From: Methanofollis tationis
GTDB lineage: Archaea; Halobacteriota; Methanomicrobia; Methanomicrobiales; Methanofollaceae
Assembly: GCF_013377755.1 (NCBI RefSeq)
Contig: NZ_JABXWR010000001.1
Coordinates: forward strand, 1,065,104-1,129,103
Reading direction: 5' to 3'
DNA length: 64,000 nucleotides
Below the pieces are notes generated by a model. It ran no database searches. It was not told the DNA's origin and saw nothing but the letters and a program-made list of their open reading frames with translations. The translations under genes and the position numbers were made by a program. Of this stretch, positions 1-64,000 are shown one piece after another (positions within the stretch are counted from its first letter, which is position 1; the number at the start of each line of letters is the position of its first letter).

Positions 1-1787
1 GCCTCTCGGCCTTTGATCACCCCCTGATCAGGGCGCGGATCGAAGACGCCCTCGGGGGCGACGACGTGGTCGAGGAGGTGAGGTTCCTCAGGACCGGGGG
101 GGAACTCTACTTCAGAATGAAGATCCTGCCCACCGCCTTCAACGACGGCAGCCCCGGGATCACCATCATCCTCGAGGACATCACCAGCCAGAAACTCGCA
201 GAGGAGGCGCTGCGCGCAGAGGAGGCAAAGTTCAGGGCGCTCGTCGAGGACATCAACGACATCATCTGGAATGTCGACGACGACTGGACCTTCTCCTATG
301 TGAGCCCGAAGAGTTTCGATCTTCTGGGCTACGCCCCGGACGAGATGGTCGGGCGTTCTCTCCTCGATTTCGTCCCGGCCCCCGAACAGGAGCGGCTCTC
401 AGAACGCCTCGCCGGACTCCTCGACCGGCCATTCTCCCTCCTCCCCATCCCCCTGCTTCACCGGAGCGGGAAGAGCCTCGTTTTTGAAGCGAGCGGGACC
501 CCGGACTTCGACGAGATCGGGGATTTCGGTGGCTATCGCATGGTCGCAAGGGACGTCACCGAACGGCACCAGGCAGAGCGCCGGGTGCGGGGCTGGAAAT
601 CGTTTCTCCACTGCATCGTCCAGAACATCCCGGACATGGTCTTTGTCAGGGAGATCGCAGGCGGAAAGTATGTCTTTTTCAACCGTGCGGCAGAGGCGTT
701 CGTCGGTGGGGCACCCGGGCGTCTCGCCGGAAAAGAGGAGGGCGAGATCTTCGGGCCCGATCTCGTCCCCCTCATCACCTGCGGCGAGGCGGAGATGCTC
801 CTGAAGCAGATCCCGGTTGAATGCCCTGCAATGCCGGTCGTCTTCCAGAACGGGGAGACGCACCACCTGCAGACGAAAAAGATCCCGATCGCCGGGGATA
901 GGGGCGAGATGAAATATGTCCTCACCATCGTGCGCGACATCACCGACCATGTCCGCGCCGACGCCCTCCTCGCGGACCAGCGCGACCTTGCAGAGGCCCT
1001 CGGTTCGGCCTCAGACCTCAGAGCGGCCCTCTCCATCTGCCTTGATGCGGCGATGCAGGCCGCAGGCGTGGACGCCGCCGCCGTCTACGCCGTCAGGGAA
1101 GAGGGGCGCCTCGAGCGCGTGGCGGCGTTCGGGCTCTCCGCAGAAGCCGCCGCCCGGGCAGAGCAGATCGACGGGGATGAGGCCGGGGCGCTCATCGGGG
1201 GCAGAGCCGCCGCCTTCCCGGGAGACGAGGACCTGCGCGGCACCGTCACGTTCACCATCGTCCACGGGGGGATGCCGGTCGCCGTTCTCGTCGCCGGGTC
1301 CCGCCTCACCGGCCTGATACCCGCGGCCGGCGTCCAGGCCCTCGAGACGATCGCCGCCCAGGCGGCAAACGTGGCCGGGCGCATCCTCGCCCAGGAGAGC
1401 GTCAGGATCGAGCGTGACCGGGCCGAGCGCTACCTCGACGTCGCCGGGGTGATGATCGCAGGGATCAGGACGGACGGGACGATCGAACGGATGAACCTGA
1501 CCGGGTGCCTCGCCCTCGGCTACGCCGAGACCGATCTCGTCGGGAAAAACTGGTTCAAAACACTCGTCCCGGCCCGCCTCAGGCCGCGCCTTGAGGCAAA
1601 CTTCAGGCGGCTGATGGAAGGGGCGTCCCCCACGCCCGGAGAGGAGAAAGGCTCCCTCCTTGCACGGGACGGCTGCGAGATCGGCGTGCTCTGGCGCAAC
1701 ACCATCGTGCGTGACCATGACGGCCGGATCACCGGCCTCGTCACCTCGGGCCTCATCTCAGGGCCGCCGGCGGAAGATGTTTATTAA
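1..1787 (+). CDS. PAS/GAF multidomain sensor protein, 5' end outside window
   Basis: The reading frame is open to the left edge, so the N-terminus is missing. The visible part runs PAS tail (ends EDITSQK), PAS (starts KFRALVEDINDIIWNVDDD), PAS (FLHCIVQNIPDMVFV), a GAF-like stretch (about bases 985-1390), and a last PAS (RYLDVAGVMIAGIRTDG). It stops soon after the last PAS with no HisKA or HATPase domain and no output domain. Such kinase-less PAS/GAF proteins are common in Methanomicrobiales and are thought to act by protein-protein contact. The start of the visible part closely resembles the first PAS of the large protein at 42787-45846 (KILPT...ILEDIT versus KILPT...ILEEIT), so the missing N-terminus may also hold a winged helix. 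That is inference. Confidence 0.85.
   Translation, partial: LSAFDHPLIRARIEDALGGDDVVEEVRFLRTGGELYFRMKILPTAFNDGSPGITIILEDITSQKLAEEALRAEEAKFRALVEDINDIIWNVDDDWTFSYVSPKSFDLLGYAPDEMVGRSLLDFVPAPEQERLSERLAGLLDRPFSLLPIPLLHRSGKSLVFEASGTPDFDEIGDFGGYRMVARDVTERHQAERRVRGWKSFLHCIVQNIPDMVFVREIAGGKYVFFNRAAEAFVGGAPGRLAGKEEGEIFGPDLVPLITCGEAEMLLKQIPVECPAMPVVFQNGETHHLQTKKIPIAGDRGEMKYVLTIVRDITDHVRADALLADQRDLAEALGSASDLRAALSICLDAAMQAAGVDAAAVYAVREEGRLERVAAFGLSAEAAARAEQIDGDEAGALIGGRAAAFPGDEDLRGTVTFTIVHGGMPVAVLVAGSRLTGLIPAAGVQALETIAAQAANVAGRILAQESVRIERDRAERYLDVAGVMIAGIRTDGTIERMNLTGCLALGYAETDLVGKNWFKTLVPARLRPRLEANFRRLMEGASPTPGEEKGSLLARDGCEIGVLWRNTIVRDHDGRITGLVTSGLISGPPAEDVY
1778..1786 (+). promoter_or_regulatory. TATA-like element before the Rsm22-like gene
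   Basis: TTTATTAA lies about 26 bases before the ATG at 1810, right spacing for a leaderless archaeal transcript. It overlaps the end of the preceding PAS gene. Confidence 0.4.
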
Positions 1788-1809
1788 GGGGCCGGTGACT
1801 CTTCTCACC

Positions 1810-3129
1810 ATGACGCGACCTGACGCCCCCCTCCATCTGTCGCCCGGCGAGGAAATGAAGCAGAACGAGTTTTTCGCCTCGCCCAGGGTCCCGCGGCGGC
1901 TCGAACGGCTGATCGAGGAGTATATCGAAAAGAAGACCGGGAAGACCTGGAACGACCCGGTCGTTCTCGAGCGGATCCGCTCGGCGGTCGTCGCCCAGAA
2001 ATGGGGCTACTGGGCGAGAGGGCGCCGGAGAAAGATCTCCTATGCGAAGGGCTACGACGTACTCGCCTACCTTGCCTACCAGTTCCCGGTCTACCTCGTC
2101 CAGTCAGAGCTCCTCCTCCACGGCCTCGTCGCCGACGGACTCATCCCCAGAACCATGCGGGTGCTGGACGCCGGGTGCGGCCCCGGCGTCATCTCGCTTG
2201 CAATCGCCGATTATCTGGGGAGGGTGAAGGGCGCAACGGCCCGGATCGACGCCATCGACATTTCCGAGGAGAACATCGAGGCCTATATGGCGCTGGTGCC
2301 TCCGGCCGCGGAGAAGAAAGGGCTCGTCACCGTCGGGCGCCCGGTGGCAGGCGACCTCCTCGACCCCCCGGCAGGAACCCTGCAGGGGCCCTACGACCTG
2401 ATCGTCTTCTCCAACGTCCTCAACGAGATCCCTGGCCGCGGCCCGGAGGAGAAGGCGGCGATGGTCGCCAGGTTCGGGGAGAGGCTTGCGCCTGACGGCA
2501 CCATCCTCATCGTCGAGCCCGCAGAGAAGGACGCCTCCACCGCCCTGCGCGAGGTGCAGCGCGCCCTCGTCGATGCCGGCCTTTCGGTCTACGCCCCCTG
2601 CACGCACCTCTGGGGCGAGCCCTGCCGCCCCGACCGGTGCTGGACCTTCACCACAGGCCCGGAGGTGCGGCCGCCGCGGCTGATGGAGGCCCTGGTCGCC
2701 GCCGGCGAGGAGGGCTACCGCTACCGCAACACCGACATCAAGTTCTCCCATCTCGTGCTGCGGAAGGACGGGTTCACCCGCGAAGGCTACCGCATCGGCA
2801 AGAACCTGAAGGCCGCCCGTCTCGGCGCTCTCGCCGACCATGTCGAAAAAAGGATCCACCTCTGCGCCGCCAGGATGTCGGCCGATATCGGCGAACCCGG
2901 GCGGCACGTGGTGAAGATCTGCGACGGGACCCCGAAAAAGCCGGTCTATGCGGTCCTGCCCGAATATTCCCGGAACGAGGGGAACGAACCGCTTCTGAGC
3001 GGCCCATACGGTGAGATCCTGATCATCAGGAATGCGACGGTCAGGTACAACCGGGAGGCAGACACCTACTCGGTGATCATCGGCAGGAAGACGACCGTGG
3101 CCCGGGCCGGCCGGGAGTGCGGGGCGTGA
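1810..3129 (+). CDS. Rsm22-like class I SAM-dependent methyltransferase
   Basis: A 439-residue protein with an N-terminal helical region and a Rossmann methyltransferase core; motif I is VLDAGCGPG (about residues 118-126), followed by an acidic DAIDIS strand and LIVFSNVLNEI. The second half has an HLWGEPCRPDRCWTF cysteine cluster, as in the mitochondrial Rsm22 family linked to small-subunit ribosome assembly. Likely role is methylation or assembly of rRNA; the substrate is not known. ATG 1810 is chosen because a TATA-like element sits 26 bases upstream and longer versions run into the previous gene; ATG 1855 is an alternative. It overlaps the next gene as GTGA, so the two are probably translationally coupled. 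Confidence 0.75.
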   Translation: MTRPDAPLHLSPGEEMKQNEFFASPRVPRRLERLIEEYIEKKTGKTWNDPVVLERIRSAVVAQKWGYWARGRRRKISYAKGYDVLAYLAYQFPVYLVQSELLLHGLVADGLIPRTMRVLDAGCGPGVISLAIADYLGRVKGATARIDAIDISEENIEAYMALVPPAAEKKGLVTVGRPVAGDLLDPPAGTLQGPYDLIVFSNVLNEIPGRGPEEKAAMVARFGERLAPDGTILIVEPAEKDASTALREVQRALVDAGLSVYAPCTHLWGEPCRPDRCWTFTTGPEVRPPRLMEALVAAGEEGYRYRNTDIKFSHLVLRKDGFTREGYRIGKNLKAARLGALADHVEKRIHLCAARMSADIGEPGRHVVKICDGTPKKPVYAVLPEYSRNEGNEPLLSGPYGEILIIRNATVRYNREADTYSVIIGRKTTVARAGRECGA

Positions 3130-3950
3130 TCCCGCATATGTGGCGGATTTCCGCCCTCCTGATCCTCCTGATCGTCTCGGCCGGCTTCATGGTCTCCTCG
3201 ACGGTGCGGTGGGCCGATGACGGGGAGGAGACGGCCGAGACAATCTACCAGGTCTCGACGATCGGCGCCCTTCTCGAAGGCGTCTATGACGGCGTCGAGG
3301 AGTTCGGCGCACTCACCGACCGCGGCGACACCGGCATCGGCACGCCCGAGGGTCTCGACGGCGAGATCGTCATCCTGGACGGAGAGGTCTGGCAGATCCG
3401 CGGCGACGGAGCGGTCAGCCAGATCGACCTCGCCACCAGGACGGCCTTTGCGGCGGTCACCGTCTTCGACGAAGACATCGCCTTCGACCTCGACGGCCCC
3501 GTCTCCCTCGCAGACCTGGAGGCGGCGATCGAAGACGCCCTGCCCTCCCCCAACCACCCGGTCGCCGTCATCGTGAAAGGCCGGTTTGCAAACCTCACCA
3601 CCCGGAGCGTGGACGCGCAGACCAGACCCTACCCGCCCCTGGTCGAGGTGACCGCCTCGCAGCACCTCTTCACCTTCGACCGGACCGAGGGCACCCTGGT
3701 CGGCTTTTACCTCCCGCAGTATATGGCCGGGGTCAATGTCGTCGGGTTCCACCTCCACTACCTCTCAGACGACCGCACCGGCGGCGGCCATCTCCTCGAC
3801 TGCACGGCAGATCAGGTCAGGGTGGCCCTCGACATCACGCCCAACCTCAGGCTCTCGCTCCCCGAGGCCGGAGGTTTTGCCGCGGCCGACCTCTCGGGCG
3901 ACCGCTCGGGCGAGGTAAACGCCGCAGAACGCGGGAGAACGACCGGCTGA
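3126..3950 (+). CDS. Alpha-acetolactate decarboxylase, exported or membrane-anchored
   Basis: Matches the BudA/AldB family: YQVSTIGALLEGVYDG near the mature N-terminus, the LDGEIVILDG strand, and the metal-binding segment FHLHYLSDDRTGGGH (about residues 208-222). Family members convert 2-acetolactate to acetoin with a His-bound zinc. An N-terminal hydrophobic stretch (ISALLILLIVSAGFMVS) suggests export or a signal anchor, known for some bacterial forms. GTG 3126 overlaps the upstream stop as GTGA and has GGAG 8 bases upstream; ATG 3138 is the alternative. Acetoin metabolism is unexpected in a methanogen, so the physiological substrate is uncertain. Confidence 0.8.
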   Translation: MIPHMWRISALLILLIVSAGFMVSSTVRWADDGEETAETIYQVSTIGALLEGVYDGVEEFGALTDRGDTGIGTPEGLDGEIVILDGEVWQIRGDGAVSQIDLATRTAFAAVTVFDEDIAFDLDGPVSLADLEAAIEDALPSPNHPVAVIVKGRFANLTTRSVDAQTRPYPPLVEVTASQHLFTFDRTEGTLVGFYLPQYMAGVNVVGFHLHYLSDDRTGGGHLLDCTADQVRVALDITPNLRLSLPEAGGFAAADLSGDRSGEVNAAERGRTTG

Positions 3951-3959
3951 GCCCGGCCG

Positions 3960-4520
3960 TCACCCTTCCGCGGACTCGTCGAGATCGACCACCTCGTCGA
4001 CGAAGGTGGTGAGCTGCGTCAGGAGAAGCGGGTCAAGCCCCTTCTCGACGGCGAGAAAAATGCCTGAAACATCGAGAATTTTTAAACGGCTCGAAACGAA
4101 GTGAATGAACTTCGAGATGTTCACCGACGAGAGATAGATGAGCATCGTCGAGACCGAATCAAAGACGACAAAGATGTTCTGCCCCTCCATCTCCTTGAGG
4201 GTCTGGGTGATGGCGATGCCCATGTCGGTGAGGTTCTCAGGGCTGTTGACGAAAAGGGCGTTTGCAGCGTCTTCGGGCACCTTCCCGATGGCATAGCGCG
4301 TGATGGCATCGACGAAATGGACCTTCGAGAGATCGATCCCATCCCGATCATAGAGTTTTCTCAGGATCAGATATGGCTGATTTGTGGTGATGACGATGGC
4401 GGCATTGCCATGGGCGGTGATCTCCCTGACAATAGCGAGATTCGCCTGTTTCATCGTCTGTGCTGAGGAAAGGAGCAGGCAGAGTTTTTTGTCATCAGAC
4501 CCATTCAGGGAGAACTTCAT
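3960..4520 (-). CDS. RecA/KaiC-like ATPase-fold protein (DUF7504-type)
   Basis: 186 residues of RecA-superfamily pattern: an N-terminal strand then SSAQTMKQANLAIV where a P-loop would be, but without GxxxxGK[ST], and a Walker-B-like strand IFVVFDSVSTMLIYL. Archaeal signalling proteins of this kind are often found beside sensor kinases; the degenerate P-loop suggests it does not hydrolyse ATP normally. GGTGAT lies just before the ATG. It sits 6 bases after a histidine-kinase-like membrane protein on the same strand, so the two form an operon and probably one signalling unit. Function is unknown. Confidence 0.7.
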   Translation of the reverse strand: MKFSLNGSDDKKLCLLLSSAQTMKQANLAIVREITAHGNAAIVITTNQPYLILRKLYDRDGIDLSKVHFVDAITRYAIGKVPEDAANALFVNSPENLTDMGIAITQTLKEMEGQNIFVVFDSVSTMLIYLSSVNISKFIHFVSSRLKILDVSGIFLAVEKGLDPLLLTQLTTFVDEVVDLDESAEG

Positions 4521-4526
4521 GCACCA

Positions 4527-5141
4527 TCACCGCGTCAGGAGGTCTCTGTACGACTCCGGAATATCCTTCTGTTCATCGATGACACCCTGGTTCAGTTCCC
4601 TCAGCGTGGCAAGGATCTTCTCGGCATGGCTGATCTGGACCTGCAGAGTGGCTAAAACCTCTTCCTTTTCCATCTCGTCGGCCTCGATGCCGCGGCCGAT
4701 CTCACCAAGGTTCTCGCGGATCACGCTCATCGGCGTCTTGATCCGCAGCCCGACCTCAGAGACGAAGCTGAGAAGGGCGTTATGCTTCATCTCCCGTTCG
4801 GCGGCGAGAAAGTCTTTTGATTCTGAGAGGGATCCGATCACAAAGGCGACCACGACGAACATCGCCGCCCGAACGAGGGCCACTGGCTCGAAGACAAAAC
4901 CCATCGTGAAATATTCGACGGCGATGTGCATCGCCCCGAGGAGCAGGGCGATCACGACGGCTTTTTTATAGTACCAGGTCCCGGCGATGACGATCGGGAG
5001 ATAGAAGATGTGGGTGAAGGCCACTGCGATATTCAGGTAGGCATGGACGAGCACCTCAAGGGTGACACAGACGGCGACCAGACCGATAACCACGGCAGGT
5101 TTGATCCACGGGTGGCGCCCGGCGATATTATGCATCTTCAT
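4527..5141 (-). CDS. Membrane protein with degenerate histidine-kinase dimerisation region
   Basis: Four hydrophobic segments fill the first half, followed by a coiled-coil-like helix pair. The stretch SEVGLRIKTPMSVIRENLGEI resembles the HisKA H-box (SHELRTPL...), but the phospho-accepting histidine is replaced and no ATP-binding domain follows, so it cannot be an ordinary kinase. AGGAGG directly touches the ATG at 5147, which is too close; ATG 5141 has about 6 bases of spacing and is preferred. A TATA-like AGATTTATC lies near 5190-5197. First gene of a two-gene operon with the RecA-like protein downstream. Confidence 0.65.
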   Translation of the reverse strand: MKMHNIAGRHPWIKPAVVIGLVAVCVTLEVLVHAYLNIAVAFTHIFYLPIVIAGTWYYKKAVVIALLLGAMHIAVEYFTMGFVFEPVALVRAAMFVVVAFVIGSLSESKDFLAAEREMKHNALLSFVSEVGLRIKTPMSVIRENLGEIGRGIEADEMEKEEVLATLQVQISHAEKILATLRELNQGVIDEQKDIPESYRDLLTR

Positions 5142-5147
5142 CTCCAT

Positions 5148-5498
5148 CCTCCTGCTTGCTGGATAGGGCTAAGATCTCATTCTTTATTCTGATAAATCTA
5201 CCCAAATAGATATGTCCCACTCCACTCATCGAAACGGTCGAATTTCTGGAAAATACGCCAGCATTGCCCGGTCCGTCTCGCAAGCGCCGGTTTTCGTTCG
5301 CACCCGATCTTAAGGCCCCTCAAGTCCTTCTTTTCCAGAAGAATCCCAAATGCCGTCGGGATGGAGAGATGGCCTTTGCGGCGTCTAAACGGTCAAAAAT
5401 CAGAATACACCCCGAACATCAGCGATTGCCGTATCGGGGTGACATTTCACGCATGAAGGGAATAGTAGAAATATAACGAATTCCAATCTTTGTGTTCG
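5148..5498. other. Intergenic region between divergent genes
   Basis: Carries the TATA-like element of the leftward operon (5190-5197) and an AT-rich ATATAA (5470-5476) about 27 bases before ATG 5499 of the rightward transporter. No credible gene or RNA was seen in the GC-poor middle. Confidence 0.6.
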
Positions 5499-7019
5499 AT
5501 GAAAAAGAATATCGGGAGAGTCCTCGGGCCGCTTGTATTTTTGGCCCTGGTGTTCGCCCCCATCACTGAGAGCGTGATGCCGACATCGGCCAGATATGTG
5601 GCGGCGGTCACGCTCCTGATGATCATCTGGTGGATCACCGAGGCAATTCCCCTTGAAGCGACGGCCCTTCTGCCGGTAGTGCTCTTCCCTGCCCTTGGCG
5701 TCCTCAGCGCCACGCAGGCGACGGCACCCTATGCCGACAAGGTCATCTTCCTGTTTATGGGCGGTTTCATCATCGCCATGTCGATGCAGCGGTGGGGGCT
5801 CCACCGGCGTATCGCGCTGAATATCATCAACATCGTGGGTACAAGCCCGAAACGGCTGATCCTGGGCTTCATGATCGCCACGGCATTCCTCTCCATGTGG
5901 ATCTCCAATACGGCAACGGCGATGATGATGATCCCGATCGCCATCGCGATCATCACTACCATCATCCCCAACGCCAGCACACTCCTCAAGGATATGACCC
6001 ACGAACAGCGCGATTTCTCCGAGGCGCTGGTCATTTCCATCGCCTATGCGGCGAACATCGGCGGGATTGCAACCCTCATCGGCACGCCGCCGAACGGGAT
6101 CTTTGCCGCCCAGATGAAGACCCTCTTCCCGGCCGCCCCGCCCATCGACTTTTTCTCGTGGATGAAGTTCGGGGTTCCGCTTGCGGCGATCCTGCTCGTG
6201 CTCGCCTGGATCTGGCTCACCTACGGGTCGTACCGCCACCTTCCCACGAAGATCGCCCATGCAAAGGATATCATCGCCCACCAGATCGAGAACCTCGGGC
6301 CGATGACGCGGGGGGAGCGGTGGACCCTGATGATCTTCGTGCTCACCGCCTTCGCCTGGATCTTCGCGAAGACGAAGAACATCGAGGGGGTCGTCATCCC
6401 GGGCCTCGACGTGTTCTTCCCGGGGATCGACGACTCGGTGATCGCCATCGCAGGCGCCCTTCTCCTCTTCCTCCTCCCGGTGGACCGGGCAAAGGGGATC
6501 TATACGATGGACTGGGAATGGGCGGTGAAGATACCCTGGGGCATCCTCATCCTCTTCGGCGGTGGTCTCTGCCTCTCGGTCGCCTTCATCCAGAGCGGGC
6601 TTGCAAAGCTGATCGTCGACCAGATCGCCATGTTCGGCGGACTGCCGATCGTCGTTCTCGTGCTGCTCGTGGCGATCGGGATCTCCCTCCTGACCGAGGT
6701 GACCTCGAACACCGCCATCGCATCCCTGATGATGCCGATCATGGCGGTGACCGCCGTCTCGATGAACATGAGCCCGTACATGCTCATGCTCACGGCAGCG
6801 GTCTGCACCTCGCTGGCCTTCATGCTCCCGGTGGCGACGCCGCCGAACGCCGTCGCCTATGCCTCCGGGTATATCGACATGAAAGACCTGATGCGTTCAG
6901 GCTGGGTGCTGAACTTCATCGGCGTCGGTCTCTGGACCTTCTTCCTCTTCACCATCGTGATGTGGGCGCTCGGGTTCTCCCCGGCCCTCCCGGACTGGGC
7001 GACGATGCCGGTCAAGTGA
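5499..7019 (+). CDS. SLC13/DASS-family anion transporter
   Basis: A 506-residue polytopic membrane protein with about 11-12 hydrophobic segments. Both inverted-repeat halves show the substrate/sodium-binding SNT signature of the family: ISNTATAMMMIP (about residue 136) and TSNTAIASLMMPI (about residue 401), with GTPPNGI and ATPPNAVAY after them. Members move sulfate, phosphate or di/tricarboxylates with sodium; the substrate cannot be told here. ATG 5499 fits a leaderless start from ATATAA at 5470; a TTG at 5490 is the longer alternative. The 3' end overlaps the convergent gene by 8 bases. Confidence 0.85.
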   Translation: MKKNIGRVLGPLVFLALVFAPITESVMPTSARYVAAVTLLMIIWWITEAIPLEATALLPVVLFPALGVLSATQATAPYADKVIFLFMGGFIIAMSMQRWGLHRRIALNIINIVGTSPKRLILGFMIATAFLSMWISNTATAMMMIPIAIAIITTIIPNASTLLKDMTHEQRDFSEALVISIAYAANIGGIATLIGTPPNGIFAAQMKTLFPAAPPIDFFSWMKFGVPLAAILLVLAWIWLTYGSYRHLPTKIAHAKDIIAHQIENLGPMTRGERWTLMIFVLTAFAWIFAKTKNIEGVVIPGLDVFFPGIDDSVIAIAGALLLFLLPVDRAKGIYTMDWEWAVKIPWGILILFGGGLCLSVAFIQSGLAKLIVDQIAMFGGLPIVVLVLLVAIGISLLTEVTSNTAIASLMMPIMAVTAVSMNMSPYMLMLTAAVCTSLAFMLPVATPPNAVAYASGYIDMKDLMRSGWVLNFIGVGLWTFFLFTIVMWALGFSPALPDWATMPVK

Positions 7020-7371
7020 CGGCGACGTCGCCGGGGAACTGCACCACAATCTCCTTTTCTCCCCGGTAGGTCTGGACGGTCCCGGCAATACTCACGTTCA
7101 ACCCTTTTTCCAGGCATATGCGGTCCGAGACCCGCGCAGGGATAAAGACGGTCGCTCCCCCGACCGTCACCGAGAGGTGACCGCCGGTGAGGTGGCGGAG
7201 GCCGTCCACCGTCCCGCGCACGGCCACGAAGGTGCCGTCCTCGGCCTCCGGGGTCCATGGGGCGGCGAAGGTCGTACTCCCGGCGGCGGCAAGCGCCCCG
7301 TGTGCAGCAAGAAGAAGAAGCGAAATACCGACAAGGATAATCAAAGCGATTTTTTCCCGGCGATCAGGCAT
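7012..7371 (-). CDS. Membrane-anchored OB-fold-like small protein
   Basis: 119 residues: a basic N-terminus, one hydrophobic segment (ALIILVGISLLLLAAHGALA), then a beta-rich domain of about 85 residues (VRGTVDGLRHLTGGHLSVTV ... GTVQTYRGEKEIVV) with the look of an OB-fold (tRNA_anti-like). The domain probably faces outside the cell. A TATA-like element (AATAAA on the minus strand near 7388-7395) sits about 22 bases before the ATG, so the mRNA is likely leaderless. Divergent from the small winged-helix gene at 7441. Function unknown. Confidence 0.65.
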   Translation of the reverse strand: MPDRREKIALIILVGISLLLLAAHGALAAAGSTTFAAPWTPEAEDGTFVAVRGTVDGLRHLTGGHLSVTVGGATVFIPARVSDRICLEKGLNVSIAGTVQTYRGEKEIVVQFPGDVAVT

Positions 7372-7440
7372 AGCATAATATTCAGCCTTTATTTATAAAT
7401 GGGCGATACATTGATATGTTAACGTTGTTAATTGTATACT

Positions 7441-7674
7441 ATGCACCACATGACCCTCCCACCTTCCTCCAGGAAGGTCCTGCTGATCCTGGGGGATGGG
7501 GGTGCGATGACGCACAAGGACCTGGTACGGACCTCCAGCCTTGCGCCCAGAACGGTCAGGTATGCGCTGAAAAAGCTGAAGGAGAACGACCTCATCATCG
7601 AGAAGTTCAACTTCAAGGATGCACGCCAGATCATCTATCTGTGTAAGCCCGGGCAGGCCGTCGAGGCAGCCTGA
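7441..7674 (+). CDS. Small winged-helix transcription regulator
   Basis: 77 residues that are nearly only a winged helix: SSRKVLLILGDGGAMTHKDLV, then recognition helix APRTVRYALKKLKENDLI, then a wing (EKFNFKDARQIIYLCKPG). MarR/ArsR-like size and layout. ATG 7441 is used; ATG 7450 is equally possible and TTG 7432 less likely. Divergent from the OB-fold membrane protein across an AT-rich 69-base gap, so it may control that promoter; this is inferred from position only. Confidence 0.7.
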   Translation: MHHMTLPPSSRKVLLILGDGGAMTHKDLVRTSSLAPRTVRYALKKLKENDLIIEKFNFKDARQIIYLCKPGQAVEAA

Positions 7675-7715
7675 ACCAGAAGGAGCCTTTCTTTTTCGGG
7701 GCCAGAGCCCTTTCA

Positions 7716-9374
7716 TCACCGCCGGATCTTTCGCACCGCATAGAGCAGGGCGAACGCCAGCACGATCAGAGCGGCGCAGACGAGACGCACATCGGCCCCA
7801 TTGCCACCCTCGCCGCCGGCGTTCCAGTCGGCATCGAATGCCGCCGCAAAGTAGCGCGCCGCATCCGGGTGAACGACGATCACGCCGGCTTCCCTGTTGA
7901 AATCAGGCGAGTTGTCGTTCCAGTTGATGCTCGAGATGAGCACGCTGCGATTGTCCACGACCACCCCTTTGGTGTGGACTTTCTCCAGGTCCGCGGCGGC
8001 AAGGTCGATGCACCGCGCCTCGACGGGCAGGGATTCAGAACGGGCAAGGGCGTTGATCCATGCCGCCTGCTCGTCATTGTCGTTCTCCCCCTCGACATTG
8101 AACCAGGAGGAGTCCAGGATAACCCGCACCGCAACGCCGCGGCGCGATGCGTTGATCGCCTCCGCGAGGAAACGGTTCGGCCCCCCGCCGGTGCTGTTCG
8201 TGATATAGGCCTGCTCGATGAGGAGGCGCTCCTCTGCACCGGCGATGAGGGCGAGGACGAGATCGCTCGTCTCGGGTGAGAGCACCGGCGTCACCGCCGC
8301 CCCTTCCACGGTGAGGGGTGCAAAGACCGGATCGTATGCGCTCCTCCCGGTTTCGCAGGGCGCACCCCCGGACGGCGCCGGCCCGATGTCGCCGCCGGTG
8401 CTGTCTGTTTCATAGACCGCCGAGAAGTAGCCGGCCACGCGGGCGTCCTGCACCCAGGCGCCCCAGCCGCGATTGCCCTTCAGCCCGGTCTCCGGGACCC
8501 CGCTCTCCTTGAAGTTCTCCGAGGTGACCAGCACGCTCGCCCCGTCGATCACGAGGTACTTCGCGTGGTCGAAACGGTACCTCGCATGGGCATCGCCCTG
8601 CGTCGTCATCACCCTGACAGGAATCCCGTTCCCGGTGAGATAGGAGACGACCGCCTTTTCTTCCGCCGAGATCCCGCCGACCGGCCCGCCCTCCAGGAGC
8701 ACCGCCACCGCGACGCCGCGGCCGGCGGCCTCGACGAGCATCCGGGCGATCCCCGGGTGGGTGAACTCGTAGACGTTTGCGTCGATGCTCTGCCGCGCCG
8801 ACCCGATCGCCCCTGAAAAGACCTCGTACGAACAGTCAGGGGAGACGAAGAGGGTGACGGTGACGCCCTCATACGTCGCCGGGGCAAAGTCCGACTGCCC
8901 GATCATCCTGGGGTGCGGGTCCCAGACCCCGTCCCGCAGGAAATGGACCTGCCCCTGGCGCGCCGCCACGTCCTCCGGCCACCGCACCTCCTGGACGACG
9001 GTGCGGCCCGCCATCAGGACCAGGCTGTCGCCGTCGTTCGCCATCCGCAGGTCGCCGAGGGCGGTCATGTCAGGGACCGCCGGATCGCTGCCGGCGATCT
9101 CGTAGTCCGGGGGCAGGCCGTGGACACGGGCATATGCGGCGGCGTCCCGCGCCACCACCACCCGGCCCGGCGAGACGGCGCCGGCCGGGAACCGCACGCT
9201 CCCCTCGCCGTCGGTGACCGTCACCCCGTCGAGGGGGCCGGCACCCTCCAGCACGAAATACTCGTCGGGATCGCCGGAGAGGTAGGGGTCGGGGCAGAAC
9301 TCCACGATCTCAAACGCCCCCGCGGGCAGGGCGAGGAGGAAGACGAGGAGGACGAGGAGGCAGGGGCGGGGCAT
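7716..9374 (-). CDS. Exported phospholipase-D-family protein with N-terminal lamin-tail-like domain
   Basis: 552 residues: signal peptide (PCLLVLLVFLLALPAGAF), a lamin-tail-like beta domain (IVEFCPDPYLSGDPDEYFVL ... about residues 20-130), two PLD domains and a C-terminal membrane anchor followed by KIRR. Both HKD motifs are intact: HAKYLVID (about residue 272, then SENF) and HTKGVVVD (about residue 465, then SSINW). PLD enzymes cut phosphodiesters; this one should act outside the membrane on lipid or nucleic acid. ATG 9374 gives a clean signal peptide; longer starts add low-complexity sequence that overlaps the divergent gene. Twenty C-terminal hydrophobic residues suggest it stays attached. 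Confidence 0.85.
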   Translation of the reverse strand: MPRPCLLVLLVFLLALPAGAFEIVEFCPDPYLSGDPDEYFVLEGAGPLDGVTVTDGEGSVRFPAGAVSPGRVVVARDAAAYARVHGLPPDYEIAGSDPAVPDMTALGDLRMANDGDSLVLMAGRTVVQEVRWPEDVAARQGQVHFLRDGVWDPHPRMIGQSDFAPATYEGVTVTLFVSPDCSYEVFSGAIGSARQSIDANVYEFTHPGIARMLVEAAGRGVAVAVLLEGGPVGGISAEEKAVVSYLTGNGIPVRVMTTQGDAHARYRFDHAKYLVIDGASVLVTSENFKESGVPETGLKGNRGWGAWVQDARVAGYFSAVYETDSTGGDIGPAPSGGAPCETGRSAYDPVFAPLTVEGAAVTPVLSPETSDLVLALIAGAEERLLIEQAYITNSTGGGPNRFLAEAINASRRGVAVRVILDSSWFNVEGENDNDEQAAWINALARSESLPVEARCIDLAAADLEKVHTKGVVVDNRSVLISSINWNDNSPDFNREAGVIVVHPDAARYFAAAFDADWNAGGEGGNGADVRLVCAALIVLAFALLYAVRKIRR

Positions 9375-9397
9375 ATCTGAGGGGTGCGCCCTCCTGA

Positions 9398-9405
9398 TTT
9401 TTATA
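9398..9405 (+). promoter_or_regulatory. TATA box for the amino-acid-kinase-like gene
   Basis: TTTTTATA centred about 25 bases before ATG 9427, which decides for that start over ATG 9406 (too close to the TATA box). Confidence 0.5.
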
Positions 9406-9426
9406 ATGAGCCTGTCCACCCTCATC

Positions 9427-10017
9427 ATGGACGGAGCGGTGGTCATAAAGATCGGGGGGAGCCTGACCGTCCGCGCCCGGTCGGTCGTGGAGGAGGTCCG
9501 CGCTTCAGGCCGCCGGGCGCTCATCGTCCCGGGCGGCGGCGGGTTTGCCGACGGCGTGCGGGCCCTCGACCCCCCGGCGACCGCCGCCCACTGGATGGCC
9601 GTCTGCGCGATGGAGGCCTACGGATGGTACCTCTCCTCCTTCGGGCTGCCGGCGACCGCGGACGTCGCCGTCCCGGCTGGCCCGACGGTCCTCCTCCCCT
9701 ATACCGCCCTCAGGGCGGCCGATCCCCTCCCGCACTCCTGGGAGGTCACCTCAGACACGATCGCCGCATGGGTGGCGGATCGCCTGGACGTCCCCCTCGT
9801 CCTGGTCAAGTCGGTGGACGCCCTGAGGCGGGACGGGCAGAGAATGCATGACGTCAGGGAGCCTTTTTTCTGCGAGGAAGTCGATCCCTGCCTTCTGCCC
9901 TATCTCTTCGACCGCAAAATCCGGGCATGCGTGGTGAACGGCCGGGTTCCTGGAAGGGTATCCGCCCTCCTCGCCGGCGAGGATGTGCCGTGCACCCGTA
10001 TCGGTACGCGACCTTAA
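9427..10017 (+). CDS. mfnE: Amino-acid-kinase-superfamily protein, probable MfnE (methanofuran biosynthesis)
   Basis: 196 residues of the carbamate/amino acid kinase fold: phosphate-binding IKIGGSL near the N-terminus, PGGGGFADGVR, then AHWMAVCAMEAYGWYL and VTSDTIAAWVAD before a nucleotide-site VLVKSVDAL. This short archaeal form matches what is known of MfnE, which phosphorylates 5-(aminomethyl)-3-furanmethanol phosphate in methanofuran synthesis; archaeal UMP kinase is a related alternative but lacks the AHWMA segment. The TATA box at 9398 supports a leaderless start at 9427. Cytosolic. The family call is firm, the exact role moderate. Confidence 0.65.
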   Translation: MDGAVVIKIGGSLTVRARSVVEEVRASGRRALIVPGGGGFADGVRALDPPATAAHWMAVCAMEAYGWYLSSFGLPATADVAVPAGPTVLLPYTALRAADPLPHSWEVTSDTIAAWVADRLDVPLVLVKSVDALRRDGQRMHDVREPFFCEEVDPCLLPYLFDRKIRACVVNGRVPGRVSALLAGEDVPCTRIGTRP

Positions 10018-10064
10018 TTGCCGAGAACGATCAATCATTAATGACTCATAACCGGGGTTTATCC

Positions 10065-10226
10065 ATGGCTATAGAAAAATGCACTTCCTGTAATGCGCCA
10101 CTCGCGGAAAGCGGCGCGACTAAATTCTCCTGCCCGGCCTGCGGTGCCGAGATCAAGCGCTGCGTCCAGTGCCGGGAACAGAGCAATGTGTACATCTGCG
10201 GAAAATGCGGGTTCCAGGGGCCGTAA
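10065..10226 (+). CDS. Small zinc-ribbon protein (HVO_2753-type)
   Basis: 53 residues with four CxxC knuckles (CTSC, CPAC, CVQC, CGKC), enough for two zinc ions. Archaeal proteins of this type are almost always next to elongation factor 1-beta, as here, with only 3 bases between them. Role is not established; a translation link is inferred from the neighbour. The start ATG 10065 has no strong ribosome site; upstream in-frame codons look non-coding. Confidence 0.85.
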   Translation: MAIEKCTSCNAPLAESGATKFSCPACGAEIKRCVQCREQSNVYICGKCGFQGP

Positions 10227-10229
10227 GAA

Positions 10230-10490
10230 ATGGGTAAAGTCGCAGTCATCCTGAAACTGATGCCCGAATCTGCAGATGTTCCAATCGAGGAACTGGAAAA
10301 GAGGGTAAAAGAAACCGTTTCCGGGATCGATGAGATCAGGGCCGAACCGATCGGCTTCGGGCTCTCGGCACTGAAGGTCGCCGCCGTCATCGAGGACGAG
10401 GAAGGCGCCACCGACGCGCTCGAATCGAAACTCGCAGCAGTCGACGGCATTGCAACCGCACAGATCGTCGACGTCAACCGGATGATCTGA
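10230..10490 (+). CDS. ef1b: Elongation factor 1-beta (aEF1B)
   Basis: 86 residues, the full length of archaeal aEF1B. It begins KVAVILKLMPESADVPIEEL and has the IGFGLSALKVAAVIED strand and a C-terminal QIVDVNRMI, all typical of the family. It is the nucleotide-exchange factor for EF-1alpha. In one operon with the zinc-ribbon gene. Its 3' end overlaps the convergent malate dehydrogenase gene by 17 bases. Confidence 0.93.
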   Translation: MGKVAVILKLMPESADVPIEELEKRVKETVSGIDEIRAEPIGFGLSALKVAAVIEDEEGATDALESKLAAVDGIATAQIVDVNRMI

Positions 10491-11436
10491 GTTCATCCAT
10501 TTTTTCGAAGATGTTCCGGGTGAGTGCCCGGATCTTCTCGACCGACGCACCGAACGCCGCCAGTTCTGCGTCTTCTATCCTGATAGACACCGGAACGACG
10601 CCTTCCCTGTTGATCCTGGCCGGAACGCCGATACAGGTGTCGCCGATATCGTGGACCTCGCTCCTGACGTAGCTGGAGACCGTGAGGATCCGGTTCTCGT
10701 TGCCGATGATGGTCTGGACAAGCGTCGCGATCGCATCGCCCGGGCCGTAAACGGTCGCCCCGCTGTTTTTGATGATGAAGCTCCCGCTGTTTTTGACCCG
10801 GTCCACCATCTCGTCCATCGGCAGGTCTGAAAACGCCGGGAGGTTCGAGATCCTGATCCCGCCAATGGTGGTGGCCGACCAGAGGGGGACCATGCTCTCG
10901 CCGTGCTCGCCGATGATGCGGGTGTGCACTTCGCTCACATGGACCTGGAAATATCTGGCGATCAGCACCTTCAGCCGCATCGAATCGAGGTGGGTGCCGA
11001 GGCCGAAGACCTGCCGCGGCTCCATCCCGGAATACCGCAGGGCGACGGCGGTCATGACGTCCACCGGGTTCGTGATCATCAGGATGATCGCGTCCGGGGC
11101 ATATTTTCCGATTTGTTCTGCGATCGGAGCGATGATCCGGGCATTTTCGAGGGCGAGGTCGGTTCTGTCCTGCCCCTCCTTTCTCGGAACGCCGGAGGTG
11201 ACGACGATCACATCTGAACCTGCATAGTCGGCCGGCGAGGTGCTCCAGGTGATCTTCGTGCCGGTTCCCCGCGCCGCACAGGAGTCGGTGAGGTCGTGGG
11301 AGAGAGCCATAAGAGATTTTTCCCGGCCAGGACGTCCAGCAAGCATCACTTCATCGACATGCGGGATGCCTGAGATGGCATGGGACGCAAAAGAGCCAAG
11401 TCTTCCCGTGGCTCCGATAATCGTAACTTTAGACAT
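10474..11436 (-). CDS. mdh: Malate dehydrogenase (LDH-like archaeal type)
   Basis: 320 residues. N-terminal Rossmann TIIGATGRLGS, the VTSGVPRK and ITNPVDVMT loops, LDSMRLK, and the catalytic IIGEHGES (His near residue 175). The extended VTSGVPRKEGQDR loop and the arginine before it favour malate over lactate. Interconverts malate and oxaloacetate with NAD(P)H in the incomplete reductive TCA branch. The ATG at 11436 lies only about 15 bases after the 3' end of the SRP RNA on the same strand, so the two may share a transcript or mdh has its promoter inside the RNA gene. Confidence 0.9.
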   Translation of the reverse strand: MSKVTIIGATGRLGSFASHAISGIPHVDEVMLAGRPGREKSLMALSHDLTDSCAARGTGTKITWSTSPADYAGSDVIVVTSGVPRKEGQDRTDLALENARIIAPIAEQIGKYAPDAIILMITNPVDVMTAVALRYSGMEPRQVFGLGTHLDSMRLKVLIARYFQVHVSEVHTRIIGEHGESMVPLWSATTIGGIRISNLPAFSDLPMDEMVDRVKNSGSFIIKNSGATVYGPGDAIATLVQTIIGNENRILTVSSYVRSEVHDIGDTCIGVPARINREGVVPVSIRIEDAELAAFGASVEKIRALTRNIFEKMDELRSSG

Positions 11437-11450
11437 AGAAATCAGTCATT

Positions 11451-11758
11451 GGGGACGGGTCTTTGGTCGACAGCACGTGCCTGCATTTGCCAGGGCATCC
11501 CTTCTCCACCCCGCACCCCCATGGGCGCCAAACGTCCACGGTAAGTCTGCTCCCTTCCGGGCCTGAACCGGTTTCCGCGGTGCCAGGTCTCCACCCCCTA
11601 CGAGGCATCGATCCCTGTACGTCGACCTCATGGGACAAGGCTTCTCAGTCAGGACGCGCAAAGCGCCTGCAGATCGCCAGAGCCTTCCTCAGACTTCGCC
11701 CTCCGCATACCGGCGATTTCGGGTTACAGGTGACGCCGAACCACCCGGGCTAGTCCCC
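11451..11758 (-). ncRNA. ffs: Signal recognition particle 7S RNA
   Basis: On the minus strand the conserved helix-8 SRP54 site reads CAGGCCCGGAAGGGAGCAG, and the 5' domain has the archaeal GGGTGGTTCGGCG and CCTGTAACCCG loops. The ends are set by a helix-1 pairing of GGGGAC (5', 11753-11758) with GTCCCC (3', 11451-11456), giving about 308 nt, the usual archaeal length. A TATA-like TTTA lies about 25 bases upstream near 11781-11786. Exact ends are good to a few bases. It forms the RNA scaffold for SRP54/SRP19 in membrane targeting. Confidence 0.93.
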
Positions 11759-11772
11759 ATATATACTGATAC

Positions 11773-12786
11773 TCACGGGATAAATGCCTTCCCTCCCCCG
11801 CTCTTTTGCCACTGCGCAAGCGCCGCCTCGCAGGCCGCCCGGTCTTCTTTGCCGAAGAGGTCGAGTGCCGCAAGGCTCCGGTCGATCCCGGGGACCAGGG
11901 GGGGCAGGCGGGCGAAGTCGCCCTGGTAGACGATGAGGCGCTGGTCGCCTTCGGCCTCTGCGACGACGACGGGGTCGGTTCTCGATACGGGAAGGGCGGA
12001 GGGGGGCAGGGAGACGCTCTCGACGAGGAGAGACTCACGGTTTACGGCGATGTTCACGGCGGTCCAGAAAGCGGCCGGGCCGTAGGCGTCGTTGAATATG
12101 ACGACCGGCGTCCCGGCAAGGGCGGCCGCAAGCCCGAGGGTGCCGGCGCCGCAGCAGGCGTCGATGAAGATCCGGGGGTTGTTCCGCCCGATCTCCCGCT
12201 CGACCGAGCGGATCTTCGGGTTGAAAGGCCGGGGAAACTCGATGTGCATCGTCGAGACCTCTTTGTAGACGACGATATCGCCGTAGGCCGTGGAGAAGAC
12301 GTTTGCCTGGACGTCGCATCCGGCAAGGAGGGTGTGAGCGGCGGCGGCGCCGTCCGGGCCGATGCCCGGGGTGGCCGGCACGGTGCGCACCACGCCCTGC
12401 ACGGCCGGCACGTCTTCGACGATCCGCTCTGCGGCGGCCCTGTCCGGGTGGGGGCTGAGGAGGACGAGGGAGTCTTCGGGGAGATGCGGCGGGGCGGCCA
12501 TCGCAAACCCGGGGTTCGTGACCGGGACGCCGGCCGCCCGCAGGGGTTCGGTGCCGGCCAGGGCGCCCTCGTCCACGAGAATCAGGTATATGGCGGCGAA
12601 GACGTCGTCGATGAACTGCCGCCCGCAGGTGCAGGGCCCGCGGGGCTCAAAGCCCGGCGGCAGGGGGGCGGCCTTGTCGAGGTTTGTCCCGCGACAGGCG
12701 TCGCAGGGGGCGAAGACGTCGGGGAGAGAGGCGAGGACCGGACCGGCCTCGCCGATATGGTCTCTCCCGCAGACCGGACAGTGCAT
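11773..12786 (-). CDS. Predicted SAM-dependent methyltransferase with N-terminal zinc ribbon
   Basis: 337 residues. The N-terminus has CPVCGRDH and CDACRGT knuckles plus CTCGRQF, likely one or two zinc sites. After a middle domain (VNPGFAMAAPPHLP..., HPDRAAAERIV), a methyltransferase core begins at about residue 205 with FIDACCGAGTLGLAAALAG and an acidic IFNDAYGPAAF strand. RNA or protein methylation is likely; the substrate is not known. A TATA-like CTTTTATCC near 12808-12816 gives a leaderless start. It ends 15 bases before the SRP RNA on the same strand. Confidence 0.75.
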   Translation of the reverse strand: MHCPVCGRDHIGEAGPVLASLPDVFAPCDACRGTNLDKAAPLPPGFEPRGPCTCGRQFIDDVFAAIYLILVDEGALAGTEPLRAAGVPVTNPGFAMAAPPHLPEDSLVLLSPHPDRAAAERIVEDVPAVQGVVRTVPATPGIGPDGAAAAHTLLAGCDVQANVFSTAYGDIVVYKEVSTMHIEFPRPFNPKIRSVEREIGRNNPRIFIDACCGAGTLGLAAALAGTPVVIFNDAYGPAAFWTAVNIAVNRESLLVESVSLPPSALPVSRTDPVVVAEAEGDQRLIVYQGDFARLPPLVPGIDRSLAALDLFGKEDRAACEAALAQWQKSGGGKAFIP

Positions 12787-12911
12787 GAAGAGAGATCGGG
12801 GGAGAGGGGGGATAAAAGATGTGGCCGGTCAGGTCCCGTCGAAGTCGATGAGGCCGACGGACAAATCGCAAGGTTTATAGGGCAATGCACGGACTTTTTG
12901 GTAAAGTGACC

Positions 12912-12920
12912 ATTATAAAA
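12912..12920 (+). promoter_or_regulatory. TATA-like element upstream of the hsdM locus
   Basis: ATTATAAAA, the best TATA match ahead of the restriction-modification genes. It lies about 35 bases before a short reading frame (12948) and 147 before hsdM. Confidence 0.4.
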
Positions 12921-12947
12921 GACAGATATTCCAAATTGACCTCTCAG

Positions 12948-13055
12948 ATGGCGATCGAAGGATCGATGTCGCCGAACCCTGCCGGGGCAGGAAGGCAGAA
13001 CACCATACCTTATGCAGATCAATCAGTGTTAGCGCACGCTAACGAAAAGGTATGA
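12948..13055 (+). CDS. Possible 35-residue leader peptide of hsdM
   Basis: An ATG-to-TGA frame that begins 35 bases after a TATA-like element and ends 3 bases before the hsdM ATG. The sequence (MAIEGSMSPNPAGAGRQNTI...) resembles no family I know. The position fits a translationally coupled leader, but a chance frame in a GC-rich leader is as likely. The inverted repeat at 13028-13043 falls inside it. Confidence 0.25.
   Translation: MAIEGSMSPNPAGAGRQNTIPYADQSVLAHANEKV
13028..13043. promoter_or_regulatory. Inverted repeat just before hsdM
   Basis: GTTAGCG-CA-CGCTAAC: perfect 7-bp arms with a 2-base centre, ending 15 bases before the hsdM ATG. This could be an operator or a short RNA hairpin limiting translation. 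No regulator gene for it is visible nearby. Confidence 0.45.
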
Positions 13056-13058
13056 GAA

Positions 13059-15158
13059 ATGGCTCAACTGGAACATATCGAAGCAATCGAAAAACGGCTC
13101 TGGACCGCGGCGGATACCCTGCGGGCGAACTCGAACTATGCAAGCAACGAGTACTTCCTGCCGGTCATGGGCCTGATCTTTCTGCGGCACGCGTACAGCC
13201 GTTTCCTCGCGGTCAAGGACGATATTGAAGCACACCTCCCACAACGCGGCGGCAGGACCAGGGCGCTGACCAAGGAGGACTTCTCCCGGAAGAGCGCCAT
13301 CTTCCTGCAGCCCATGGCGCAGTTCGACCACCTGGTCTCTCTCACGGACAGCGACGATCGCGCCAGGGCGATCATCGATGCGATGGAGTCTATCGAAGGC
13401 GATTACGAGACCCTCAGGGGTGTTCTGCCCAAGAGCGAATACCAGGAGCTGGATAACGGTGTGCTCGGCCATCTCCTGCGCACGCTCAACCCCGACGAGC
13501 TCAGGCGTGTCTCGGGCGATGTGTTCGGCCGCATCTACGAGTACTTCCTCACCCAGTTCGCCGACCAGAAGGCCCATGATGCCGGCGAGTTTTTCACGCC
13601 GGTCTCGCTGGTCTCGCTCATCGCCAACATCCTCGAACCCGAAGGCGGCACCGTCCTGGACCCGGCCTGCGGTTCAGGCGGCATGTTTGTCCAGAGCGCC
13701 CGGTTCGTCGAGCGCCGCCACGAAAACCCGGTGGATAAACTCACCTTCTACGGGCTGGAGAAGAACGCCACCACCATCCGCCTGGCGAAGATGAACCTGG
13801 CCGTCCACGGGCTGGAGGGTGATATCCAGAAGGCAATCACCTACTACGAAGACCCCCACGAACTGGCGGGCAGGGCCGACTTCGTGATGGCCAATCCCCC
13901 GTTCAACGTCGATGAGATCGACGCGGACAGGGTCAAGAGAGACCCCCGCCTCCCATTCGGGCTGCCGGGGGTCAACAAGAAGGGCAAGGTCTCGAACGGC
14001 AACTACGTCTGGATCAGCTACTTCTACAGTTACTTAAACGAGCACGGGCGGGCGGGTTTTGTCATGTCCTCCCAGGCCTCAAGCGCCGGGCACGCGGAGG
14101 CCGCGGTCAGGCAGGAACTGATCGAGACCGGCGATGTGGAGATCATGGTCGCGATCCGCTCCAACTTCTTCTACACCCGTTCGGTGCCGTGCGAGCTCTG
14201 GTTCCTCAACCGCGCCAAACCGGAGGAGCACCGCGATGCGGTGCTGATGATCGATGCGCGGAATATCTACCGCAAGGTCACCCGCAAGATCTACGATTTT
14301 TCGCCGGAGCAGGAGCAGAACATTCTGGCCATCGTCTGGCTCTATCGCGGTGAGACCGGGGAATACCTGGATCTCGTGGCCAGGTACTGCCGGCGGGTGC
14401 TGGATGAAGGGGAAGGCTGTTTTGCCGCCCGGGAAGATGACGGCGAATCGATCGAGCCGCTGCCGTCGTTCATCGCTTCTCTGTCGGCGCTGCGCGAGGC
14501 GATGGGGCCGTTTCTGGCGATCTTGCCCGCAGATAACCCCCATGCCGGGGTGCTCGGGGATTTCGACGAGGCCGATCGTGCATTCAGGGCCGATGTTGAA
14601 GAATTCCAGGAGGTGGTGTCCGACCAGCGGGCAGCGTGGAAAGAGCAGAAGACCACCAACGGCGACCTCAAGAAGGCGGTGGACCGTCTCGCCCCGCTGG
14701 CTGAGTCCGGCCGCGACCTGGTCAGGCAGAGCGACCTGCTCTACAAACTTGCATGCCGCCTCATCGAGACCTGCGAGAGCGCGGCCGACGCCCGCGCCGG
14801 CCGCGAGGTCGCCCGCGCCCGGAAGGCCGCGGACGAGGCGCGGCAGGGGGCCGTGGAGCACCTCAAGCAGGTGCGCTACTTCTGGCGGCAGGCGAGCTGG
14901 CTGACCGAACGCTTCCCGGAGGCGACGTTCCGCGATGTGGAGGGGCTGGTCAGACTGGTGGACCGGGCAGAGATCGAGGCGAACGACTGGTCGCTCACGC
15001 CCGGACGCTACGTGGGTGTCGCCCCGGAGGAGGAGGACGAGGACTTCGACTTCGAGGAGGCGCTCCGCGAGATCCACGCGGAGCTGGAGGATCTCAACGC
15101 CGAGGCGGTGCACCTGGCGGCGACGATCAGGAGGAACTTCGAGGAGCTGGGGATATGA
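13059..15158 (+). CDS. hsdM: Type I restriction-modification methyltransferase subunit HsdM
   Basis: 699 residues. HsdM N-terminal helical domain, then SAM motif I VLDPACGSGGMF (about residues 199-211) and catalytic NPPF (about residue 279) of N6-adenine methylases. The long C-terminal part (residues about 460-699) is helical and probably contacts the specificity subunit. Alone it cannot choose a target; it needs HsdS. The hsdS downstream is broken and hsdR is reduced to a tail, so this methyltransferase is probably orphaned unless another HsdS exists in the genome. Its last codon overlaps the next gene as ATGA. Confidence 0.9.
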   Translation: MAQLEHIEAIEKRLWTAADTLRANSNYASNEYFLPVMGLIFLRHAYSRFLAVKDDIEAHLPQRGGRTRALTKEDFSRKSAIFLQPMAQFDHLVSLTDSDDRARAIIDAMESIEGDYETLRGVLPKSEYQELDNGVLGHLLRTLNPDELRRVSGDVFGRIYEYFLTQFADQKAHDAGEFFTPVSLVSLIANILEPEGGTVLDPACGSGGMFVQSARFVERRHENPVDKLTFYGLEKNATTIRLAKMNLAVHGLEGDIQKAITYYEDPHELAGRADFVMANPPFNVDEIDADRVKRDPRLPFGLPGVNKKGKVSNGNYVWISYFYSYLNEHGRAGFVMSSQASSAGHAEAAVRQELIETGDVEIMVAIRSNFFYTRSVPCELWFLNRAKPEEHRDAVLMIDARNIYRKVTRKIYDFSPEQEQNILAIVWLYRGETGEYLDLVARYCRRVLDEGEGCFAAREDDGESIEPLPSFIASLSALREAMGPFLAILPADNPHAGVLGDFDEADRAFRADVEEFQEVVSDQRAAWKEQKTTNGDLKKAVDRLAPLAESGRDLVRQSDLLYKLACRLIETCESAADARAGREVARARKAADEARQGAVEHLKQVRYFWRQASWLTERFPEATFRDVEGLVRLVDRAEIEANDWSLTPGRYVGVAPEEEDEDFDFEEALREIHAELEDLNAEAVHLAATIRRNFEELGI

Positions 15159-16270
15159 AGATGGCATCAGATGGCCCTGACGCTGACGGGGAGAGGAGAG
15201 CACTGGGAAGAATCAAGGAAAATGCTTCTTTTCCCGCACCGATAGGCAAAAACGTCCTGCCTGCGGACTATGCCGGGGTACTCGAAGACATTAAAGAACG
15301 AATTTGGTCGGAGCGGCTGAGAGTCACCCTTGCGGCCAATACGGCCATGATTCTTTTGTACTGGGATATTGGAAGGATAATCCTGGAACGCCAGGAAAAA
15401 GAGGGATGGGGTGCGAAGGTTATCGATCGCCTGTCGCACGACCTCAAAACCGCCTTTCCTGATATGAAGGGATTTTCCCCCCGCAATCTGAAGTACATGC
15501 GTACCTTTTCCGGGTCCTGGTCTGACCGGGAATTTGTGCAACGCACCATTGCACGAATTCCGTGGCGCAGCAATATCGCTCTGCTCGATAAACTGAAAGA
15601 TCCGGACGTGCGCCTATGGTATGCGCAAAAAACCATCGAAAACGGTTGGAGCCGGGAGATACTTGATATCCATATCGAGAACCGCCTGCATGAACGGCAG
15701 GGCAGGGCACTGAACAATTTTGAGCAGTCCCTCCCCCCTGCCGATTCGGATATGGCCGCACAGGTGTTTAAAGATCCGTATCTTTTCGATTTTCTGGGAA
15801 CTGCCGATCCGAGGAAGGAGCGTGAAGTCGAGCGGGCCCTGGTGGACCACGTTCAGAGTTTTCTTCTTGAAATGGGAACCGGATTCGCGTATGTCGGCAG
15901 ACAGGTTTTGCTGGAGGTAGGGGACCGCGATTTTTCTCTCGACCTGCTCTTTTACCACCTGAAACTGCGCTGTTTCGTGGTGGTCGAGTTGAAGGCCGTG
16001 CCGTTTGATCCGGCTTTTGTGGGACAACTCAACCTCTATCTCTCTGCCGTCGACGATCTGTTGCGGCATCCAGATGACAATGCAACCATCGGGCTGCTGC
16101 TCTGCAAGAACAAGGACAGGCTGGTCGTGGAGTACGCTCTCCGCGGATTGAGCAGCCCTATGGGGGTGGCAACCTGGGAGACGAGATTGACCGAGCGCCT
16201 GCCCGAAGACCTGAAAGGCAGCCTCCCCACGATTGAGGAGATCGAGGCGGAACTGAGGGATGAAGAGTGA
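15155..16270 (+). CDS. PDDEXK nuclease-domain protein, YhcG/DUF1016 family
   Basis: 371 residues. The N-terminal DUF1016 domain includes NTAMILLYWDIGRIILERQ, SPRNLKYMRTF and IPWRSNIALLDKLKD. The C-terminal PDDEXK nuclease shows FLLEMGTGFAYVGRQ, DFSLDLLFYHLKLRCFVVVELK with the catalytic D...ExK at about residues 262-280. This family is often found inside type I restriction loci between hsdM and hsdS, as here. It overlaps hsdM as ATGA, so translation is coupled. Its function is not proven; a defence or DNA-processing role is inferred. All key acidic residues appear present. Confidence 0.85.
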   Translation: MKMASDGPDADGERRALGRIKENASFPAPIGKNVLPADYAGVLEDIKERIWSERLRVTLAANTAMILLYWDIGRIILERQEKEGWGAKVIDRLSHDLKTAFPDMKGFSPRNLKYMRTFSGSWSDREFVQRTIARIPWRSNIALLDKLKDPDVRLWYAQKTIENGWSREILDIHIENRLHERQGRALNNFEQSLPPADSDMAAQVFKDPYLFDFLGTADPRKEREVERALVDHVQSFLLEMGTGFAYVGRQVLLEVGDRDFSLDLLFYHLKLRCFVVVELKAVPFDPAFVGQLNLYLSAVDDLLRHPDDNATIGLLLCKNKDRLVVEYALRGLSSPMGVATWETRLTERLPEDLKGSLPTIEEIEAELRDEE

Positions 16271-16590
16271 GTCCGGCCGATTATGAGGGGTCCGGTGCCT
16301 TTACCTGCGTGACCGGCGATCGGTCGCATTCGCCCGGGCGGCGCACCGGGAAGTACCGCGACAGCGAAAAACTCCAACCACCGGTTGGAGAAACCGGCTG
16401 GAGCCACAATCTCATCATCATGTCGCGTCGCAAGGACCCGCCGGAGCGCTCCCTGATCGGCCGTGTCGAGGAGTTCCTGCGGGCGATGGGCGGGCTGTTC
16501 GCTTTCGTCGGCAGCCAGTTGCCCGGGGAGCTGAGGGGAGAACTCCCTGGCCCGGAGGAGATCTCGAGGCTGCTGGAGGGTGTGGGATGA
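16267..16590 (+). pseudogene. Remnant of a second YhcG/DUF1016 gene
   Basis: The open frame (GTGA overlap with the gene before) contains two pieces of YhcG-family protein out of context: SEKLQPPVGETGWSHNLIIM followed by SRRKDPPER, which matches the DUF1016 'SWSHNLIIMSRCKDPLER' block, and RVEEFLRAMGGLFAFVGSQ, which matches the start of the PDDEXK domain. The roughly 100 residues expected between them, and the catalytic ELK after them, are gone. It is best read as a decayed paralogue of the preceding nuclease, of a different subfamily. It could still be translated as a 107-residue protein. Confidence 0.6.
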
Positions 16591-16651
16591 TGGTTGAGCA
16601 GGTTGAGAGGGCAGGCAGATCAGGGGCGGCGATGTTTGAGGGGGTAATGGT

Positions 16652-17472
16652 GTGATATGGAAGAAACAGAAACTCGAATCCATCGCATCTGATGAACCGT
16701 ATTCGTTTGTTGGTGGTCCATCTGGCTCGAAACTTACGACACGTGACTACATCGATACAGGCATTCCCGTGATTCGAGGCTCCTATTTGAACAGCGGGAG
16801 ATTCCTGGATATGTCCGATTTTGTGGCTTTGTAGAATCGGGCATGAGTCTGGGAGGGCGACTCAAGCATACCCCATGAAATGTTTTTCATGGTAAATCCT
16901 ATTCTGGCGTGCTTGAACCGGGGGACTACGCCCCCGGACCCCCGCGCAGGATAGGTGGGGATATGGCCCCCCGCACGTCCTGTTCGCTCTTCCCGGGGCC
17001 CGTCCGCTCCAACGGGGTGAAACCTCCGGCGGCAGTATGGGGAAGGCGGGGGATCCGCGCTCTCTCCCTGCGATTACAGGAGATACGTCAAACTCGGTGT
17101 GTGGGATTCTACAAAGACGATTTTGTTTATTTCTCGGCATCAAAGGTCCGAAAGGCTCTATCGAGCAATCTGGCGAAGCCAGGAGATCTTGTATTTACCC
17201 AACGCGGCACTCTTGGTCAGGTGGCCTTGATCCCCAACAACATCCTCAAGGCGGAGAAGCTTCGCGTCGATCACTGGCGCGACAAGGAAGCCACCCGCGA
17301 CGCCGTTCGACTTGTCATCCGCGATTTCCTCTGGAGCGAATCCACCGGCCTGCCGGTGAATCACTACACCGAAGACGACGTGAAGGCCAGGGCTGAGGAT
17401 GTGTATCGTCATGTCTACCGCGCCTATCCAACGCTCCCGTCGCCGTTCTACGAAAAGAGCGCATCGGTATAA
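16652..17472 (+). pseudogene. hsdS: Broken hsdS specificity gene fused to the 3' end of hsdR
   Basis: Three parts. 16652-16834: the start of a type I specificity subunit (KLESIASDEPYSFVGGPSGS, then TGIPVIRGSYLNSGRFLDMS), stopped by TAG inside an insertion. 16825-17118: MITE-like insertion. 17119-17238: the HsdS frame resumes (DFVYFSASKVRKALSSNLAK, PGDLVFTQRGTLGQVALIP), then abruptly becomes the C-terminus of an HsdR helicase-nuclease subunit (KLRVDHWRDKEATRDAVRLV, IRDFLWSESTGLPV, YPTLPSPFYE). So a deletion removed most of hsdS and nearly all of hsdR. The locus cannot restrict DNA. Confidence 0.85.
16825..17118. mobile_element. 294-bp MITE-like insertion in hsdS
   Basis: Ends are near-perfect 14-bp inverted repeats: GGCTTTGTAGAATC on the left (16825-16838) and the reverse complement of GTCTTTGTAGAATC on the right (17105-17118), one mismatch. 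It is flanked by an 8-bp direct repeat GATTTTGT (16817-16824 and 17119-17126), as left by transposition. No transposase fits in 294 bp, so it is non-autonomous and would need a partner IS elsewhere. Joining the flanks restores the HsdS frame (MSDFVYFSASK). Confidence 0.85.
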
Positions 17473-17671
17473 TGCAACGGACGCGGGAAAGCCGCACCGG
17501 AGGAATCGGAAAGGGACGCCATCACCAGGGACTGGAGCGGCAATGCCTATAATCTGACACCTATCGGCCTCGCCGTAAGAGAGTCTCGATGCCTGACAGA
17601 AAACGGCGTTTCGTCCTCCAGAGCCCCAGACGGATTCCTCAAAAGAGAAAGGGGGGAACCTTCTCTCCCTT

Positions 17672-19687
17672 TCAATCGACCCGGATATACTCGTACTTGA
17701 TCTCCCAGTACGAGGCGCTCAGCCCCTTATAGACCGTGAGCCCCACGTCGTAGGTGCCGTTCTCGGTGTAGACGTGGACCGGGTGCTGTTCTTCGGAGGT
17801 GCCGTTGTCGCCGAACTCCCACGCCCATGCGGTGATGTTCTTCACCGTGCTCAGATCGGTGAACTGGACGGCCAGAGGCGCGGCCCCGCTGGTGACGTCC
17901 GCCTCGAAGTCGGCGCTTTCCTCCTCCTCTTCCTCAAGAACGGCGATATAGTCAGGTTTTGTCACGGTGTAGGTGGCATTGGCCTCGTCGGTGACCGTGA
18001 GGCTGACCGTGTAGAGACCGGGCGTCCCGTAGGTGTAGACCGGGTGCTGCTCCTGTGAGGTGCCGCCGTCGCCGAGCTCCCACGCCCATGCAACGATCTT
18101 CTCGACGGTGCTCGTGTCGGTGAACCCGACGGTGAGCGGGGCGTAGCCTTCGGTGGGCTCGGCGGTGAAGTTCGCCTCAGGCACGACCGGCGCCGTCACG
18201 GTGACGTATCCCTCTTTTACGGCCGTCCATGTGCGGCCCTCGTCATCGGTGACGGCAAGGGAGACGTTGAAGACGCCGGGCGTATGGTAGGTGAAGAGCG
18301 GGGCTTCAAGGGTGCACATATAGCCATTGCCGAAGTCCCACCACCAGGCGGTGATGTTCTCGATCGCGCTCGTGTCGGTGAACCCGACGGTGAGCGGAGC
18401 GGTGCCGGCGAGGACGTCCGCTTCAAAATCCGCCCCGGGCTCATCCGGCGGGAACAGGGGCAGATCGATGGCGTGGATGACGCCGTTCGAGCACTCGATA
18501 TCGGCGACGATCACCGTTGCATCGTTCACCATGAGGGTCTGGTTCGCCTCGTCCCAGGTGATCGCCACGGTCGGCCCGAGCAGCGTCTCGACCTCGTCCA
18601 GCGGGATCAGGTCAGCCGCCCGGTAGGTCTCCCCGGCGACATGGTAGAGGAGGATCCCGGTGAGCGCGACGGTGTCGTTGAGCATGGCATCGAGGAGATC
18701 AGGCGGAAGGGTCGCAATCGCCTCGTCCGTCGGTGCGAAGACGGTATAGGTGCCGGGGGCGTCGAGCGTCGCGTTGAGGCCGGTGAGATCGAGGGCGGTG
18801 ACGAGCATGGTAAAGTTGCCGTCCGTTGCGGCCGTTTCATAGATGCTCATACCGTCCACGACGGTGATATAGTCCTCCCGCACCAGGGTGTCATCCGCGC
18901 CGGCATCGTCAGTGACCGTGAGCGAGACCGTGTAGGTACCGGGCTCCTCATACGTGTAGACCGGGTTCTGCTCTTCAGAAGTGGCGTTGTCGACGCCGAA
19001 GTCCCACCACCAGGCGGTGATGTTCTCGATCCCGCTCGTGTCGGTGAACCCGACGGTGAGCGGGGCAGGCCCTTCGGTGACATCGGCGGTGAAGTCCACC
19101 CCGTCGTCGGCGAAGTCGACCGTCATGTCGATGACATATTTGCTATTGCCGACGATGTAGTCAAAGGGGTCGCCGGTCCAGTTGCCCGGCGCGTTCATGG
19201 GTGCATAGATGAGCCGGATCCACTCGCCGTCCGAGAGGGATTTGAAGGTGGGATTGTTGGTGATATACTGTCCTCCGATATCGTAGAACCACCAGATATG
19301 GACCTCGCCGTCATCGGCCGGGCCTATCTGGATGTCGTTAACGCGGTAGACCAGGAGGCCCCAGTTCGCCTCCCAGACGCCATAGGTGAAGGTGTCCAGG
19401 GCGGAAGCGGCGTCGAGCGCCCCTAACGGGGTGTTGCGGCTGACGTCGAGTGGTATTCCGGTGTTGAGCGGGACGAGGGCAAACCTCCCGTCTGGATCGA
19501 TCTCCACGGTGCCTTTCCAGATGACGGTCACCCCATCGGCTGCGGCCGCCATCGCTGCCGCGGTCTGGCCGTCCAGCGGCGCTGCACCGCCCATATACGC
19601 GGTCTCATCGGTGGGCTGCGCCCATGCAGGCGCGGCGACGAGCAGCAGGAGGAACAGAACCGCTCCTGCTGTGATTGTTCGATACAT
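17672..19687 (-). CDS. Secreted surface protein with PKD repeats and a fasciclin domain
   Basis: 671 residues: signal peptide (AVLFLLLLVAAPAWAQ); an N-terminal domain with a WKGTV...NTGIPLDVSRNTPLGALDA segment seen in methanogen surface proteins; PKD at about 195-277; a fasciclin (FAS1) domain at about 279-411 (TYTVFAPTDEAIATLP, GVIHAID); then three more PKD domains to the end, each with the GFTDTS...W.WDFG and YTYxxPGxYTVSLTV pattern. No C-terminal anchor is seen. Probably a cell-surface adhesion or matrix protein. GGTGAT just before ATG 19687 is the ribosome site. The PKD units are related enough that tandem duplication is likely. Confidence 0.88.
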   Translation of the reverse strand: MYRTITAGAVLFLLLLVAAPAWAQPTDETAYMGGAAPLDGQTAAAMAAAADGVTVIWKGTVEIDPDGRFALVPLNTGIPLDVSRNTPLGALDAASALDTFTYGVWEANWGLLVYRVNDIQIGPADDGEVHIWWFYDIGGQYITNNPTFKSLSDGEWIRLIYAPMNAPGNWTGDPFDYIVGNSKYVIDMTVDFADDGVDFTADVTEGPAPLTVGFTDTSGIENITAWWWDFGVDNATSEEQNPVYTYEEPGTYTVSLTVTDDAGADDTLVREDYITVVDGMSIYETAATDGNFTMLVTALDLTGLNATLDAPGTYTVFAPTDEAIATLPPDLLDAMLNDTVALTGILLYHVAGETYRAADLIPLDEVETLLGPTVAITWDEANQTLMVNDATVIVADIECSNGVIHAIDLPLFPPDEPGADFEADVLAGTAPLTVGFTDTSAIENITAWWWDFGNGYMCTLEAPLFTYHTPGVFNVSLAVTDDEGRTWTAVKEGYVTVTAPVVPEANFTAEPTEGYAPLTVGFTDTSTVEKIVAWAWELGDGGTSQEQHPVYTYGTPGLYTVSLTVTDEANATYTVTKPDYIAVLEEEEEESADFEADVTSGAAPLAVQFTDLSTVKNITAWAWEFGDNGTSEEQHPVHVYTENGTYDVGLTVYKGLSASYWEIKYEYIRVD

Positions 19688-20323
19688 TTTTTATCACCTT
19701 CCCATTTCTGGCTGAAATCACGGAAAGGCCGGTGCAGGCCTCGATTGTGTTGTCATCTCCGCATGAACGGTCCCAGAACGGGGCGTTCAGGCGGTTCGTT
19801 GAAGATTTTCTCCCCTGTTTCCACGGCAATCCCGGTGATCCCTGGCAGAACGATGACGATAAAATATAATAATATTTGCATAGTGAAAATTTCAAGAGAT
19901 TCGGGCAGAGATTAAGGACAATACAGGGCAAATACCGATCCAATAGGTTTTTTTCGCCCCTCGTTATCCGCCAAAAAAATTACATTTTTTCTGGAGGGGG
20001 ATGCGATCGCAGGGCCTGGCCCGGATCCGGTACTTCGCTCATTTTGACATCCGACATCGCGCGATGACTCAAAACGGCGTTAGCAGCACCCGAACACCGG
20101 GCTTCGCGTATCTTCGCGCCTTGGCGAGAGGCTCTCTCGGGGTGTTGAAAACGCACGCGAAGGACGCGAAAAGAGGCGACGGGAAGCCTATGGGTTGATC
20201 TCCTGATGGCTGTCTCAACCATTTTAGCGAAGTACCGTGATCGGAGAGAGGGCCACAACCCGGCCCTGATGCCGAAGAGTTATACGTCAGGGCCAGAACA
20301 CATAGAACCGGGAGGGCCCGGAG
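19688..20323. other. Long intergenic region
   Basis: 636 bases without a convincing gene. An AT-rich stretch (19860-19885, ATAAAATATAATAATATTTG) could hold the promoter of the leftward PKD gene with a long leader. 20080-20190 has GC-rich repeats of the TTCGCG/CGCGAA kind often seen between archaeal genes. A TATA-like TTATAC near 20279 and GGAGGG at 20311 belong to the transporter at 20324. Confidence 0.5.
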
Positions 20324-22113
20324 GTGGAGACCGAGATCGTCCTGATGTTCCTCGTCATCGCAACAGCCGTCGCCCTCTTCGTCACCGAACGGCTCAGGGT
20401 CGACCTGGTCGCCCTCATCGTCCTCCTCATGCTCTTCTGGTTCGGGCTGGTGACCCCGCAGGAGGCGATCGCGGGGTTCGCCAGCAACGCCGTGATCGCC
20501 GTCATCTCGGTGATGATCCTGGGCGGCGGGATCGAACGCACCGGGGTCACGAGCCACCTGAGCCGGTTCATCGTCGGCATTGCCGGAAAAAACGAAAAGC
20601 GGCTTCTTGTCATATTCTCCGCCGTCGTCGGCGGCCTCTCCGCCTTCATCCAGAACATCGGCTCCGTCGCCCTCTTCCACCCCTCACTGATGAGGATCGC
20701 AAAAACGACAGACATCCCGCCCTCCCGCCTCGTCATGCCGATGGGGTTTGCGGCGATCACCGGCGGCACCCTCACCATGATCGGTTCAGGGGCCCTGATC
20801 ATCTTAAACGACCTCCTGGTCTCCAGCGGCGAAGAGGCGTTCGGGTTCTTCGCGGTGACGCCGGTGGGTCTTCTCCTCCTCTGTACGGCAATCCTGTATT
20901 TCCTCCTGCTGGGCCCATACGTCCTCCCCGTCGGTCACCCTGAGGCTCACAGGCCCGGGAGCCAGGAGGATCTCGTGGACACCTGGAACCTCCCCACCGG
21001 GATGCACCACTACTACATCCCGGCCGCCAGCCCCCTTGACGGCAAGGAGAGAGAGGATGTGCGCCTGAAGGCCGATTACTCCCTCCACCTCCTCGCCATC
21101 ACCGAAAAAAAGACGTCTCCTATGCGCCGTGGCGGCACGCCACCCTGCATGCCGGGCAATACCTCACCCTCCTGGGCAGAGAGGAGGACGCAGAACGGTT
21201 CGCATCCGACTACTCGCTCCAGCGCAGCCTCTACCAGGAGCGCCTGTCCGCGGAGGTCGGGGGCGTGTATGCCGGTTTTGCAGAGATCGTGGTCAGACCG
21301 CACGCCCCGTTCACCGGCAGAACCCTGCGGGAGATCGCATTCAGAAAGACCTACGGCGTCGAGCCCATCATGTTCTCCTCAGGAGGTTCCGAGATGCGCA
21401 TGGGGTTCGTCGACACCCCACTCTCGGCCGGCGACGTCATCGTGGTCTTCGGGCCGTGGAACAACATCCACGCCCTGGCCACCGACCCGAACTTCGTCCT
21501 CTCGACCCGGGTCGAGGAGCCCGCGGTGCGAAGGGAGAAGGCGCCCGTCGCCCTCCTCTGCTTTGCCGGGGGGATCGCCCTCACCCTGACCGGGATCCCG
21601 ATCTCCATGGGCCTCCTCACCGGGGCGCTCGTCATGATCCTGGCCCGCGTGCTCAGCATCGACGAAGCCTACCGCTCGATCGACTGGAAGACGATCTTCC
21701 TGCTCGCAGGCCTCATCCCGCTCGGGACGGCGATGATCAACACCGGGACGGCGGCCCTGATCGCCGGCACCGTGCTCCCGCTCATCGGGGACGCCCACCC
21801 CATTCTGCTCTTCATCGGGATCGGCGCACTCACGACCCTGTTCACCCTGATCATGTCCAACCTCGGGGCGGTGGTCATCCTGGTCCCGATCGCTCTTCTC
21901 ATCGGCGCCGAAACCGGGATCGACCCCCGCGGTCTCGCCCTGCTCGTCGGGCTCTGCGCCTCCAACTCATTTCTCCTGCCGACGCACCAGGTGAACGCCT
22001 TTTTGATGTCATCGGGCGGCTACCACACGCGCGATTATCTCAAGGCGGGCAGCATCCTGACCGTCCTGTTTCTCATCATCGTCTCGGGATGGATTTATAT
22101 GGTCTTTGTATGA
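20324..22113 (+). CDS. SLC13-type transporter with two RCK/TrkA-C domains, frameshifted
   Basis: The first frame (20324-21109) codes five or six membrane segments (SLC13/CitMHS start, FASNAVIAVISVMILGGGIE, AFIQNIGSVALF) and the start of an RCK-C domain. At a run of seven A (21105-21111) the coding frame moves by -1; the second frame (21106-22113) gives the rest of RCK-C 1 (WRHATLHAGQYLTLLG), RCK-C 2 (YAGFAEIVVRPHAPF) and the remaining membrane half (MINTGTAALIAGTVLP, CASNSFLLPTHQVNAFL). The two parts join to one ordinary transporter of about 596 residues. The run reads A AAA AAG in the first frame, a classical -1 slippery site, so this is either programmed or a one-base insertion or error. 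GTG start has GGAGGG 7 bases upstream. Confidence 0.75.
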
Positions 22114-22150
22114 TCCTCTCGTCCAAGAGAAGAGGGGAGTGGATGAGAGA

Positions 22151-23515
22151 ATGGTAATCCAGCAGTTTTTCATACCGGGCATCGCGCACAGCTCGTACCT
22201 GATCGGCGCCTCGGGGACCTGCGCCATCATCGATCCCGCACGGGACGTCGACCGCTACCTCGAGGCCGCAAAAGACCTCGGGCTTATGATCACGCATATC
22301 CTTGAGACGCACCTCCACGCCGATTTCGTCTCCGGCCACATGGACCTGGCAGAGAAGACCGGCGCCCGGATCTATGCGCCGGGGTCGGGTTCCTGCGAGT
22401 TCGAGCACGAGCCGGTGGGCGACGGCACGCAGTTCTCGGTCGGCGGGATCAGGTTCGATGTCCTGGATACGCCCGGGCACACCCCGGACGGCGTCACCTA
22501 CGTGGCCACCGACCTCTCCCGGGGCGAAGAGCCCTTCGCCGTCTTCCCCGGCGACACGCTCTTTGTCGGCGACGTGGGGAGGCCCGACCTGTTTCCCGGA
22601 CAGGCCCGGGACCTTGCGGCGCACCTCCATGAAAGCCTGCACACGAAGGTCCTCACGCTGCCCGACCACTGCATGCTCTTTCCCGCGCATGGCGCCGGGT
22701 CGCTCTGCGGCCGGGCGATGGGCTCGATGCGCTCCTCCACCATCGGCTACGAGCGGCGGTTCAACGAGGCGCTGCGGATCGCCGATAGGGAGGAGTTCAT
22801 CCGCTCGCTCACCGAGGGGATGCCGCCGGCGCCGGACCATTTCGCCCGGTGCAGCGAGATCAACCGCCGCGGCCCGGCTCTGGTCCGCACCCTCCCGGCG
22901 ACGAGACCGATGAAACCAGCCGAGTTTCGGGAGCGGGCTGCACGGGAGGACACGATCGTCCTTTCGGTCAATGACTATGCCAGCTTCGGGGGGCAGCACG
23001 TCCCGGGGAGTTACCACATCGACCTCGGCGGGAACTTCTCCACCTTTGCCGGCTGGGTGCTCCCGCCGGAGAGCGAGATCCTGCTCGTCGCCGACAGCCC
23101 GGCACAGGCGGAGGCGGCGGTGGTGATGCTCCGCCGCGTCGGGCTCGACCTGACCGTCGGCTATCTCGAGGGCGGGACGCACGCATGGGCGATGGCGGGC
23201 TATCCCACCGGCCATGTCCCCCAGGTCTCGCCGGCCGAGGTGCACGGGATGGTCGCCGAGGGCGGGGCGGTGCTGGTGGACGTGCGCACCACCGAGGAGT
23301 ACGAGGAGGACCATGTGGCCGGTGCGGTCAATATCATGGTGACGGACCTGAGGGAACGCGCCGCCGGGCTCGATCCGGCGCGGCCGGTCGTCGTGATGTG
23401 CAGCACCGGGCACCGGTCGAGCCTGGGGTGCAGCATCCTCAAGCAGAAGGGATTTGCCAGCGTCTACAATGCCGCAGGCGGGATCACCGCCTACCGTGCG
23501 GCAGGATATACCTGA
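22151..23515 (+). CDS. ETHE1-like metallo-beta-lactamase fused to two rhodanese domains
   Basis: 454 residues. MBL domain with ETHLHADFVSG (about residue 53), GHTPDG and GDTLFVGDVGRPDL, as in persulfide dioxygenases. Then a rhodanese domain without its cysteine (ILLVADSPAQ) and an active-type rhodanese with CSTGHRSS (Cys near residue 417). Related bacterial proteins handle sulfane sulfur or persulfides. In an anaerobe an oxygen-using reaction is unlikely, so hydrolytic or sulfur-transfer chemistry is possible. ATG 22151 is chosen because the upstream ATGs lack homology. It heads a probable operon with two YeeE/YedE proteins, which fits sulfur uptake and handling. Confidence 0.85.
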   Translation: MVIQQFFIPGIAHSSYLIGASGTCAIIDPARDVDRYLEAAKDLGLMITHILETHLHADFVSGHMDLAEKTGARIYAPGSGSCEFEHEPVGDGTQFSVGGIRFDVLDTPGHTPDGVTYVATDLSRGEEPFAVFPGDTLFVGDVGRPDLFPGQARDLAAHLHESLHTKVLTLPDHCMLFPAHGAGSLCGRAMGSMRSSTIGYERRFNEALRIADREEFIRSLTEGMPPAPDHFARCSEINRRGPALVRTLPATRPMKPAEFRERAAREDTIVLSVNDYASFGGQHVPGSYHIDLGGNFSTFAGWVLPPESEILLVADSPAQAEAAVVMLRRVGLDLTVGYLEGGTHAWAMAGYPTGHVPQVSPAEVHGMVAEGGAVLVDVRTTEEYEEDHVAGAVNIMVTDLRERAAGLDPARPVVVMCSTGHRSSLGCSILKQKGFASVYNAAGGITAYRAAGYT

Positions 23516-23525
23516 GGAGGCGGGG

Positions 23526-24026
23526 ATGGACTGGACACCGTATATCGCCGGCGCCGGGATCGGCGTGCTCTCCTGGCTCGCGTTCCTCCTCTCAGACCGT
23601 CCCCTCGGGTGCTCGACGGCCTATGCCAGGACGAGCGGGATGATCGAGCGGGCCGTCCGCGGGAAGGTGGTGCTGGACCGGGCCTATTACAAACAGTTTG
23701 CCCCGCGGATCGACTGGGAGTGGATGCTCGTGCTCGGGGTGGTGATCGGCGCCGGTGCGACGGCCCTCCTGACGGGAGCGTTCGCCCTCGTCTGGGTCCC
23801 GCCGACATTCGAAGCGGCGTTCGGGCCGTCCGTTCCCCTCAGGCTCGCCGTCGCCCTCGCCGGCGGCGTGCTGATGGGGATCGGGTCGCGGTGGGCCGGC
23901 GGGTGTACGAGCGGGCACGGGATCTCGGGCACCCTCCAGCTGGCACTCTCGAGCTGGGTGGCGGTCTTCGTCTTCTTCGCAAGCGGGATCCTCTTTGCCT
24001 TCCTGCTCTACGGGGTGAGGCCATGA
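23526..24026 (+). CDS. YeeE/YedE-family sulfur transport protein, first half
   Basis: 166 residues with four hydrophobic segments. It has the family signatures DRPLGCSTAYART and GGCTSGHGISG, whose cysteines line the thiosulfate path in TsuA. Many archaea split YeeE into two proteins, this being the N-terminal half. AGGAGG lies 6-7 bases before ATG 23526. It follows the rhodanese gene by 10 bases and overlaps the next gene as ATGA. Likely imports thiosulfate or another sulfur species. Confidence 0.85.
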   Translation: MDWTPYIAGAGIGVLSWLAFLLSDRPLGCSTAYARTSGMIERAVRGKVVLDRAYYKQFAPRIDWEWMLVLGVVIGAGATALLTGAFALVWVPPTFEAAFGPSVPLRLAVALAGGVLMGIGSRWAGGCTSGHGISGTLQLALSSWVAVFVFFASGILFAFLLYGVRP

Positions 24027-24589
24027 ACGAGGCCCTGCAGCGCCTGCGCGGGAATGCGCCGGCGCAGCTCGTCCTCGGGCTGGCGATCGGGGTCGGCTTC
24101 GGCGCCTGCCTCCAGATCGCCGGGGTGACGCGTTACGACGTGATCCTCGGGCAGCTCCTGCTCACCGATTTCACGGTGGTGAAGGTGATGCTCACCGCCG
24201 TGGCCGTCGGGACGGTCGGGGTCTACCTGATGCGGGGGGCCGGGCTTGCCGATCTCCATATCAAACCGGGCTCGGTCGGGGCGACGGTGGTCGGCGGGGT
24301 GATCTTCGGCGCCGGGTTCGCGGTGCTGGGCTACTGCCCGGGAACAGTGGCCGGCGCCGTGGGGTCGGGCGCCCTCGACGCCCTGGTCGGCGGGGTGACC
24401 GGGATCCTCATCGGGGCCGGGATCTTCGCGGCGCTCTACCCGCGGCTGGAGGCGTCGGTGCTCAGGGTGGGGGCGCTGCCGACGGCGACGATCCCGGATC
24501 TCCTGCGGGTCAGCCCGTGGGCGGTGGTGGTGCCGCTGGTGCTGGCGATCGCTGTTGTTCTGTACGGGATTGAACTGGCCGGGCTCTGA
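24023..24589 (+). CDS. YeeE/YedE-family (DUF6691) sulfur transport protein, second half
   Basis: 188 residues, five or six hydrophobic segments. Shows GVGFGACLQIAGVTRYDVI and the conserved cysteine motif FAVLGYCPGTVAGAVGSG. It pairs with the preceding protein to make a full-length transporter. ATG lies within the ATGA overlap with the upstream gene, so translation is coupled. Last gene of the rhodanese-YeeE operon. Confidence 0.85.
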   Translation: MNEALQRLRGNAPAQLVLGLAIGVGFGACLQIAGVTRYDVILGQLLLTDFTVVKVMLTAVAVGTVGVYLMRGAGLADLHIKPGSVGATVVGGVIFGAGFAVLGYCPGTVAGAVGSGALDALVGGVTGILIGAGIFAALYPRLEASVLRVGALPTATIPDLLRVSPWAVVVPLVLAIAVVLYGIELAGL

Positions 24590-24699
24590 GCGGGGCCCCG
24601 GATTCGACTTTTTTCGACCGGCGGAGATAAAGGGGTAGACCTAAAACAGGCATTGACGCGGTATTATTCACAGTTTCTCAAAACAACGATAAAACCAGG

Positions 24700-24771
24700 T
24701 GGGCCCGGAGGGATTCGAACCCACGGCCACCCGGTTATGAGCCGGGCGCTCCACCACTAAGCTACGGGCCC
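24700..24771 (-). tRNA. tRNA with CAU anticodon (tRNA-Met or tRNA-Ile2)
   Basis: 72 nt cloverleaf: acceptor GGGCCCG pairs with CGGGCCC plus discriminator A; anticodon stem CCCGG/CCGGG with loop CTCATAA; T arm GTGGG-TTCGAAT-CCC. No intron and no encoded CCA. The anticodon CAU is carried by elongator Met and by Ile2 (agmatidine-modified) in archaea. The GGGCCC acceptor favours Ile2 but this is not decisive. It is not initiator (no three-G anticodon stem). A TATA-like element lies at about 24802-24809. Confidence 0.88.
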
Positions 24772-24879
24772 TGAAGGATGCATATAATCATTGCACCTCT
24801 TCATAAATACGTTTGGTGGACCCGGTCTCCATTCAGGCTCCGGCATGCCGCCAGGGGACGATCGCCGATCCCGGCAGCA

Positions 24880-25098
24880 TCATGCAGACAACCGACCGCC
24901 CTCCCGGGATCGGCCGGCCTTCCGACCGACCGGGCGGGCGAACAGGGCGAAGAGGATGGCCGGAACAACGAGGAACCCCAGCACGACGGCGGCCGCGCCG
25001 AGGGGGAGGGCGACCGCACTGACGGCCATGCCGATAACGTATCGGCGGATATGGCCCAGGACGACAGAGGCGATGAGGCCGGAGATGATCGTCAGCAT
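24880..25098 (-). CDS. Small two-helix membrane protein
   Basis: 72 residues: a hydrophobic segment (ISGLIASVVLGHIRRYVIGM), a second (VALPLGAAAVVLGFLVVPAI...FALFA) and a basic tail (RPVGRKAGRSREGGR). A clear TATA box, CTATAAATATC on the minus strand (25119-25129), lies 25 bases before ATG 25098, giving a leaderless mRNA and good support that the gene is real. Function unknown. Confidence 0.6.
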   Translation of the reverse strand: MLTIISGLIASVVLGHIRRYVIGMAVSAVALPLGAAAVVLGFLVVPAILFALFARPVGRKAGRSREGGRLSA

Positions 25099-25118
25099 GC
25101 CGAAGGCTCATCCCCCGG

Positions 25119-25129
25119 ATATTTATAGC
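25119..25129 (-). promoter_or_regulatory. TATA box of the small membrane protein gene
   Basis: CTATAAATATC on the minus strand, about 25 bases before ATG 25098. Confidence 0.55.
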
Positions 25130-25209
25130 CACGCCCCCTCCGGCGCCGCGGGGAAGAGGTGTTATCCGGATAGCGGACAGATTTCTTACTCACAAATCCG
25201 GGGAACACT

Positions 25210-25764
25210 ATGGAACAACCCGATGCATCAGACCGTCCGGCCCCTCACGGCACAAGGACGGATCAGCCGACCATTGAGAAGATCTTCGAATGGCTCCTCT
25301 GGAACTCCAGGTACATCGTCCTCCTGGGCGTGGTCTTCGGCGCCCTCAGCGCCATCGTCCTCTTCCTCGCCGGTTCGATGGAGATATTCGAGATCCTCGT
25401 TGAATACACGAAATTTTCCAGCAGCCACCTGACGCACGAGGAGATCCTGATCGGCGTCATCGGCGCCATCGACTTCTACCTGATCGCCCTGGTGCTCCTG
25501 ATCTTCAGTTTCGGAATCTACGAACTCTTCATCTCAGAGATCGATGTCGCACGCGTGGACGGGGAGTTCGGGGGCATCCTGGAGGTCTCCAGCCTCGACG
25601 ACCTGAAGAACAAGATCATCAAGGTGATCATCATGGTGCTCATCGTCAGCTTCTTCCAGCGGATCCTCTCGATGGAGTTTACGACCTCGATCGACATGCT
25701 GGCGATGGCCGTCTCAATCGGCGTGATCTGCGTCGGCGTCTTCTTTATCGGGAAAAACCACTGA
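25210..25764 (+). CDS. UPF0114/YqhA-family membrane protein
   Basis: 184 residues, four hydrophobic segments. Signature segments are NSRYIVLLGVVFGALSAIVL, AIDFYLIALVLLIFSFGIYE and SSLDDLKNKIIKVIIMVLIV, all typical of the family. The family's function is not established; it is widespread in bacteria and archaea. The N-terminal 25 residues are polar. A run of seven T follows the stop. Confidence 0.85.
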   Translation: MEQPDASDRPAPHGTRTDQPTIEKIFEWLLWNSRYIVLLGVVFGALSAIVLFLAGSMEIFEILVEYTKFSSSHLTHEEILIGVIGAIDFYLIALVLLIFSFGIYELFISEIDVARVDGEFGGILEVSSLDDLKNKIIKVIIMVLIVSFFQRILSMEFTTSIDMLAMAVSIGVICVGVFFIGKNH

Positions 25765-25771
25765 TCACCCC

Positions 25772-25778
25772 TTTTTTT
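25772..25778 (+). terminator. Oligo-T terminator after the UPF0114 gene
   Basis: Seven T residues starting 8 bases after the stop codon, in GC-rich surroundings, like archaeal oligo-T terminators. Confidence 0.45.
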
Positions 25779-25813
25779 ATCCCGGCCCGGAGAAGGGATC
25801 GGGTTCATCCCCG

Positions 25814-26431
25814 ATGCCGACGATAGAGGTGTCGATGAGCGCCGCGAACAGACCGGCAGCGGGGAGGCACGGGGTCCACCCGGCATCGCGCGCCGGCGTC
25901 CTGGACAACCCCCTTCGCAGACTTCTCCAATCGCCGAAACGGATTGTCGGACGCTATATCAGCCCCGGCGATACCGTGCTCGATATCGGGTGCGGGCCCG
26001 GGTTCTTCGCCAGGCCGATGGCCGTCATGGTGGGGGAGGAGGGGTGCGTGATCGCCGCCGATCTCCAGGAAGAGATGCTCGCCATGCTCGCCGAACGGGC
26101 CGGGCGGGAAGGGCTCCTCGACCGGATACGCCTCCACCGGACAGGGCCCGGATCCCCCGGTCTTGCCGGTCTGGGGCCGGTCGATTTCGCGCTCGCCTTC
26201 TACGTCGTCCACGAGGTGCCTGACGGGGAGCGACTCCTGCGTGAGGTGACAGCGGCCCTGCGTCCCGGCGGATTGATGCTGCTCGTCGAACCGAAGGATG
26301 AGGTGACGGCGGCGGAGTTTGAGCGCACGGTCAGGGCCGCGGAGGCGGCCGGGCTGACGGGCGCCGGCACGCCCCGAATCCTGCTCAGCAGGACGGCGCT
26401 CCTGAATAAACCGGTTGAACCGGGCCTTTAG
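25814..26431 (+). CDS. Class I SAM-dependent methyltransferase
   Basis: 205 residues, a single methyltransferase fold: VLDIGCGPGFFARPM (motif I), IAADLQEEML (motif II), DFALAFYVVHEVPD (motif IV) and LRPGGLMLLVEPK. The leading HPASRAGVLDNPLRRLLQ with a nearby KRIVG is common in small archaeal methyltransferases of the UbiE type. Substrate unknown. ATG 25814 is used; ATG 25835 is an alternative. It overlaps the convergent DNA methyltransferase by 4 bases. Confidence 0.8.
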   Translation: MPTIEVSMSAANRPAAGRHGVHPASRAGVLDNPLRRLLQSPKRIVGRYISPGDTVLDIGCGPGFFARPMAVMVGEEGCVIAADLQEEMLAMLAERAGREGLLDRIRLHRTGPGSPGLAGLGPVDFALAFYVVHEVPDGERLLREVTAALRPGGLMLLVEPKDEVTAAEFERTVRAAEAAGLTGAGTPRILLSRTALLNKPVEPGL

Positions 26432-27408
26432 AGCCCCTGCTTCTTGAGCACCTTCTCGATTGCCCAGCGCCCGCGCCCGAACTCCAGCCCCAGCAGGCGC
26501 ACCGCCTCCTTCTTCGTCGTCCCTGCAGCGGTCAGGCGGCGGTAGCCGGCGACGAGCGCTTCGGTGTCCTCCACGCTCCAGCGCTTCCCCCGGTTCTGCA
26601 GCGGCTCGATCCGGGGCCGCCTGAGACCGGGGAGCAGCCCGCCAGGGACGGTCTCCCCCATCTCGATAATTCTGCGGTCGAAGATCGCGGGGGAGACCTC
26701 GAACCCGACGAAGCGGCGGTTGAGGCCGACCGCAGTCTTCGCCGTCGAGAACCCGCCCAGGAAGAGGTCGCAGACCAGGTCGCCCTCGCCGCTGCTGTAC
26801 TGGATCATCTTGACGAGGAGGTCGGGCGGGAGCTCGTTCTTGTTCTTCACCTGGCCGGGCTTGTAATCGCGGTGGATCGTCCAGACGTCCTCCCGGTCCC
26901 CGTAGTTCAGGGACCCGCCGCCCGCGTCCTTCTCGGTCAGCCCATAGCGAGACTCGAGGTTGAACGTCCTCGTTCCGCCGGGCTTCTCGTAGTAGAGAAT
27001 GTGGTAGTGGGACGAGACGTATTTTCTCCTCGTGTACACCCCGAAACTGTATCTCCAGACGATGTGGTTGACCTCCTCCAGGGAGGTCTCCCTGAGGGCG
27101 TGGAGGATATGGTAGAGGTTCGTGTAGCCCGAGACGATGTAGACAGAGCCGCCAGGCCTGAGGATACGCTCGGCCTGGGCGATCCACCGGAGGCAGAACT
27201 CGCCGTATTCGGCGGCCGGGACCTCGACGTATCCGTCCACGACATAACCCTCGTCCCGGTTGTAGTGGCGGTGGAGGAGGTCGCCGTCGATCCCGTACGG
27301 GGGATCGGTGACGATCAGGTCCACCGAGTTGTCGGGGATATGCGCCGCTGCGCCGGCGATGCAGTCGCCGTTGTAGAAGGTGTTGCCGTGGATGGTGACG
27401 CACCTCAT
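26428..27408 (-). CDS. DNA methyltransferase, beta-class (N4-cytosine or N6-adenine)
   Basis: 326 residues. Catalytic VTDPPYGIDGD at about residue 34 comes before the SAM motif DLFLGGFSTAKTA (about residue 215), the beta-class order. GRNRRFVGFE-like GLNRRFVGFEVSP follows. The last 60 residues (SVEDTEALVAGYRRL...KEAVRLLGLEFGRGRWAIEK) form a small helix-turn-helix, probably for DNA recognition. No restriction enzyme gene is adjacent, so it is a solitary methyltransferase, possibly regulatory or an anti-restriction relic. Its target is not predictable here. Confidence 0.85.
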   Translation of the reverse strand: MRCVTIHGNTFYNGDCIAGAAAHIPDNSVDLIVTDPPYGIDGDLLHRHYNRDEGYVVDGYVEVPAAEYGEFCLRWIAQAERILRPGGSVYIVSGYTNLYHILHALRETSLEEVNHIVWRYSFGVYTRRKYVSSHYHILYYEKPGGTRTFNLESRYGLTEKDAGGGSLNYGDREDVWTIHRDYKPGQVKNKNELPPDLLVKMIQYSSGEGDLVCDLFLGGFSTAKTAVGLNRRFVGFEVSPAIFDRRIIEMGETVPGGLLPGLRRPRIEPLQNRGKRWSVEDTEALVAGYRRLTAAGTTKKEAVRLLGLEFGRGRWAIEKVLKKQGL

Positions 27409-27567
27409 CGCCTGACCCCTGTCATCTCCAGAGGGTCGGACGCCGCCGGAAAAAAAGGTTGCTGAAACGAGGGAGGAGGCATCAGGAAAGCAGGGTCTCG
27501 TCGAGGACGAGTGAAGACCTTTTTCTAACCAGGATGACTATCTGCGTGTGCATCCGTGTCCCTGCCC

Positions 27568-28650
27568 CTAAAAATGTTCTTTGAGGTCATTCATCCATGA
27601 GGGTTTAATGAGCCCTTCATGCTGCAAACGGCCGACGACAATTCCTGGATGAATACCGATCATTGCCGAGAATTCTTTCACAGCGCGTTTGGACCGCAAT
27701 TTCGGCAAATATTCATTATATCTGGAGGGAATGAGAATTTCGCTCGCAAAATCATTTGCCTCATCTTCCTCTTCGGAATGCCCACTATTCGGATCGAGAG
27801 AATCGTCCAGAAACACTGCGTGCCTGCCATGCTTCAGAATGTGGGCCGCCTCATGAAAGAAACTAAACCAGAATTTATCGTTCGTCTTCCCGTAGAACGA
27901 CAACTGTATGAGAGGACGCCCGTTCAACCAGCGTGCCGCTCCGCTGACATGCGCTCGCGGGATTGCCGGAATAAATATCAACGACACCCCTGCGCCTTTG
28001 CAAAACCGCTGCATCTCATCTTTGAATACATCGGGATCTTTTGTCGTCAGGCTCCGAATGTTTTCAAGTAATTTCGCAAATCTGGAAGCATTATAGGGAG
28101 ACATTTCGGTGTTCTCTGTTTTTACTTCGCCCAGGCGCAACCATGCCGACACAGACCCGATATCGTGTTCTTTCTTTGCAGAGCGAAATGCTACCGCCAT
28201 ATTCTGATATTGTGCCCTCCAGTCATCGGGAGAGGCAACGCCATAAAAGTGGAGCACGTTATCCACCACGTCTGGCTTATTTTTCGAAGTTAATCGGACC
28301 TTCTCAATAGCCTCCGCATCCATCAATTCTTTGACGGGCAATTCATTGAGCCAGCCGACCCACTCTTCAAGGTTCTGCGAGTCTTGCAAACGGTGAAGGC
28401 GTTCCCGGTATTGGATCTCCCGGTTCAGCCAGAATCCTGCGGTGCTTCCAACGACGCGCTCAAGTTTCAACGCGGTTTCCTGAGTAATCGGTGCTTTTCC
28501 GTTAATGAGGAGACTGATTTGCTTTGTGGAACTACCCATTCTCTTTGCAAACTCTTTTTGCGTCCAGCCACGCTCCTCCAGGAGATCTGCAATGGTGTCC
28601 CCGGGAGGCGAGATCCAATCTGGAGAAAATTTTTTTCTCCCCTCAGTCAT
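27568..28650 (-). CDS. HigA-like antitoxin fused to an ImmA/IrrE metallopeptidase domain
   Basis: 360 residues. An XRE helix-turn-helix (TIADLLEERGWTQKEFAKRM, then ISLLINGKAPIT) is followed by a helical linker and a C-terminal ImmA/IrrE domain with zinc-site HEAAHILKHG (about residue 263) and EEDEANDFASEILIP. Such HTH-protease fusions pair with HigB/RelE toxins. Here a toxin remnant lies directly upstream, overlapping the ATG by 8 bases, as in intact pairs. The gene is clearly less GC-rich than its surroundings, which points to transfer. ATG 28650 is favoured over TTG 28668. Confidence 0.8.
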   Translation of the reverse strand: MTEGRKKFSPDWISPPGDTIADLLEERGWTQKEFAKRMGSSTKQISLLINGKAPITQETALKLERVVGSTAGFWLNREIQYRERLHRLQDSQNLEEWVGWLNELPVKELMDAEAIEKVRLTSKNKPDVVDNVLHFYGVASPDDWRAQYQNMAVAFRSAKKEHDIGSVSAWLRLGEVKTENTEMSPYNASRFAKLLENIRSLTTKDPDVFKDEMQRFCKGAGVSLIFIPAIPRAHVSGAARWLNGRPLIQLSFYGKTNDKFWFSFFHEAAHILKHGRHAVFLDDSLDPNSGHSEEEDEANDFASEILIPSRYNEYLPKLRSKRAVKEFSAMIGIHPGIVVGRLQHEGLIKPSWMNDLKEHF

Positions 28651-28830
28651 GATAATCACGCACCTCAATAATACAGACTTTTGTCACGCCGGACCAATCG
28701 ATACCCCCATCATCGCGACGCGGAGTCGGATCGTTTGCAGGGACGAGAATCAACCGTTTTCCATCAGGCAACTCTATCGCCAACTGCCCCTGACGCTCTC
28801 CCTTCAACGGATGGGGCCTCCCGGCACTCA
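28643..28830 (-). pseudogene. HigB/RelE-type toxin, N-terminus lost to an IS element
   Basis: The remaining 62 residues match the C-terminal two thirds of HigB toxins: LHYLSAGRPHPLKGERQGQL, then LPDGKRLILVPANDP, WSGVTKVCIIEVRDYHD. The expected first 30-40 residues are missing because the frame runs into the left end of IS256-family copy 1 at 28831. The open frame continues to 28909 within the IS, so a chimaeric protein could be made, but it should be inactive. The missing part is not on the other side of the IS. Confidence 0.7.
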
Positions 28831-30087
28831 GATAGTGTAACGAATTTTCTGTAAAAATAATTTGGCCCTGAATCCAACCTAGATTTGGACAAAGGAGAAA
28901 CAGGGCCATGGATCCCTTAGCGTTAATCGAAGATTATCTTTCCGATAATGAGAATGGCATGAAGACCCTCATCACCTGGTTCCTCAACCAGGTGATGCTG
29001 CTCGAAGCCCTCCACCAGGCGGGAGCCGAGCAGTATGAACGAACCGATGCGCGGAAGGCTCACCGAAACGGCTACAAGAAGCGCTCTCTAAAAACCCGAT
29101 ATGGAGAAACGATCCTCCAGAAACCACAATTCCGAGAGTTCCCCTTCGAAACACAGGTATTTGGACGCTATTCCCGGGTTGAGAAGGCTCTTGAGAATGC
29201 TATCTTTGAATCCTACCTTCAGGGAGTCTCAACCCGCCGGATCCAGGAGATTGTTGCTCATTTTGGCATCGAACAACTCTCTCCTGCTTCAGTATCCAGG
29301 ATAGCAAAGGACCTCGATGAACAGGTCCATGCATTCCTTCAGAGGCCGATTGAACAGGAGATTCCCTATCTCTTTGTGGATGCTTCGTACTACAAAGTCA
29401 GAGAGGGACCACGCTACATCACCAAAGCTCTTCTGGTGATCGCCGGTGTTCGAATGGATGGCTACCGGGAAATCCTGGGAGCTAGAATCACTGATTGTGA
29501 AAATGAGATGTTCTGGTCGGGATTGTTCGAAGACCTCAAAGAACGAGGATTGGTGGGTGTCAAGATGGTTGTCTCAGATGGTCATGCCGGGATCCAGAAG
29601 GCGGCGGAAGCCACCTTCCTCGGCGCATCGTGGCAGATGTGCTCGGTCCATTGCACCCGGGCGGTTTTAAAGAATATTCCACGGAAACATCAGAAAGAAG
29701 TTGCTGAGTCCTTGAAGGAGGCATATGGGGACGAGGAGAGACTGCAGGAGCTTGCAGACGATCTGAACGAACGAGGATATCGGAAAGCGGCCAATACGAT
29801 CGAGAGATTCATCCCGGGACTTATGAGTTACACGGCGTTCCCGAAAGAGCACGCAAAGCGGATCCGAACGACGAACATGATGGAAAGAGTCAACAAGGAA
29901 CTGAAACGGAGAACCAAAGTTGTAGGGGCCTTTCCCAATGAAGAGTCACTCCTCAGGCTGGCAGGATCCATCCTGATGGACATCAATGAGGAGTGGGTGA
30001 CCGGCAGAAGATATTTGACGATGGAGGGGGAATGATCAAACAAGGAGACAGGGCTCAGACGAATTACAGAAGATCTGAAACACTACC
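28831..30087 (+). mobile_element. IS256-family element, copy 1
   Basis: 1257 bp, from GATAGTGTAACG to AAACACTACC; the ends are imperfect inverted repeats (GATAGTGT against GGTAGTGT). The same length and near-identical sequence occur at 56460-57716 and 59508-60764. No target duplication: the left flank is GGCACTCA and the right GACAGGTA, so DNA next to this copy has been deleted or rearranged after insertion. Confidence 0.9.
28908..30035 (+). CDS. IS256-family (Mutator) transposase
   Basis: 375 residues, full length. DDE catalytic set: D in PYLFVDASYYKVREG, D in KMVVSDGHAGIQKA and E in RTTNMMERVNKELKRRT, with the CSVHCTRAVLKNIPRK helix of the family. Two residues differ from copies 2 and 3 (T in AAEATFLG, E in RLQELADD). 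Appears functional. The start ATG follows AAAGGAGAAACAGGGCC, which includes a GGAG ribosome site. Confidence 0.93.
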   Translation: MDPLALIEDYLSDNENGMKTLITWFLNQVMLLEALHQAGAEQYERTDARKAHRNGYKKRSLKTRYGETILQKPQFREFPFETQVFGRYSRVEKALENAIFESYLQGVSTRRIQEIVAHFGIEQLSPASVSRIAKDLDEQVHAFLQRPIEQEIPYLFVDASYYKVREGPRYITKALLVIAGVRMDGYREILGARITDCENEMFWSGLFEDLKERGLVGVKMVVSDGHAGIQKAAEATFLGASWQMCSVHCTRAVLKNIPRKHQKEVAESLKEAYGDEERLQELADDLNERGYRKAANTIERFIPGLMSYTAFPKEHAKRIRTTNMMERVNKELKRRTKVVGAFPNEESLLRLAGSILMDINEEWVTGRRYLTMEGE

Positions 30088-30513
30088 GACAGGTACCCCC
30101 CGTAGATTCTATAGCCGATGCGGCTCCCCGGCATCAGAGGGGCGACGGCAGAACCCATGATCCATGATCAGAATCACAGAGCCGGGATGACTACCTCAAT
30201 GGATCATAAAAAAGGCAGCGAACCCTTCCCTACTTCGTCCCACCCACCTTACGGTGGCCTCATCCTTTTCGGGAAGGACGTACTCGCTACACACATACAT
30301 ACCATCAATCAGTGTATACATTTTTCTTCTACTCCCCCTCTTCACCCGCCGGGAGAGCGGGCAGTGCTGAAAGAGGGGGCGGCGAAGATCACCTGAACGG
30401 ACCTGCATTCATCGTGCACACGGCCCGGAAGCACGATATAAAGGGGACGAGAGATTTTTTTGAAGGGAGATAGAAAATCTTCGGAGCAGAACGGTCGAAC
30501 AAAAATGAAAGAA
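30088..30513. other. Intergenic region between IS256 copy 1 and tRNA-Asn
   Basis: 426 bases, AT/GC mixed. A 41-codon leftward frame (30321-30196) exists but has no family match. Short T- and A-rich stretches near 30316-30330. No RNA or repeat structure recognised. Confidence 0.4.
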
Positions 30514-30586
30514 CGCCGCCAACAGGACTCGAACCTGTGGCATGCTGGTTAACAGCCAGCCACTCTACCAACTGAGTTATGGCGGC
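30514..30586 (-). tRNA. tRNA-Asn (GUU)
   Basis: 73 nt: acceptor GCCGCCA/TGGCGGC with discriminator G, D arm ACTC-AGTTGGTA-GAGT, anticodon stem GCTGG/CCAGC with loop CTGTTAA (anticodon GTT), T arm ACAGG-TTCGAGT-CCTGT. No intron and no CCA encoded. TATA-like TATTAA lies about 20-25 bases upstream (30605-30610). Confidence 0.95.
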
Positions 30587-30626
30587 AACGCAACGTTGTG
30601 CCTTAATACCTATCTTGTCGCTCCTA

Positions 30627-30926
30627 TTAAATGTTATGGGAGATGGGCCTCCGCATCCCTTCGAGAAGTGCGATCATGGCGTCGAGATCGTCGTCGAGAT
30701 GGTCGAGGAAGGCGAGGGCGCGCTCGGTCGCCACCGCCCCCGCGGGCGAGGCCCTGATATACCCCATCCCTTCGAGCACCCGCAGGGAGTAGCGGACGCG
30801 GTGGTACGGCAGCCCCAGCACCTCGGCGAGTTTCATGATCCCGATCGGCTGGTGGGCGGCCACCACCCGCAGCACCTCCAGGTGGCGGGCGACCAGTTCA
30901 ATCTCGGTCTTCAGTTTCTCAAGCAT
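30627..30926 (-). CDS. Winged-helix transcription regulator
   Basis: 99 residues: helices HLEVLRVVAAHQPIGIMKLAEVL, recognition helix LPYHRVRYSLRVLEGMGYI, wing ASPAGAVATERA, and a C-terminal helix DHLDDDLDAMIALLEGM. Resembles small archaeal helix-turn-helix proteins. Its ATG overlaps the end of the upstream membrane-protein gene by 8 bases, so the two are one operon and may act together. Target unknown. Confidence 0.75.
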   Translation of the reverse strand: MLEKLKTEIELVARHLEVLRVVAAHQPIGIMKLAEVLGLPYHRVRYSLRVLEGMGYIRASPAGAVATERALAFLDHLDDDLDAMIALLEGMRRPISHNI

Positions 30927-31179
30927 GGTCCTCTTTCTTCTCCGGAGGGGTGGCGTGGACGTCCAGCCATGCCTTCGTCCGGTAATAGTCCTTCCGGAAA
31001 TACCAGATCAGGGGGATATCGGCGAGGATGAGCACCCCTGCAATGACAGGGCCGTACGGCTGCGGTGCCTTGAAGTAAAGACCTATGGCAAGGGCGACGA
31101 AGATGATGATGATGTTCAAGATGATTGCCAGTCTGCCGAACTTCCACTTGAAGACCTGTTTATCTGCGTCCTCCATCAC
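30919..31179 (-). CDS. Small membrane protein, two transmembrane segments
   Basis: 86 residues from ATG 31179: KWKFGRLAIILNIIIIFVALAIGLYF, then VIAGVLILADIPLIWYFRKDYY, with charged ends. A TATA-like TACTTAAT near 31204-31211 lies about 27 bases before ATG 31179, which decides against the upstream starts 31191 and 31224. Cotranscribed with the winged-helix gene that overlaps its 3' end. Function unknown. Confidence 0.65.
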   Translation of the reverse strand: MMEDADKQVFKWKFGRLAIILNIIIIFVALAIGLYFKAPQPYGPVIAGVLILADIPLIWYFRKDYYRTKAWLDVHATPPEKKEDHA

Positions 31180-31266
31180 TCGTAGTTGCATTTGTGTGAT
31201 TAAGTACTTGTGGTATCCCCGCAATAGGTATACAGAATGGCGGGCCCGGTCCGCCGGGAGCGGGTT

Positions 31267-32397
31267 ATGAAAAGACTGGACGATGCGATATCTGCCGCCG
31301 GATGCGCCGCCTACGTGGCCTATGCCTCATCAAAGGACGCGGACTTCAGGTACCTCACGCAGTTCCAGGTCTCCGACCCCCTCCTGTACGTGAAGCGCCT
31401 CGGGCAAGAGCCCGGACTCGTCGTCCCGCAGATGGAGTACGCCCGCGCGGCGGCCGAAGCGGCGGCAGTGCCGGTGACCAGGGCAGAGTCAGGCTACCTT
31501 GCATACCTGGACGAGGACAAAGAGCCCTGGAAGGCGCTGGCGCACACCGCCGCCGCCCTCGCAGGCGGGCCGGTGCTCGTCCCGGGCACCCTCCCGTACC
31601 GCCTCGGCCGCCTCCTCGAAGGTTACGGCGAGGTCGTCGTCGATACCAATGGGGCAGTCGGAGCGATGCGGGCCGTCAAGACCTCGCACGAACTCGCCGC
31701 CATCAGGGCGGCGCAACGGGCGACGGCGGCGGCGATGGACCTCGGGATCGCCATGATCCGCCGCTCCTCCGCAAAAGGCGGAGTCCTCGTCCTCGACGGC
31801 GAGGCCCTCACCTCAGAACGGGTGAAGGCGACGATGCACACCTCGCTGATGGGGCAGGGCTATATCGCCCGCGAGACGATCGTCGCCTGCGGGGAGGAGT
31901 CGGCGATGCCCCACCGGCAGGGCGCCGGCCCTCTCAGGCCCGACGAACCGATCGTCATCGACCTCTTCCCGCAGCACGAAGAGACCGGCTACTACGCCGA
32001 CATGTCCAGGACCGTCGTGAAGGGCGAACCCTCCCCCGAGATTGCGGATATGCACCGCTCGGTCCTGGAGGCGCAGACCCTCGGCAAATCCCTCATCCGC
32101 GCCGGCGTCCCGGGCGCCGACCTCCATGCCGCCGTCGTCAAACACTTCGACGACCAGGGCTACGAGAGCGGGGCGCAGGGGTTCGTCCACAGCCTCGGCC
32201 ACGGCGTCGGGCTCGAGATTCACGAAGCCCCATCCCTCTCCCCCTCGGGCGGCCCCCTGGCCGCCGGCAACGTCGTCACCGTCGAGCCCGGCCTCTACTA
32301 CGCCGGGATCGGCGGGGTGCGGATCGAGGACATGGGCGCTGTCACCGCCGGGGGATTTGACTGTTACACCGATTACACCAGAGACCTGATCCTATGA
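31267..32397 (+). CDS. pepQ: M24-family peptidase, Xaa-Pro aminopeptidase-like
   Basis: 376 residues: an N-terminal creatinase-like domain (YVAYASSKDADFRYLTQF) and a C-terminal pita-bread domain with the metal ligands: D in PIVIDLFPQHEETGYYADMS, H in VHSLGHGVGLEIHEAP, E in VVTVEPGLYY and E in GVRIEDM. Releases residues next to proline from short peptides. GGGAG lies about 6 bases before ATG 31267, favouring it over the upstream ATG 31237. Overlaps methionine aminopeptidase as ATGA, so both M24 enzymes are coupled. Confidence 0.85.
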   Translation: MKRLDDAISAAGCAAYVAYASSKDADFRYLTQFQVSDPLLYVKRLGQEPGLVVPQMEYARAAAEAAAVPVTRAESGYLAYLDEDKEPWKALAHTAAALAGGPVLVPGTLPYRLGRLLEGYGEVVVDTNGAVGAMRAVKTSHELAAIRAAQRATAAAMDLGIAMIRRSSAKGGVLVLDGEALTSERVKATMHTSLMGQGYIARETIVACGEESAMPHRQGAGPLRPDEPIVIDLFPQHEETGYYADMSRTVVKGEPSPEIADMHRSVLEAQTLGKSLIRAGVPGADLHAAVVKHFDDQGYESGAQGFVHSLGHGVGLEIHEAPSLSPSGGPLAAGNVVTVEPGLYYAGIGGVRIEDMGAVTAGGFDCYTDYTRDLIL

Positions 32398-33275
32398 AAG
32401 ACGAAGAACTAGAGCAGTACCTCGAAGCAGGGCGCATTGCCGCAAGAACCCTGCACGCCGGGGCGGCAATGGTGAAGCCCGGCAGATCGGTGCTCGAGGT
32501 CGTAGACGGGATCGAAGCGATGATCCTGGAGGCCGGGGCCGAGATCGCCTTCCCCTTAAACCTCTCCTTCAACGAAGACGCCGCCCACGACACCGCCTCG
32601 GCCGGCGACGAGCGGACCTTTTCGGCCGGCGACCTGATCAAACTCGACCTCGGCGTCGCCATCGACGGCCGGATCGCCGACACCGCCCTCTCGGTGGACC
32701 TCAGCGGGCACGACGCCCTCGTCGCCGCCTCGGCCGCCGCCCTCGACCGTGCCATCGCCCTCGTGCGCCCGGGCGTCACCGCCAGCGAACTCGGGGCCGC
32801 CATCCAGGCCGAGATCGAGGGCCGGGGCTTTCTCCCGGTCGCAAACCTCACCGGCCACGGCCTCGCCCCGTACCAGATCCACACCGCCCCCACGATCCCG
32901 AACGTCGGGATCGCCGGCGGCGCCGTCCTCGAAGAGGGGATGGCGATCGCCATCGAGCCCTTCGCCACCACCGGCAGCGGGCGGGTGAGCGACCGGATGC
33001 GGACCGAGATCTACCAGCAGATCGCCATAAAGCCGGTGCGCCTCCCCTCGGCAAAGCGCATCCTCGGGGAGATCAGGGAACGGCGCGGCATGCCCTTCTC
33101 CCGCCGCTGGCTCCCGCAGGAGAAGGTCGAGATCGCCCTCTCAACCCTGTTGAAGAGCGGCGTCCTCTACGGCTACCCGGTCCTCCACGACGTGGCCGGC
33201 TCCTTCGTCTCCCAGGCCGAGCACACCCTCATCGTCACCGCCGACGGCTGCATCGTGACGACGCACCATGGATAG
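32394..33275 (+). CDS. map: Methionine aminopeptidase, type II
   Basis: 293 residues. Pita-bread fold with the ligands D in LIKLDLGVAIDGRIADTA, H in TGHGLAPYQIHTAP, E in MAIAIEPFATTG and E in QAEHTLIV, and the type II insertion between the last two. Removes the initiator methionine from nascent proteins using cobalt, iron or manganese. Translation is coupled to the upstream peptidase by the ATGA overlap. Confidence 0.92.
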   Translation: MKDEELEQYLEAGRIAARTLHAGAAMVKPGRSVLEVVDGIEAMILEAGAEIAFPLNLSFNEDAAHDTASAGDERTFSAGDLIKLDLGVAIDGRIADTALSVDLSGHDALVAASAAALDRAIALVRPGVTASELGAAIQAEIEGRGFLPVANLTGHGLAPYQIHTAPTIPNVGIAGGAVLEEGMAIAIEPFATTGSGRVSDRMRTEIYQQIAIKPVRLPSAKRILGEIRERRGMPFSRRWLPQEKVEIALSTLLKSGVLYGYPVLHDVAGSFVSQAEHTLIVTADGCIVTTHHG

Positions 33276-33314
33276 TATTATCGGAGCAGACCGACAATAG
33301 AAGATGTTACATCC

Positions 33315-34604
33315 ATGTCGAGTGCAGAGAGCAGAGACGACGTCATCCGGCTGATGGAGGTCATCCTGACGGCCGAGGTGTTCAACCGCACCCCCCGTCT
33401 GGACCTGGACGACCTTACCCCCCGGCACCGGAGCCTCTTCCTCGCAGGGCCCGAGGCGTCCGAGGTAAAACGGCCGGTCCTCGTTACCGACGGGTTTCTG
33501 AAGCGGGTGGGCGTGCAGTCCGACGAGGCCGTAAAAAACCTCTTGAAAAACCCGTTCGTTGAGTTCGACACCTTAAATCTCCAGTACCACGTCACCGACC
33601 TTCAGGCAGCGGCCGAGTGGTTCGTCGGCCACGGCGGACGGGATCTGGTGGAGAAAAACCCGGCCCTCGCCCATTTCATCGGGGGCTACGACTCGCTCGG
33701 GATCGACTATGCGAACGTGCGGGCGAGAAACCCCAGGTTCGCCGATTCGAGAACCGCCCTCGACCAGCGGGTCGCGCAGATCCTGGCGCGTGACGAGGCG
33801 CTCAAGGAGGCGATGGACCTCGTGATCATCTCGGCCCCGGCCGAGATCGAGCAGCAGATGGACGGCCTCGTCTGCACCGAGGACCAGACCGGGATGATCG
33901 CACGGATCAGGACGGCGATCGAGAACCGCGACTTCCTCAGGGAGCACAACATCTCCGAGGTCGGAAAACTCCTCTTCGTCGGCCCGCCCGGCACGGGCAA
34001 GACCTCGCTGGCCCTTGCCCTCGCCAATAACCTCGGCATGCCCCTCCTCGAGGTCCGCCTCTCGATGGTCACCTCGCAGTACCTCGGCGAGACCTCCAAG
34101 AACATCGACCGGATCTTCGACCTGGCAAAGCACCTCTCCCCGTGCGTCCTCTTCATCGACGAGTTCGACTTCGTGGCAAAAAGCCGGGTCTCAGACGACC
34201 ACGGGGCGATGAAACGCGCCGTGAACATGCTCCTCAAGAACATCGACAAGATCAGCCTGATCAAAAACGGCGTCCTCCTGATCGGGGCGACAAACCACCC
34301 CCAGCTCCTGGACGAAGCGGCATGGCGGCGCTTCGACGAGGTCGTCGAGTTCGTCCTCCCGGACGAGGCGATGCGCGAGACGATCCTGAGAAAGTTCGTC
34401 CTCTCCCTCGAGTGCACGGGCGACCTTGCAGAGGCGGCAGCCCGTTCAGAGGGCTTTTCAGGCGCCGACCTCCGCATGGCCGTCAAGGAAGCGGTGATCT
34501 CGGCCTTAATGGACGGCCGAAGGGTCGTCTCCCAGACCGACATCGACCGGGCCCTCGCCTCGGTCGCGAACAGGAGCCTGATCCGCACCTGCTCGTGGGG
34601 ATAA
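33315..34604 (+). CDS. AAA-family ATPase (FtsH/CDC48-like, no protease)
   Basis: 429 residues. The N-terminal 200 residues are a helical domain of unknown role (DDVIRLMEVILTAEVFNRT). The AAA module has Walker A GPPGTGKTS (about residue 222), Walker B CVLFIDEFD (about 277), sensor 1 GATNHP, arginine finger AAWRRFDEV and sensor 2 FSGADLRMAVKEA. No peptidase domain. This archaeal group is probably a remodelling or unfolding ATPase; the substrate is not known. The start is preceded by TATA-like and AT-rich sequence (AATAGAAGATGTTAC). A metallohydrolase gene follows with 1 base between. Confidence 0.85.
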   Translation: MSSAESRDDVIRLMEVILTAEVFNRTPRLDLDDLTPRHRSLFLAGPEASEVKRPVLVTDGFLKRVGVQSDEAVKNLLKNPFVEFDTLNLQYHVTDLQAAAEWFVGHGGRDLVEKNPALAHFIGGYDSLGIDYANVRARNPRFADSRTALDQRVAQILARDEALKEAMDLVIISAPAEIEQQMDGLVCTEDQTGMIARIRTAIENRDFLREHNISEVGKLLFVGPPGTGKTSLALALANNLGMPLLEVRLSMVTSQYLGETSKNIDRIFDLAKHLSPCVLFIDEFDFVAKSRVSDDHGAMKRAVNMLLKNIDKISLIKNGVLLIGATNHPQLLDEAAWRRFDEVVEFVLPDEAMRETILRKFVLSLECTGDLAEAAARSEGFSGADLRMAVKEAVISALMDGRRVVSQTDIDRALASVANRSLIRTCSWG

Positions 34605-34605
34605 G

Positions 34606-35325
34606 ATGAAGGTCACCCTCCTCGGCACCGGGGACGCCATCGGGACGCCGAAGATCGGGTGCACCTGCCCGGTCTGCACCGAGGCCCGCCTCGCCGGACG
34701 CCAGCGCCTCAGGTCGGCGACCCTGGTCGAGATCGGGGACAAAAATGTCCTGGTCGATTCGGGCCCTGACCTGCGGGCCCAGCTCATCGCCGCCGGTGCG
34801 CCGCAGATCGACGCCGTCATCTGGACGCACGGCCATTACGACCACTTCATGGGGTTCGGGGAGTTTTACCGGGTGCAGCGGATCCCCCCGGTCTATGCAG
34901 CCGAACCGACCCTCGACTATGCCAGCTCGATCTTCTCTTTTCTCCGCTTCGAGTCAAACGCCGTCAGCCCGTACTGCCCCTTCGACCTCTTCGGCGCCTC
35001 GGTCACCCTGGTCCCGGTGAACCACCCGCACATGCCGACCTTCGGCGTCAGGATCGAGCACGAAGGCGCCGTCCTCGCCCTCACCTCGGACACCAACGCC
35101 TCCGTCGCGGAGCGGAGCAAAAAGGTGCTCTCCGGCGCCGACCTCCTGGTGCTCGACGCCATCGCCCCGCGGGGCTACACGATCTCGAAGCACATGAACT
35201 ACGCCGACGCCGTCGCCCTCGCCGCCGAACTGCACCCCCGGGAGTTCCGCTGCACCCATACAAGCCACCTCATGCCCTGGGACACGCCCCACCTCGCCAT
35301 GGACATGGAGACCTTCGACCTCTGA
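34606..35325 (+). CDS. MBL-fold metallohydrolase, PhnP-like
   Basis: 239 residues. Opens LLGTGDAIGTPKIGCTCPVC, whose cysteine pair and GTGxxxGTP motif match the PhnP/RNase-Z-like group. Metal site is THGHYDHFMG, then HPHMPTFG, SDTN and HTSH. PhnP proteins cleave cyclic phosphodiesters; a phosphodiesterase role is therefore likely. Directly follows the AAA ATPase on the same strand, one base after its stop, so they are probably cotranscribed. Confidence 0.85.
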   Translation: MKVTLLGTGDAIGTPKIGCTCPVCTEARLAGRQRLRSATLVEIGDKNVLVDSGPDLRAQLIAAGAPQIDAVIWTHGHYDHFMGFGEFYRVQRIPPVYAAEPTLDYASSIFSFLRFESNAVSPYCPFDLFGASVTLVPVNHPHMPTFGVRIEHEGAVLALTSDTNASVAERSKKVLSGADLLVLDAIAPRGYTISKHMNYADAVALAAELHPREFRCTHTSHLMPWDTPHLAMDMETFDL

Positions 35326-35326
35326 G

Positions 35327-36595
35327 TCATCCCCTGAACACGGCGATCACGGCGCCGGAGACGAGGAGCGCCCCCCCGAGGGCGAGAACGGCCGCCTCGA
35401 GCTGGAAGAGGAGAAACACCGAGAAGAGGATCCCGAGCACCGGGACGAGCGGGACGCCCAGGGCCGCACCCGGCACCAGAAACGGCCTGGGCGTATCGGG
35501 CTCCCTGAACCGCAGCACGATCACCACGGCGTTGATCGTCAGGAAGGTGAGGAAGAGGGCGACGTTGGTGGCGTTTGCGACATAGGCGATGTTTCCTGCA
35601 AAGAGGAAACCGGCGGAGATCGCACCGGCCGCCGCCACCGCAACCCACGGCGTCCCGAACCGGCCGTGGACGCGCCCGAGCGCCGCCGGGAGCGATCCGG
35701 CCGCCGCCATCCCGTACGCGAGGCGCGAGGCGGCGACCAGGAGGAGAAGAGCGGTGTTCGCCGTCGCAAAGAGGGCGACCAGGGTGATCACGGCGAAGGC
35801 CTGCTCCCCGAGGACCGCCCCGGCGATCTCGGCGAAGGGGGCGCTCGATGCGGCAAGCCGCTCCCACCCGAGCACCGAGACGGCGCTCACCGTGACGAGC
35901 ATGTACAGGGCGACGGCGATCGCAAGGGCGAGGAGCACGGCTTTCGGGATCGTCCGTTCCGGGTCTTTTGTCTCTTCGGCGAGTTTCACCATCTCCTCAA
36001 AGCCCATGAAGGCGAAGAAGACGAGGGCGGCGCCTTTGAACACCCCCGAAACCCCGTTCGGCATCACGAAATAGTCGACCGAGCCGAGGTGGGGCAGGCC
36101 GATCAGGATCACAAAGACGATCCCCCCGGCCTCGACCAGGGTCATGGCGATCGCAAACAGGGCGGTCTCCCGGATACCCAGGACGGCGAGGGCACAGAGC
36201 CCGGCGATGAGGATCAGGGCGGCCGGGACGATCGGCAGGGGGGTGGCCCCGGCGACGTAGCCGCCAAAACCCAGCGCCACCGTCGCCGTGGAAAGCACGC
36301 CGCTCGCAAGGATCAGCCACCCGACCACAAAGGCGGCCTTCCGGCCGAACGCCTCGGAGACATAGGCATACTCCGCGGCCGCACGCGGGAACATCGAGGA
36401 GAGTTCGGCGTACGAGAGGGCGGTGCAGGCCGCCATGACGGCGGCGATCCCGAAAGAGAGCCAGACGGCGTTTCCGGCCAGGCCGGTCGCCTCGCCGAGC
36501 AGGGCGTAGATCCCGGCACCGAGGATGATGCCGATACCCGAGACCGTCACCCCGGCAAGCCCGAGCTCCCGCCTGAGCCCTCCCTCCGCTGTCAT
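35327..36595 (-). CDS. APC-superfamily amino acid permease
   Basis: 422 residues, 12 hydrophobic segments. The first shows GIGIILGAGIYALLGEATGLAG (the glycine-rich substrate loop of the family), followed by YAELSSMFPRAAAEYAYV and FFAFMGFEEMVKLAEETKDP. Likely imports amino acids or polyamines. TATA-like CTATATATC at 36617-36625 lies 26 bases before ATG 36595, so the message is leaderless. The stop lies just past the convergent metallohydrolase gene, one base apart. Confidence 0.87.
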   Translation of the reverse strand: MTAEGGLRRELGLAGVTVSGIGIILGAGIYALLGEATGLAGNAVWLSFGIAAVMAACTALSYAELSSMFPRAAAEYAYVSEAFGRKAAFVVGWLILASGVLSTATVALGFGGYVAGATPLPIVPAALILIAGLCALAVLGIRETALFAIAMTLVEAGGIVFVILIGLPHLGSVDYFVMPNGVSGVFKGAALVFFAFMGFEEMVKLAEETKDPERTIPKAVLLALAIAVALYMLVTVSAVSVLGWERLAASSAPFAEIAGAVLGEQAFAVITLVALFATANTALLLLVAASRLAYGMAAAGSLPAALGRVHGRFGTPWVAVAAAGAISAGFLFAGNIAYVANATNVALFLTFLTINAVVIVLRFREPDTPRPFLVPGAALGVPLVPVLGILFSVFLLFQLEAAVLALGGALLVSGAVIAVFRG

Positions 36596-36616
36596 GAGAA
36601 GAGAAACGCCGCCCGG

Positions 36617-36625
36617 ATATATAGG
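36617..36625 (-). promoter_or_regulatory. TATA box of the APC permease
   Basis: CTATATATC on the minus strand, 26 bases from ATG 36595. Confidence 0.55.
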
Positions 36626-36711
36626 GATTGACCCGCCCGACGCCGGGGCGTCCCGGAGTCAAACGGGCCACCACGGCCGGGGATTTCCCGACCGATCCCG
36701 GTACCCATATC

Positions 36712-36720
36712 TATATACTC
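36712..36720 (+). promoter_or_regulatory. TATA box of rpo11
   Basis: CTATATACT lies about 28 bases before ATG 36744, consistent with a leaderless message and decisive for that start. Confidence 0.6.
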
Positions 36721-36743
36721 TTCTGCCCACCACCTATCTCTAC

Positions 36744-37022
36744 ATGGATATCAAGATCCTTGAGCGCGAAGGGGACAAAGTGCGGATGGTCCTGAAGGGT
36801 CAGGGACACACCTTCATGAACGCCCTCACCGAGGAGATCCTCAGTGATCCCGCGGTCGATGTGGCAAAATACGTCATAAAATTCCAGTTTTCCGATCCCG
36901 AACTTCTCGTCACGACAAAAGGCGAAAAAGATCCGTTCCTGGTGATCAGGGAGGCCTGCGCCCGCATCACCGCCCAGTGCGACGACCTCATCGAGCAGGT
37001 CAGGGCCGCAAAGACCGCATAA
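36744..37022 (+). CDS. rpoL: RNA polymerase subunit Rpo11 (RpoL)
   Basis: 92 residues, full length for archaeal L. DIKILEREGDKVRMVLKGQG, HTFMNALTEEIL and AKYVIKFQFSDPELLVTTKG are diagnostic of Rpb11/RpoL, which pairs with RpoD in the polymerase assembly platform. ATG 36744 sits 28 bases after the TATA box, so the message is leaderless. Stands alone between divergent and convergent neighbours. Confidence 0.95.
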   Translation: MDIKILEREGDKVRMVLKGQGHTFMNALTEEILSDPAVDVAKYVIKFQFSDPELLVTTKGEKDPFLVIREACARITAQCDDLIEQVRAAKTA

Positions 37023-37413
37023 AAGGGCCTCTCCTGGCCCTGAAACTCTTTTCCCGTCGCCGCTTTAAGAAGCCCAGGGCTCTCCCGAAAATTCGTCCGA
37101 TACCTGCCTATTTTCCGACAATCCCATCGATCTCTTCGTCCTGCCCCACCCGATCGTCTCCGGGAAGGGCAACAGTGGATCATAACAGGGCTACATCCTC
37201 CCCACCCACGATCCGGCAGGGAAAAAGCAGCACATGAGCCATAAGGGCCACACCCATCTCCCCTCAATCGCAACCGGCGGGGGGGCCGGGGGGCGGCAGG
37301 CCCCCCGCCACGGCTCACCAATCAACCACACCCCCACCGGATCCATCCGGGGACGTATATTCCCGTATCCAGGAAAAAAAGAAGACGCAAGTTCCGGGAA
37401 GAAAACCCCGGCT
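37023..37413. other. Intergenic region with a strong G/C hairpin
   Basis: 391 bases with no gene seen. Near 37276-37313 a very stable inverted repeat (GGCGGGGGGGCC against GGCCCCCCGCC) can form a hairpin; with no T-run it is not a standard terminator. Possibly a decayed mobile element end or a cruciform. The rest has short oligo-A and C-rich stretches. Confidence 0.4.
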
Positions 37414-38025
37414 CTAAGCCCGCTCGGTGAAGATGATAGAGCCCGATATCCGGGCGATCTTCACCTTTACCACCTGTCCGGGACGGGCATTGGTGACGTA
37501 CATGATATATTTCCCCATCTTCACCACACCGTCGCCGCGCTTGGAGATCGACTCGATCTTGACGTCCAGGATCGCTCCCTCTTCAAGCTTCGGGGCCCCG
37601 TCGTCTGCCTTGGCGCGGCGCTTTCTCACCGGTCTGTGCCCGCCGCATGCTTCGCAGCGGAGGATCAGCACCCGGTCGTCCTTCACGAGGCGGGTGTCCG
37701 GCCGTCCGCACTCAGAGCAGATCACATAGTCCTCGACGTATTTCTTGACCGACGAGGTGATCACCGCCGGCTCGAACTTGCCGTTGAAGACGGCGCGGTT
37801 TCCCTCGACTTTTCCGGCCGTCCCCAGTTCGCCGAGGAGGAACTTCATCAGGTGGTCGGGTTCGCGCCTGATGTACTCCGCAATCTCGGTGAAGTTTTCG
37901 AGGACCGTCGTCTTGCCCTCCTGATAGATCTTCCCCTCAGGGATATGGAAACGCTCGGCGGAGTCGCTGATCTCGGTGATATTGGAATATGCTTTTTTCA
38001 GCAACTCTTCGTAAGGATCTGCCAT
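37414..38025 (-). CDS. eif2b: Translation initiation factor 2 subunit beta with C-terminal TRAM domain
   Basis: 203 residues. aIF2-beta core ([59 protein letters not shown]) with a zinc ribbon CSEC...CEAC. After a basic linker ([14 protein letters not shown]) the last 55 residues are a TRAM domain ([20 protein letters not shown]), an RNA-binding beta barrel not present in many archaeal aIF2-beta. The protein delivers initiator tRNA with alpha and gamma. Divergent from purL; TATA-like CTTTTATCC near 38049-38057 is 28 bases before ATG 38025. Confidence 0.93.
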
Positions 38026-38119
38026 GATATATACTATGGTGGGGATCGGATAAAAGGAATATGTGCCCCTCCGGGGAGTGAGATGAATATAAAGGCGCGC
38101 GAAACCCATCTGTGTGTAC

Positions 38120-40192
38120 ATGCTGTCTGCCGAGGACCTCGCCTTCATCACCGGAACACTGGGCCGCGACCTCACCGACGTGGAGGCCGCCTGCTTTGAG
38201 AACCTCTGGAGCGAACACTGCTCGTACCGCTCCACCCGCTCGCTCCTGAAGACCCTCCCGACCGAGGGAGAAAACGTCATCCTCGGCCCTGGCGACGACG
38301 CCGCCATCGTGCGGTATTCCGACTCGCTCGCCCTCGCCATCGGGATGGAGAGCCACAACCACCCCTCGTACGTGGACCCGTACGACGGGGCGGCCACCGG
38401 GGTCGGCGGGATCGTCCGCGACGTCATATCGATGGGCTCCCGCCCGATCGCCCTGATGGACCCCCTGTACTTCGGCTCGCTCGCCGCCGAGAAGACCCGC
38501 TACCTCCTCGAACACGTGGTGGCCGGGATCGGCGACTACGGCAACTGCATCGGCGTACCCGTGGTGCGCGGCGAGACCGTCTTCGACCCCTCGTACCAGG
38601 GCAACCCCCTGGTGAACGTCGTCTGCGTGGGCGTCGTCGATCCGGAGCGCTTTCTGACGGCGCGGGTGAAGACGCCGGGCACCAGGCTCGTCCTCTTCGG
38701 ATCCTCCACCGGCAGGGACGGGCTCGGCGGGGCGTCGTTCGCCTCGCGGGACCTTTCCGAGGAATCCGAGGCCGAAGACCGCCCGAGCGTCCAGGTCGGC
38801 GACCCCTTCACCGAAAAACTCCTGATCGAAGCGATGATGGAGATGGCAGAGACCGGAAAAGTGCTTTCCTGCCGCGACCTCGGGGCCGCCGGGCTTGCCG
38901 GGGCCTCCTCGGAGATGGCGAGCACCTTCGGGGCCAGGATCGTCGCCGACCGCGTCCACCTCAGGGAGACCGGGATGAACGCCGTCGAGATCATGCTCGC
39001 CGAGTCGCAGGAGCGCATGCTCATCGAGGTGGCAGCAGAAGACGTCGCCCTGATGGGTGCGATCGCCGCGAAGTACGACCTCGGCTGGAGCGAGATCGGT
39101 GAGGTGATCGCCGAGCCGCGCTATATCGTGGAGTTTGCAGGGGAGACCGTCTGCGACCTTCCCATCGACCTCCTGGTCGGCGGGACGCCGCGGTGCGCCC
39201 TTCCACAGGCGCCGCGAACCGTCGACACCACCTACACCCGCCCGTCCGGCGACACAAAGGCGCTCGCCCTGGCCGTCCTCTCCCACCCCGACATCGCCTC
39301 GAAGATCTGGATCACCGAACAGTACGATCACGACGTCCAGGTGCGCACCGTATCCCTCTCGCACGACGCCGCCGTGCTGCGCCTCGAAGACGCCGCCCTG
39401 GTCCTCTCCTGCGGCTGCAACCCGCGCCACATCGCCCTCGCCCCGTATGCGAACGCCGCAAACGCCGTCTACGAGAACGCCGCCAACCTCGCCTGCGTCG
39501 GCGCCGAACCCCTCTGCATCGTCAACTGCCTGAACTTCGCCAGCCCCCTCCACCCCGAGGTCTTCCACGATATGGAGCAGGCCGTCCTGGGCCTCGGCGA
39601 CATGGCGCGCATCCTGGCCACCCCGGTCGTCGGCGGGAACGTCTCCCTGTACAACGAATCCGACGAGTACGGGACCGAGATCAAGCCGACGCCCTCGATC
39701 GGTATGGCAGGAAAAGGCCCGGTGCGCTGCTGGACGAAAGCGGCGGCCGGCGACATCCTGGCCCTCGTCGGCGAGACCGGCGAGCACCTCGGCGGGTCGG
39801 TCCTGGACGCCGTGACCGGGTGCGGCGGTGCGGCCCCGGCGATCGCCGACCCCTCCCTGCTCCCCCTTATCCGCGAGCGGGTGGCGGCCGACCGCTTCTC
39901 CGGCGTCACCGACCTCTCGAAGGGCGGGCTGCTCGTCGCCCTTGCAAAACTCTCTCCCGACGCAGAGGTGCGGCTTTCCGGCGACCCGGTCACCGCCCTC
40001 TTCTCCGAGACCTATGGCCGCTTCCTGGTCGCCGTCAAAAACGAGGCCGACCTTGCCGGCCTCCCCCACACCGTGATCGGCACGGCCGGCGGGGAGGGGC
40101 TCAGGATCGCCGTCGGGGATGAGACGGTCGTCCTCTCCCCCGAGGAGATCGAGTTCTCCCTCTCCTCGATCACGCGCCTGATGCGCTACTGA
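38120..40192 (+). CDS. purL: Phosphoribosylformylglycinamidine synthase subunit PurL
   Basis: 690 residues, the usual size of the small Pur[57 protein letters not shown] and [21 protein letters not shown] are conserved substrate and ATP motifs. Converts FGAR to FGAM with PurQ and PurS, which are not in the window. ATG 38120 is favoured over GTG 38114 because TATA-like AATATAAAG at 38086-38094 lies about 28 bases before it. Overlaps the convergent flavodoxin gene by 23 bases. Confidence 0.95.
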
Positions 40193-40652
40193 TCAGGCGG
40201 GCGAGGGCGTCGGCGCCCTCACCGCTTTTTACCTCTTTATCGCTCGCATGGAAGGTGCCGACGACCTTCATGCCCCGCTCCTCCATCCGCGCCTTCAGCA
40301 CCCCCACGGTATCGCCCGGCGCACCCCCGCTCGTCGCAAAGGCGACCGCCCGTTTCCCCGCGCAGTTCTGGAGGGCGGCGACGATCGCATTTGCCGCCGG
40401 CGTCGGCCTGAACGCCCAGACCGGGGTGCCGACGGCGATCAGGTCATACCCCCCGACATCGATCGCCGCGGGCTCGATCCTGGCCGCCTCCCCCCGGCGC
40501 GCCCTGGGCGCCCCTTTGAGGTACATCATCACCTTCGAGTAGTCCTCCTCGTCCTTCACCTCGACGATATCGGCCCCGGAAAGTCCGGCGGCCGCTTCGG
40601 CCAGCGCACGCGTGTTTCCCGTGGCCGAGTAATAGACAATGCAGGCTCGCAT
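40170..40652 (-). CDS. Flavodoxin-family protein
   Basis: 160 residues. FMN-binding loop [16 protein letters not shown] near the N-terminus, then [20 protein letters not shown] and [20 protein letters not shown], as in archaeal short flavodoxins. Electron carrier or NAD(P)H-quinone-type oxidoreductase. ATG 40652 places the flavin loop correctly; a GTG at 40673 is the longer choice. A TATA-like CCTTATGG (about 40674-40681) is 26 bases before it. It converges with purL. Confidence 0.8.
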
Positions 40653-40718
40653 ACAGGAGAGATATACGCACACCCATAAGGGCGTTCTGGCGGCAGGACC
40701 CGCCCTGAAAAAAGAGAG

Positions 40719-41711
40719 TTATTTTTTCTGGAACTGCGGCATCAGCGCCCGGATCTCGGCGCCGACCTCCTCGATCTCGTGCTCCTCGTCGGCGCGGGTG
40801 AGGGCGGTGAAGACCGGGCGGCGGGTCATGTTCTCGAGGATCCACTCCTTTGCGAACCGGCCGTCCTGGATCTCCTCCAGGATCTCCTGCATCGCCGCAT
40901 ATGACTCGGGGCCGATCACCCGCGGGCCGCGGGTGAGGTCGCCGTACTGCGCGGTGTTCGAGATCGAGTCGCGCATCTTCGTAAACCCGCCCTCGTAGAT
41001 GAGGTCGACGATCAGCTTCAGCTCGTGCAGCACTTCGAGGTAGGCCATCTCGGGCGCGTAGCCGTTTGCGACCAGGGTCTCGAACCCGGCCCTGACCAGC
41101 GCCGTGCACCCGCCACAGAGCACCGCCTGCTCGCCGAAGAGATCGGTCTCGGTCTCCTCCTTAAACGAGGTCTCGAAGACCGCCGCCCTCGTCGCCCCGA
41201 TGCCCTTCGCATAGGCGAGGGCGACCGCCTTTGCCTGACCGCTCGCGTCCTGCTCGATGGCGATGAGCGCCGGGACGCCCTTGCCCTCCTCGTACATCCT
41301 CCTCACCATGTGGCCCGGCCCCTTCGGGGCGACCATCACGACGTTCACGTCAGGCGGCGGCACAATCTGGCCGTAGTGGATGTTGAATCCGTGCGAGAAC
41401 ATCAGGGTCTTTCCTGCGGAGAGCCCCTGCCTGATGGACGCCTGATAGATAGCGGCCTGGTCCTCGTCTGGAAGAAGGACCTGAATGATGTCCGCCATCT
41501 TGGCGGCATCGGCCACCTGGTAGACTTCAAACCCGTCCTTTATCGCGGCCTCCCAGCTCCTGCCGGGCCTGACCCCGATGATCACGTCGAGGCCGGAGTC
41601 CTTGAGGTTCAGGGCCTGACCCCGTCCCTGCGACCCGTAGCCGACGACCGCGATCTTCTTTCCAGCCAGCACGCTCATATCCGCGTCGGCATCAAAGTAT
41701 TTCTCGACCAT
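40719..41711 (-). CDS. ilvC: Ketol-acid reductoisomerase
   Basis: 330 residues, class I. Rossmann [20 protein letters not shown], then [11 protein letters not shown] for NADPH phosphate, [20 protein letters not shown] and [16 protein letters not shown] for magnesium. Second step of branched-chain amino acid synthesis. TATA-like TTATTTATG at 41740-41748 is about 30 bases before ATG 41711. A longer start at 41744 lacks conservation. Divergent from mptA. Confidence 0.95.
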
Positions 41712-41739
41712 ACTGTACCACCATATGGTGAGAACGAAG

Positions 41740-41748
41740 TTCATAAAT
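41740..41748 (-). promoter_or_regulatory. TATA box of ilvC
   Basis: TTATTTATG on the minus strand, about 30 bases before ATG 41711. Confidence 0.5.
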
Positions 41749-41854
41749 AATTATAGGGGGTACCTAAAAAGCACTATAATTTCGGCGCCCCTGAATGTCC
41801 CGGTCTACGCCGCGATTTCGTGCAATTATCTCCAGTAATTCGAGGTTTACAAGA

Positions 41855-42790
41855 ATGGAACTTCCAGATGTTCAGTCGACCATCCCTGATGTTCGCATCA
41901 ACCTGACAAGGGTCGGCGTTAAAAACGTGAAGAAGCTTGTAGAAGTCAGCCGTCCAGGAAAGCGCCCGGTTATCTTCATCTCCAATTTTGACGTCTACGT
42001 CGATCTGCCGGGGAGCCTGAAGGGTGCCAATCTTTCACGGAACTTCGAGGTGATCGACGAGGTGCTGCAGGAGGCGATCAACGGTCAGGTCACCGAGATC
42101 GAGGAACTCTGCAGCGTCGTTGCACGCAAACTCCTCGACCACCACGAGTACGCCGACCGGACCGAGGTCCAGATGCGCAGCGAGTTCATGGTCCGTCGGG
42201 ACACCCCGGTCTCCAGGACGAAGTGCCACGAGGTGGTGAAGGTCCATGCCCGCGCCATCGCCATGAGGACCGGGCACCAGCCGATCATCAGGAAGAGCAT
42301 CGGCGCCGAGGTCACCGGCATGACCGCCTGCCCCTGCGCCCAGGACATCGTCAAGGACCACGCCGTCCGCGTGATGGAAAACCTCGGGATCGAGGCGGAG
42401 AAGATCACGGCGTTCTTCGAGGAGGTGCCGATGGCCACCCACAACCAGCGCGGCCGCGGCTTCCTCTGCATCGAGACCGACGACGACCAGCACGTCTCGT
42501 TAGAGGCGATCATCGACGTCCTGAAGAACTCGATGAGCGCCCAGATCTACGAACTCTTAAAGCGCGGCGACGAGAACTATGTCGTGATGCAGGCCCACCG
42601 CAACCCCCGTTTCGTCGAGGACTGCGTGCGCGAGATGGCCCGGAGGGTCGTCGGCGAGTTCGGGTCCCTCCCTGGCGACTCCCTGGTCCTGATCCGCCAG
42701 ACCAACGAGGAGAGCATCCACCAGCACGACGCCTATGCCGAGCGCAAGGCGACGCTGGCCGAACTGATCGCCGAGTTAAACGGCGATTAA
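41855..42790 (+). CDS. mptA: GTP cyclohydrolase MptA (FolE2-type)
   Basis: 311 residues. MELPDVQSTIPDVRINLTRV, DLPGSLKGANLSRNFEVIDE, VTGMTACPCAQDIV (metal cysteine) and EEVPMATHNQRGRGFL identify the iron-dependent archaeal MptA, the first enzyme of tetrahydromethanopterin synthesis (GTP to 7,8-dihydroneopterin 2',3'-cyclic phosphate). The only AT-rich promoter-like site (TATAATT near 41775) is about 80 bases upstream, so this message probably has a leader, unlike most genes here. Overlaps the next convergent gene by 4 bases. Confidence 0.93.
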   Translation: MELPDVQSTIPDVRINLTRVGVKNVKKLVEVSRPGKRPVIFISNFDVYVDLPGSLKGANLSRNFEVIDEVLQEAINGQVTEIEELCSVVARKLLDHHEYADRTEVQMRSEFMVRRDTPVSRTKCHEVVKVHARAIAMRTGHQPIIRKSIGAEVTGMTACPCAQDIVKDHAVRVMENLGIEAEKITAFFEEVPMATHNQRGRGFLCIETDDDQHVSLEAIIDVLKNSMSAQIYELLKRGDENYVVMQAHRNPRFVEDCVREMARRVVGEFGSLPGDSLVLIRQTNEESIHQHDAYAERKATLAELIAELNGD

Positions 42791-45700
42791 CGCCCCTCCC
42801 CTTCTTTTTTCCCGTCCGTGACAACGTCACGGGCGACGCCGACGATCGCCGGCCCTTTTCCATCCCAGTCAGGCACCGGTATCAGCCAGGTGTCGAGAGC
42901 GATCTCCCGCCCGAACGAGGCGAGCCTGATCTCCTGCCTGACCGGCCTCCCTTCTGCAAACACCTGCTCTCTCTGTTCGCCGGAAAGGGCACCCGCAAGG
43001 ATCGCCTCGACCGGCACGCCCCGCAGGGCCTCGCCCGGCGTCCTCACCGCCCTGACCTCGCCGCTGGCGCCGGCCACAAAGATGCAGTCGGCGATCACCT
43101 CCAGCATCAGCCAGAGGGTGTTCCTGCTCTTCTCCAGCGCTTCCTGCGCCCGGATATGCCCGCCGATCTCTTCCCTGAGCGAGGTGTTCGCAAAAAGCAG
43201 GTCGGCAGTCTGGCGCCGCACCGTCGCCTCGAGGTTCTGCTGCGCCGCTTTCAGCTCCTCTTCCATCTGCTTGCGGGCCGAAATATCGTTGCCGACGCAG
43301 GTGACGCCGACGATCTCGCCGCCATCCCCGTATATCGCGCGGTTCGTCCACGAGATCCAGACCGGCGTTCCGTCCCGGGTGACGTTCTCGTTCTCGACGT
43401 TCCCGAATCGATCCGGCCTTGCACAGAGAGCGGCGATCATGAACCTGAGGTCCCGACCGGCAGAATCCGTCTCCGGGACGATCAGGCCGAGAACGCTCTT
43501 TCCAAGCACCTCGTCCCGCGTGTAGCCGAAAAAAGCCTCTGCAAACCGGTTGAAAAAGGTGATCCGCCCTTCGGTGTCGAGGGTGAGGATCACCGAGTTG
43601 GCGTTCTCGACGAGGTCCCGGTACTTCGCCTCGCTCTGTTTGAGCGCTTCCTCCGCACTGACCATGCGGGTGACATCCCGGATCGACTCTATCGCACCGA
43701 CCCGGTTTCCGTCCTCGTCGAAGAGCGCCGTCGCCTTGCCCCAGAGATATGCCCCTTTTCCCCCGGCGATGGAGGGGCAGTACGCGCCCCCGATGACGGC
43801 GTGCCGGGTGCGGTCGATGCTGAGGTACGGGGGAAGGTCGTCGCCCTCTCTGTCGATGAGATCGATGAGGATCTCCCGCTCTACGCCGTAGAAGGGAACG
43901 GCGTACTGGTAGTCCCCTCTCCCGATCATCTCCTCCTTCGAGACGCCGGTGAGGTCTTCCATCGCCCGGTTCCAGGCGGTCACCCTCCCGTCCGCGTCGA
44001 TGGTGAAGGTGGCGTCGGGGAGGAACTCGATGATCTCGGCAAGATGCCGGTTCATCCGCCTGAGCCGGCCCTCTGCCTCACGTTCTGCCGTGATATCCCT
44101 GAGAAAGACCGCCGATCTCGGAGAAGGGGATCGCTCGTCCATCACCGCCGCAACAGATACGTCAAAGACCCGCCCTGCTATCGAGACCTCGAAGCGCGCA
44201 TGCGCCTCCCCCTCCGGTGCATCCACCCCGGGCAGGACCTCCCCGAGCGAGCACCCGATCAGGTCTTCTTCAGACCGCCCGAGAAACCGGGCGGCTTCCT
44301 CGTTGAGGTCGAGCACCCGGCCGCCGGCATCGGTGAGGATCGCAAGGTCGTGGGTGGCGTTGAGCAGTTCTTTTGCCTGTTTCTCGCCCCTCTTGAGGCT
44401 CAGGAGGGCATTCCGGCGCTGGATTGCGACCGCCGCCCCGTCGATGAACGTCTCGATCAGGGTAGGGTCCTCGACCACGGTCCCCTTCTTCAGGATGATG
44501 AGCACGCTGCCCAGGTACCGGCCATTCGAGATGATTGGGGCATAGAAGCTCCCGTTGAGGCCAAGGTCCTCCTCGATTTGCCTGCAGGTCTCTTCAGGCA
44601 CGGCGTGCATCAGGATGGTGTAGAGCGGCGGGCCCGGCGCAAGACCGGGTTCCTTAAAATTGTCCCGGTACTCGTCGAGGAACGGGACGGTGATCCCGAC
44701 CGGCGAGGTGCAGAGATACCCGGCCATCACCTCGAGGTCGTGCGGCGAAGCGGCCACCTCCTCTGCGGTCAGGGTATTGTTCACCGGGTCGTACGAGGCG
44801 ATCGCAACGAGGGCGCCGGGCACGAGTTCCCTGGTCTTCTCCGCGATATAACGGTAGAGATCGTCGTCGTCCGTCCTGACAAAGGCCGTCGCCGTCCCGG
44901 AGAGAAACGCCATGTTTTTGAGGTGCCGCTCTTTCTCCGCCTCCACCCTCTTCAGGGCGCTGATGTCCCGGGCGATCGTCGAGGCGCCGATCACCGCCCC
45001 GTCCTCGCCGCGGATCGGGGAGACGGTCAGGGCGACCGTGACCTCGCTCCCGTCCCTGCGGACCCTGGTCGTCTCGATATGCCTGACCGGGAGGCCCTGC
45101 CTGACCTCCTCCACGATCGCCGCCACCTCTGCGCCCAGGTCCGGCGGGACGATGCGGTCTAAGGTCTGCCCGATCATCTCCTCTGCCGTATAGCCGTAGA
45201 GGGCCTCTGCCGCCGGATTCCAGGAGATGACGATTCCGTCAAGGTCTTTTCCGATGATGGCGTCGTCGGTGGACTCGACGATCGAGGCGAGGATGGTGCA
45301 GGTCTCCCACGCCCTCTTCTCCCCGGTGATCTCCTCCAGGATCACCGTCGTCCCGTGCCCCCCGTGCTCAAAACGGGTCGGAAGAATTTTCGCCCGGAAG
45401 ACCGCCCCGTTCTCCCATGCGATCTCGGGGATCACGATCTCTTCGGCCGGGGGATCGGCCAGGACCGACCTGAGCGCCGGGGCCGAGAGGAGCGGGAGAT
45501 CAGGGGGGCCGGCGCCCGGGATCTCTTCCCTGGACAGTCCGGAGAACGCAAGAAACGGGGTGTTGACCTGGATCACCGCCCCGTCCCGGTCGAGGACGGC
45601 GATCAGGTCGTTCGAGGACTCCAGCAGGGCGGAGACCGGGAGGCGGTGAGATGGCGTATACACTCTGGCGGCGCCGATGGTCCTGAGCTCGGCCTCGCCC

Positions 45701-45846
45701 GAGGCCAGGAGGACCTGGAGGTATTTTGCGACAGAGTTCCGGTTCAGGTGCGCTTTTCGCGCGATTTCAGAGATGCTCAATCCTTTCGGGTTGTGCCTGA
45801 TGATCGCCCTGATCTTCGCGATATGGTCTGCCTCGCCCCCGCACAT
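42787..45846 (-). CDS. Large wHTH-PAS-GAF signalling protein without kinase
   Basis: 1019 residues. A winged helix at 1-68 (DHIAKIRAIIRHNPKGLSIS, HLNRNSVAKYLQVLLASGEA) leads a chain of PAS domains (about 70-180, 185-300, 470-590, 600-720, 725-850 and a degenerate one at about 890-1010) with a GAF domain at about 310-460. No HisKA/HATPase, GGDEF or other output domain. Since the DNA-binding part is at the N-terminus, this is probably a one-component regulator that senses redox or small molecules by PAS/GAF; ligand and targets unknown. Overlaps mptA by 4 bases. Confidence 0.8.
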   Translation of the reverse strand: MCGGEADHIAKIRAIIRHNPKGLSISEIARKAHLNRNSVAKYLQVLLASGEAELRTIGAARVYTPSHRLPVSALLESSNDLIAVLDRDGAVIQVNTPFLAFSGLSREEIPGAGPPDLPLLSAPALRSVLADPPAEEIVIPEIAWENGAVFRAKILPTRFEHGGHGTTVILEEITGEKRAWETCTILASIVESTDDAIIGKDLDGIVISWNPAAEALYGYTAEEMIGQTLDRIVPPDLGAEVAAIVEEVRQGLPVRHIETTRVRRDGSEVTVALTVSPIRGEDGAVIGASTIARDISALKRVEAEKERHLKNMAFLSGTATAFVRTDDDDLYRYIAEKTRELVPGALVAIASYDPVNNTLTAEEVAASPHDLEVMAGYLCTSPVGITVPFLDEYRDNFKEPGLAPGPPLYTILMHAVPEETCRQIEEDLGLNGSFYAPIISNGRYLGSVLIILKKGTVVEDPTLIETFIDGAAVAIQRRNALLSLKRGEKQAKELLNATHDLAILTDAGGRVLDLNEEAARFLGRSEEDLIGCSLGEVLPGVDAPEGEAHARFEVSIAGRVFDVSVAAVMDERSPSPRSAVFLRDITAEREAEGRLRRMNRHLAEIIEFLPDATFTIDADGRVTAWNRAMEDLTGVSKEEMIGRGDYQYAVPFYGVEREILIDLIDREGDDLPPYLSIDRTRHAVIGGAYCPSIAGGKGAYLWGKATALFDEDGNRVGAIESIRDVTRMVSAEEALKQSEAKYRDLVENANSVILTLDTEGRITFFNRFAEAFFGYTRDEVLGKSVLGLIVPETDSAGRDLRFMIAALCARPDRFGNVENENVTRDGTPVWISWTNRAIYGDGGEIVGVTCVGNDISARKQMEEELKAAQQNLEATVRRQTADLLFANTSLREEIGGHIRAQEALEKSRNTLWLMLEVIADCIFVAGASGEVRAVRTPGEALRGVPVEAILAGALSGEQREQVFAEGRPVRQEIRLASFGREIALDTWLIPVPDWDGKGPAIVGVARDVVTDGKKEGEGR

Positions 45847-45944
45847 ACAGGATGAAAGTATAATAATAAACCGATAAAAGTATCCCCTTCACGGAGATGC
45901 TAAGGCGCCTGATAAGACCACCCAGAAGAGGGGGAAGATCCCCC

Positions 45945-46448
45945 TCAGTTCAGGGCCGCGACCTCGTCCGCCCACGCCTCGATGGTGGCGAGAACGGCTT
46001 CATCCTCGTACGAGGTGATCCGCACGCTCTCGCGCCCGAAGGTGACGTAGTAGGTCTCCCCGCTCGCGTCGTGGCACTTCAGCTGGCAGCTGAAGGCGTC
46101 GGCGTCCGGGTTGCGCACCGCGTCGCCCCCGAGAGCGGTCTCGAGGGCCGCATCGTTCAGGACGGCGGTCGCCGCGGCGTTGAAGGCCGCCATGTCCGGC
46201 GCCTTCACGGTGACGGTCCCGACGACGTTGCCCTCGAGGTCCTCGTAGTTCACCCGGAGGGTGTAGGACTCGCGGTTGCGCTCGACGCCCTGATGGGTCG
46301 AACCGCCCTGCACGTACTCCACGCACCCGAAGGGGTTGTCGGCGATCACGCCGGCGACGATCGCCTCGAAGGTCGCAATGTCTGCGATCGGGGCCGGGAT
46401 CTGCCGCACAGCGGTCCTGGTGTTGCTGGTCTCGACAAAGTCTACCAT
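45945..46448 (-). CDS. Uncharacterised protein, possibly virus-related
   Basis: 167 residues (MVDFVETSNTRTAVRQIPAP ...), acidic, no signal peptide or membrane segment. It is a mix of strands and helices with one LKCHDASGE turn. I do not recognise the family. GGAG at 46459-46462 before ATG 46448 fits a ribosome site; longer starts add a hydrophobic segment of unlikely codon use. It lies at the left edge of the accessory island, just before a holin-like small gene. A structural virus protein is possible but unproven. Confidence 0.55.
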   Translation of the reverse strand: MVDFVETSNTRTAVRQIPAPIADIATFEAIVAGVIADNPFGCVEYVQGGSTHQGVERNRESYTLRVNYEDLEGNVVGTVTVKAPDMAAFNAAATAVLNDAALETALGGDAVRNPDADAFSCQLKCHDASGETYYVTFGRESVRITSYEDEAVLATIEAWADEVAALN

Positions 46449-46612
46449 TTCTTGTTTCTCCTGCCCGCATGCTCCCGGGCACATGAACAGGCACAGGATA
46501 CTATTACCTGGAGGGATATCTGCCTGCCTTAACATCTGACGGCCGAACGGGCGGGGCGTATGGCAGGGTTAAGAAACGCTCATCTCCCTTCCCGCCGATC
46601 TCCGGGGCAGGT

Positions 46613-46855
46613 ATGAACGAGAAGAGCACCCGCGAGCTGGTCGCCGAGACGGCCCGGGACGTGAAGTGGATCTGCAGGACGCTGCAGCGGATGGAGGAGG
46701 AGGACGCCTGCCGTGAGGGGCGGCTCCGCTCCCTGGAGGGGTGGCGGAGCGAGACGGTGGGGGAGGCCAGACGGGACCGGCAGATCGCCGCCGGGGCCGG
46801 CGGGGTCGTGGGCGGGGCGGTGGCGATCGTGCTGCAGATGCTCGGGTGGGGGTGA
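46613..46855 (+). CDS. Small coiled-coil protein with C-terminal hydrophobic tail
   Basis: 80 residues: MNEKSTRELVAETARDVKWI, charged helix, then a C-terminal glycine/valine-rich membrane-like segment (AAGAGGVVGGAVAIVLQMLG). The layout is like phage XhlA-type or accessory holin proteins. The last 33 bases of the gene recur almost exactly at 47541-47573, next to the mntA promoter, suggesting a local duplication. Function is not known. Confidence 0.5.
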   Translation: MNEKSTRELVAETARDVKWICRTLQRMEEEDACREGRLRSLEGWRSETVGEARRDRQIAAGAGGVVGGAVAIVLQMLGWG

Positions 46856-46859
46856 CGGG

Positions 46860-47187
46860 TCACTCCCCTTCATCCCGGATCATACCCTCGACGGCCTCGT
46901 CAAGGGGATCGAGTTTGGTCTGGATGATATCCCAGAGAATCGTCGGTTTCACCGAGTAATACGAATGGACACTGATGTCCCGGAGCCCGGCAATCTTTCG
47001 CCACTCGATCTCGGGATGGCTGGCGGTGAGGTCGGCCGGGAGATGTTTCACCGCTTCCCCGATGGTGATGAACCGCAGCACGACGGCGTCGAGGCACATC
47101 GGATCGTCCACAACCTCCTCAAACGACCGTTCCCCCACAGAGGGCGTCCCTGATGTCCTCCAGATAGAGCAGGAGGTCCCCAGGCAT
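46860..47187 (-). pseudogene. hepT: HepT-like (DUF86) toxin, frameshifted
   Basis: From ATG 47187 the frame reads MPGDLLLYLEDIRDALCG then hits TGA. The rest (ERSFEEVVDDPMCLDAVVLR...) lies in another frame from a GGGGG run (about 47145). One fewer G would join both parts to a 109-residue HepT with the RX4HXY nuclease motif intact (RDISVHSYY). HepT proteins usually have a further ten or so residues at the junction, so a small deletion may also be present. MntA antitoxin lies just upstream. A GTG at 47138 could still express a 92-residue C-terminal part. Confidence 0.65.
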
Positions 47188-47464
47188 AGACCACCTCCCC
47201 CAGGACGGTGCTCCTGATCCCGGGCTTTAACGTATCGGCAATGACGAGATCGGCCGGCCGGCCCAGGAGGTCTTCGAGGTAGAACTTGAGGTCCATGAAA
47301 TGGTCGAAGGTCTCCTCCCCCTCCCTGAACTCCACCAGAATGTCGATGTCGCTTTCCGGGGTGGCCTCGCCCCGCACGACCGACCCGAAGACGCCGATGC
47401 GTGCCACACCGTAGCGTTCCCGGATGGTGCGGAGGTTCTGGCGGACCAGGGCGAGAGGGTGCAT
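47048..47464 (-). CDS. mntA: MntA-like nucleotidyltransferase antitoxin
   Basis: 138 residues. Minimal nucleotidyltransferase fold with GS-X10-DXD intact (GSVVRGEATPESDIDILVEF) and the following helix DHFMDLKFYLEDLLG. MntA proteins silence HepT by AMPylating its tyrosine. The normal end is near VVYA; here translation runs a further 44 residues through the start of hepT, giving an unrelated basic tail. TATA-like CTATAAAT at about 47493-47500 is 30 bases before ATG 47464. Antitoxin partner of the damaged hepT. Confidence 0.75.
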   Translation of the reverse strand: MHPLALVRQNLRTIRERYGVARIGVFGSVVRGEATPESDIDILVEFREGEETFDHFMDLKFYLEDLLGRPADLVIADTLKPGIRSTVLGEVVYAWGPPALSGGHQGRPLWGNGRLRRLWTIRCASTPSCCGSSPSGKR

Positions 47465-47652
47465 ATCTGGTTTCGGGTGGCGCGTGCGTTCATTTATAGT
47501 GTTCGGATGGGCTGTGCCGCATGATGGGGCCGGGCAGGAGGTGGCGATCGTGCTGCAGATGTTCGGGGGGGGTGAGGGGTTACCCGTGCCGGAAAGAGCC
47601 TTTGGGATCTCTCGGGAGATCATCACACCACATCACTCCTTATCACACCACA

Positions 47653-48969
47653 TCACGGTGACCCCCTCGTCTCCCTGAACAGGACATAGTGCATGTCCCG
47701 CCGAGATTCGCCCCGCCGTTCAAGAACATGCTTTGCGACCATGTCGTGCAGGTCTCTCAGTGCGGTGCTGGCACCGACGGCGTTGAGTTCCTGGTACTGA
47801 CCATTGGTGATGGTGCCGTGCTCCTTGAGGTAGGAGACGGCTGCGATCTGTCGCTCGTTCAGACCGATCTCCTGCAGATACTCATCGGTGAAGGAACTCA
47901 TACGCATGGTGAGCGTGAAGCCGAGGGGCGTGCTGACGATCTCTGGCGCCGGCAGGTTTTCCTCCTTCAGTGCCCGGAGGATCCGCTCGATCCCTGACCC
48001 GTAACGCTCCACCAGGCCGGCACGGTAGAAGACATCGGCGATACGGGGGTTGCGGAGGTAGGAGTAGTGCTCCCTGAGGATCATCTCGATGGTGACACCC
48101 TCGGGGAGGCGGCCCGGGTTGTGGAAGCGGATGTGGTCATCGAAGATCCTGACCTGGGTCTGGACGGTGTTGTTGAAGTAGTCCCGGTGGATGAGGGCAT
48201 TGAGCAGGGCCTCCCGGATCGCCGGGAGGGGATAGTCCCAGACCTCCTTTCGCTGGAAAGACTCCTGCATCGCCTCCCCGGAGATGTCGTAGCGGACGCC
48301 GATGTAATTCTTGATGGTCCGCTCGGCTTCCTCGAACTGGGCGAAGAGGTTGCCCCTGATCTCGTGGTCGCCGATGATGATGTCGGCCCGCCTGAACCTG
48401 CCGATCCGCAGGATCGTGTTCGGGAAGTGGCGCTGCGGGTCGGTGCCGAAGAGGACGACGGCGCCGTTGGTGATGCGGCCGTCCCTGATGAGGCCGAGAC
48501 GGCGGAGGACGGCCTCGACCGGTTCGTCAGGGTCGATGGCCGTGAGGCGGCCGGCTTTCCGGGCGAGGGCGAGGAACCGCCGGACACTCGCCGCGTCGAT
48601 CTCGTCGGGGTCGAACGTCCCGGTGACGCTTTCCCACTCGATGCTCTCCTGGAAATAGCCCCGCAGTTCGTCCGGGAGCATCTCGCGGGTGGTGTCGCCG
48701 ACGCGGGTGTAGTAGCGGCCTTCATAGGCGACCAGCGTGCGGCTCTGCTCGACGGTGACGATGAGGATATTTTTGCCGTCGATCTCGTGGGTCTCGATGA
48801 CCGGGTGGAGGCCGAGCCTGCTTGTGATGCTGTCTGCGAGTTTTTTCTGGGCGTTGTTGCGCAGGTCGATGCCGGTGACGGCGTGGTCGCGGTCCCTGAC
48901 GCCGAGGACGGCCGTGCCGCCGGCGGTGTTGGCGAAGGCGGAGAGGAGTTTGTAGAAGGTGCTGCTCAC
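47653..48969 (-). CDS. AlbA_2 (Schlafen-type)/GHKL ATPase-domain protein, 5' end uncertain
   Basis: 438 residues from the first start codon (GTG 48969): SSTFYKLLSAFANTAGGTAV opens an AlbA_2 domain (often called RecG-like), followed by a GHKL-type ATPase region (PAIREALLNALIHRDYFNNT, FHNPGRLPEGVT, ERYGSGIERILRALKEE) and a C-terminal winged helix (NERQIAAVSYLKEHGTITNG). The conserved AlbA_2 start DGRQIDFKEEV lies upstream of GTG 48969 and is open for over 200 bases without ATG or GTG, so the real start may be lost or non-standard. Such proteins are frequent in defence and transfer islands. Confidence 0.65.
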   Translation of the reverse strand: MSSTFYKLLSAFANTAGGTAVLGVRDRDHAVTGIDLRNNAQKKLADSITSRLGLHPVIETHEIDGKNILIVTVEQSRTLVAYEGRYYTRVGDTTREMLPDELRGYFQESIEWESVTGTFDPDEIDAASVRRFLALARKAGRLTAIDPDEPVEAVLRRLGLIRDGRITNGAVVLFGTDPQRHFPNTILRIGRFRRADIIIGDHEIRGNLFAQFEEAERTIKNYIGVRYDISGEAMQESFQRKEVWDYPLPAIREALLNALIHRDYFNNTVQTQVRIFDDHIRFHNPGRLPEGVTIEMILREHYSYLRNPRIADVFYRAGLVERYGSGIERILRALKEENLPAPEIVSTPLGFTLTMRMSSFTDEYLQEIGLNERQIAAVSYLKEHGTITNGQYQELNAVGASTALRDLHDMVAKHVLERRGESRRDMHYVLFRETRGSP

Positions 48970-49141
48970 CTCTTCCTTGAAGTCGATCTGCCGCCCGTCC
49001 GGGAGCGATACCCCGCCGGTCCCTGCGTCAGCACATGGTGTGTCTTCTTCTTTGAGGGTTTTGGGATCCTCCCGGTCGCCCGGGTAGCGACAGGTGAGGG
49101 CGTCGCGGAAGGAGGCGACGACCCGCTCCTGCGTGAGACGC

Positions 49142-49759
49142 TCACAACGTGTCTCTTCCGGGGCCTTTCGCGAGCGCAGCCCGGCCCTGACCGGTGAGGC
49201 GGTACTTCTGGTGCCGGCTGCCCGGTTTTTCAGGGATGGTGTAATCGATCATCTCCTCGGCCAGGAGCTGGCGGACGACCTTGTTGAGCTGACCCGAGAT
49301 CTCTTTCTGCCCGAGCCCCCGCGAGAGTTCCCCTTTGGACTTCGGGCCGCTCTCCAGGAGCAGGAGGACTCTCGTCTCCAGTGACTCTGGCCGTGACTCT
49401 GGCCGTGACTCTGGCCGTGACTCTGGCTGCGGCGCCCGACCGGGGGCCGGAGCCCGGCGGATGAACGTCTAGAACCCGTCGCTGACGGCGAACTCCGGTT
49501 CCGGCATACCTGCCTCGGTGCAGCGCCGGATCATGTCCCGCGTTCCCGTGCCCATCCGCTCGATGTAGCCGGCGAGATACATCGGCTCGGCGAGAAGCGG
49601 GTTGCCCGGCACCGAGCCATGGGCCTCCCGGAGTTTCTCGAGGGTCAGGGACGGCGGGAGGGTGCCCGGGTTCCAGACTTCCAGGCGGTCGGCAAAGAGC
49701 ATCACCTGCACGCTGCTGGTGCTGGTGTAGTCGCGGTGGGCGACGGCGTTCCCATGCGG
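49142..49759 (-). pseudogene. Truncated AlbA_2/GHKL protein with premature stop
   Basis: On the minus strand the frame begins in the middle of a GHKL domain (NAVAHRDYTSTSSVQVMLFA), continues to GTGTRDMIRRC and VSDGF, meets TAG at 49471-49469, and goes on in the same frame as TFIRRAPAPGRAPQ, a PESR repeat and a winged helix (SKGELSRGLGQKEISGQLNK) ending at 49142. The AlbA_2 part upstream is missing, replaced by the hicB promoter. So it is a broken relative of the gene at 47653-48969. Confidence 0.7.
49380..49428. repeat. 12-bp tandem repeat, four units
   Basis: Four copies of GTGACTCTGGCC in a row (last unit slightly changed), coding the minus-strand peptide PESR repeated four times. It is inside the broken AlbA_2-like gene, between its GHKL part and its winged helix. 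Confidence 0.8.
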
Positions 49760-49804
49760 TGCCGGACGATTACGTATAAATTCCAGGAACTGACAGGTAG
49801 GAGT

Positions 49805-50008
49805 ATGAAACTGCGGGTTGTGCTTGAACCCTCTGAAGAAGGCGGGTATACCGTCTATGTTCCAGGCCTTCCCGGCTGCATCAGCGAGGGGGAGACGAAG
49901 GAAGAGGCCCTGAACAATATCAGGGAGGCGATCGCGTTGTATCTCGAAACGGTTGAGGACGATTATATCTCTACCGAAACCTCCGAAGAGGTCGAGATCG
50001 CGGTATGA
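49805..50008 (+). CDS. hicB: HicB-like antitoxin
   Basis: 67 residues: KLRVVLEPSEEGGYTVYVPG then LPGCISEGETKEEALNNIRE, the partial RNase-H fold of HicB. Length matches short HicB without a DNA-binding tail. TATA-like CGTATAAATT at 49772-49781 is 28 bases before ATG 49805, so the transcript is leaderless. Overlaps the toxin gene as ATGA, antitoxin first. Confidence 0.88.
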   Translation: MKLRVVLEPSEEGGYTVYVPGLPGCISEGETKEEALNNIREAIALYLETVEDDYISTETSEEVEIAV

Positions 50009-50232
50009 ACCGGGTGCCGGCCCTGAACTACGACAGGATCGTCACGGCTCTCCAGAGGGATGGATGGGTCGTGGTCCGCCAGCGGGGCAGCCATATCCGC
50101 CTGCACAAGCGCCTGCCCGATACGACCCTGAAACTGACCGTGCCCATGCATACGCCGGTCAAGCGTTCGACCCTCTCGCACATTTTAAAGCAGGCCCACA
50201 TCACGGTCGAAGAGTTGAACGATCTTCTCTAG
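50005..50232 (+). CDS. hicA: HicA-like mRNA interferase toxin
   Basis: 75 residues: double-stranded-RNA-binding-like fold with LNYDRIVTALQRDGWVVVRQ, catalytic histidine in RGSHIRLHK and VPMHTPVKRSTLSHILKQAH. Cleaves mRNA when HicB is lost. Follows hicB with an ATGA overlap. Complete and apparently functional. Confidence 0.88.
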   Translation: MNRVPALNYDRIVTALQRDGWVVVRQRGSHIRLHKRLPDTTLKLTVPMHTPVKRSTLSHILKQAHITVEELNDLL

Positions 50233-50393
50233 GCCCATCGTGCCCCCGCACCGTGCGAACCGGGTGGGGTCCTCCTCCGTGCAACAGTGTGAATAGGGAG
50301 TCCTGAGAGAAAAGGCGCCGCGGGCGTTCAACGCCGGGGCGTTCTGGGGGGTATCACCCGCCCGCGTTCACTTCCGCCCCGCACACGCCTCGC

Positions 50394-50404
50394 CCATTTA
50401 TATT
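50394..50404 (+). promoter_or_regulatory. TATA box of the Orc1/Cdc6 gene
   Basis: ATTTATATTTC, 25 bases before ATG 50425. Confidence 0.5.
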
Positions 50405-50424
50405 TCAGGAGAGATGGACTCCCC

Positions 50425-51612
50425 ATGACCCAACCCCCCCTCATGGCCGACCAGACGCTCTTCCGCGACCACAGCGTCTTCGACATCACCTACCTCCCCG
50501 AGACCTTCAACTACCGCGACACCCAGCTCACCGACCTTGCCTTCGCCCTGCGGCCGACGCTCCAGGGCGCCCGCCCCATAAACACGGTGCTCCGCGGGCC
50601 GCCCGGCACCGGGAAGACCACCGCCGTGCGCCGGATCTTCGCCGAGGTCGAGGAAGCGACCCGCGTGGCGGTGCCGGTGCTCGTCTCCTGCCAGGTCCAC
50701 CGCACGCCCTATGCGGTCTTCGGCCAGGTTTATCTCGCCCTCTTCGGCCAGGCGCCCCCGGCGTCCGGCATCCCGCTCAGGCGGCTCATGGGCCGGATCG
50801 CCCGGGAGTTGACCCGCCGGGGTGCGGTGCTCGTCGTCTGCCTGGACGATGCCGGCTACCTCCTCCCGGACAACGTGTTAAACGACCTGCTCGCCGGGAT
50901 CCTCAGGATGCCGGAGGGCTATCCCGGGACGCGGACCGGGGTGGTGCTGGTCGTCTCCGGGGTGGACGTCGACCTCGTCCGCTGCCTGGACCCGGCGACG
51001 CGCTCGGTGCTCCAGGCCTCCGAGGTCTATTTCCCCCTGTATACGCCGGGGGAGATCCGGGCGATCCTCTCTGACCGCATCCGGGCCGGGCTGTACCCCG
51101 GCGTTGTGCCGCCGGCGGCGCTCGACCTCATGGTGGAGCGGACGCACGCCTGCGGGGACCTCCGGGTGGGGCTGGAGATGGTCCGGCTGGCGGCGGTTGC
51201 GGCCGAAAAGGAAGCCCGGCGGGGGGTGACGACGGCGGACGTGCTCGCCGCGTATGCGGCCTCCCGGGACCTGCGGGCGGCACAGGCGGTCGCCTCCCTG
51301 GACGCCGGGGAGCGGGCGGTGCTGGAGGCGATCGTGGCGGCGGGCCTGGAGGACGAGGAGGAGCCGGTGATCTCCGGGCAGGTGTACGGGCTGGTCGGGG
51401 GCCGGATGCGGATGAGTTATACGGCGTTTCACGAGCGGCTGCGGAGGCTGGAACTCCTCAGGCTGGTGGACCTGGCCGTGACGAGGAGGCGGGGGCTGAC
51501 GCGGGTGATCCTGGTGCGGGAGGGGGTGGAGGAGGTGCTCCAGGTTCCGGCAGGTTCATCGGGGGTGCCGGTGAACGGTCCTGCAGGAGTGTGCGACGAT
51601 GAAAAATGTTGA
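50425..51612 (+). CDS. Orc1/Cdc6-family replication initiator-like AAA protein
   Basis: 395 residues. FRDHSVFDITYLPETFNYRD start of archaeal Orc1/Cdc6, Walker A LRGPPGTGKTTAV (about residue 60), Walker B VLVVCLDDAGYL, sensor 1 VVLVVSGVD, sensor 2 ACGDLRVGLEMVRLAA, and a C-terminal winged helix (QVYGLVGGRMRMSYTAFHER). The accessory context and GC-rich, alanine-rich make-up suggest an extra paralogue rather than the main initiator. No obvious origin-recognition boxes are seen in the 190 bases upstream. Leaderless start with TATA at 50394. A 59-residue gene overlaps its 3' end. Confidence 0.8.
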   Translation: MTQPPLMADQTLFRDHSVFDITYLPETFNYRDTQLTDLAFALRPTLQGARPINTVLRGPPGTGKTTAVRRIFAEVEEATRVAVPVLVSCQVHRTPYAVFGQVYLALFGQAPPASGIPLRRLMGRIARELTRRGAVLVVCLDDAGYLLPDNVLNDLLAGILRMPEGYPGTRTGVVLVVSGVDVDLVRCLDPATRSVLQASEVYFPLYTPGEIRAILSDRIRAGLYPGVVPPAALDLMVERTHACGDLRVGLEMVRLAAVAAEKEARRGVTTADVLAAYAASRDLRAAQAVASLDAGERAVLEAIVAAGLEDEEEPVISGQVYGLVGGRMRMSYTAFHERLRRLELLRLVDLAVTRRRGLTRVILVREGVEEVLQVPAGSSGVPVNGPAGVCDDEKC

Positions 51613-51778
51613 TATGAAGGTAGAGGGGGACAGGCTGGTGATCACGGTCGATCTCTCGCAGGAGTTCGGGGCGTCGAAGTCAGGGAAGTCGATCACGATC
51701 GCCTCGACCGATGGGAATGTGTCGGTGCCGGGGCATGAGGAGATTAAGATCGGGGTGAATGTGTACCGGAAGAAGTGA
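51599..51778 (+). CDS. Conserved small protein overlapping the Orc1/Cdc6 gene
   Basis: 59 residues: MKNVDMKVEGDRLVITVDLS, then SGKSITIASTDGN and IKIGVNVYRKK. The KVEGDxLVITVDLS...FG.SKSGKSITIAST pattern looks like a small beta-barrel family I recall from methanogen plasmid or virus-like regions, but I have no name for it. GGAG lies 9 bases before the ATG. The 14-base overlap suggests coupled translation with Orc1/Cdc6, so it may be a partner. Confidence 0.6.
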   Translation: MKNVDMKVEGDRLVITVDLSQEFGASKSGKSITIASTDGNVSVPGHEEIKIGVNVYRKK

Positions 51779-51968
51779 GGGGGCCAATTTTACGGGGCGG
51801 GGGAGCCCTCACTCGATCACCTCCGGGCGGCCGCCCCTGGGGGGACCGGTGCGCCTGATTCTGCCTTTTCCCGCATTTTGGCGATCGGCGAAATACTAAT
51901 TTTAAGAGAATTTCGAACAACCCCACCTCACCCAAAGTACTTTATAGTCCCGGATCGACCTTTTTCCC

Positions 51969-52919
51969 ATGAGCACGTTTACCAATTTCGCGATCCACCA
52001 CGAATATGCCAGCCTTGCAGCTCTGGGTGATCGGCTGGGTGAGGTCAGCGGTCTGATCGACTGGGATGCCTTCCGCCCTCTCCTTGCTGACCTCTACACC
52101 AACGCCGAGGGGCGAGGCGGCCGTCCGAACTATGACGTCGTTCTGATGATCCGGCTGCTGGTGCTTCAGCAGTGGTATGGCCTGTCTGACCCCGAACTGG
52201 AGCGTCAGGCGACCGACCGGATCTCGTTCCGTCACTTCCTGGGATATCCGGAAACCATTCCGGATCGGTCGACGGTCTGGCTGTTCCGGGAACGCTTGGC
52301 GCAAACCGGGAAGGATACCGCGATCTGGGATGAGTTCCAGCGGCAACTCGAAGTACAAGGGCTCGCCATCAAACGCGGTGTCATGCAGGACGCGACGTTC
52401 ATCACCGCCGATCCCGGGCATGCTCCTGCCGGCACGCCCCGGGGAGATCAGGCAGAGACGCGGCGCAGCCGCGACGGCACCTGGGCCAAGAAGGGCTCGA
52501 AGTCACAGTTCGGGTACAAACTTCACATCCTGCTCGACAAGGACAGTCAGCTGATCCGCCGGATTGAGACCACCACGGCGTCACTCCATGACAGCAGGAT
52601 CGATCTCTCCCGGGAAGGTGAGACGGTCTATCGCGATAAAGGCTATTTTGGGGTGAAACCGCAGGCATCTATGGACAAGACCATGCACCGGGCCGTTCGC
52701 AACCATCCCCTCTCCATCAAGGAGAACCGGCGGAACAAGGCCATCAGCAGAACACGATCGCTGGTGGAACGACCGTTTGCCGTGATCAAGCGGGTGTTCC
52801 ATGCAGGCCACCTCATGGTCACGACGGTTGCCAGAGTGCACGTCAAGAACATCTTCTCCTGCATGAATTTCAACTTCAGGCAACTTCTTACCCTCAAAGC
52901 GCAAGCTGCCGAGCGATAG
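51969..52919 (+). CDS. IS5-family transposase
   Basis: 316 residues, complete. DDE motif: D in MQDATFITADPGH, D in TVYRDKGYFGV, E in RTRSLVERPFAVIKRVF. N-terminal DUF772-like domain (YDVVLMIRLLVLQQWYGLSD, ERQATDRISFRHFLGY) is typical of IS5 (IS1031/IS427 side). The ends of the element are not certain; an imperfect inverted repeat starting AGAG near 51902 and ending CTCT near 52947 is possible. Marks the left edge of the low-GC module. Confidence 0.9.
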   Translation: MSTFTNFAIHHEYASLAALGDRLGEVSGLIDWDAFRPLLADLYTNAEGRGGRPNYDVVLMIRLLVLQQWYGLSDPELERQATDRISFRHFLGYPETIPDRSTVWLFRERLAQTGKDTAIWDEFQRQLEVQGLAIKRGVMQDATFITADPGHAPAGTPRGDQAETRRSRDGTWAKKGSKSQFGYKLHILLDKDSQLIRRIETTTASLHDSRIDLSREGETVYRDKGYFGVKPQASMDKTMHRAVRNHPLSIKENRRNKAISRTRSLVERPFAVIKRVFHAGHLMVTTVARVHVKNIFSCMNFNFRQLLTLKAQAAER

Positions 52920-53069
52920 CTCTCGAGAAAATCCAAAAAACCCTCTAAATGCAGGGGTTCAGGAAGGAAACGGCTGAACAGCGAGGGGAAGAGGGCAGTC
53001 GGGAGCGAGTATCTGATGGCAGGGAGGAGTTAATCGCAATTCTCTTAGATATGACAATTTTTAAATCAC

Positions 53070-53909
53070 TCATAAGACATCCCTCGTGTGAATTGCAAGG
53101 TAATAGTACTGTTTTCTCCCGTACTCGATCCCCTGTAAATATCGATCAGATGTGAGTTCTATCGACACTCTATCGAGCATCTGAGAGAAAACAAGAGATT
53201 TTATCTTAGTGCTGGATTTTTTTGCGTGTGTAGTGATCGGAGCGCCGGCCAGTTCCCATCTTCCAATATTGTTCCCGTAGAGATCGACAAATGTTGTATC
53301 GAACCTCTTTCTTGAAATTTTCAATTGCTCACAGACATATTCCCGGATCTTTGGAATCTCGACATATCGTTGTTTGAGGTTCCCGCTCCCGGAGAGGTTC
53401 AAGTCATCGTATGCGTTCAATAAGACCTTTGTAAAGGATTCACCGGTGCCATCAACGTCATAATAATGGTTGTTGAAGACGTTCCGTTGAAGCGATCCGA
53501 TCCTCAAGGTCCAGTCTGAGATAACGGAGAGAGCTGTTTCGTTGAAGTTGAACTCTTCATCAGAGATGAGGTCCTGGAGATCATGTAACTCGATAGGTCC
53601 GGAATTCTTCACCCCACGATAGAACGCAGCATAATACGGATATCCCATCATGAGATCATGGACAGATCGCCAGTCGTCATCTCTGACGGCCTGTACGAAC
53701 TGTCCTGTCGTCTCTGTTCTGACGTAATGACCGTCTTCCTGCGATATCAGACCCATTCGTGCCATTTCACGGAGAATTTCTTTAGATCTGTTTGCTGAAA
53801 GGGCGAAAATATCCTGAAATTGTTGGTATGATAGCTCGTGTTCGTCTTCTACGCAGAACGCCGCTTCGACGACTCTCCGAAATGTTATTGGACGCAGGCT
53901 TTTTCTCAT
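53070..53909 (-). CDS. Unknown winged-helix protein, partner of the transglycosylase-like gene
   Basis: 279 residues. A winged helix at about 15-70 (ELSYQQFQDIFALSANRSKE, REMARMGLISQEDGHYVR) is followed by about 200 residues of mixed helices and strands (DDDWRSVHDLMMGYPYYAAF; WTLRIGSLQRNVFNNHYYDV; FSQMLDRVSIELTSDRYLQG). No catalytic motif, membrane segment or signal peptide recognised. It starts in an ATGA overlap with the transglycosylase-like gene, so the two are made together and probably bind each other. Clearly lower GC than the core. Might be a DNA-targeting subunit; that is speculation. Confidence 0.7.
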   Translation of the reverse strand: MRKSLRPITFRRVVEAAFCVEDEHELSYQQFQDIFALSANRSKEILREMARMGLISQEDGHYVRTETTGQFVQAVRDDDWRSVHDLMMGYPYYAAFYRGVKNSGPIELHDLQDLISDEEFNFNETALSVISDWTLRIGSLQRNVFNNHYYDVDGTGESFTKVLLNAYDDLNLSGSGNLKQRYVEIPKIREYVCEQLKISRKRFDTTFVDLYGNNIGRWELAGAPITTHAKKSSTKIKSLVFSQMLDRVSIELTSDRYLQGIEYGRKQYYYLAIHTRDVL

Positions 53910-54934
53910 ACCAGACCTCTTTTCTTTGCTTTTGCGTAGCGGAAGGCGTCGTAAACCGCTGGATTGTGCCTCAATCGTTTCTCAAGGTAGCGCTCAACCT
54001 CGTTCTCTTCAAGGGCGACTTTCAGTTTCCGTAGTTCGTGCGTTATCATCCAGAGATTGTGCATTGCAATGAGTTTTCGCTCTGAGCGCACCTCGTTGTA
54101 GGTATGCTTGCTGCAGATCGGACATACACAGGGCAGATATAGTGTTTCAGGAATATCGGAAAATTCTATTGTCCCTTTTTCTGGCATGAAATAGAGGCGT
54201 TTTGATCCGGCTGTGATAAATGCCGATGAATCAAAGGTGTCTGCCCCCATATACACCATGAGAGGGATCATGGCTGGCCCTCCCAGGCCAAAAACATGAA
54301 GAGGCCGATCGCCGATTCGTCGCCGTACGGCATGGATGATATCTATGATCTCGTGATATCTGGAGCGTTTGGGGACACAGCCACCGATCGCAAAACCGTC
54401 AAAATTACCCTTTTTCATCAGGTAATCGATGGTGTTCACCATCATTGTGGGATCGTTCCCCTGGAGTGATGCATAGATGAGCATATCTTCACGCTCTCGG
54501 TTCTCAAGGGCAATGAGTGCATTTTTAACGGACTTCTTGACGAAATCTGCATGATTCTGGTTGTAGATGCAATCCTCCGTGAACGTTGGCAAATCCAGTG
54601 TCGCAGCAATATCGGCGCCGACCATCTCCTGAACCCGAAGTATTTTAATGGGGTCGAGAGTGATGTTGCGGCTCTTCTGCTGGAAACCTCCACTATCGAC
54701 AAAGAAAACCCCATTTTCTGAAAATTTTTTATGAAGCCCACCATTTCGCATTTTTTCATACAACGGACTGGAAAGAATGGAATACGCATTGATCATCATC
54801 GTATTCATTTCGGGAATGTTTTCCCAGTATCGGGGTGTATTCCCCTCAGCACTTTTTCCTCCGTTATGTACAGGAAAGAAGGCCGGTGTTTCAAGTTCTC
54901 GTGTGGCTGTTTGAATAATTTTGAGTTGCGTCAT
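53906..54934 (-). CDS. tRNA-guanine-transglycosylase-like protein (DpdA/TgtA5-type)
   Basis: 342 residues of the TGT barrel. Visible key residues: general base D80 in VDSGGFQ, ASLQGNDPTM, FAIGGCVPK in place of GGLAVGE, nucleophile D235 in GADTFDSSAF, and a zinc site C269-x-C271-x2-C274...H292 (CVCPIC, IAMHNLW). The N-terminus TPAFFPV is typical. There is no PUA domain, unlike archaeal tRNA enzymes (about 480-650 residues), which favours the DpdA/TgtA5 group that puts 7-deazaguanines into DNA. ATG 54934 is used; a TTG lies at 54943. First gene of a two-gene operon, divergent from a winged-helix regulator. Confidence 0.75.
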   Translation of the reverse strand: MTQLKIIQTATRELETPAFFPVHNGGKSAEGNTPRYWENIPEMNTMMINAYSILSSPLYEKMRNGGLHKKFSENGVFFVDSGGFQQKSRNITLDPIKILRVQEMVGADIAATLDLPTFTEDCIYNQNHADFVKKSVKNALIALENREREDMLIYASLQGNDPTMMVNTIDYLMKKGNFDGFAIGGCVPKRSRYHEIIDIIHAVRRRIGDRPLHVFGLGGPAMIPLMVYMGADTFDSSAFITAGSKRLYFMPEKGTIEFSDIPETLYLPCVCPICSKHTYNEVRSERKLIAMHNLWMITHELRKLKVALEENEVERYLEKRLRHNPAVYDAFRYAKAKKRGLV

Positions 54935-54947
54935 GTCATTCAATAAT

Positions 54948-54970
54948 TAGTCTACCAAATAGGTAGACTA
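54948..54970. promoter_or_regulatory. Perfect inverted repeat, candidate operator
   Basis: TAGTCTACC-AAATA-GGTAGACTA: 9-bp perfect arms with a 5-base centre. It sits between ATG 54934 (leftward) and ATG 55013 (rightward), next to the rightward TATA-like TGTATAAG (54975-54983) and over the place where the leftward TATA box should be. A dimer of the adjacent winged-helix protein is the natural ligand and would control both promoters. Confidence 0.75.
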
Positions 54971-55012
54971 CTCATATGTATAAGTAATTTTTCCTCGATA
55001 TTGAACATAGGA

Positions 55013-55315
55013 ATGGCCCAATCAATCCCCAAACACCTCCTTGAGAAATTTTCCCTGCTCTATTTCGTAAAAAAAGGTGGAAGCTTCACGCATAAAGATG
55101 CTCAAACGATACTGAGAATATCAAAGTCTTATGCTGGTCAGGTGCTTCCGATTCTTGTAAAGTCCGGGTGGATCATTTCTCATCGATTAGGTGATGACCG
55201 CCGTAAGAAGGTGTATGAGTTCAAAAATCCACATATAATCATTGAGGAGATCGGTCAGGAATTGAATCTGAAAGCTACCTTTGAAAAACATAATAAAAAG
55301 AATTTTGGGCCTTAA
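55013..55315 (+). CDS. Winged-helix regulator of the transglycosylase-like module
   Basis: 100 residues: KHLLEKFSLLYFVKKGGSFT, HKDAQTILRISKSYAGQVLP (recognition helix), LVKSGWIISHRLGDDRRKKV (wing) and a C-terminal helix (HIIIEEIGQELNLKATF). MarR-like in layout. TATA-like TGTATAAG is about 30 bases before ATG 55013. Divergent from the transglycosylase-like operon across a palindrome; an autoregulating repressor is the simplest reading. Low-GC like its neighbours. Confidence 0.75.
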   Translation: MAQSIPKHLLEKFSLLYFVKKGGSFTHKDAQTILRISKSYAGQVLPILVKSGWIISHRLGDDRRKKVYEFKNPHIIIEEIGQELNLKATFEKHNKKNFGP

Positions 55316-55474
55316 TTTTGCAGACTGATCTGAATATACTGATTTAAATCGAGATCAGAGGCTACGGGGCATGGGCGCTATGACCCGTCCGTTCTGCAAC
55401 CCCAGTACATGACATAAAACATGCAGAGCCACTTCTCAGGCAGTGCCGGCGGAAGATCCTGCCTTGTGTCCCAC

Positions 55475-55727
55475 CTACTCTGCCCCCGTTGCGATCCCCG
55501 GCAGATCGCCGCCGAAGAGTTCACGGGCCCGGGATAGGGTGATCTTCTTCTCATTCAGCGCCCGCAGGATGAGAAGGTGCATATATGTGGGCGCCTCCGG
55601 TCTGACCTGCCGCCCTGGCTCCTCATCCCCGACCGTCACCCGGTTCAGGCGGATATACAACCCCTTTGCCGTCCCCCCGGTGATCACCCCGAGGTCATGG
55701 GCACGGCGGATCCAGGCCCAGTACTTC
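55475..55727 (-). pseudogene. C-terminal fragment of the split XRE/ImmA-type gene
   Basis: The last 80 or so codons (KYWAWIRRAHDLGVITGGTA, VGDEEPGRQVRPEAPTYMHL, ILRALNEKKITLSRARELFG) resemble the C-terminus of ImmA/IrrE proteases. The frame is cut at 55728 by the left end of an ISH3-family element. The N-terminal part is at 58292-59094 on the other side. Joining the flanks leaves the frames one base apart, so a further small change exists. Confidence 0.7.
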
Positions 55728-56459
55728 GCTAATTTTAGAAACCCCAAATCCCCCTCTACCGCCCGAAGCCCGCCCAAAATCGAAAGATCTATATAGATTG
55801 CAGGCTTCCCCTCATGCCTTTACCTAAATCGAGGGTGACCTGCAGAAAGAGCAACATTCTGAAACCTAAAGACTGTTGCGCCCCTGTTGTTTCGGCACTG
55901 GATCAGCATCTAACCATTCCCATTCAGGGAAAACTCACTCAAACGGACTTGATTTCTTCTCTGGTCGGCATGGCTGTAATGAATCAGTCAGTTCACTCAA
56001 TCACCCACATCCTGGATCGGGTACCGTGCGAAACGTCCGTTCGCTACCACCTCAAAAAGCTCGATATGGCCGATTTGGAACAGAATAACACCTCGATCCT
56101 CACCACCCATATGCACCACGTCCTCAAACCGGGGTACGCCTATCAGTTTGCGATTGACTTTACCAACGATCCGTACTACGGGTCAACCGATGAGGAGAAC
56201 GAAGCCTATATCGTGCGAAGTAAGCGTAAAAAGTCAACAAATGAGTTTTATTCCTACATCACTCTGTATGTGACCACCAGGAACCGGCAGATGACGCTGG
56301 CCGTGTTCCCGGTGCGCCGGGATACCTCGAAGGTCGGATACATCGCGCAATGTCTCGATCGGATCACTGAACTCGGTCTTCGCATCGAAGTTCTCTGCCT
56401 GGATCGGGAGTTCTACACCCGGAAGGTGCTCGGGTTTCTGATGGACGTCCAGGTGCCGT

Positions 56460-57716
56460 GATAGTGTAACGAATTTTCTGTAAAAATAATTTGGCCCTGA
56501 ATCCAACCTAGATTTGCAGAAAGGAGAAACAGGGCCATGGATCCCTTAGCGTTAATCGAAGATTATCTTTCCGATAATGAGAATGGCATGAAGACCCTCA
56601 TCACCTGGTTCCTCAACCAGGTGATGCTGCTCGAAGCCCTCCACCAGGCGGGAGCCGAGCAGTATGAACGAACCGATGCGCGGAAGGCTCACCGAAACGG
56701 CTACAAGAAGCGATCTCTGAAAACCCGATATGGAGAAACGATCCTCCAGAAACCGCAGTTCCGAGAATTTCCCTTCGAAACACAGGTATTTGGACGCTAT
56801 TCCCGGGTTGAGAAGGCTCTTGAGAATGCTATCTTTGAATCCTACCTTCAGGGAGTCTCAACCCGCCGGATCCAGGAGATTGTTGCTCATTTTGGCATCG
56901 AACAACTCTCTCCTGCTTCAGTATCCAGGATAGCAAAGGACCTCGATGAACAGGTCCATGCATTCCTTCAGAGGCCGATTGAACAGGAGATTCCCTATCT
57001 CTTTGTGGATGCTTCGTACTACAAAGTCAGAGAGGGACCACGGTACATCACCAAAGCTCTTCTGGTGATCGCCGGTGTTCGAATGGATGGCTACCGGGAA
57101 ATCCTGGGAGCTAGAATCACTGATTGTGAAAATGAGATGTTCTGGTCGGGATTGTTCGAAGACCTCAAAGAACGAGGATTGGTGGGTGTCAAGATGGTTG
57201 TCTCAGATGGTCATGCCGGGATCCAGAAGGCGGCGGAAGCCGCCTTCCTCGGCGCATCGTGGCAGATGTGCTCGGTCCATTGCACCCGGGCGGTTTTAAA
57301 GAATATTCCACGGAAACATCAGAAAGAAGTTGCTGAGTCCTTGAAGGAGGCATATGGGGACGAGGAAAGACTTCAGCAGCTTGCAGATGATCTGAACGAA
57401 CGAGGATATCGGAAAGCGGCCAATACGATCGAGAGATTCATCCCGGGACTTATGAGTTACACGGCGTTCCCGAAAGAGCACGCAAAGCGGATCCGAACGA
57501 CGAACATGATGGAAAGAGTCAACAAGGAACTGAAACGGAGAACCAAAGTTGTAGGGGCCTTTCCCAATGAAGAGTCACTCCTCAGGCTGGCAGGATCCAT
57601 CCTGATGGACATCAATGAGGAGTGGGTGACCGGCAGAAGATATTTGACGATGGAGGGGGAATGATCAAACAAGGAGACAGGGCTCAGACGAATTACAGAA
57701 GATCTGAAACACTACC
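56460..57716 (+). mobile_element. IS256-family element, copy 2
   Basis: 1257 bp, GATAGTGT to ACACTACC, as copies 1 and 3. Flanked by a perfect 8-bp target duplication GGTGCCGT (56452-56459 and 57717-57724), so this copy is a clean recent insertion. It defines the true ends of the family. Confidence 0.95.
56537..57664 (+). CDS. IS256-family (Mutator) transposase, copy 2
   Basis: 375 residues, complete DDE set as in copy 1. It differs from copy 3 by one residue (T for I at LITWFLN). Preceded by the AAAGGAG ribosome site. Intact and probably active. Confidence 0.93.
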   Translation: MDPLALIEDYLSDNENGMKTLITWFLNQVMLLEALHQAGAEQYERTDARKAHRNGYKKRSLKTRYGETILQKPQFREFPFETQVFGRYSRVEKALENAIFESYLQGVSTRRIQEIVAHFGIEQLSPASVSRIAKDLDEQVHAFLQRPIEQEIPYLFVDASYYKVREGPRYITKALLVIAGVRMDGYREILGARITDCENEMFWSGLFEDLKERGLVGVKMVVSDGHAGIQKAAEAAFLGASWQMCSVHCTRAVLKNIPRKHQKEVAESLKEAYGDEERLQQLADDLNERGYRKAANTIERFIPGLMSYTAFPKEHAKRIRTTNMMERVNKELKRRTKVVGAFPNEESLLRLAGSILMDINEEWVTGRRYLTMEGE

Positions 57717-58291
57717 GGTGCCGTTCATCGTTCCTGTCAGGAAACACGGGAAAAGGATGAAACAAGTCCTCCAGGGAACCCACTCCCGGTATGCTGAATA
57801 TCGGATGCACGGAAAACCGGTGCTGGTCCTGAAGATTGCGATTGCCGTGAAGTATGCAAAAGGAAAACGGGGTAAGCGCGGCGTTGAGAATCTGGGTTAC
57901 GTCGTGGGAAACCTCCGGTGGAATCCCCATCGGGTCCATCAGACCTATCGGTCCAGGTTCTCGATTGAATCGTCCTATCGGATGCGCAACCAGGTGAAAC
58001 CCCGTACGAGCACAAAAAACCCGGTCATCCGGTATCTCTACGCCATAATATCGTTCCTCCTCAAGAATATCTGGATCGATCTACTCTGGAAGCACTTTTC
58101 CCCCGTGAAACAGGGACCACAAACCATTGAGGTGCGCGGCTTCCGGTTCAGCTCCTTCATGTGCATAATCTGGGAGGCGATCCGCACATCGATGAGGGGT
58201 GCCAGAGCCATTCCTGTGTTAAGGTATCCTGTTTAGGAAAGGGAGCGAGAAACGCCGTTGAATGAAATGAGAGGGAGGAAGGAATTAGAGA

Positions 58292-59094
58292 AGTACTGAG
58301 GCCTTCATGCTCATCCCGTACTTGTGTTTGAGCAGGGAGAGTTCCCGCAGATCGATGGCGCACCGCTGCTCTCCCAGCTCCTTCCAGACCATCTCATCGG
58401 GCACAAGAAATGCCCCGGCAAAACGGTGTGTCGCATCCTCCTCATCGAGAGAGGGATCGACCTGGAGGAGCAGATGCCCCAGTTCATGGGCACAGTTGTA
58501 GCGCTGGCGGTCCCCGGTCATGGACGTGTTGATCGCAATCACCGGCGTTTGTTCGTCGTGATAAAACGTCAGGGCGTCAAAAGAATCAGGGGCGTCAAAG
58601 AGTCCGACCCTGATGCCGTGCTGCTCAAGCACATCCATCACGTTCTCGATCGGATCTGTGCCCAGGTCCCATGCATCCCGGACCATCCGGGCGACCGCCT
58701 CCACATCGTCAAGGGTGGACACCAGGCACGCCTCGCGGGGCGGGAGGTCCAGCCTGGCCGTGATCCCGGCGATCATCTCGACCTCCAGGTAGCGTTCAAG
58801 CCATTCGGTCACCTTCCCATGAATGATGCGTTCCTCCTTTTTCGTGAGGGATTTCCGGCAGCGATAACGGGGTTCTGAGACATCAGCCACAATCTGCCTG
58901 AAGAAAAAATCGATGTTCACGTCCAGGGCCTCGCTCAGGCGGATGAGCATCTCAGAACCCGGGATCACCACCCCTTTCTCATACTTTGAGATCGCCGTCG
59001 CACTCACGCCGATTGCAGCGCCAAGGTCCCGCTGGCTCATTCCAGCACTTCTCCTGGCCACCCGGATTCGCCCGGCAATGCTCACACCGCACAC
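58292..59094 (-). pseudogene. XRE/ImmA-IrrE gene, N-terminal part, cut by ISH3 element
   Basis: An XRE helix-turn-helix (SAGMSQRDLGAAIGVSATAI, SKYEKGVVIPGSEMLIRL) followed by an ImmA/IrrE metallopeptidase with NCAHELGHLLLQ and HRFAGAFLVPDEM. The protein should go on after KYGMSMKA but runs into the right end of the ISH3-family element and stops at 58285 after 269 residues. The C-terminal remainder is at 55475-55727. The peptidase site itself is complete, so the short form might keep activity. GTG 59094 or GTG 59085 as start. Confidence 0.8.
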
Positions 59095-59111
59095 ATCCTT
59101 TTCTCCCCGTC

Positions 59112-59149
59112 AGTTTACAAATGGAACAGATTGTTAGATTTTGTAAACT
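59112..59149. promoter_or_regulatory. Inverted repeat upstream of the XRE/ImmA gene, candidate operator
   Basis: AGTTTACAAA (59112-59121) and TTTGTAAACT (59140-59149), perfect 10-bp arms 18 bases apart, 18 bases before GTG 59094. Two half-sites at this spacing suit XRE autoregulation, as in other ImmA-type regulators. Confidence 0.6.
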
Positions 59150-59344
59150 ATACTCCGGGGGACACCATGATATTTGAAGATTGTGATGTTTCTGGGGTGC
59201 CTTCTTCCGGGGAAAAGGGGGGGCGGGTATTGGGATTCGGGAGGTTCATCCTCCCATAGTTCGAATCAGTGATGATCTCAAGGGAGATGCCGTAGAGAGA
59301 CCAAATAATCACTTTAATATATCAATCAACGAAAATAGAATCCA
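59150..59344. other. Intergenic, promoter of the truncated 59345 gene
   Basis: Holds TTAATATATC near 59312-59321, about 28 bases before ATG 59345. No gene seen. Confidence 0.45.
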
Positions 59345-59511
59345 ATGGACCTTTTTCCAGGAATCTATGAACAGGTAATAAATGAATACCTCCAATCAAA
59401 ACTCTCCTCCCTCAGACCAGATCAAAAACCCTTCACAGATACCATAAAACACTATGATCCTCAGGCCATTCTGTCCCGCTATATTCGCACAATAACCGAA
59501 AACGCCCGATA
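59345..59511 (+). pseudogene. N-terminal 55 codons of a gene cut by IS256-family copy 3
   Basis: Reads MDLFPGIYEQVINEYLQSKL, then SLRPDQKPFTDTIKH and AILSRYIRTITENAR before TAG, whose bases belong to the left end of the IS (59508). The start GLYExLxxxxL...RYI pattern is reminiscent of the N-terminus of DUF3427-type helicases, but with 55 residues this is a guess. The rest of the gene is not on the right side of the IS. Confidence 0.55.
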
Positions 59512-60764
59512 GTGTAACGAATCTTCTGTAAAAATAATTTGGCCCTGAATCCAACCTAGATTTGCAGAAAGGAGAAACAGGGCCATGGATCCCTTAGCGT
59601 TAATCGAAGATTATCTTTCCGATAATGAGAATGGCATGAAGACCCTCATCATCTGGTTCCTCAACCAGGTGATGCTGCTCGAAGCCCTCCACCAGGCGGG
59701 AGCCGAGCAGTATGAACGAACCGATGCGCGGAAGGCTCACCGAAACGGCTACAAGAAGCGATCTCTGAAAACCCGATATGGAGAAACGATCCTCCAGAAA
59801 CCGCAGTTCCGAGAGTTCCCCTTCGAAACACAGGTATTTGGACGCTATTCCCGGGTTGAGAAGGCTCTTGAGAATGCTATCTTTGAATCCTACCTTCAGG
59901 GAGTCTCAACCCGCCGGATCCAGGAGATTGTTGCTCATTTTGGCATCGAACAACTCTCTCCTGCTTCAGTATCCAGGATAGCAAAGGACCTCGATGAACA
60001 GGTCCATGCATTCCTTCAGAGGCCGATTGAACAGGAGATTCCCTATCTCTTTGTGGATGCTTCGTACTACAAAGTCAGAGAGGGACCACGGTACATCACC
60101 AAAGCTCTTCTGGTGATCGCCGGTGTTCGAATGGATGGCTACCGGGAAATCCTGGGAGCTAGAATCACTGATTGTGAAAATGAGATGTTCTGGTCGGGAT
60201 TGTTCGAAGACCTCAAAGAACGAGGATTGGTGGGTGTCAAGATGGTTGTCTCAGATGGTCATGCCGGGATCCAGAAGGCGGCGGAAGCCGCCTTCCTCGG
60301 CGCATCGTGGCAGATGTGCTCGGTCCATTGCACCCGGGCGGTTTTAAAGAATATTCCACGGAAACATCAGAAAGAAGTTGCTGAGTCCTTGAAGGAGGCA
60401 TATGGGGACGAGGAAAGACTTCAGCAGCTTGCAGATGATCTGAACGAACGAGGATATCGGAAAGCGGCCAATACGATCGAGAGATTCATCCCGGGACTTA
60501 TGAGTTACACGGCGTTCCCGAAAGAGCACGCAAAGCGGATCCGAACGACGAACATGATGGAAAGAGTCAACAAGGAACTGAAACGGAGAACCAAAGTTGT
60601 AGGGGCCTTTCCCAATGAAGAGTCACTCCTCAGGCTGGCAGGATCCATCCTGATGGACATCAATGAGGAGTGGGTGACCGGCAGAAGATATTTGACGATG
60701 GAGGGGGAATGATCAAACAAGGAGACAGGGCTCAGACGAATTACAGAAGATCTGAAACACTACC
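59508..60764 (+). mobile_element. IS256-family element, copy 3
   Basis: 1257 bp, same ends as copies 1 and 2. No target duplication (left AAACGCCC, right ACATACTC); the left flank is a helicase-like N-terminus, the right a glycosyltransferase N-terminus on the opposite strand. So DNA was lost or exchanged here, probably by recombination with another copy. Confidence 0.9.
59585..60712 (+). CDS. IS256-family (Mutator) transposase, copy 3
   Basis: 375 residues, complete DDE set. Differs from copy 2 by one residue (LIIWFLN). Same AAAGGAG ribosome site before the ATG. Confidence 0.93.
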   Translation: MDPLALIEDYLSDNENGMKTLIIWFLNQVMLLEALHQAGAEQYERTDARKAHRNGYKKRSLKTRYGETILQKPQFREFPFETQVFGRYSRVEKALENAIFESYLQGVSTRRIQEIVAHFGIEQLSPASVSRIAKDLDEQVHAFLQRPIEQEIPYLFVDASYYKVREGPRYITKALLVIAGVRMDGYREILGARITDCENEMFWSGLFEDLKERGLVGVKMVVSDGHAGIQKAAEAAFLGASWQMCSVHCTRAVLKNIPRKHQKEVAESLKEAYGDEERLQQLADDLNERGYRKAANTIERFIPGLMSYTAFPKEHAKRIRTTNMMERVNKELKRRTKVVGAFPNEESLLRLAGSILMDINEEWVTGRRYLTMEGE

Positions 60765-60955
60765 ACATACTCGGGGATCGACTCGATCGTCTCGCCGATC
60801 AGATCCTCCTCGTTGTACGCCGGGACCACCACGGCGACCCGCTTCCCGCGGTACTCTGGCTCTCCAGACCCGGGGGTGGCGGAGGAGACAAACGTACCTG
60901 CATACGCGGCCACCCCCGCACTTTCGGCCAAAAACGGCATTCCTGTACTATCCAC
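60765..60955 (-). pseudogene. GT2 glycosyltransferase N-terminus, cut by IS256-family copy 3
   Basis: 63 codons remain: a glycine/serine-rich leader, then YRGKRVAVVVPAYNEEDLIG and ETIESIPEY, the first strand and helix of family 2 glycosyltransferases. The frame then enters the IS. All catalytic parts are missing. Confidence 0.75.
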
Positions 60956-61354
60956 GCGACACTCCCCAACCGCCCCTCCTCACCGCCGCCCTCGCTCCAC
61001 AAGCACAGGGGATCCTACGATTTCCCTGAATTCTTGAGGTGCGGGGAGGTTCCGTGGGGGGAACAGTTATTTAAATTGATGAGTAAATTGGTTTGAAAGT
61101 ATATAACCATACGGTTTCGCCCGCGAAGGCAAAACCGAAGGCATATATACGAATGAGCGCCCCCGGGCAAAAGTGAAATATAAGAAAAGATCCCCATGAG
61201 AGATCGCGCGGGGAGGGCGGCGCCGGCAGGCGCGGCAAACCGCCGGAGCCCATAAAAAGGTTATGATGTCGGCATCCGGCGGCACGGCGAAGGCCTCGAC
61301 TATTCAGACATTCTTGAAAAGATATATCCTCAGGGGGGGCGACCTATAGGAGTG
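60956..61354. other. Intergenic region
   Basis: 399 bases. AT-rich parts near 61065-61110; TATA-like GATATATCC (61321-61329) and AGGAG just before ATG 61355 serve the rightward operon. No credible gene. Confidence 0.5.
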
Positions 61355-61618
61355 ATGACGAGGGCGAAATATGCGGCGGCCGGCGCGCTCGCCGCCTGGG
61401 CAGCGGTGGTGGGGGCGTTCATGCTCTTAAACCGCACTCTTGACCTCGAGGTCTACTTCGTCCTCGCCCTGATCGGCCTGTTGGTGGTGGCGGTGCTCAT
61501 CGACACCCCGTTCGCGCAGCCGAAATACATGCGGCGGATGAAATACCTCATCGCCGCCGGGGTGGCGGTCTTCGGGTATATCGTCGTGATGAAGGTGATG
61601 GAGATCGTGGCGAAATGA
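61355..61618 (+). CDS. Small membrane protein, upstream of the DUF4129 gene
   Basis: 87 residues: three hydrophobic segments (YAAAGALAAWAAVVGAFMLL; YFVLALIGLLVVAVLI; YLIAAGVAVFGYIVVMKVM) with basic loops. AGGAG lies just before ATG 61355, and a TATA-like GATATATCC is 27 bases upstream. Overlaps the next gene as ATGA, so coupled with it. Function unknown. Confidence 0.7.
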   Translation: MTRAKYAAAGALAAWAAVVGAFMLLNRTLDLEVYFVLALIGLLVVAVLIDTPFAQPKYMRRMKYLIAAGVAVFGYIVVMKVMEIVAK

Positions 61619-63276
61619 GAGGGGCGCACCTCCTCCTGGCCGGGCTCGCCGCCCTCTGCATCGTCCTCCTGGCAGCCCAGGCGGCAAGCCCCCTCCTCTG
61701 GACGGCGGCGGACGCCGCCGCCACGGTGGCCGAACGCGACCTCTCGGTGGCGGCGAAGATGAACGCCGATAAGGCGGAGTCGGTGATGCCCCTGATGCAG
61801 GACATCCTCTCGCAGTCAGGGACGATCGTCCTCTCGGTGAAGGTGAAGGACTGGGAGAGCGCACAAAGAGACCTCGAACGCTACGCCGAGATGACGCAGT
61901 CGATGAGCAACCTGGTCGTCTCCCTGGACCTCTCCGAGACCGACGTCCAGGACTTCTCCAGCCGCAGCCGGGAGAACGTGGAGGCGCTGCGCACCCTGGT
62001 GAACGGGACGCAGCGCTTCGAGGAGATCAAGGAGCTCCAGATCGAGTACAGGAACAAGGACGACCCCGGCAAGCTCTACTCGATCATCTACGAGGGCGAG
62101 GCGCTCAGGGACGAACTCTCCCAGGCCTACACCTCGTACGCCGGCCAGAAAGAGCAGGTGGCCGATATCGGCCGGAAGTACGAGCGCGACACCACCGCCT
62201 ACGAGGAGAGCGTGGACGGCTATAAGGAGATCGTCGAAGAGGTAGCCGAGGTCCAGGTCCGGGAGGTGAGCGCCTCTGCCCCGGTGCTCCCGCCGCCGGC
62301 GATCTCGATCTTCCTCACCCCTGAAGAGGCGCGCTACGGCGAGACGGTCCAGGTCCGCGGCCTCCTCGCCACCGGGGAGGACGGCGCCGGGGTGGACCTC
62401 TACGTCGACAGCCGCCTCTCGGCGAACGCCACCACTGCGGACGGGCGCTACGAGTTCGTCTACACGATCGGGCGGCTCCGCACCGGCACGCACCTCGTCT
62501 ATGTGCAGTCCGGCAGGTCGGTCTCAGACCTGGCGCAGTTCTCGGTGCTCTCCTCGCCCTCGGAGATCACCCTCGCGGCAAAGGCGAACGTCACCGCAGG
62601 GCTCGCGGCCTGCACCGGCAGATTGACGGCCCCCGGCCGCGGCGTTCCCGGCGCCGAGGTGGCGATATTCGTCGACGGGAACGCGACGGCGTGGGCGCGG
62701 ACCGCGGCGAACGGGGCGTACGAGATCGAGGTCCCCCTGGAGCCCGGGCACTATGCCATAAAGGCGGTCTTCGCCGGCGAGGGCTTCCCCCTGGAGCCCG
62801 CGGAGAGCCAGGAGCTGGAGGTGACGATCATCGACCCCTTCGGGTTGATCAAGACGGCCCTCACCGCCCTCGCCGCCGTCTCGGTCGGGCTGATCGCCGG
62901 GTTCGCGTACCTCCGCCGCAGCCGGCGGAAGGCGCCGGAGGTGCAGCCCCCGGCGGCAGAAGAAGAGGAGGCGCCGGTCGAAGAGGAGGAGGAGATCCAA
63001 AAACCCCCCGAGCCGACCGGCCCGCTCTCCCCCCTCGACGAGGCCGCCCTCCTCTGGGAGCGCTTCGCCCTCGCCGCCGGGAGGCGCTTTGCGATCAGGA
63101 ACCCGCGCTCAAAGACCCCGCGCGAGGTCGCCGCCGCCCTGGCAGAGACCCCGGTCGCGGACGCCGCGGGGGCGTTCGCCCGCCTGTACGAGCGGGTGCG
63201 GTATGCCGGCATCGCCTGCGGCGAGGACGAGGTGGGGGAGCTGCGTGCCCTCTACCAGGCGGTCGCCGGGGGATAA
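61615..63276 (+). CDS. DUF4129-type membrane protein with exported coiled-coil and beta domains
   Basis: 553 residues: signal peptide or anchor (HLLLAGLAALCIVLLAAQAA), a long coiled-coil region (about 45-220), two Ig-like/carboxypeptidase-regulatory beta domains (ISIFLTPEEARYGETVQVRG; LTAPGRGVPGAEVAIFVDGN), one transmembrane segment (ALTALAAVSVGLIAGFAYL), an acidic linker, and a cytosolic DUF4129 domain (LLWERFALAAGRRFAIRNPR, SKTPREVAAALAETP). DUF4129 proteins usually pair with transglutaminase-like or MoxR/DUF58 genes; none is in the window. Probably cell-envelope related. Confidence 0.75.
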   Translation: MRGAHLLLAGLAALCIVLLAAQAASPLLWTAADAAATVAERDLSVAAKMNADKAESVMPLMQDILSQSGTIVLSVKVKDWESAQRDLERYAEMTQSMSNLVVSLDLSETDVQDFSSRSRENVEALRTLVNGTQRFEEIKELQIEYRNKDDPGKLYSIIYEGEALRDELSQAYTSYAGQKEQVADIGRKYERDTTAYEESVDGYKEIVEEVAEVQVREVSASAPVLPPPAISIFLTPEEARYGETVQVRGLLATGEDGAGVDLYVDSRLSANATTADGRYEFVYTIGRLRTGTHLVYVQSGRSVSDLAQFSVLSSPSEITLAAKANVTAGLAACTGRLTAPGRGVPGAEVAIFVDGNATAWARTAANGAYEIEVPLEPGHYAIKAVFAGEGFPLEPAESQELEVTIIDPFGLIKTALTALAAVSVGLIAGFAYLRRSRRKAPEVQPPAAEEEEAPVEEEEEIQKPPEPTGPLSPLDEAALLWERFALAAGRRFAIRNPRSKTPREVAAALAETPVADAAGAFARLYERVRYAGIACGEDEVGELRALYQAVAGG

Positions 63277-63333
63277 CGATCGTTCCCCCCGGATGGCACG
63301 CCGGGCGAGGAGAAGATTCCCACCTGCGGAACC

Positions 63334-63343
63334 GTCTATATAC
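63334..63343 (+). promoter_or_regulatory. TATA box of the second hicB
   Basis: GTCTATATAC, about 27 bases before the TTG at 63366; both GGAGGG (63355-63360) and TATA spacing point to that start. Confidence 0.5.
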
Positions 63344-63365
63344 CATTTTCCCATGGAGGGATCAA

Positions 63366-63596
63366 TTGTCAGAGCATCGTCTGCGCTACACAGTACTCAT
63401 GGAGCAGAACGAGGACGGAGGCTACACCGTAACGGTTCCATCGCTCCCCGGCTGCATGGGTGAGGGGTCCACCCGGGAAGAAGCGCTGGCAAACATCGAG
63501 GAGGCGATCTCAGGATATATTGAGGTAGCCAGAAACCTGGGACGGCCCATTCCCGTTGAGGTTTCCGTATCTCCCAATACAATCAATGCAGTATGA
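63366..63596 (+). CDS. hicB: HicB-like antitoxin, second pair
   Basis: 76 residues: LRYTVLMEQNEDGGYTVTVP then SLPGCMGEGSTREEALANIE, HicB fold. The TTG start at 63366 has GGAGGG 5 bases before it and a TATA box at correct distance; ATG 63399 would cut the first strand. Overlaps hicA as ATGA. Only moderately similar to the pair at 49805, so not a recent copy. Confidence 0.8.
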   Translation: MSEHRLRYTVLMEQNEDGGYTVTVPSLPGCMGEGSTREEALANIEEAISGYIEVARNLGRPIPVEVSVSPNTINAV

Positions 63597-63772
63597 AAAT
63601 TCCAAGAATCACCGGGGAAAGAGCGATCAGGGCCCTGAAAAAAGTGGGTTTTGAGGAGGTTGGCGTGCGAGGAAGCCACCACTACCTCCATCATGCCGGG
63701 CGCGGTGCCATCGTCACGATTCCGGTACACGCCCGGAAGACCCTTGCTCCCTACATTCTCGCAAATTCATAA
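63593..63772 (+). CDS. hicA: HicA-like toxin, second pair, possibly C-terminally shortened
   Basis: 59 residues: MKIPRITGERAIRALKKVGF, catalytic His in VRGSHHYLHHAG, and IVTIPVHARKTLAP. HicA proteins normally continue with a helix after LAP (LAKILKDAGL...); this one stops after YILANS, so the last 10-15 residues are missing, and AT-rich DNA follows. Activity is uncertain. Start by ATGA overlap with hicB. Confidence 0.7.
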   Translation: MKIPRITGERAIRALKKVGFEEVGVRGSHHYLHHAGRGAIVTIPVHARKTLAPYILANS

Positions 63773-64000
63773 CGAGCCATATCCTAAATGGCTGAATTTC
63801 GACTTAATTTATAAACAAGGCAAATTTCATTGATGGATATATTTGCGCTCGTTAGGTGTCAAGTACAACACATAACGATATTGGGCATTTCCAGAATACT
63901 GAAAATATATCAACTAAATTGCAATCAAACGAATATTGTGCCTCATTTTTCTCCTCATCGTTACGTATCTCCGAGAATACAGGCTGCTCCAAAGACACTT
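63773..64000. other. AT-rich sequence at the right edge
   Basis: Very AT-rich compared with the core. An 8-bp inverted repeat TAACGAGC (63770-63777) and GCTCGTTA (63849-63856) is seen. Could be the end of a mobile element or the start of another accessory region; no frame is convincing. Confidence 0.35.

What the first reader, a model, noticed from the sequence alone, without database searches (positions are those of the whole stretch)
20324..22113. Frame change in an SLC13/RCK transporter exactly at a slippery A AAA AAG heptamer
The protein continues without loss in the -1 frame after the run at 21105-21111. In the zero frame the bases read A AAA AAG, the classical -1 slippery site. This is either programmed frameshifting (rare in archaea), a natural one-base insertion, or a sequencing error in a homopolymer. 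Frameshifting inside the RCK domain would give a truncated regulatory form and a full transporter.
Basis: partly seen in the sequence, partly recalled or inferred. Interest (0 to 1): 0.6.

Follow-up and report, generated by a model that had tools for sequence, protein, structure and literature searches.

The report
One-base frameshift in methanogen transporter gene
A transporter gene in this methane-making archaeon has lost its reading frame at a run of seven A's, and because every relative compared has the gene unbroken without the slippery run, this is an ordinary one-base deletion (or a sequencing error) rather than a programmed frameshift.

Summary
The frame change is really in the sequence. 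Homology to an SLC13/CitMHS transporter with TrkA_C (RCK) insert runs in the zero frame from 20324 and continues in the -1 frame from 21112, across A7 at 21105-21111; the zero frame reads A AAA AAG at 21106-21112. It is not conserved: over 100 homologous loci cross the point in one frame, including a 95%-identical orthologue with one more base there, and no slippery heptamer occurs in the ten nearest. So this genome alone has a one-base deletion, and such a deletion mechanically creates the heptamer. No upstream Shine-Dalgarno-like element exists; the hairpin 8 nt downstream is no stronger than chance and also occurs in the unbroken orthologue; the genome has tRNA-Lys(CUU), which should weaken slippage on AAG. 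Both halves show equal purifying selection, so the lesion is very recent or an assembly error. It is the only one-base homopolymer frame break in about 177 kb compared, and a second SLC13/RCK gene here is truly decayed, so I slightly favour real mutation (0.52) over error (0.40). Low-level leaky rescue, as in Saccharolobus fucA1, is not excluded.

The parts
20324..21103 (+). 5' part of the SLC13/CitMHS-RCK transporter gene in its true (zero) frame, first 260 codons; Pfam CitMHS first half
   Evidence: Pfam CitMHS E 3.7e-52 residues 17-240; 95% identity to orthologue L087
21105..21111 (+). run of seven A where the frame changes; one base shorter than needed for one frame
   Evidence: sequence; one-base gap against all ten nearest orthologue loci and in the whole-region comparison with G002
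21106..21112 (+). zero-frame heptamer A AAA AAG (slippery-type); not present in the ten nearest orthologue loci
21113..21589 (+). out-of-frame tail of the zero-frame ORF (158 residues without homology), stop 21587-21589
21112..22113 (+). -1 frame continuation: RCK/TrkA_C region and second transporter half; 333 codons plus stop
   Evidence: translation; CitMHS 126-280, TrkA_C 57-123, Na_sulph_symp 169-325
21121..21151 (+). hairpin 8 nt downstream of the heptamer, -14.7 kcal/mol; not beyond chance and identical in the unbroken orthologue
   Evidence: z -1.15, 26 of 200 shuffles fold as well; same 47 bases and fold in L087
21265..22113 (+). 282-aa ORF from an internal GTG in the -1 frame; possible but unlikely separate C-terminal piece
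   Evidence: the GGAGG before it is not kept in L087 or several other orthologues

Best explanation
A real, very recent one-base deletion in a short A-rich stretch of an SLC13/CitMHS transporter gene with an RCK (TrkA_C) insert, in a Methanofollis-like methanogen. Replication slippage removed one base where an ancestor encoded Glu-Lys-Lys-Asp, so most ribosomes now make half a transporter with a junk tail. The heptamer is a by-product of the deletion. A small amount of full protein might still be made by accidental ribosomal or RNA-polymerase slippage on the A run, but nothing shows that this is programmed. Shown: frame change, its uniqueness, the one-base difference, conservation of both halves. 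Inferred: that the base is truly missing in the organism, and the loss of function.
For: Over 100 homologous loci (some duplicates) read through the point in one frame. The ten nearest loci have one more base there and no X XXY YYZ site; the 95% orthologue reads GAG AAA AAT GAC. In about 177 kb aligned with that relative, this is the only one-base homopolymer frame break in a well-supported gene, while about 179 coding homopolymer runs of six or more occur in the roughly 224 kb sampled and the other run-length differences checked lie outside genes or at gene edges. Two- and four-base indels suggest that a few other genes are naturally broken. The gene class is dispensable: a second SLC13/RCK gene in this genome is decayed by about 850 bp of internal deletion, and another genus member holds only a remnant of the orthologue. 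Homopolymer runs are both indel-prone and bypass-prone (PMC3812077).
Against: dN/dS is the same on both sides of the break (0.13 and 0.14), and changes assigned to this lineage downstream are 20 synonymous to 5 non-synonymous codons. There is no second lesion in the gene. This fits a sequencing error equally well.
Confidence: 0.52

Rival explanations
1. Assembly or sequencing error: the organism has an intact gene and one base of the A run was dropped in the consensus.
For: Homopolymer position; everything else in the gene is intact and under ordinary purifying selection on both sides; orthologues unbroken.
Against: In the roughly 224 kb sampled, with about 179 coding homopolymer runs of six or more (32 of seven or more), no other one-base homopolymer break was found in a well-supported gene, so this assembly is not generally homopolymer-error-prone.
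Confidence: 0.4
2. Functional -1 ribosomal frameshifting (or transcriptional slippage) at A AAA AAG makes the full transporter at a useful level, as in Saccharolobus solfataricus fucA1.
For: Correct heptamer in phase at the junction; a hairpin begins 8 nt downstream, inside the 5-9 nt range; downstream frame under purifying selection; fucA1 is also broken where most orthologues are full length.
Against: Site restricted to one genome; hairpin no stronger than shuffles and identical in the unbroken orthologue; no upstream Shine-Dalgarno-like motif; tRNA-Lys(CUU) and tRNA-Lys(UUU) both present, and the CUU tRNA should reduce slippage on AAG (PMC4066793; PMC5009743); no nearby zero-frame stop, instead a 158-residue junk tail; in-frame slippery A heptamers occur in other, unbroken ORFs of this genome.
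Confidence: 0.05
3. Split gene: the second half is started separately at GTG 21265 and the two halves assemble.
For: A 282-aa ORF starts at 21265, with a GGAGG motif shortly before it, at the edge of the TrkA_C domain.
Against: The motif is altered in L087 (CGAGG) and in several others; the first piece would carry a junk tail and about 50 residues between the pieces would be missing; no orthologue is split.
Confidence: 0.02

Closest known systems
Saccharolobus solfataricus fucA1 (-1 frameshifting, A-AAA-AAT)
   Same: Archaeal gene split by a -1 shift at an in-phase A heptamer with a hairpin after it; orthologues in most related species are full length with the A run differing by one base (PMC8211752).
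   Different: fucA1 has Z=T, tandem rare codons and measured full-length product (about 5-10%); here Z=G, a cognate tRNA-Lys(CUU), no measurement, and the orthologues do not keep the A run.
Magnesium chelatase A_AAA_AAR frameshift genes (Methanocaldococcus, Methanococcus)
   Same: Methanogen genes with the same heptamer type in overlapping frames (PMC5009743).
   Different: There the site is under purifying selection across species; here it is in one genome only.
E. coli dnaX -1 frameshift (heptamer and stimulators from own knowledge; sole tRNA-Lys from PMC5009743)
   Same: Same heptamer A AAA AAG.
   Different: dnaX has an upstream Shine-Dalgarno-like element, a strong hairpin and a host with a sole tRNA-Lys; neither the upstream element nor the tRNA condition holds here.
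Frameshifting indels in homonucleotide repeats with leaky bypass (M.HaeIII laboratory drift, PMC3812077)
   Same: One-base change in an A run within a coding region, potentially partly bypassed by slippage.
   Different: Natural genome, no expression evidence.

Membership tests
Programmed -1 ribosomal frameshift cassette | In-phase X XXY YYZ slippery heptamer at the frame junction | tested here: met
   A AAA AAG at 21106-21112
Programmed -1 ribosomal frameshift cassette | Slippery site and split frame conserved in related genes | tested here: not met
   Over 100 loci unbroken; heptamer absent from the ten nearest
Programmed -1 ribosomal frameshift cassette | Stimulatory RNA structure 5-9 nt downstream, stronger than chance | tested here: not met
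   Hairpin at 8 nt, -14.7 kcal/mol, z -1.15, 26 of 200 shuffles as good; identical in the unbroken orthologue. Pseudoknots were not modelled
Programmed -1 ribosomal frameshift cassette | Upstream internal Shine-Dalgarno-like element (bacterial type, optional) | tested here: not met
   C-rich stretch before the run; only AAGG at 21068, some 38 nt upstream
Programmed -1 ribosomal frameshift cassette | tRNA-Lys set that favours slippage on AAG (UUU anticodon only) | tested here: not met
   tRNA-Lys CUU (L151) and UUU (L149) both found
Programmed -1 ribosomal frameshift cassette | Full-length and truncated products observed | not testable with these tools
   needs proteomics or a reporter
SLC13 / CitMHS ion transporter with RCK_C insert | Two CitMHS halves flanking TrkA_C | tested here: met
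   Pfam PF03600 in both pieces, PF02080 between them. NCBIfam TIGR00785 (dass) matches below its cut-off, so DASS membership proper is not claimed
Frameshifted gene (indel pseudogene) | Genome-specific indel against unbroken orthologues | tested here: met
Frameshifted gene (indel pseudogene) | Relaxed selection or further lesions | tested here: not met
   dN/dS 0.13 before and 0.14 after the break, no further lesion: so very recent, or an error

The most novel reading that the evidence does not exclude
A methanogen transporter whose full-length form depends on low-efficiency -1 slippage at A AAA AAG, a second fucA1-like case in which a young indel is tolerated by recoding.
Probability: 0.06. 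Interest if true: 0.55.

Novelty: already known. Interest (0 to 1): 0.12.

Why it matters
If a real mutation, it is an ordinary recent gene loss in a dispensable transporter family. If an error, it is a single annotation correction. Only if junction peptides were found would it add to the very short list of archaeal -1 recoding cases.

Tried and rejected
Programmed frameshifting: rejected on conservation, structure, upstream element and tRNA set. Generally error-prone assembly: not supported, one case in about 177 kb compared. Split gene with internal start at 21265: motif not conserved. Second intact copy covering the function: none close in the genome; best others about 22-32% identical and one of them decayed. 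Naming the species or its sequencing method: not resolved; the genus is Methanofollis by inference, because a genome of the same genus (L092) gives the same match as the named 'uncultured Methanofollis' locus L008.

Full report
Observation. The gene begins at GTG 20324 and its zero frame is open to 21589 (421 aa). Homology to SLC13/CitMHS transporters holds in that frame to about residue 263 and then continues in the -1 frame from 21112 to the stop ending at 22113. The window reads ACC GAA AAA AAG ACG; the A run is 21105-21111 and the in-phase heptamer A AAA AAG is 21106-21112. The stated refuting result is not: removing one A (six A) would give the +1 frame, which has no homology; the full frame corresponds to one more base, or two fewer.

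Relatives. I collected 80 loci from named genomes and 29 more from related genomes. Except for one locus cut off before the junction (L073), the matches cross it in one frame. A relative with 95% protein identity (G002, L087) reads GAG AAA AAT GAC; others read GAA AAG AAG GAG, GAA GAA GAA GAG, GAA GAG GAT GAG and so on. The number of codons is the same in these, so the window differs by a one-base deletion. None of these ten nearest loci has a slippery heptamer.

Stimulatory elements. A hairpin at 21121-21151 starts 8 nt after the heptamer and has -14.7 kcal/mol, but 26 of 200 shuffles do as well (z -1.15), an 80-nt stretch gives z -0.29, and L087, which needs no shift, has exactly the same sequence and fold. 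Upstream there is no Shine-Dalgarno-like element. The genome has tRNA-Lys with CUU and with UUU anticodons; published work expects the CUU tRNA to pair well with AAG and lower slippage, though it does not exclude use of such motifs (PMC4066793; PMC5009743). In about 224 kb of this genome, two predicted ORFs carry in-phase A_AAA_AAG and fourteen more sites are other in-phase A heptamers in open ORFs.

Selection. Against L087, dN/dS is 0.13 before the break and 0.14 after it. With L088 as outgroup, the window lineage has 20 synonymous and 5 non-synonymous codon changes after the break, like the intact sister's 15 and 4. The second half was therefore translated in the -1 frame for nearly all of the time since the split; the break is recent, or not real. 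Recoding would also keep the second half conserved, so this test alone does not exclude it.

Error or mutation. About 177 kb of this genome was aligned to G002. A frame test over 174 matched ORFs flagged nine places. Where an indel could be assigned, the others involve two or four bases or lie in poorly aligned stretches; I did not adjudicate each of them fully. The transporter is the only one-base change in a homopolymer inside a well-supported gene, although some 179 coding runs of six or more bases are present. Other run-length differences checked lie outside genes or at gene edges. So the assembly is not generally faulty, but one error per 200 kb cannot be excluded. Favouring mutation, a second SLC13/RCK gene of this genome is reduced to fragments relative to an intact 607-aa version in G002, and G004 of the same genus holds only a remnant of the orthologue; the family is being lost in parts of this genus.

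Function. The protein is a CitMHS-type transporter with TrkA_C between its halves; substrate unknown. The zero-frame product would have only the first half plus 158 meaningless residues, so a regulatory short form is implausible (inference).

Comparison with known cases. The nearest precedent is fucA1 of Saccharolobus solfataricus, also broken at an A heptamer where relatives are full length, with measured product of about 5-10% (PMC8211752). This is why low-level rescue cannot be dismissed from sequence alone. The magnesium chelatase genes of Methanocaldococcus and Methanococcus show what conserved archaeal frameshifting looks like, namely a site under purifying selection (PMC5009743); that is not seen here. 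Homopolymer indels with leaky bypass are a documented general phenomenon (PMC3812077).

Verdict. An ordinary one-base frame break in a homopolymer, real mutation slightly more likely than error; programmed frameshifting unlikely.

Noticed in passing
L144:4154-5061 (G000 C1 about 159.15-160.06 kb): A second SLC13/RCK paralogue in the same genome is decayed: about 850 bp internal deletion, a smaller deletion and a frame change, relative to an intact 607-aa gene in G002.
   Followed up: partly
L142:3158-3577 (G004 C1 about 280.16-280.58 kb): Another member of the genus keeps only residues 20-88 and 546-596 of the orthologue, a deletion remnant.
   Followed up: partly
G000 C1 about 1,008,963 (stretch L129): A two-base loss in a GA repeat shortens an ORF that is 457 aa in G002.
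   Followed up: no
window 12827-17661: Island absent from the syntenic place in G002: type I methyltransferase (13059-15158), a DUF1016/YhcG PDDEXK nuclease (14753-16270; PADLOC PDC-S02), and a short ORF (16909-17472) with weak type I specificity-subunit similarity that looks like a rearranged remnant.
   Followed up: partly
window 27468-30496: Stretch absent from the syntenic place in G002, holding a Mutator-family transposase (28908-30035) and an HTH/IrrE-type peptidase protein (27568-28668, minus strand).
   Followed up: partly
window 22139-23515: The gene just downstream is an intact metallo-beta-lactamase/rhodanese fusion, persulfide-dioxygenase-like by architecture (inference).
   Followed up: no

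What the first reader, a model, noticed from the sequence alone, without database searches (positions are those of the whole stretch)
53070..55315. Compact transglycosylase-like module: TGT/DpdA-like enzyme, coupled unknown wHTH protein, divergent regulator and palindrome
The 342-residue enzyme has the TGT catalytic pair (D80, D235) and CxCxxC...H zinc site but no PUA domain, so it resembles DpdA/TgtA5 enzymes that modify DNA rather than archaeal tRNA enzymes. Its partner overlaps by ATGA and is unlike any Dpd protein I know. A small winged-helix regulator runs the other way with a perfect 9-bp inverted repeat between. The low GC and IS elements on both sides point to horizontal transfer. Known dpd clusters are large; a three-gene regulated unit would be new.
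Basis: partly seen in the sequence, partly recalled or inferred. Interest (0 to 1): 0.85.

Follow-up and report, generated by a model that had tools for sequence, protein, structure and literature searches.

The report
Remnant of archaeal DNA-marking island
What looked like a compact new DNA-modifying unit in a methane-producing archaeon is the surviving end of a large defence island, but its intact relatives show that archaeal islands of this kind always carry a second base-swapping enzyme together with a DNA-binding protein and an ATP-driven motor that nobody appears to have described, which gives a testable lead on how DNA gets marked without the usual helper protein.

Summary
In detail: a PUA-less TGT-fold enzyme (53906-54934, -), a coupled tandem-winged-helix protein (53070-53909, -), a divergent MarR-like regulator and a 9-bp palindrome. 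The enzyme is not DpdA (27.7 bits, cut-off 200); it forms its own subfamily on the tRNA-TGT side of the tree. The unit is not compact. The intact operon has a third gene, a BrxC/D-type AAA+ ATPase, of which 11 codons remain here. An IS element with about 17 near-identical copies in this genome sits where a relative (95% identical) has 26 kb holding the ATPase, restriction-type genes and a true DpdA. In 394 Halobacteriota genomes, all 13 with DpdA have the partner protein; the only two with the partner but no DpdA, this one among them, are visibly decayed. DpdB is absent from all of them, whereas bacterial islands in a small sample have either a DGQHR-family protein (DpdB or DndB-like) or a second small TGT, never both. 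Best reading: the TGT-winged helix-ATPase cassette is an obligate part of archaeal Dpd/BRIGADE-type 7-deazaguanine systems and stands in for DpdB in loading preQ0 into DNA. Here it is an orphaned remnant. The biochemical role is inferred, not shown.

The parts
53906..54934 (-). small TGT-fold enzyme (sTGT), 342 aa, no PUA domain, catalytic Asp pair and zinc site intact
   Evidence: PF01702 140.5 bits; TIGR00432 209 bits, below cut-off 350; DpdA NF041059 27.7 bits; residues; tree
53070..53909 (-). partner protein, 279 aa, tandem winged-helix fold, overlaps the sTGT stop codon by ATGA
   Evidence: no family match; AlphaFold2 mean pLDDT 82; best folds are tandem winged-helix proteins such as the SelB C-terminal domain, E 6.8e-4; found in 15 of 394 genomes
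53041..53073 (-). first 11 codons of the lost third gene, a BrxC/D-type AAA+ ATPase of 393 aa in relatives
   Evidence: tblastn of L027 ATPase and end of blastn homology at 53043; no other copy in the genome
51906..53045 (+). IS element with a 316-aa transposase (51969-52919), at the junction of the 26-kb deletion
   Evidence: about 17 near-identical copies in the genome; junction against G136
54948..54970 (.). operator-like palindrome TAGTCTACC-N5-GGTAGACTA, just downstream of a TATA-like box at 54975-54984 (- strand)
   Evidence: conserved at the same place in G136, G218, G228 (exact 7-bp half sites) and G248 (one mismatch)
55013..55315 (+). divergent small winged-helix (MarR-like) regulator, 100 aa
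   Evidence: MarR PF01047 19.6 bits, below cut-off 24.6; divergent homologues beside the operon in G136, G218, G228
50423..51779 (+). far flank of the ancestral island: Orc1/Cdc6-like gene (50425-51612) and a small gene, 90% identical to the far side of the island in G136

Best explanation
The locus is the surviving promoter-proximal end of an archaeal Dpd-type (7-deazaguanine-in-DNA) restriction-modification island. The intact cassette is an operon of three genes: a PUA-less TGT, a tandem-winged-helix protein and a TnsC/Orc-like AAA+ ATPase. It accompanies DpdA in every DpdA-bearing Halobacteriota genome sampled. Proposed mechanism (inferred): the winged-helix protein and the ATPase bind and distort or open duplex DNA; the small TGT, alone or paired with DpdA, exchanges guanine for preQ0; DpdC domains turn it into the amide; helicase and nuclease genes of the island destroy unmarked DNA. 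The cassette would do the job of DpdB, which these islands lack. The MarR-like repressor holds the operon down through the palindrome next to the TATA box. In this strain an IS-associated deletion removed 26 kb (ATPase from codon 12, restriction-type genes, DpdA), leaving an orphan pair that probably no longer marks DNA. Shown: structure, decay, co-occurrence, absence of DpdB. Inferred: base exchange on DNA, replacement of DpdB, repression. My sub-confidences: remnant of an island 0.95; obligate companion of DpdA in these archaea 0.9; acts in DNA modification 0.7; stands in for DpdB 0.4.
For: Decay: homology to G136 ends at 53043, 11 codons into the ATPase, and resumes at 51779 on the other side of the IS, 26.2 kb further on in G136; the IS has about 17 near-identical copies; no ATPase and no DpdA elsewhere in G000. 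Cassette: ATPase in all 46 non-redundant sTGT loci; DpdA in 38 within the fetched flank and 15-22 kb away in the four methanogen relatives. Obligate link: 13 of 13 DpdA genomes have the partner; 2 of 381 genomes without DpdA do, and both are decayed (Fisher p about 1e-22, not corrected for relatedness). preQ0 synthesis or transport genes in 30 of 46 loci. Haloarchaeal DpdA is fused or adjacent to DpdC-like DUF6884. DpdB absent from all archaeal genomes and plasmids tested. In 11 bacterial islands, 8 have a DGQHR-family protein and no second TGT, 3 have a second small TGT and no DGQHR. Catalytic and zinc residues intact. ATPase: PF10923 53.2 bits, Walker motifs invariant, TnsC and Cdc6 among its best folds. 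Operator conserved. Window against G136: Ka/Ks 0.10 (sTGT) and 0.07 (partner).
Against: No biochemical or nucleoside data exist for these loci here. sTGT branches with tRNA-type TGTs, and its pocket looks preQ0-like as in arcTGT, so a tRNA substrate is not excluded. DpdA in the same islands keeps its own catalytic residues, so why two enzymes are needed is not explained. The contrast between DpdB and a second TGT in bacteria rests on 11 plasmid islands, and the second TGT of Paenibacillus is not of the same subfamily. The partner is not detectably related to DpdG. Fold matches for the partner and the ATPase are weak (TM about 0.3 or below).
Confidence: 0.65

Rival explanations
1. Autonomous compact three-gene DNA modification unit: TGT plus winged-helix protein under a divergent regulator, working without other genes.
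For: Real gene overlap, regulator and palindrome; both genes were under purifying selection until recently.
Against: The third gene of the operon is truncated at an IS end. Every intact relative has the ATPase, and all intact relatives in the genome survey have DpdA. No other genome in the sample keeps only these genes intact; the other DpdA-less one (G028) has lost most of sTGT.
Confidence: 0.03
2. sTGT is a second tRNA-modifying TGT; the island uses it to mark or remodel tRNA (for example as a translational response) while DpdA alone handles DNA.
For: Tree position on the tRNA-TGT side; best PDB match is archaeosine TGT; zinc site and N-terminal ETPxxFPV motif as in tRNA TGTs.
Against: No PUA domain; the host has a complete arcTGT already; strict linkage to DpdA islands and to a BrxC/D-type ATPase and a winged-helix protein, which fit DNA better.
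Confidence: 0.15
3. The cassette is the sensing or restriction arm: sTGT reads, removes or exchanges 7-deazaguanine (or guanine) in DNA so that unmarked DNA is recognised, while DpdA alone writes the mark.
For: The ATPase is of the BrxC/D and TnsC/Orc type and is homologous to the N-terminal part of the large ATPase in the DpdH position.
Against: TGT chemistry is base exchange with both Asp conserved, not excision; DpdB, otherwise needed for writing (literature), is the component that is missing.
Confidence: 0.12

Closest known systems
Dpd (7-deazapurine in DNA) islands, dpdA-dpdK
   Same: Relatives of the window locus carry a true DpdA, DpdC-like DUF6884, DpdJ-like helicase parts, a DpdH-position ATPase, and preQ0 synthesis or transport genes.
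   Different: No DpdB; an extra PUA-less TGT in an operon with a tandem-winged-helix protein and a BrxC/D-type ATPase; archaeal.
BRIGADE (Bell et al. 2025 preprint, PMC12458937)
   Same: Haloarchaeal Dpd-like systems with a 7-deazaguanine gene cluster and PLD or PD-(D/E)XK nucleases; the haloarchaeal loci here are very likely the same systems.
   Different: Reported only from halophilic archaea and with no TGT named in the main text; here the cassette and relatives in the window's own order (a methanogen) are described. The two-helicase criterion was not tested.
BREX-related capture (BRC) systems (PMC12839542)
   Same: TGT with BREX-type ATPases; the authors also propose that an NTPase stands in for DpdB.
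   Different: BRC is defined by PglZ, DUF6079, DUF4007 and HerA/FtsK; none was recognised among the neighbours scanned here, though not every neighbour was scanned.
Archaeosine TGT (arcTGT, TgtA)
   Same: Best relative with known structure (1iq8, E 1.8e-43); same catalytic and zinc residues.
   Different: No C-terminal PUA region; 209 bits against cut-off 350; separate branch; the genome has its own arcTGT.
DpdA / phage DpdA and DpdA2
   Same: TGT fold, catalytic Asp pair, DNA-modification islands.
   Different: 27.7 bits to the DpdA model; outside the DpdA clade, grouping with it rejected weakly (p-AU 0.03); keeps the N-terminal ETPxxFPV motif that DpdA lacks. DpdA2 was not compared by sequence.

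Membership tests
DpdA | NCBIfam NF041059 score over 200 bits | tested here: not met
   27.7 bits; true DpdAs of relatives score 303-334
DpdA | Falls inside the DpdA clade | tested here: not met
   DpdA clade 100/100, sTGT clade 99/94 outside it
arcTGT (TgtA) | TIGR00432 score over 350 bits and C-terminal PUA region | tested here: not met
   209 bits, match stops at model position 345 of 441
TGT superfamily | PF01702 over cut-off, catalytic Asp pair, CxCxxC...H zinc site | tested here: met
   140.5 bits against 26.3; residues
Dpd system (this strain) | DpdA present in the genome | tested here: not met
   no match in G000
Dpd-type system (intact relatives) | DpdA present | tested here: met
   13 genomes over cut-off, all with the partner protein
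Dpd-type system (intact relatives) | DpdB present | tested here: not met
   no NF041060 match over cut-off in 15 archaeal genomes or 8 archaeal plasmids
Dpd-type system (intact relatives) | DpdC present | tested here: met
   DUF6884/DpdC domain fused or adjacent in haloarchaea; weak DpdC-like C-terminus of methanogen DpdA, E 2e-7
Dpd-type system (intact relatives) | Restriction arm (DpdJ, DpdH, PLD or other nuclease) | tested here: inconclusive
   DpdJ-like 88 bits, below cut-off 800; Orc-like ATPase in DpdH position; PD-(D/E)XK and PLD neighbours
BRIGADE | Two YprA-family helicases with a 7-deazaguanine gene cluster | not tested
   helicases seen in neighbourhoods but not placed in the YprA tree
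BRC | PglZ, DUF6079, DUF4007, HerA/FtsK | tested here: inconclusive
   not recognised among the neighbours scanned; not all neighbours scanned
BrxC/BrxD ATPase family (third gene) | PF10923 over cut-off | tested here: met
   53.2 bits against 22.2

The most novel reading that the evidence does not exclude
DpdB-independent 7-deazaguanine DNA modification uses two TGT-fold enzymes: DpdA plus a second enzyme related to tRNA TGTs, loaded by a winged-helix protein and a TnsC/Orc-like AAA+ ATPase. This would be a second way of delivering DNA to a base-exchange enzyme, general in archaeal islands and recurring in some bacteria with helicases or NTPases in place of the archaeal pair.
Probability: 0.4. 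Interest if true: 0.78.

Novelty: new variant of a known kind. Interest (0 to 1): 0.6.

Why it matters
The role of DpdB is unclear because some clusters do without it (stated in PMC12839542, citing earlier work). The archaeal islands without DpdB all carry this three-gene cassette, which turns an open question into a knock-out experiment. It also shows that a TGT in a defence island need not be DpdA. A practical hook: Hutinet et al. (PMC6884629) point to a host DpdA on Haloarcula vallismortis contig AOLQ01000002 to explain modified DNA in halovirus HVTV-1, and that contig carries the full cassette (L049/L033) next to DpdA, so the system may already have left a measured chemical trace.

Tried and rejected
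Homology of the partner to DpdG (which pairs with DpdH): profile comparisons gave probabilities of about 2% or less, dropped. The partner by sequence against the PDB and Pfam: nothing significant. Viral contigs and phages as carriers: no relative of enzyme or partner found in IMG/VR, no partner in phages, only distant TGTs in phages. Cyanobacterial small TGTs as orthologues: they look close by BLAST, but holding them with sTGT as one clade is rejected (p-AU 0.025), so I treat them as parallel subfamilies. Paenibacillus and Deinococcus taeanensis small TGTs are too divergent to place. A relocated copy of the ATPase in this genome: none. A bacterial-phylum genome survey was not possible because the search centre must be a genome handle. 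In some searches the row arcTGT_L001 is a wrong frame and was replaced before the trees. The Ka/Ks printed for the regulator compares frames out of register and is void.

Full report
Observation. All the elements described are there: a 342-aa TGT-fold enzyme at 53906-54934 (-), a 279-aa partner at 53070-53909 (-) joined by an ATGA overlap, a 100-aa MarR-like regulator at 55013-55315 (+), and a perfect 9-bp inverted repeat at 54948-54970. The enzyme has both catalytic Asp, the zinc ligands and no PUA region. The local GC is about 45% against about 64%. The palindrome alone is only moderately unlikely by chance (37 of 5000 shuffles), but its half sites TAGTCTA-N9-TAGACTA recur at the same position upstream of the enzyme gene in G136, G218 and G228, and with one mismatch in G248, right after a TATA-like box. 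I accept it as an operator for the conserved divergent regulator; repression is inferred.

What the enzyme is. It scores 209 bits to the archaeosine TGT model (cut-off 350) and 27.7 bits to DpdA (cut-off 200). In the tree DpdA is one clade, with the archaeal DpdAs inside it, and the window's enzyme and its relatives are another clade on the side of arcTGT and bacterial TGT. Holding it with DpdA is rejected weakly (p-AU 0.03), and holding it with arcTGT alone is rejected too (0.019). It is therefore a separate small-TGT subfamily (sTGT). The genome also has its own full arcTGT and QueC, so preQ0 should be available.

The operon has three structural genes, and this strain has lost one. Relatives of the partner occur in 15 of 394 Halobacteriota genomes and in 32 loci of a species-level collection, some of them the same records. 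In every intact one the order is sTGT, partner, then a 385-400-aa ATPase; in 46 non-redundant loci with sTGT the ATPase is there in 46. It belongs to PF10923, BrxC/BrxD, with invariant Walker motifs, and its predicted fold is nearest to TnsC and Cdc6-type AAA+ proteins, though weakly. In the window, homology to the close relative G136 stops at 53043, 11 codons into that gene. There an IS begins (51906-53045) that has about 17 near-identical copies in this genome. On the other side of the IS, homology to G136 resumes at 51779 with the Orc1/Cdc6-like flank, which in G136 lies 26.2 kb away. The 26 kb missing here hold the ATPase, restriction-type genes and DpdA. The genome has no other copy of the ATPase or of DpdA. 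Loss here, rather than gain in G136, follows from the truncated third gene, which is conserved from methanogens to haloarchaea. Ka/Ks of 0.10 and 0.07 against G136 shows that both remaining genes were under purifying selection until recently.

The cassette belongs to Dpd-type islands. DpdA over the family cut-off occurs in 13 of the 394 genomes, and all 13 have the partner. Of 381 genomes without DpdA, two have the partner: this one, and G028, which has lost all but the last 51 residues of sTGT. Fisher p is about 1e-22 without correction for relatedness. The four methanogen-order relatives have DpdA 15-22 kb from the cassette; haloarchaea mostly have it next door. preQ0 synthesis or transport genes lie within the fetched flank in 30 of 46 loci, DpdC-like DUF6884 is fused to or beside DpdA, and PLD or PD-(D/E)XK nucleases and helicases are near. 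Pairwise distances of sTGT and ATPase correlate at 0.93, and of sTGT and DpdA at 0.80, over 35 loci, as expected if they travel together.

DpdB is missing. No archaeal genome or plasmid tested has DpdB over its cut-off. Among 11 bacterial plasmid islands with DpdA, eight have a DGQHR-family protein (DpdB, or the related proteins of Scytonema and Allocoleopsis) and no second TGT; three (Nostoc, Picosynechococcus, Paenibacillus) have a second small TGT and no DGQHR protein. The sample is small and the second TGTs of bacteria are not one clade with sTGT, but the pattern suggests that a second TGT with an ATP-dependent DNA-acting partner can replace DpdB.

Mechanism proposed. Partner (tandem winged helices, AlphaFold2 pLDDT 82; SelB-like tandem winged-helix folds at weak TM) and ATPase bind and remodel duplex DNA. 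sTGT, alone or with DpdA (TGTs act as dimers, as noted in PMC6884629), swaps guanine for preQ0, and DpdC makes the amide. Everything beyond the fold assignments is inference. The main rival is a tRNA substrate for sTGT.

Known systems. Haloarchaeal loci of this kind are very likely the BRIGADE systems of Bell et al. (PMC12458937), whose main text does not name a TGT; supplementary files could not be read. The Dpd census that I could read was bacterial (PMC11888242). BRC systems (PMC12839542) also join a TGT to BREX-type NTPases, and its authors likewise suggest an NTPase in place of DpdB, but their defining genes were not recognised here. The cassette as an obligate archaeal companion of DpdA was not found in the papers searched; the literature available is open-access only. 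Verdict: the window locus itself is an ordinary piece of decay, while the family behind it is a new variant of a known kind.

Noticed in passing
L049 / L033 (Haloarcula vallismortis AOLQ01000002): The contig that Hutinet et al. 2019 cite for a 'host DpdA' possibly modifying halovirus HVTV-1 DNA carries DpdA-DpdC, the sTGT cassette and FolE/QueC/QueD/QueE together.
   Followed up: partly
L149:12789-18450, L151:3832-9403, L163:9218-14861, L164, L162: Cyanobacterial and Deinococcus small TGTs sit between or beside helicase genes, often overlapping; in Nostoc sp. MS1 and Deinococcus ficus/gobiensis no DpdA is near, so helicase-TGT cassettes may stand alone.
   Followed up: partly
L150:18040-22843 and L159:3877-8478: Paenibacillus and Deinococcus taeanensis have a parallel three-gene set: divergent small TGT, a protein of about 245 aa and a P-loop NTPase or unnamed protein of about 1000 aa.
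   Followed up: partly
L026:7923-12622: A Haladaptatus plasmid encodes two long TGTs (about 655 and 674 aa) near TBP and TFIIB genes; in the tree they are the nearest group to sTGT.
   Followed up: no
L034:9303-11508: A haloarchaeal genome (G028) keeps partner and ATPase but only the last 51 residues of sTGT, and has no DpdA: a second independent decay of the island.
   Followed up: yes
L027:227-6637 (-): G136 has a 2136-aa Druantia DruE2-like helicase directly upstream of its dpd-like island.
   Followed up: no
window 56537-57664 and 59585-60712: Two nearly identical transposase-like ORFs (375 aa) bracket an HTH protein with a metalloprotease-like domain at 58285-59094.
   Followed up: no
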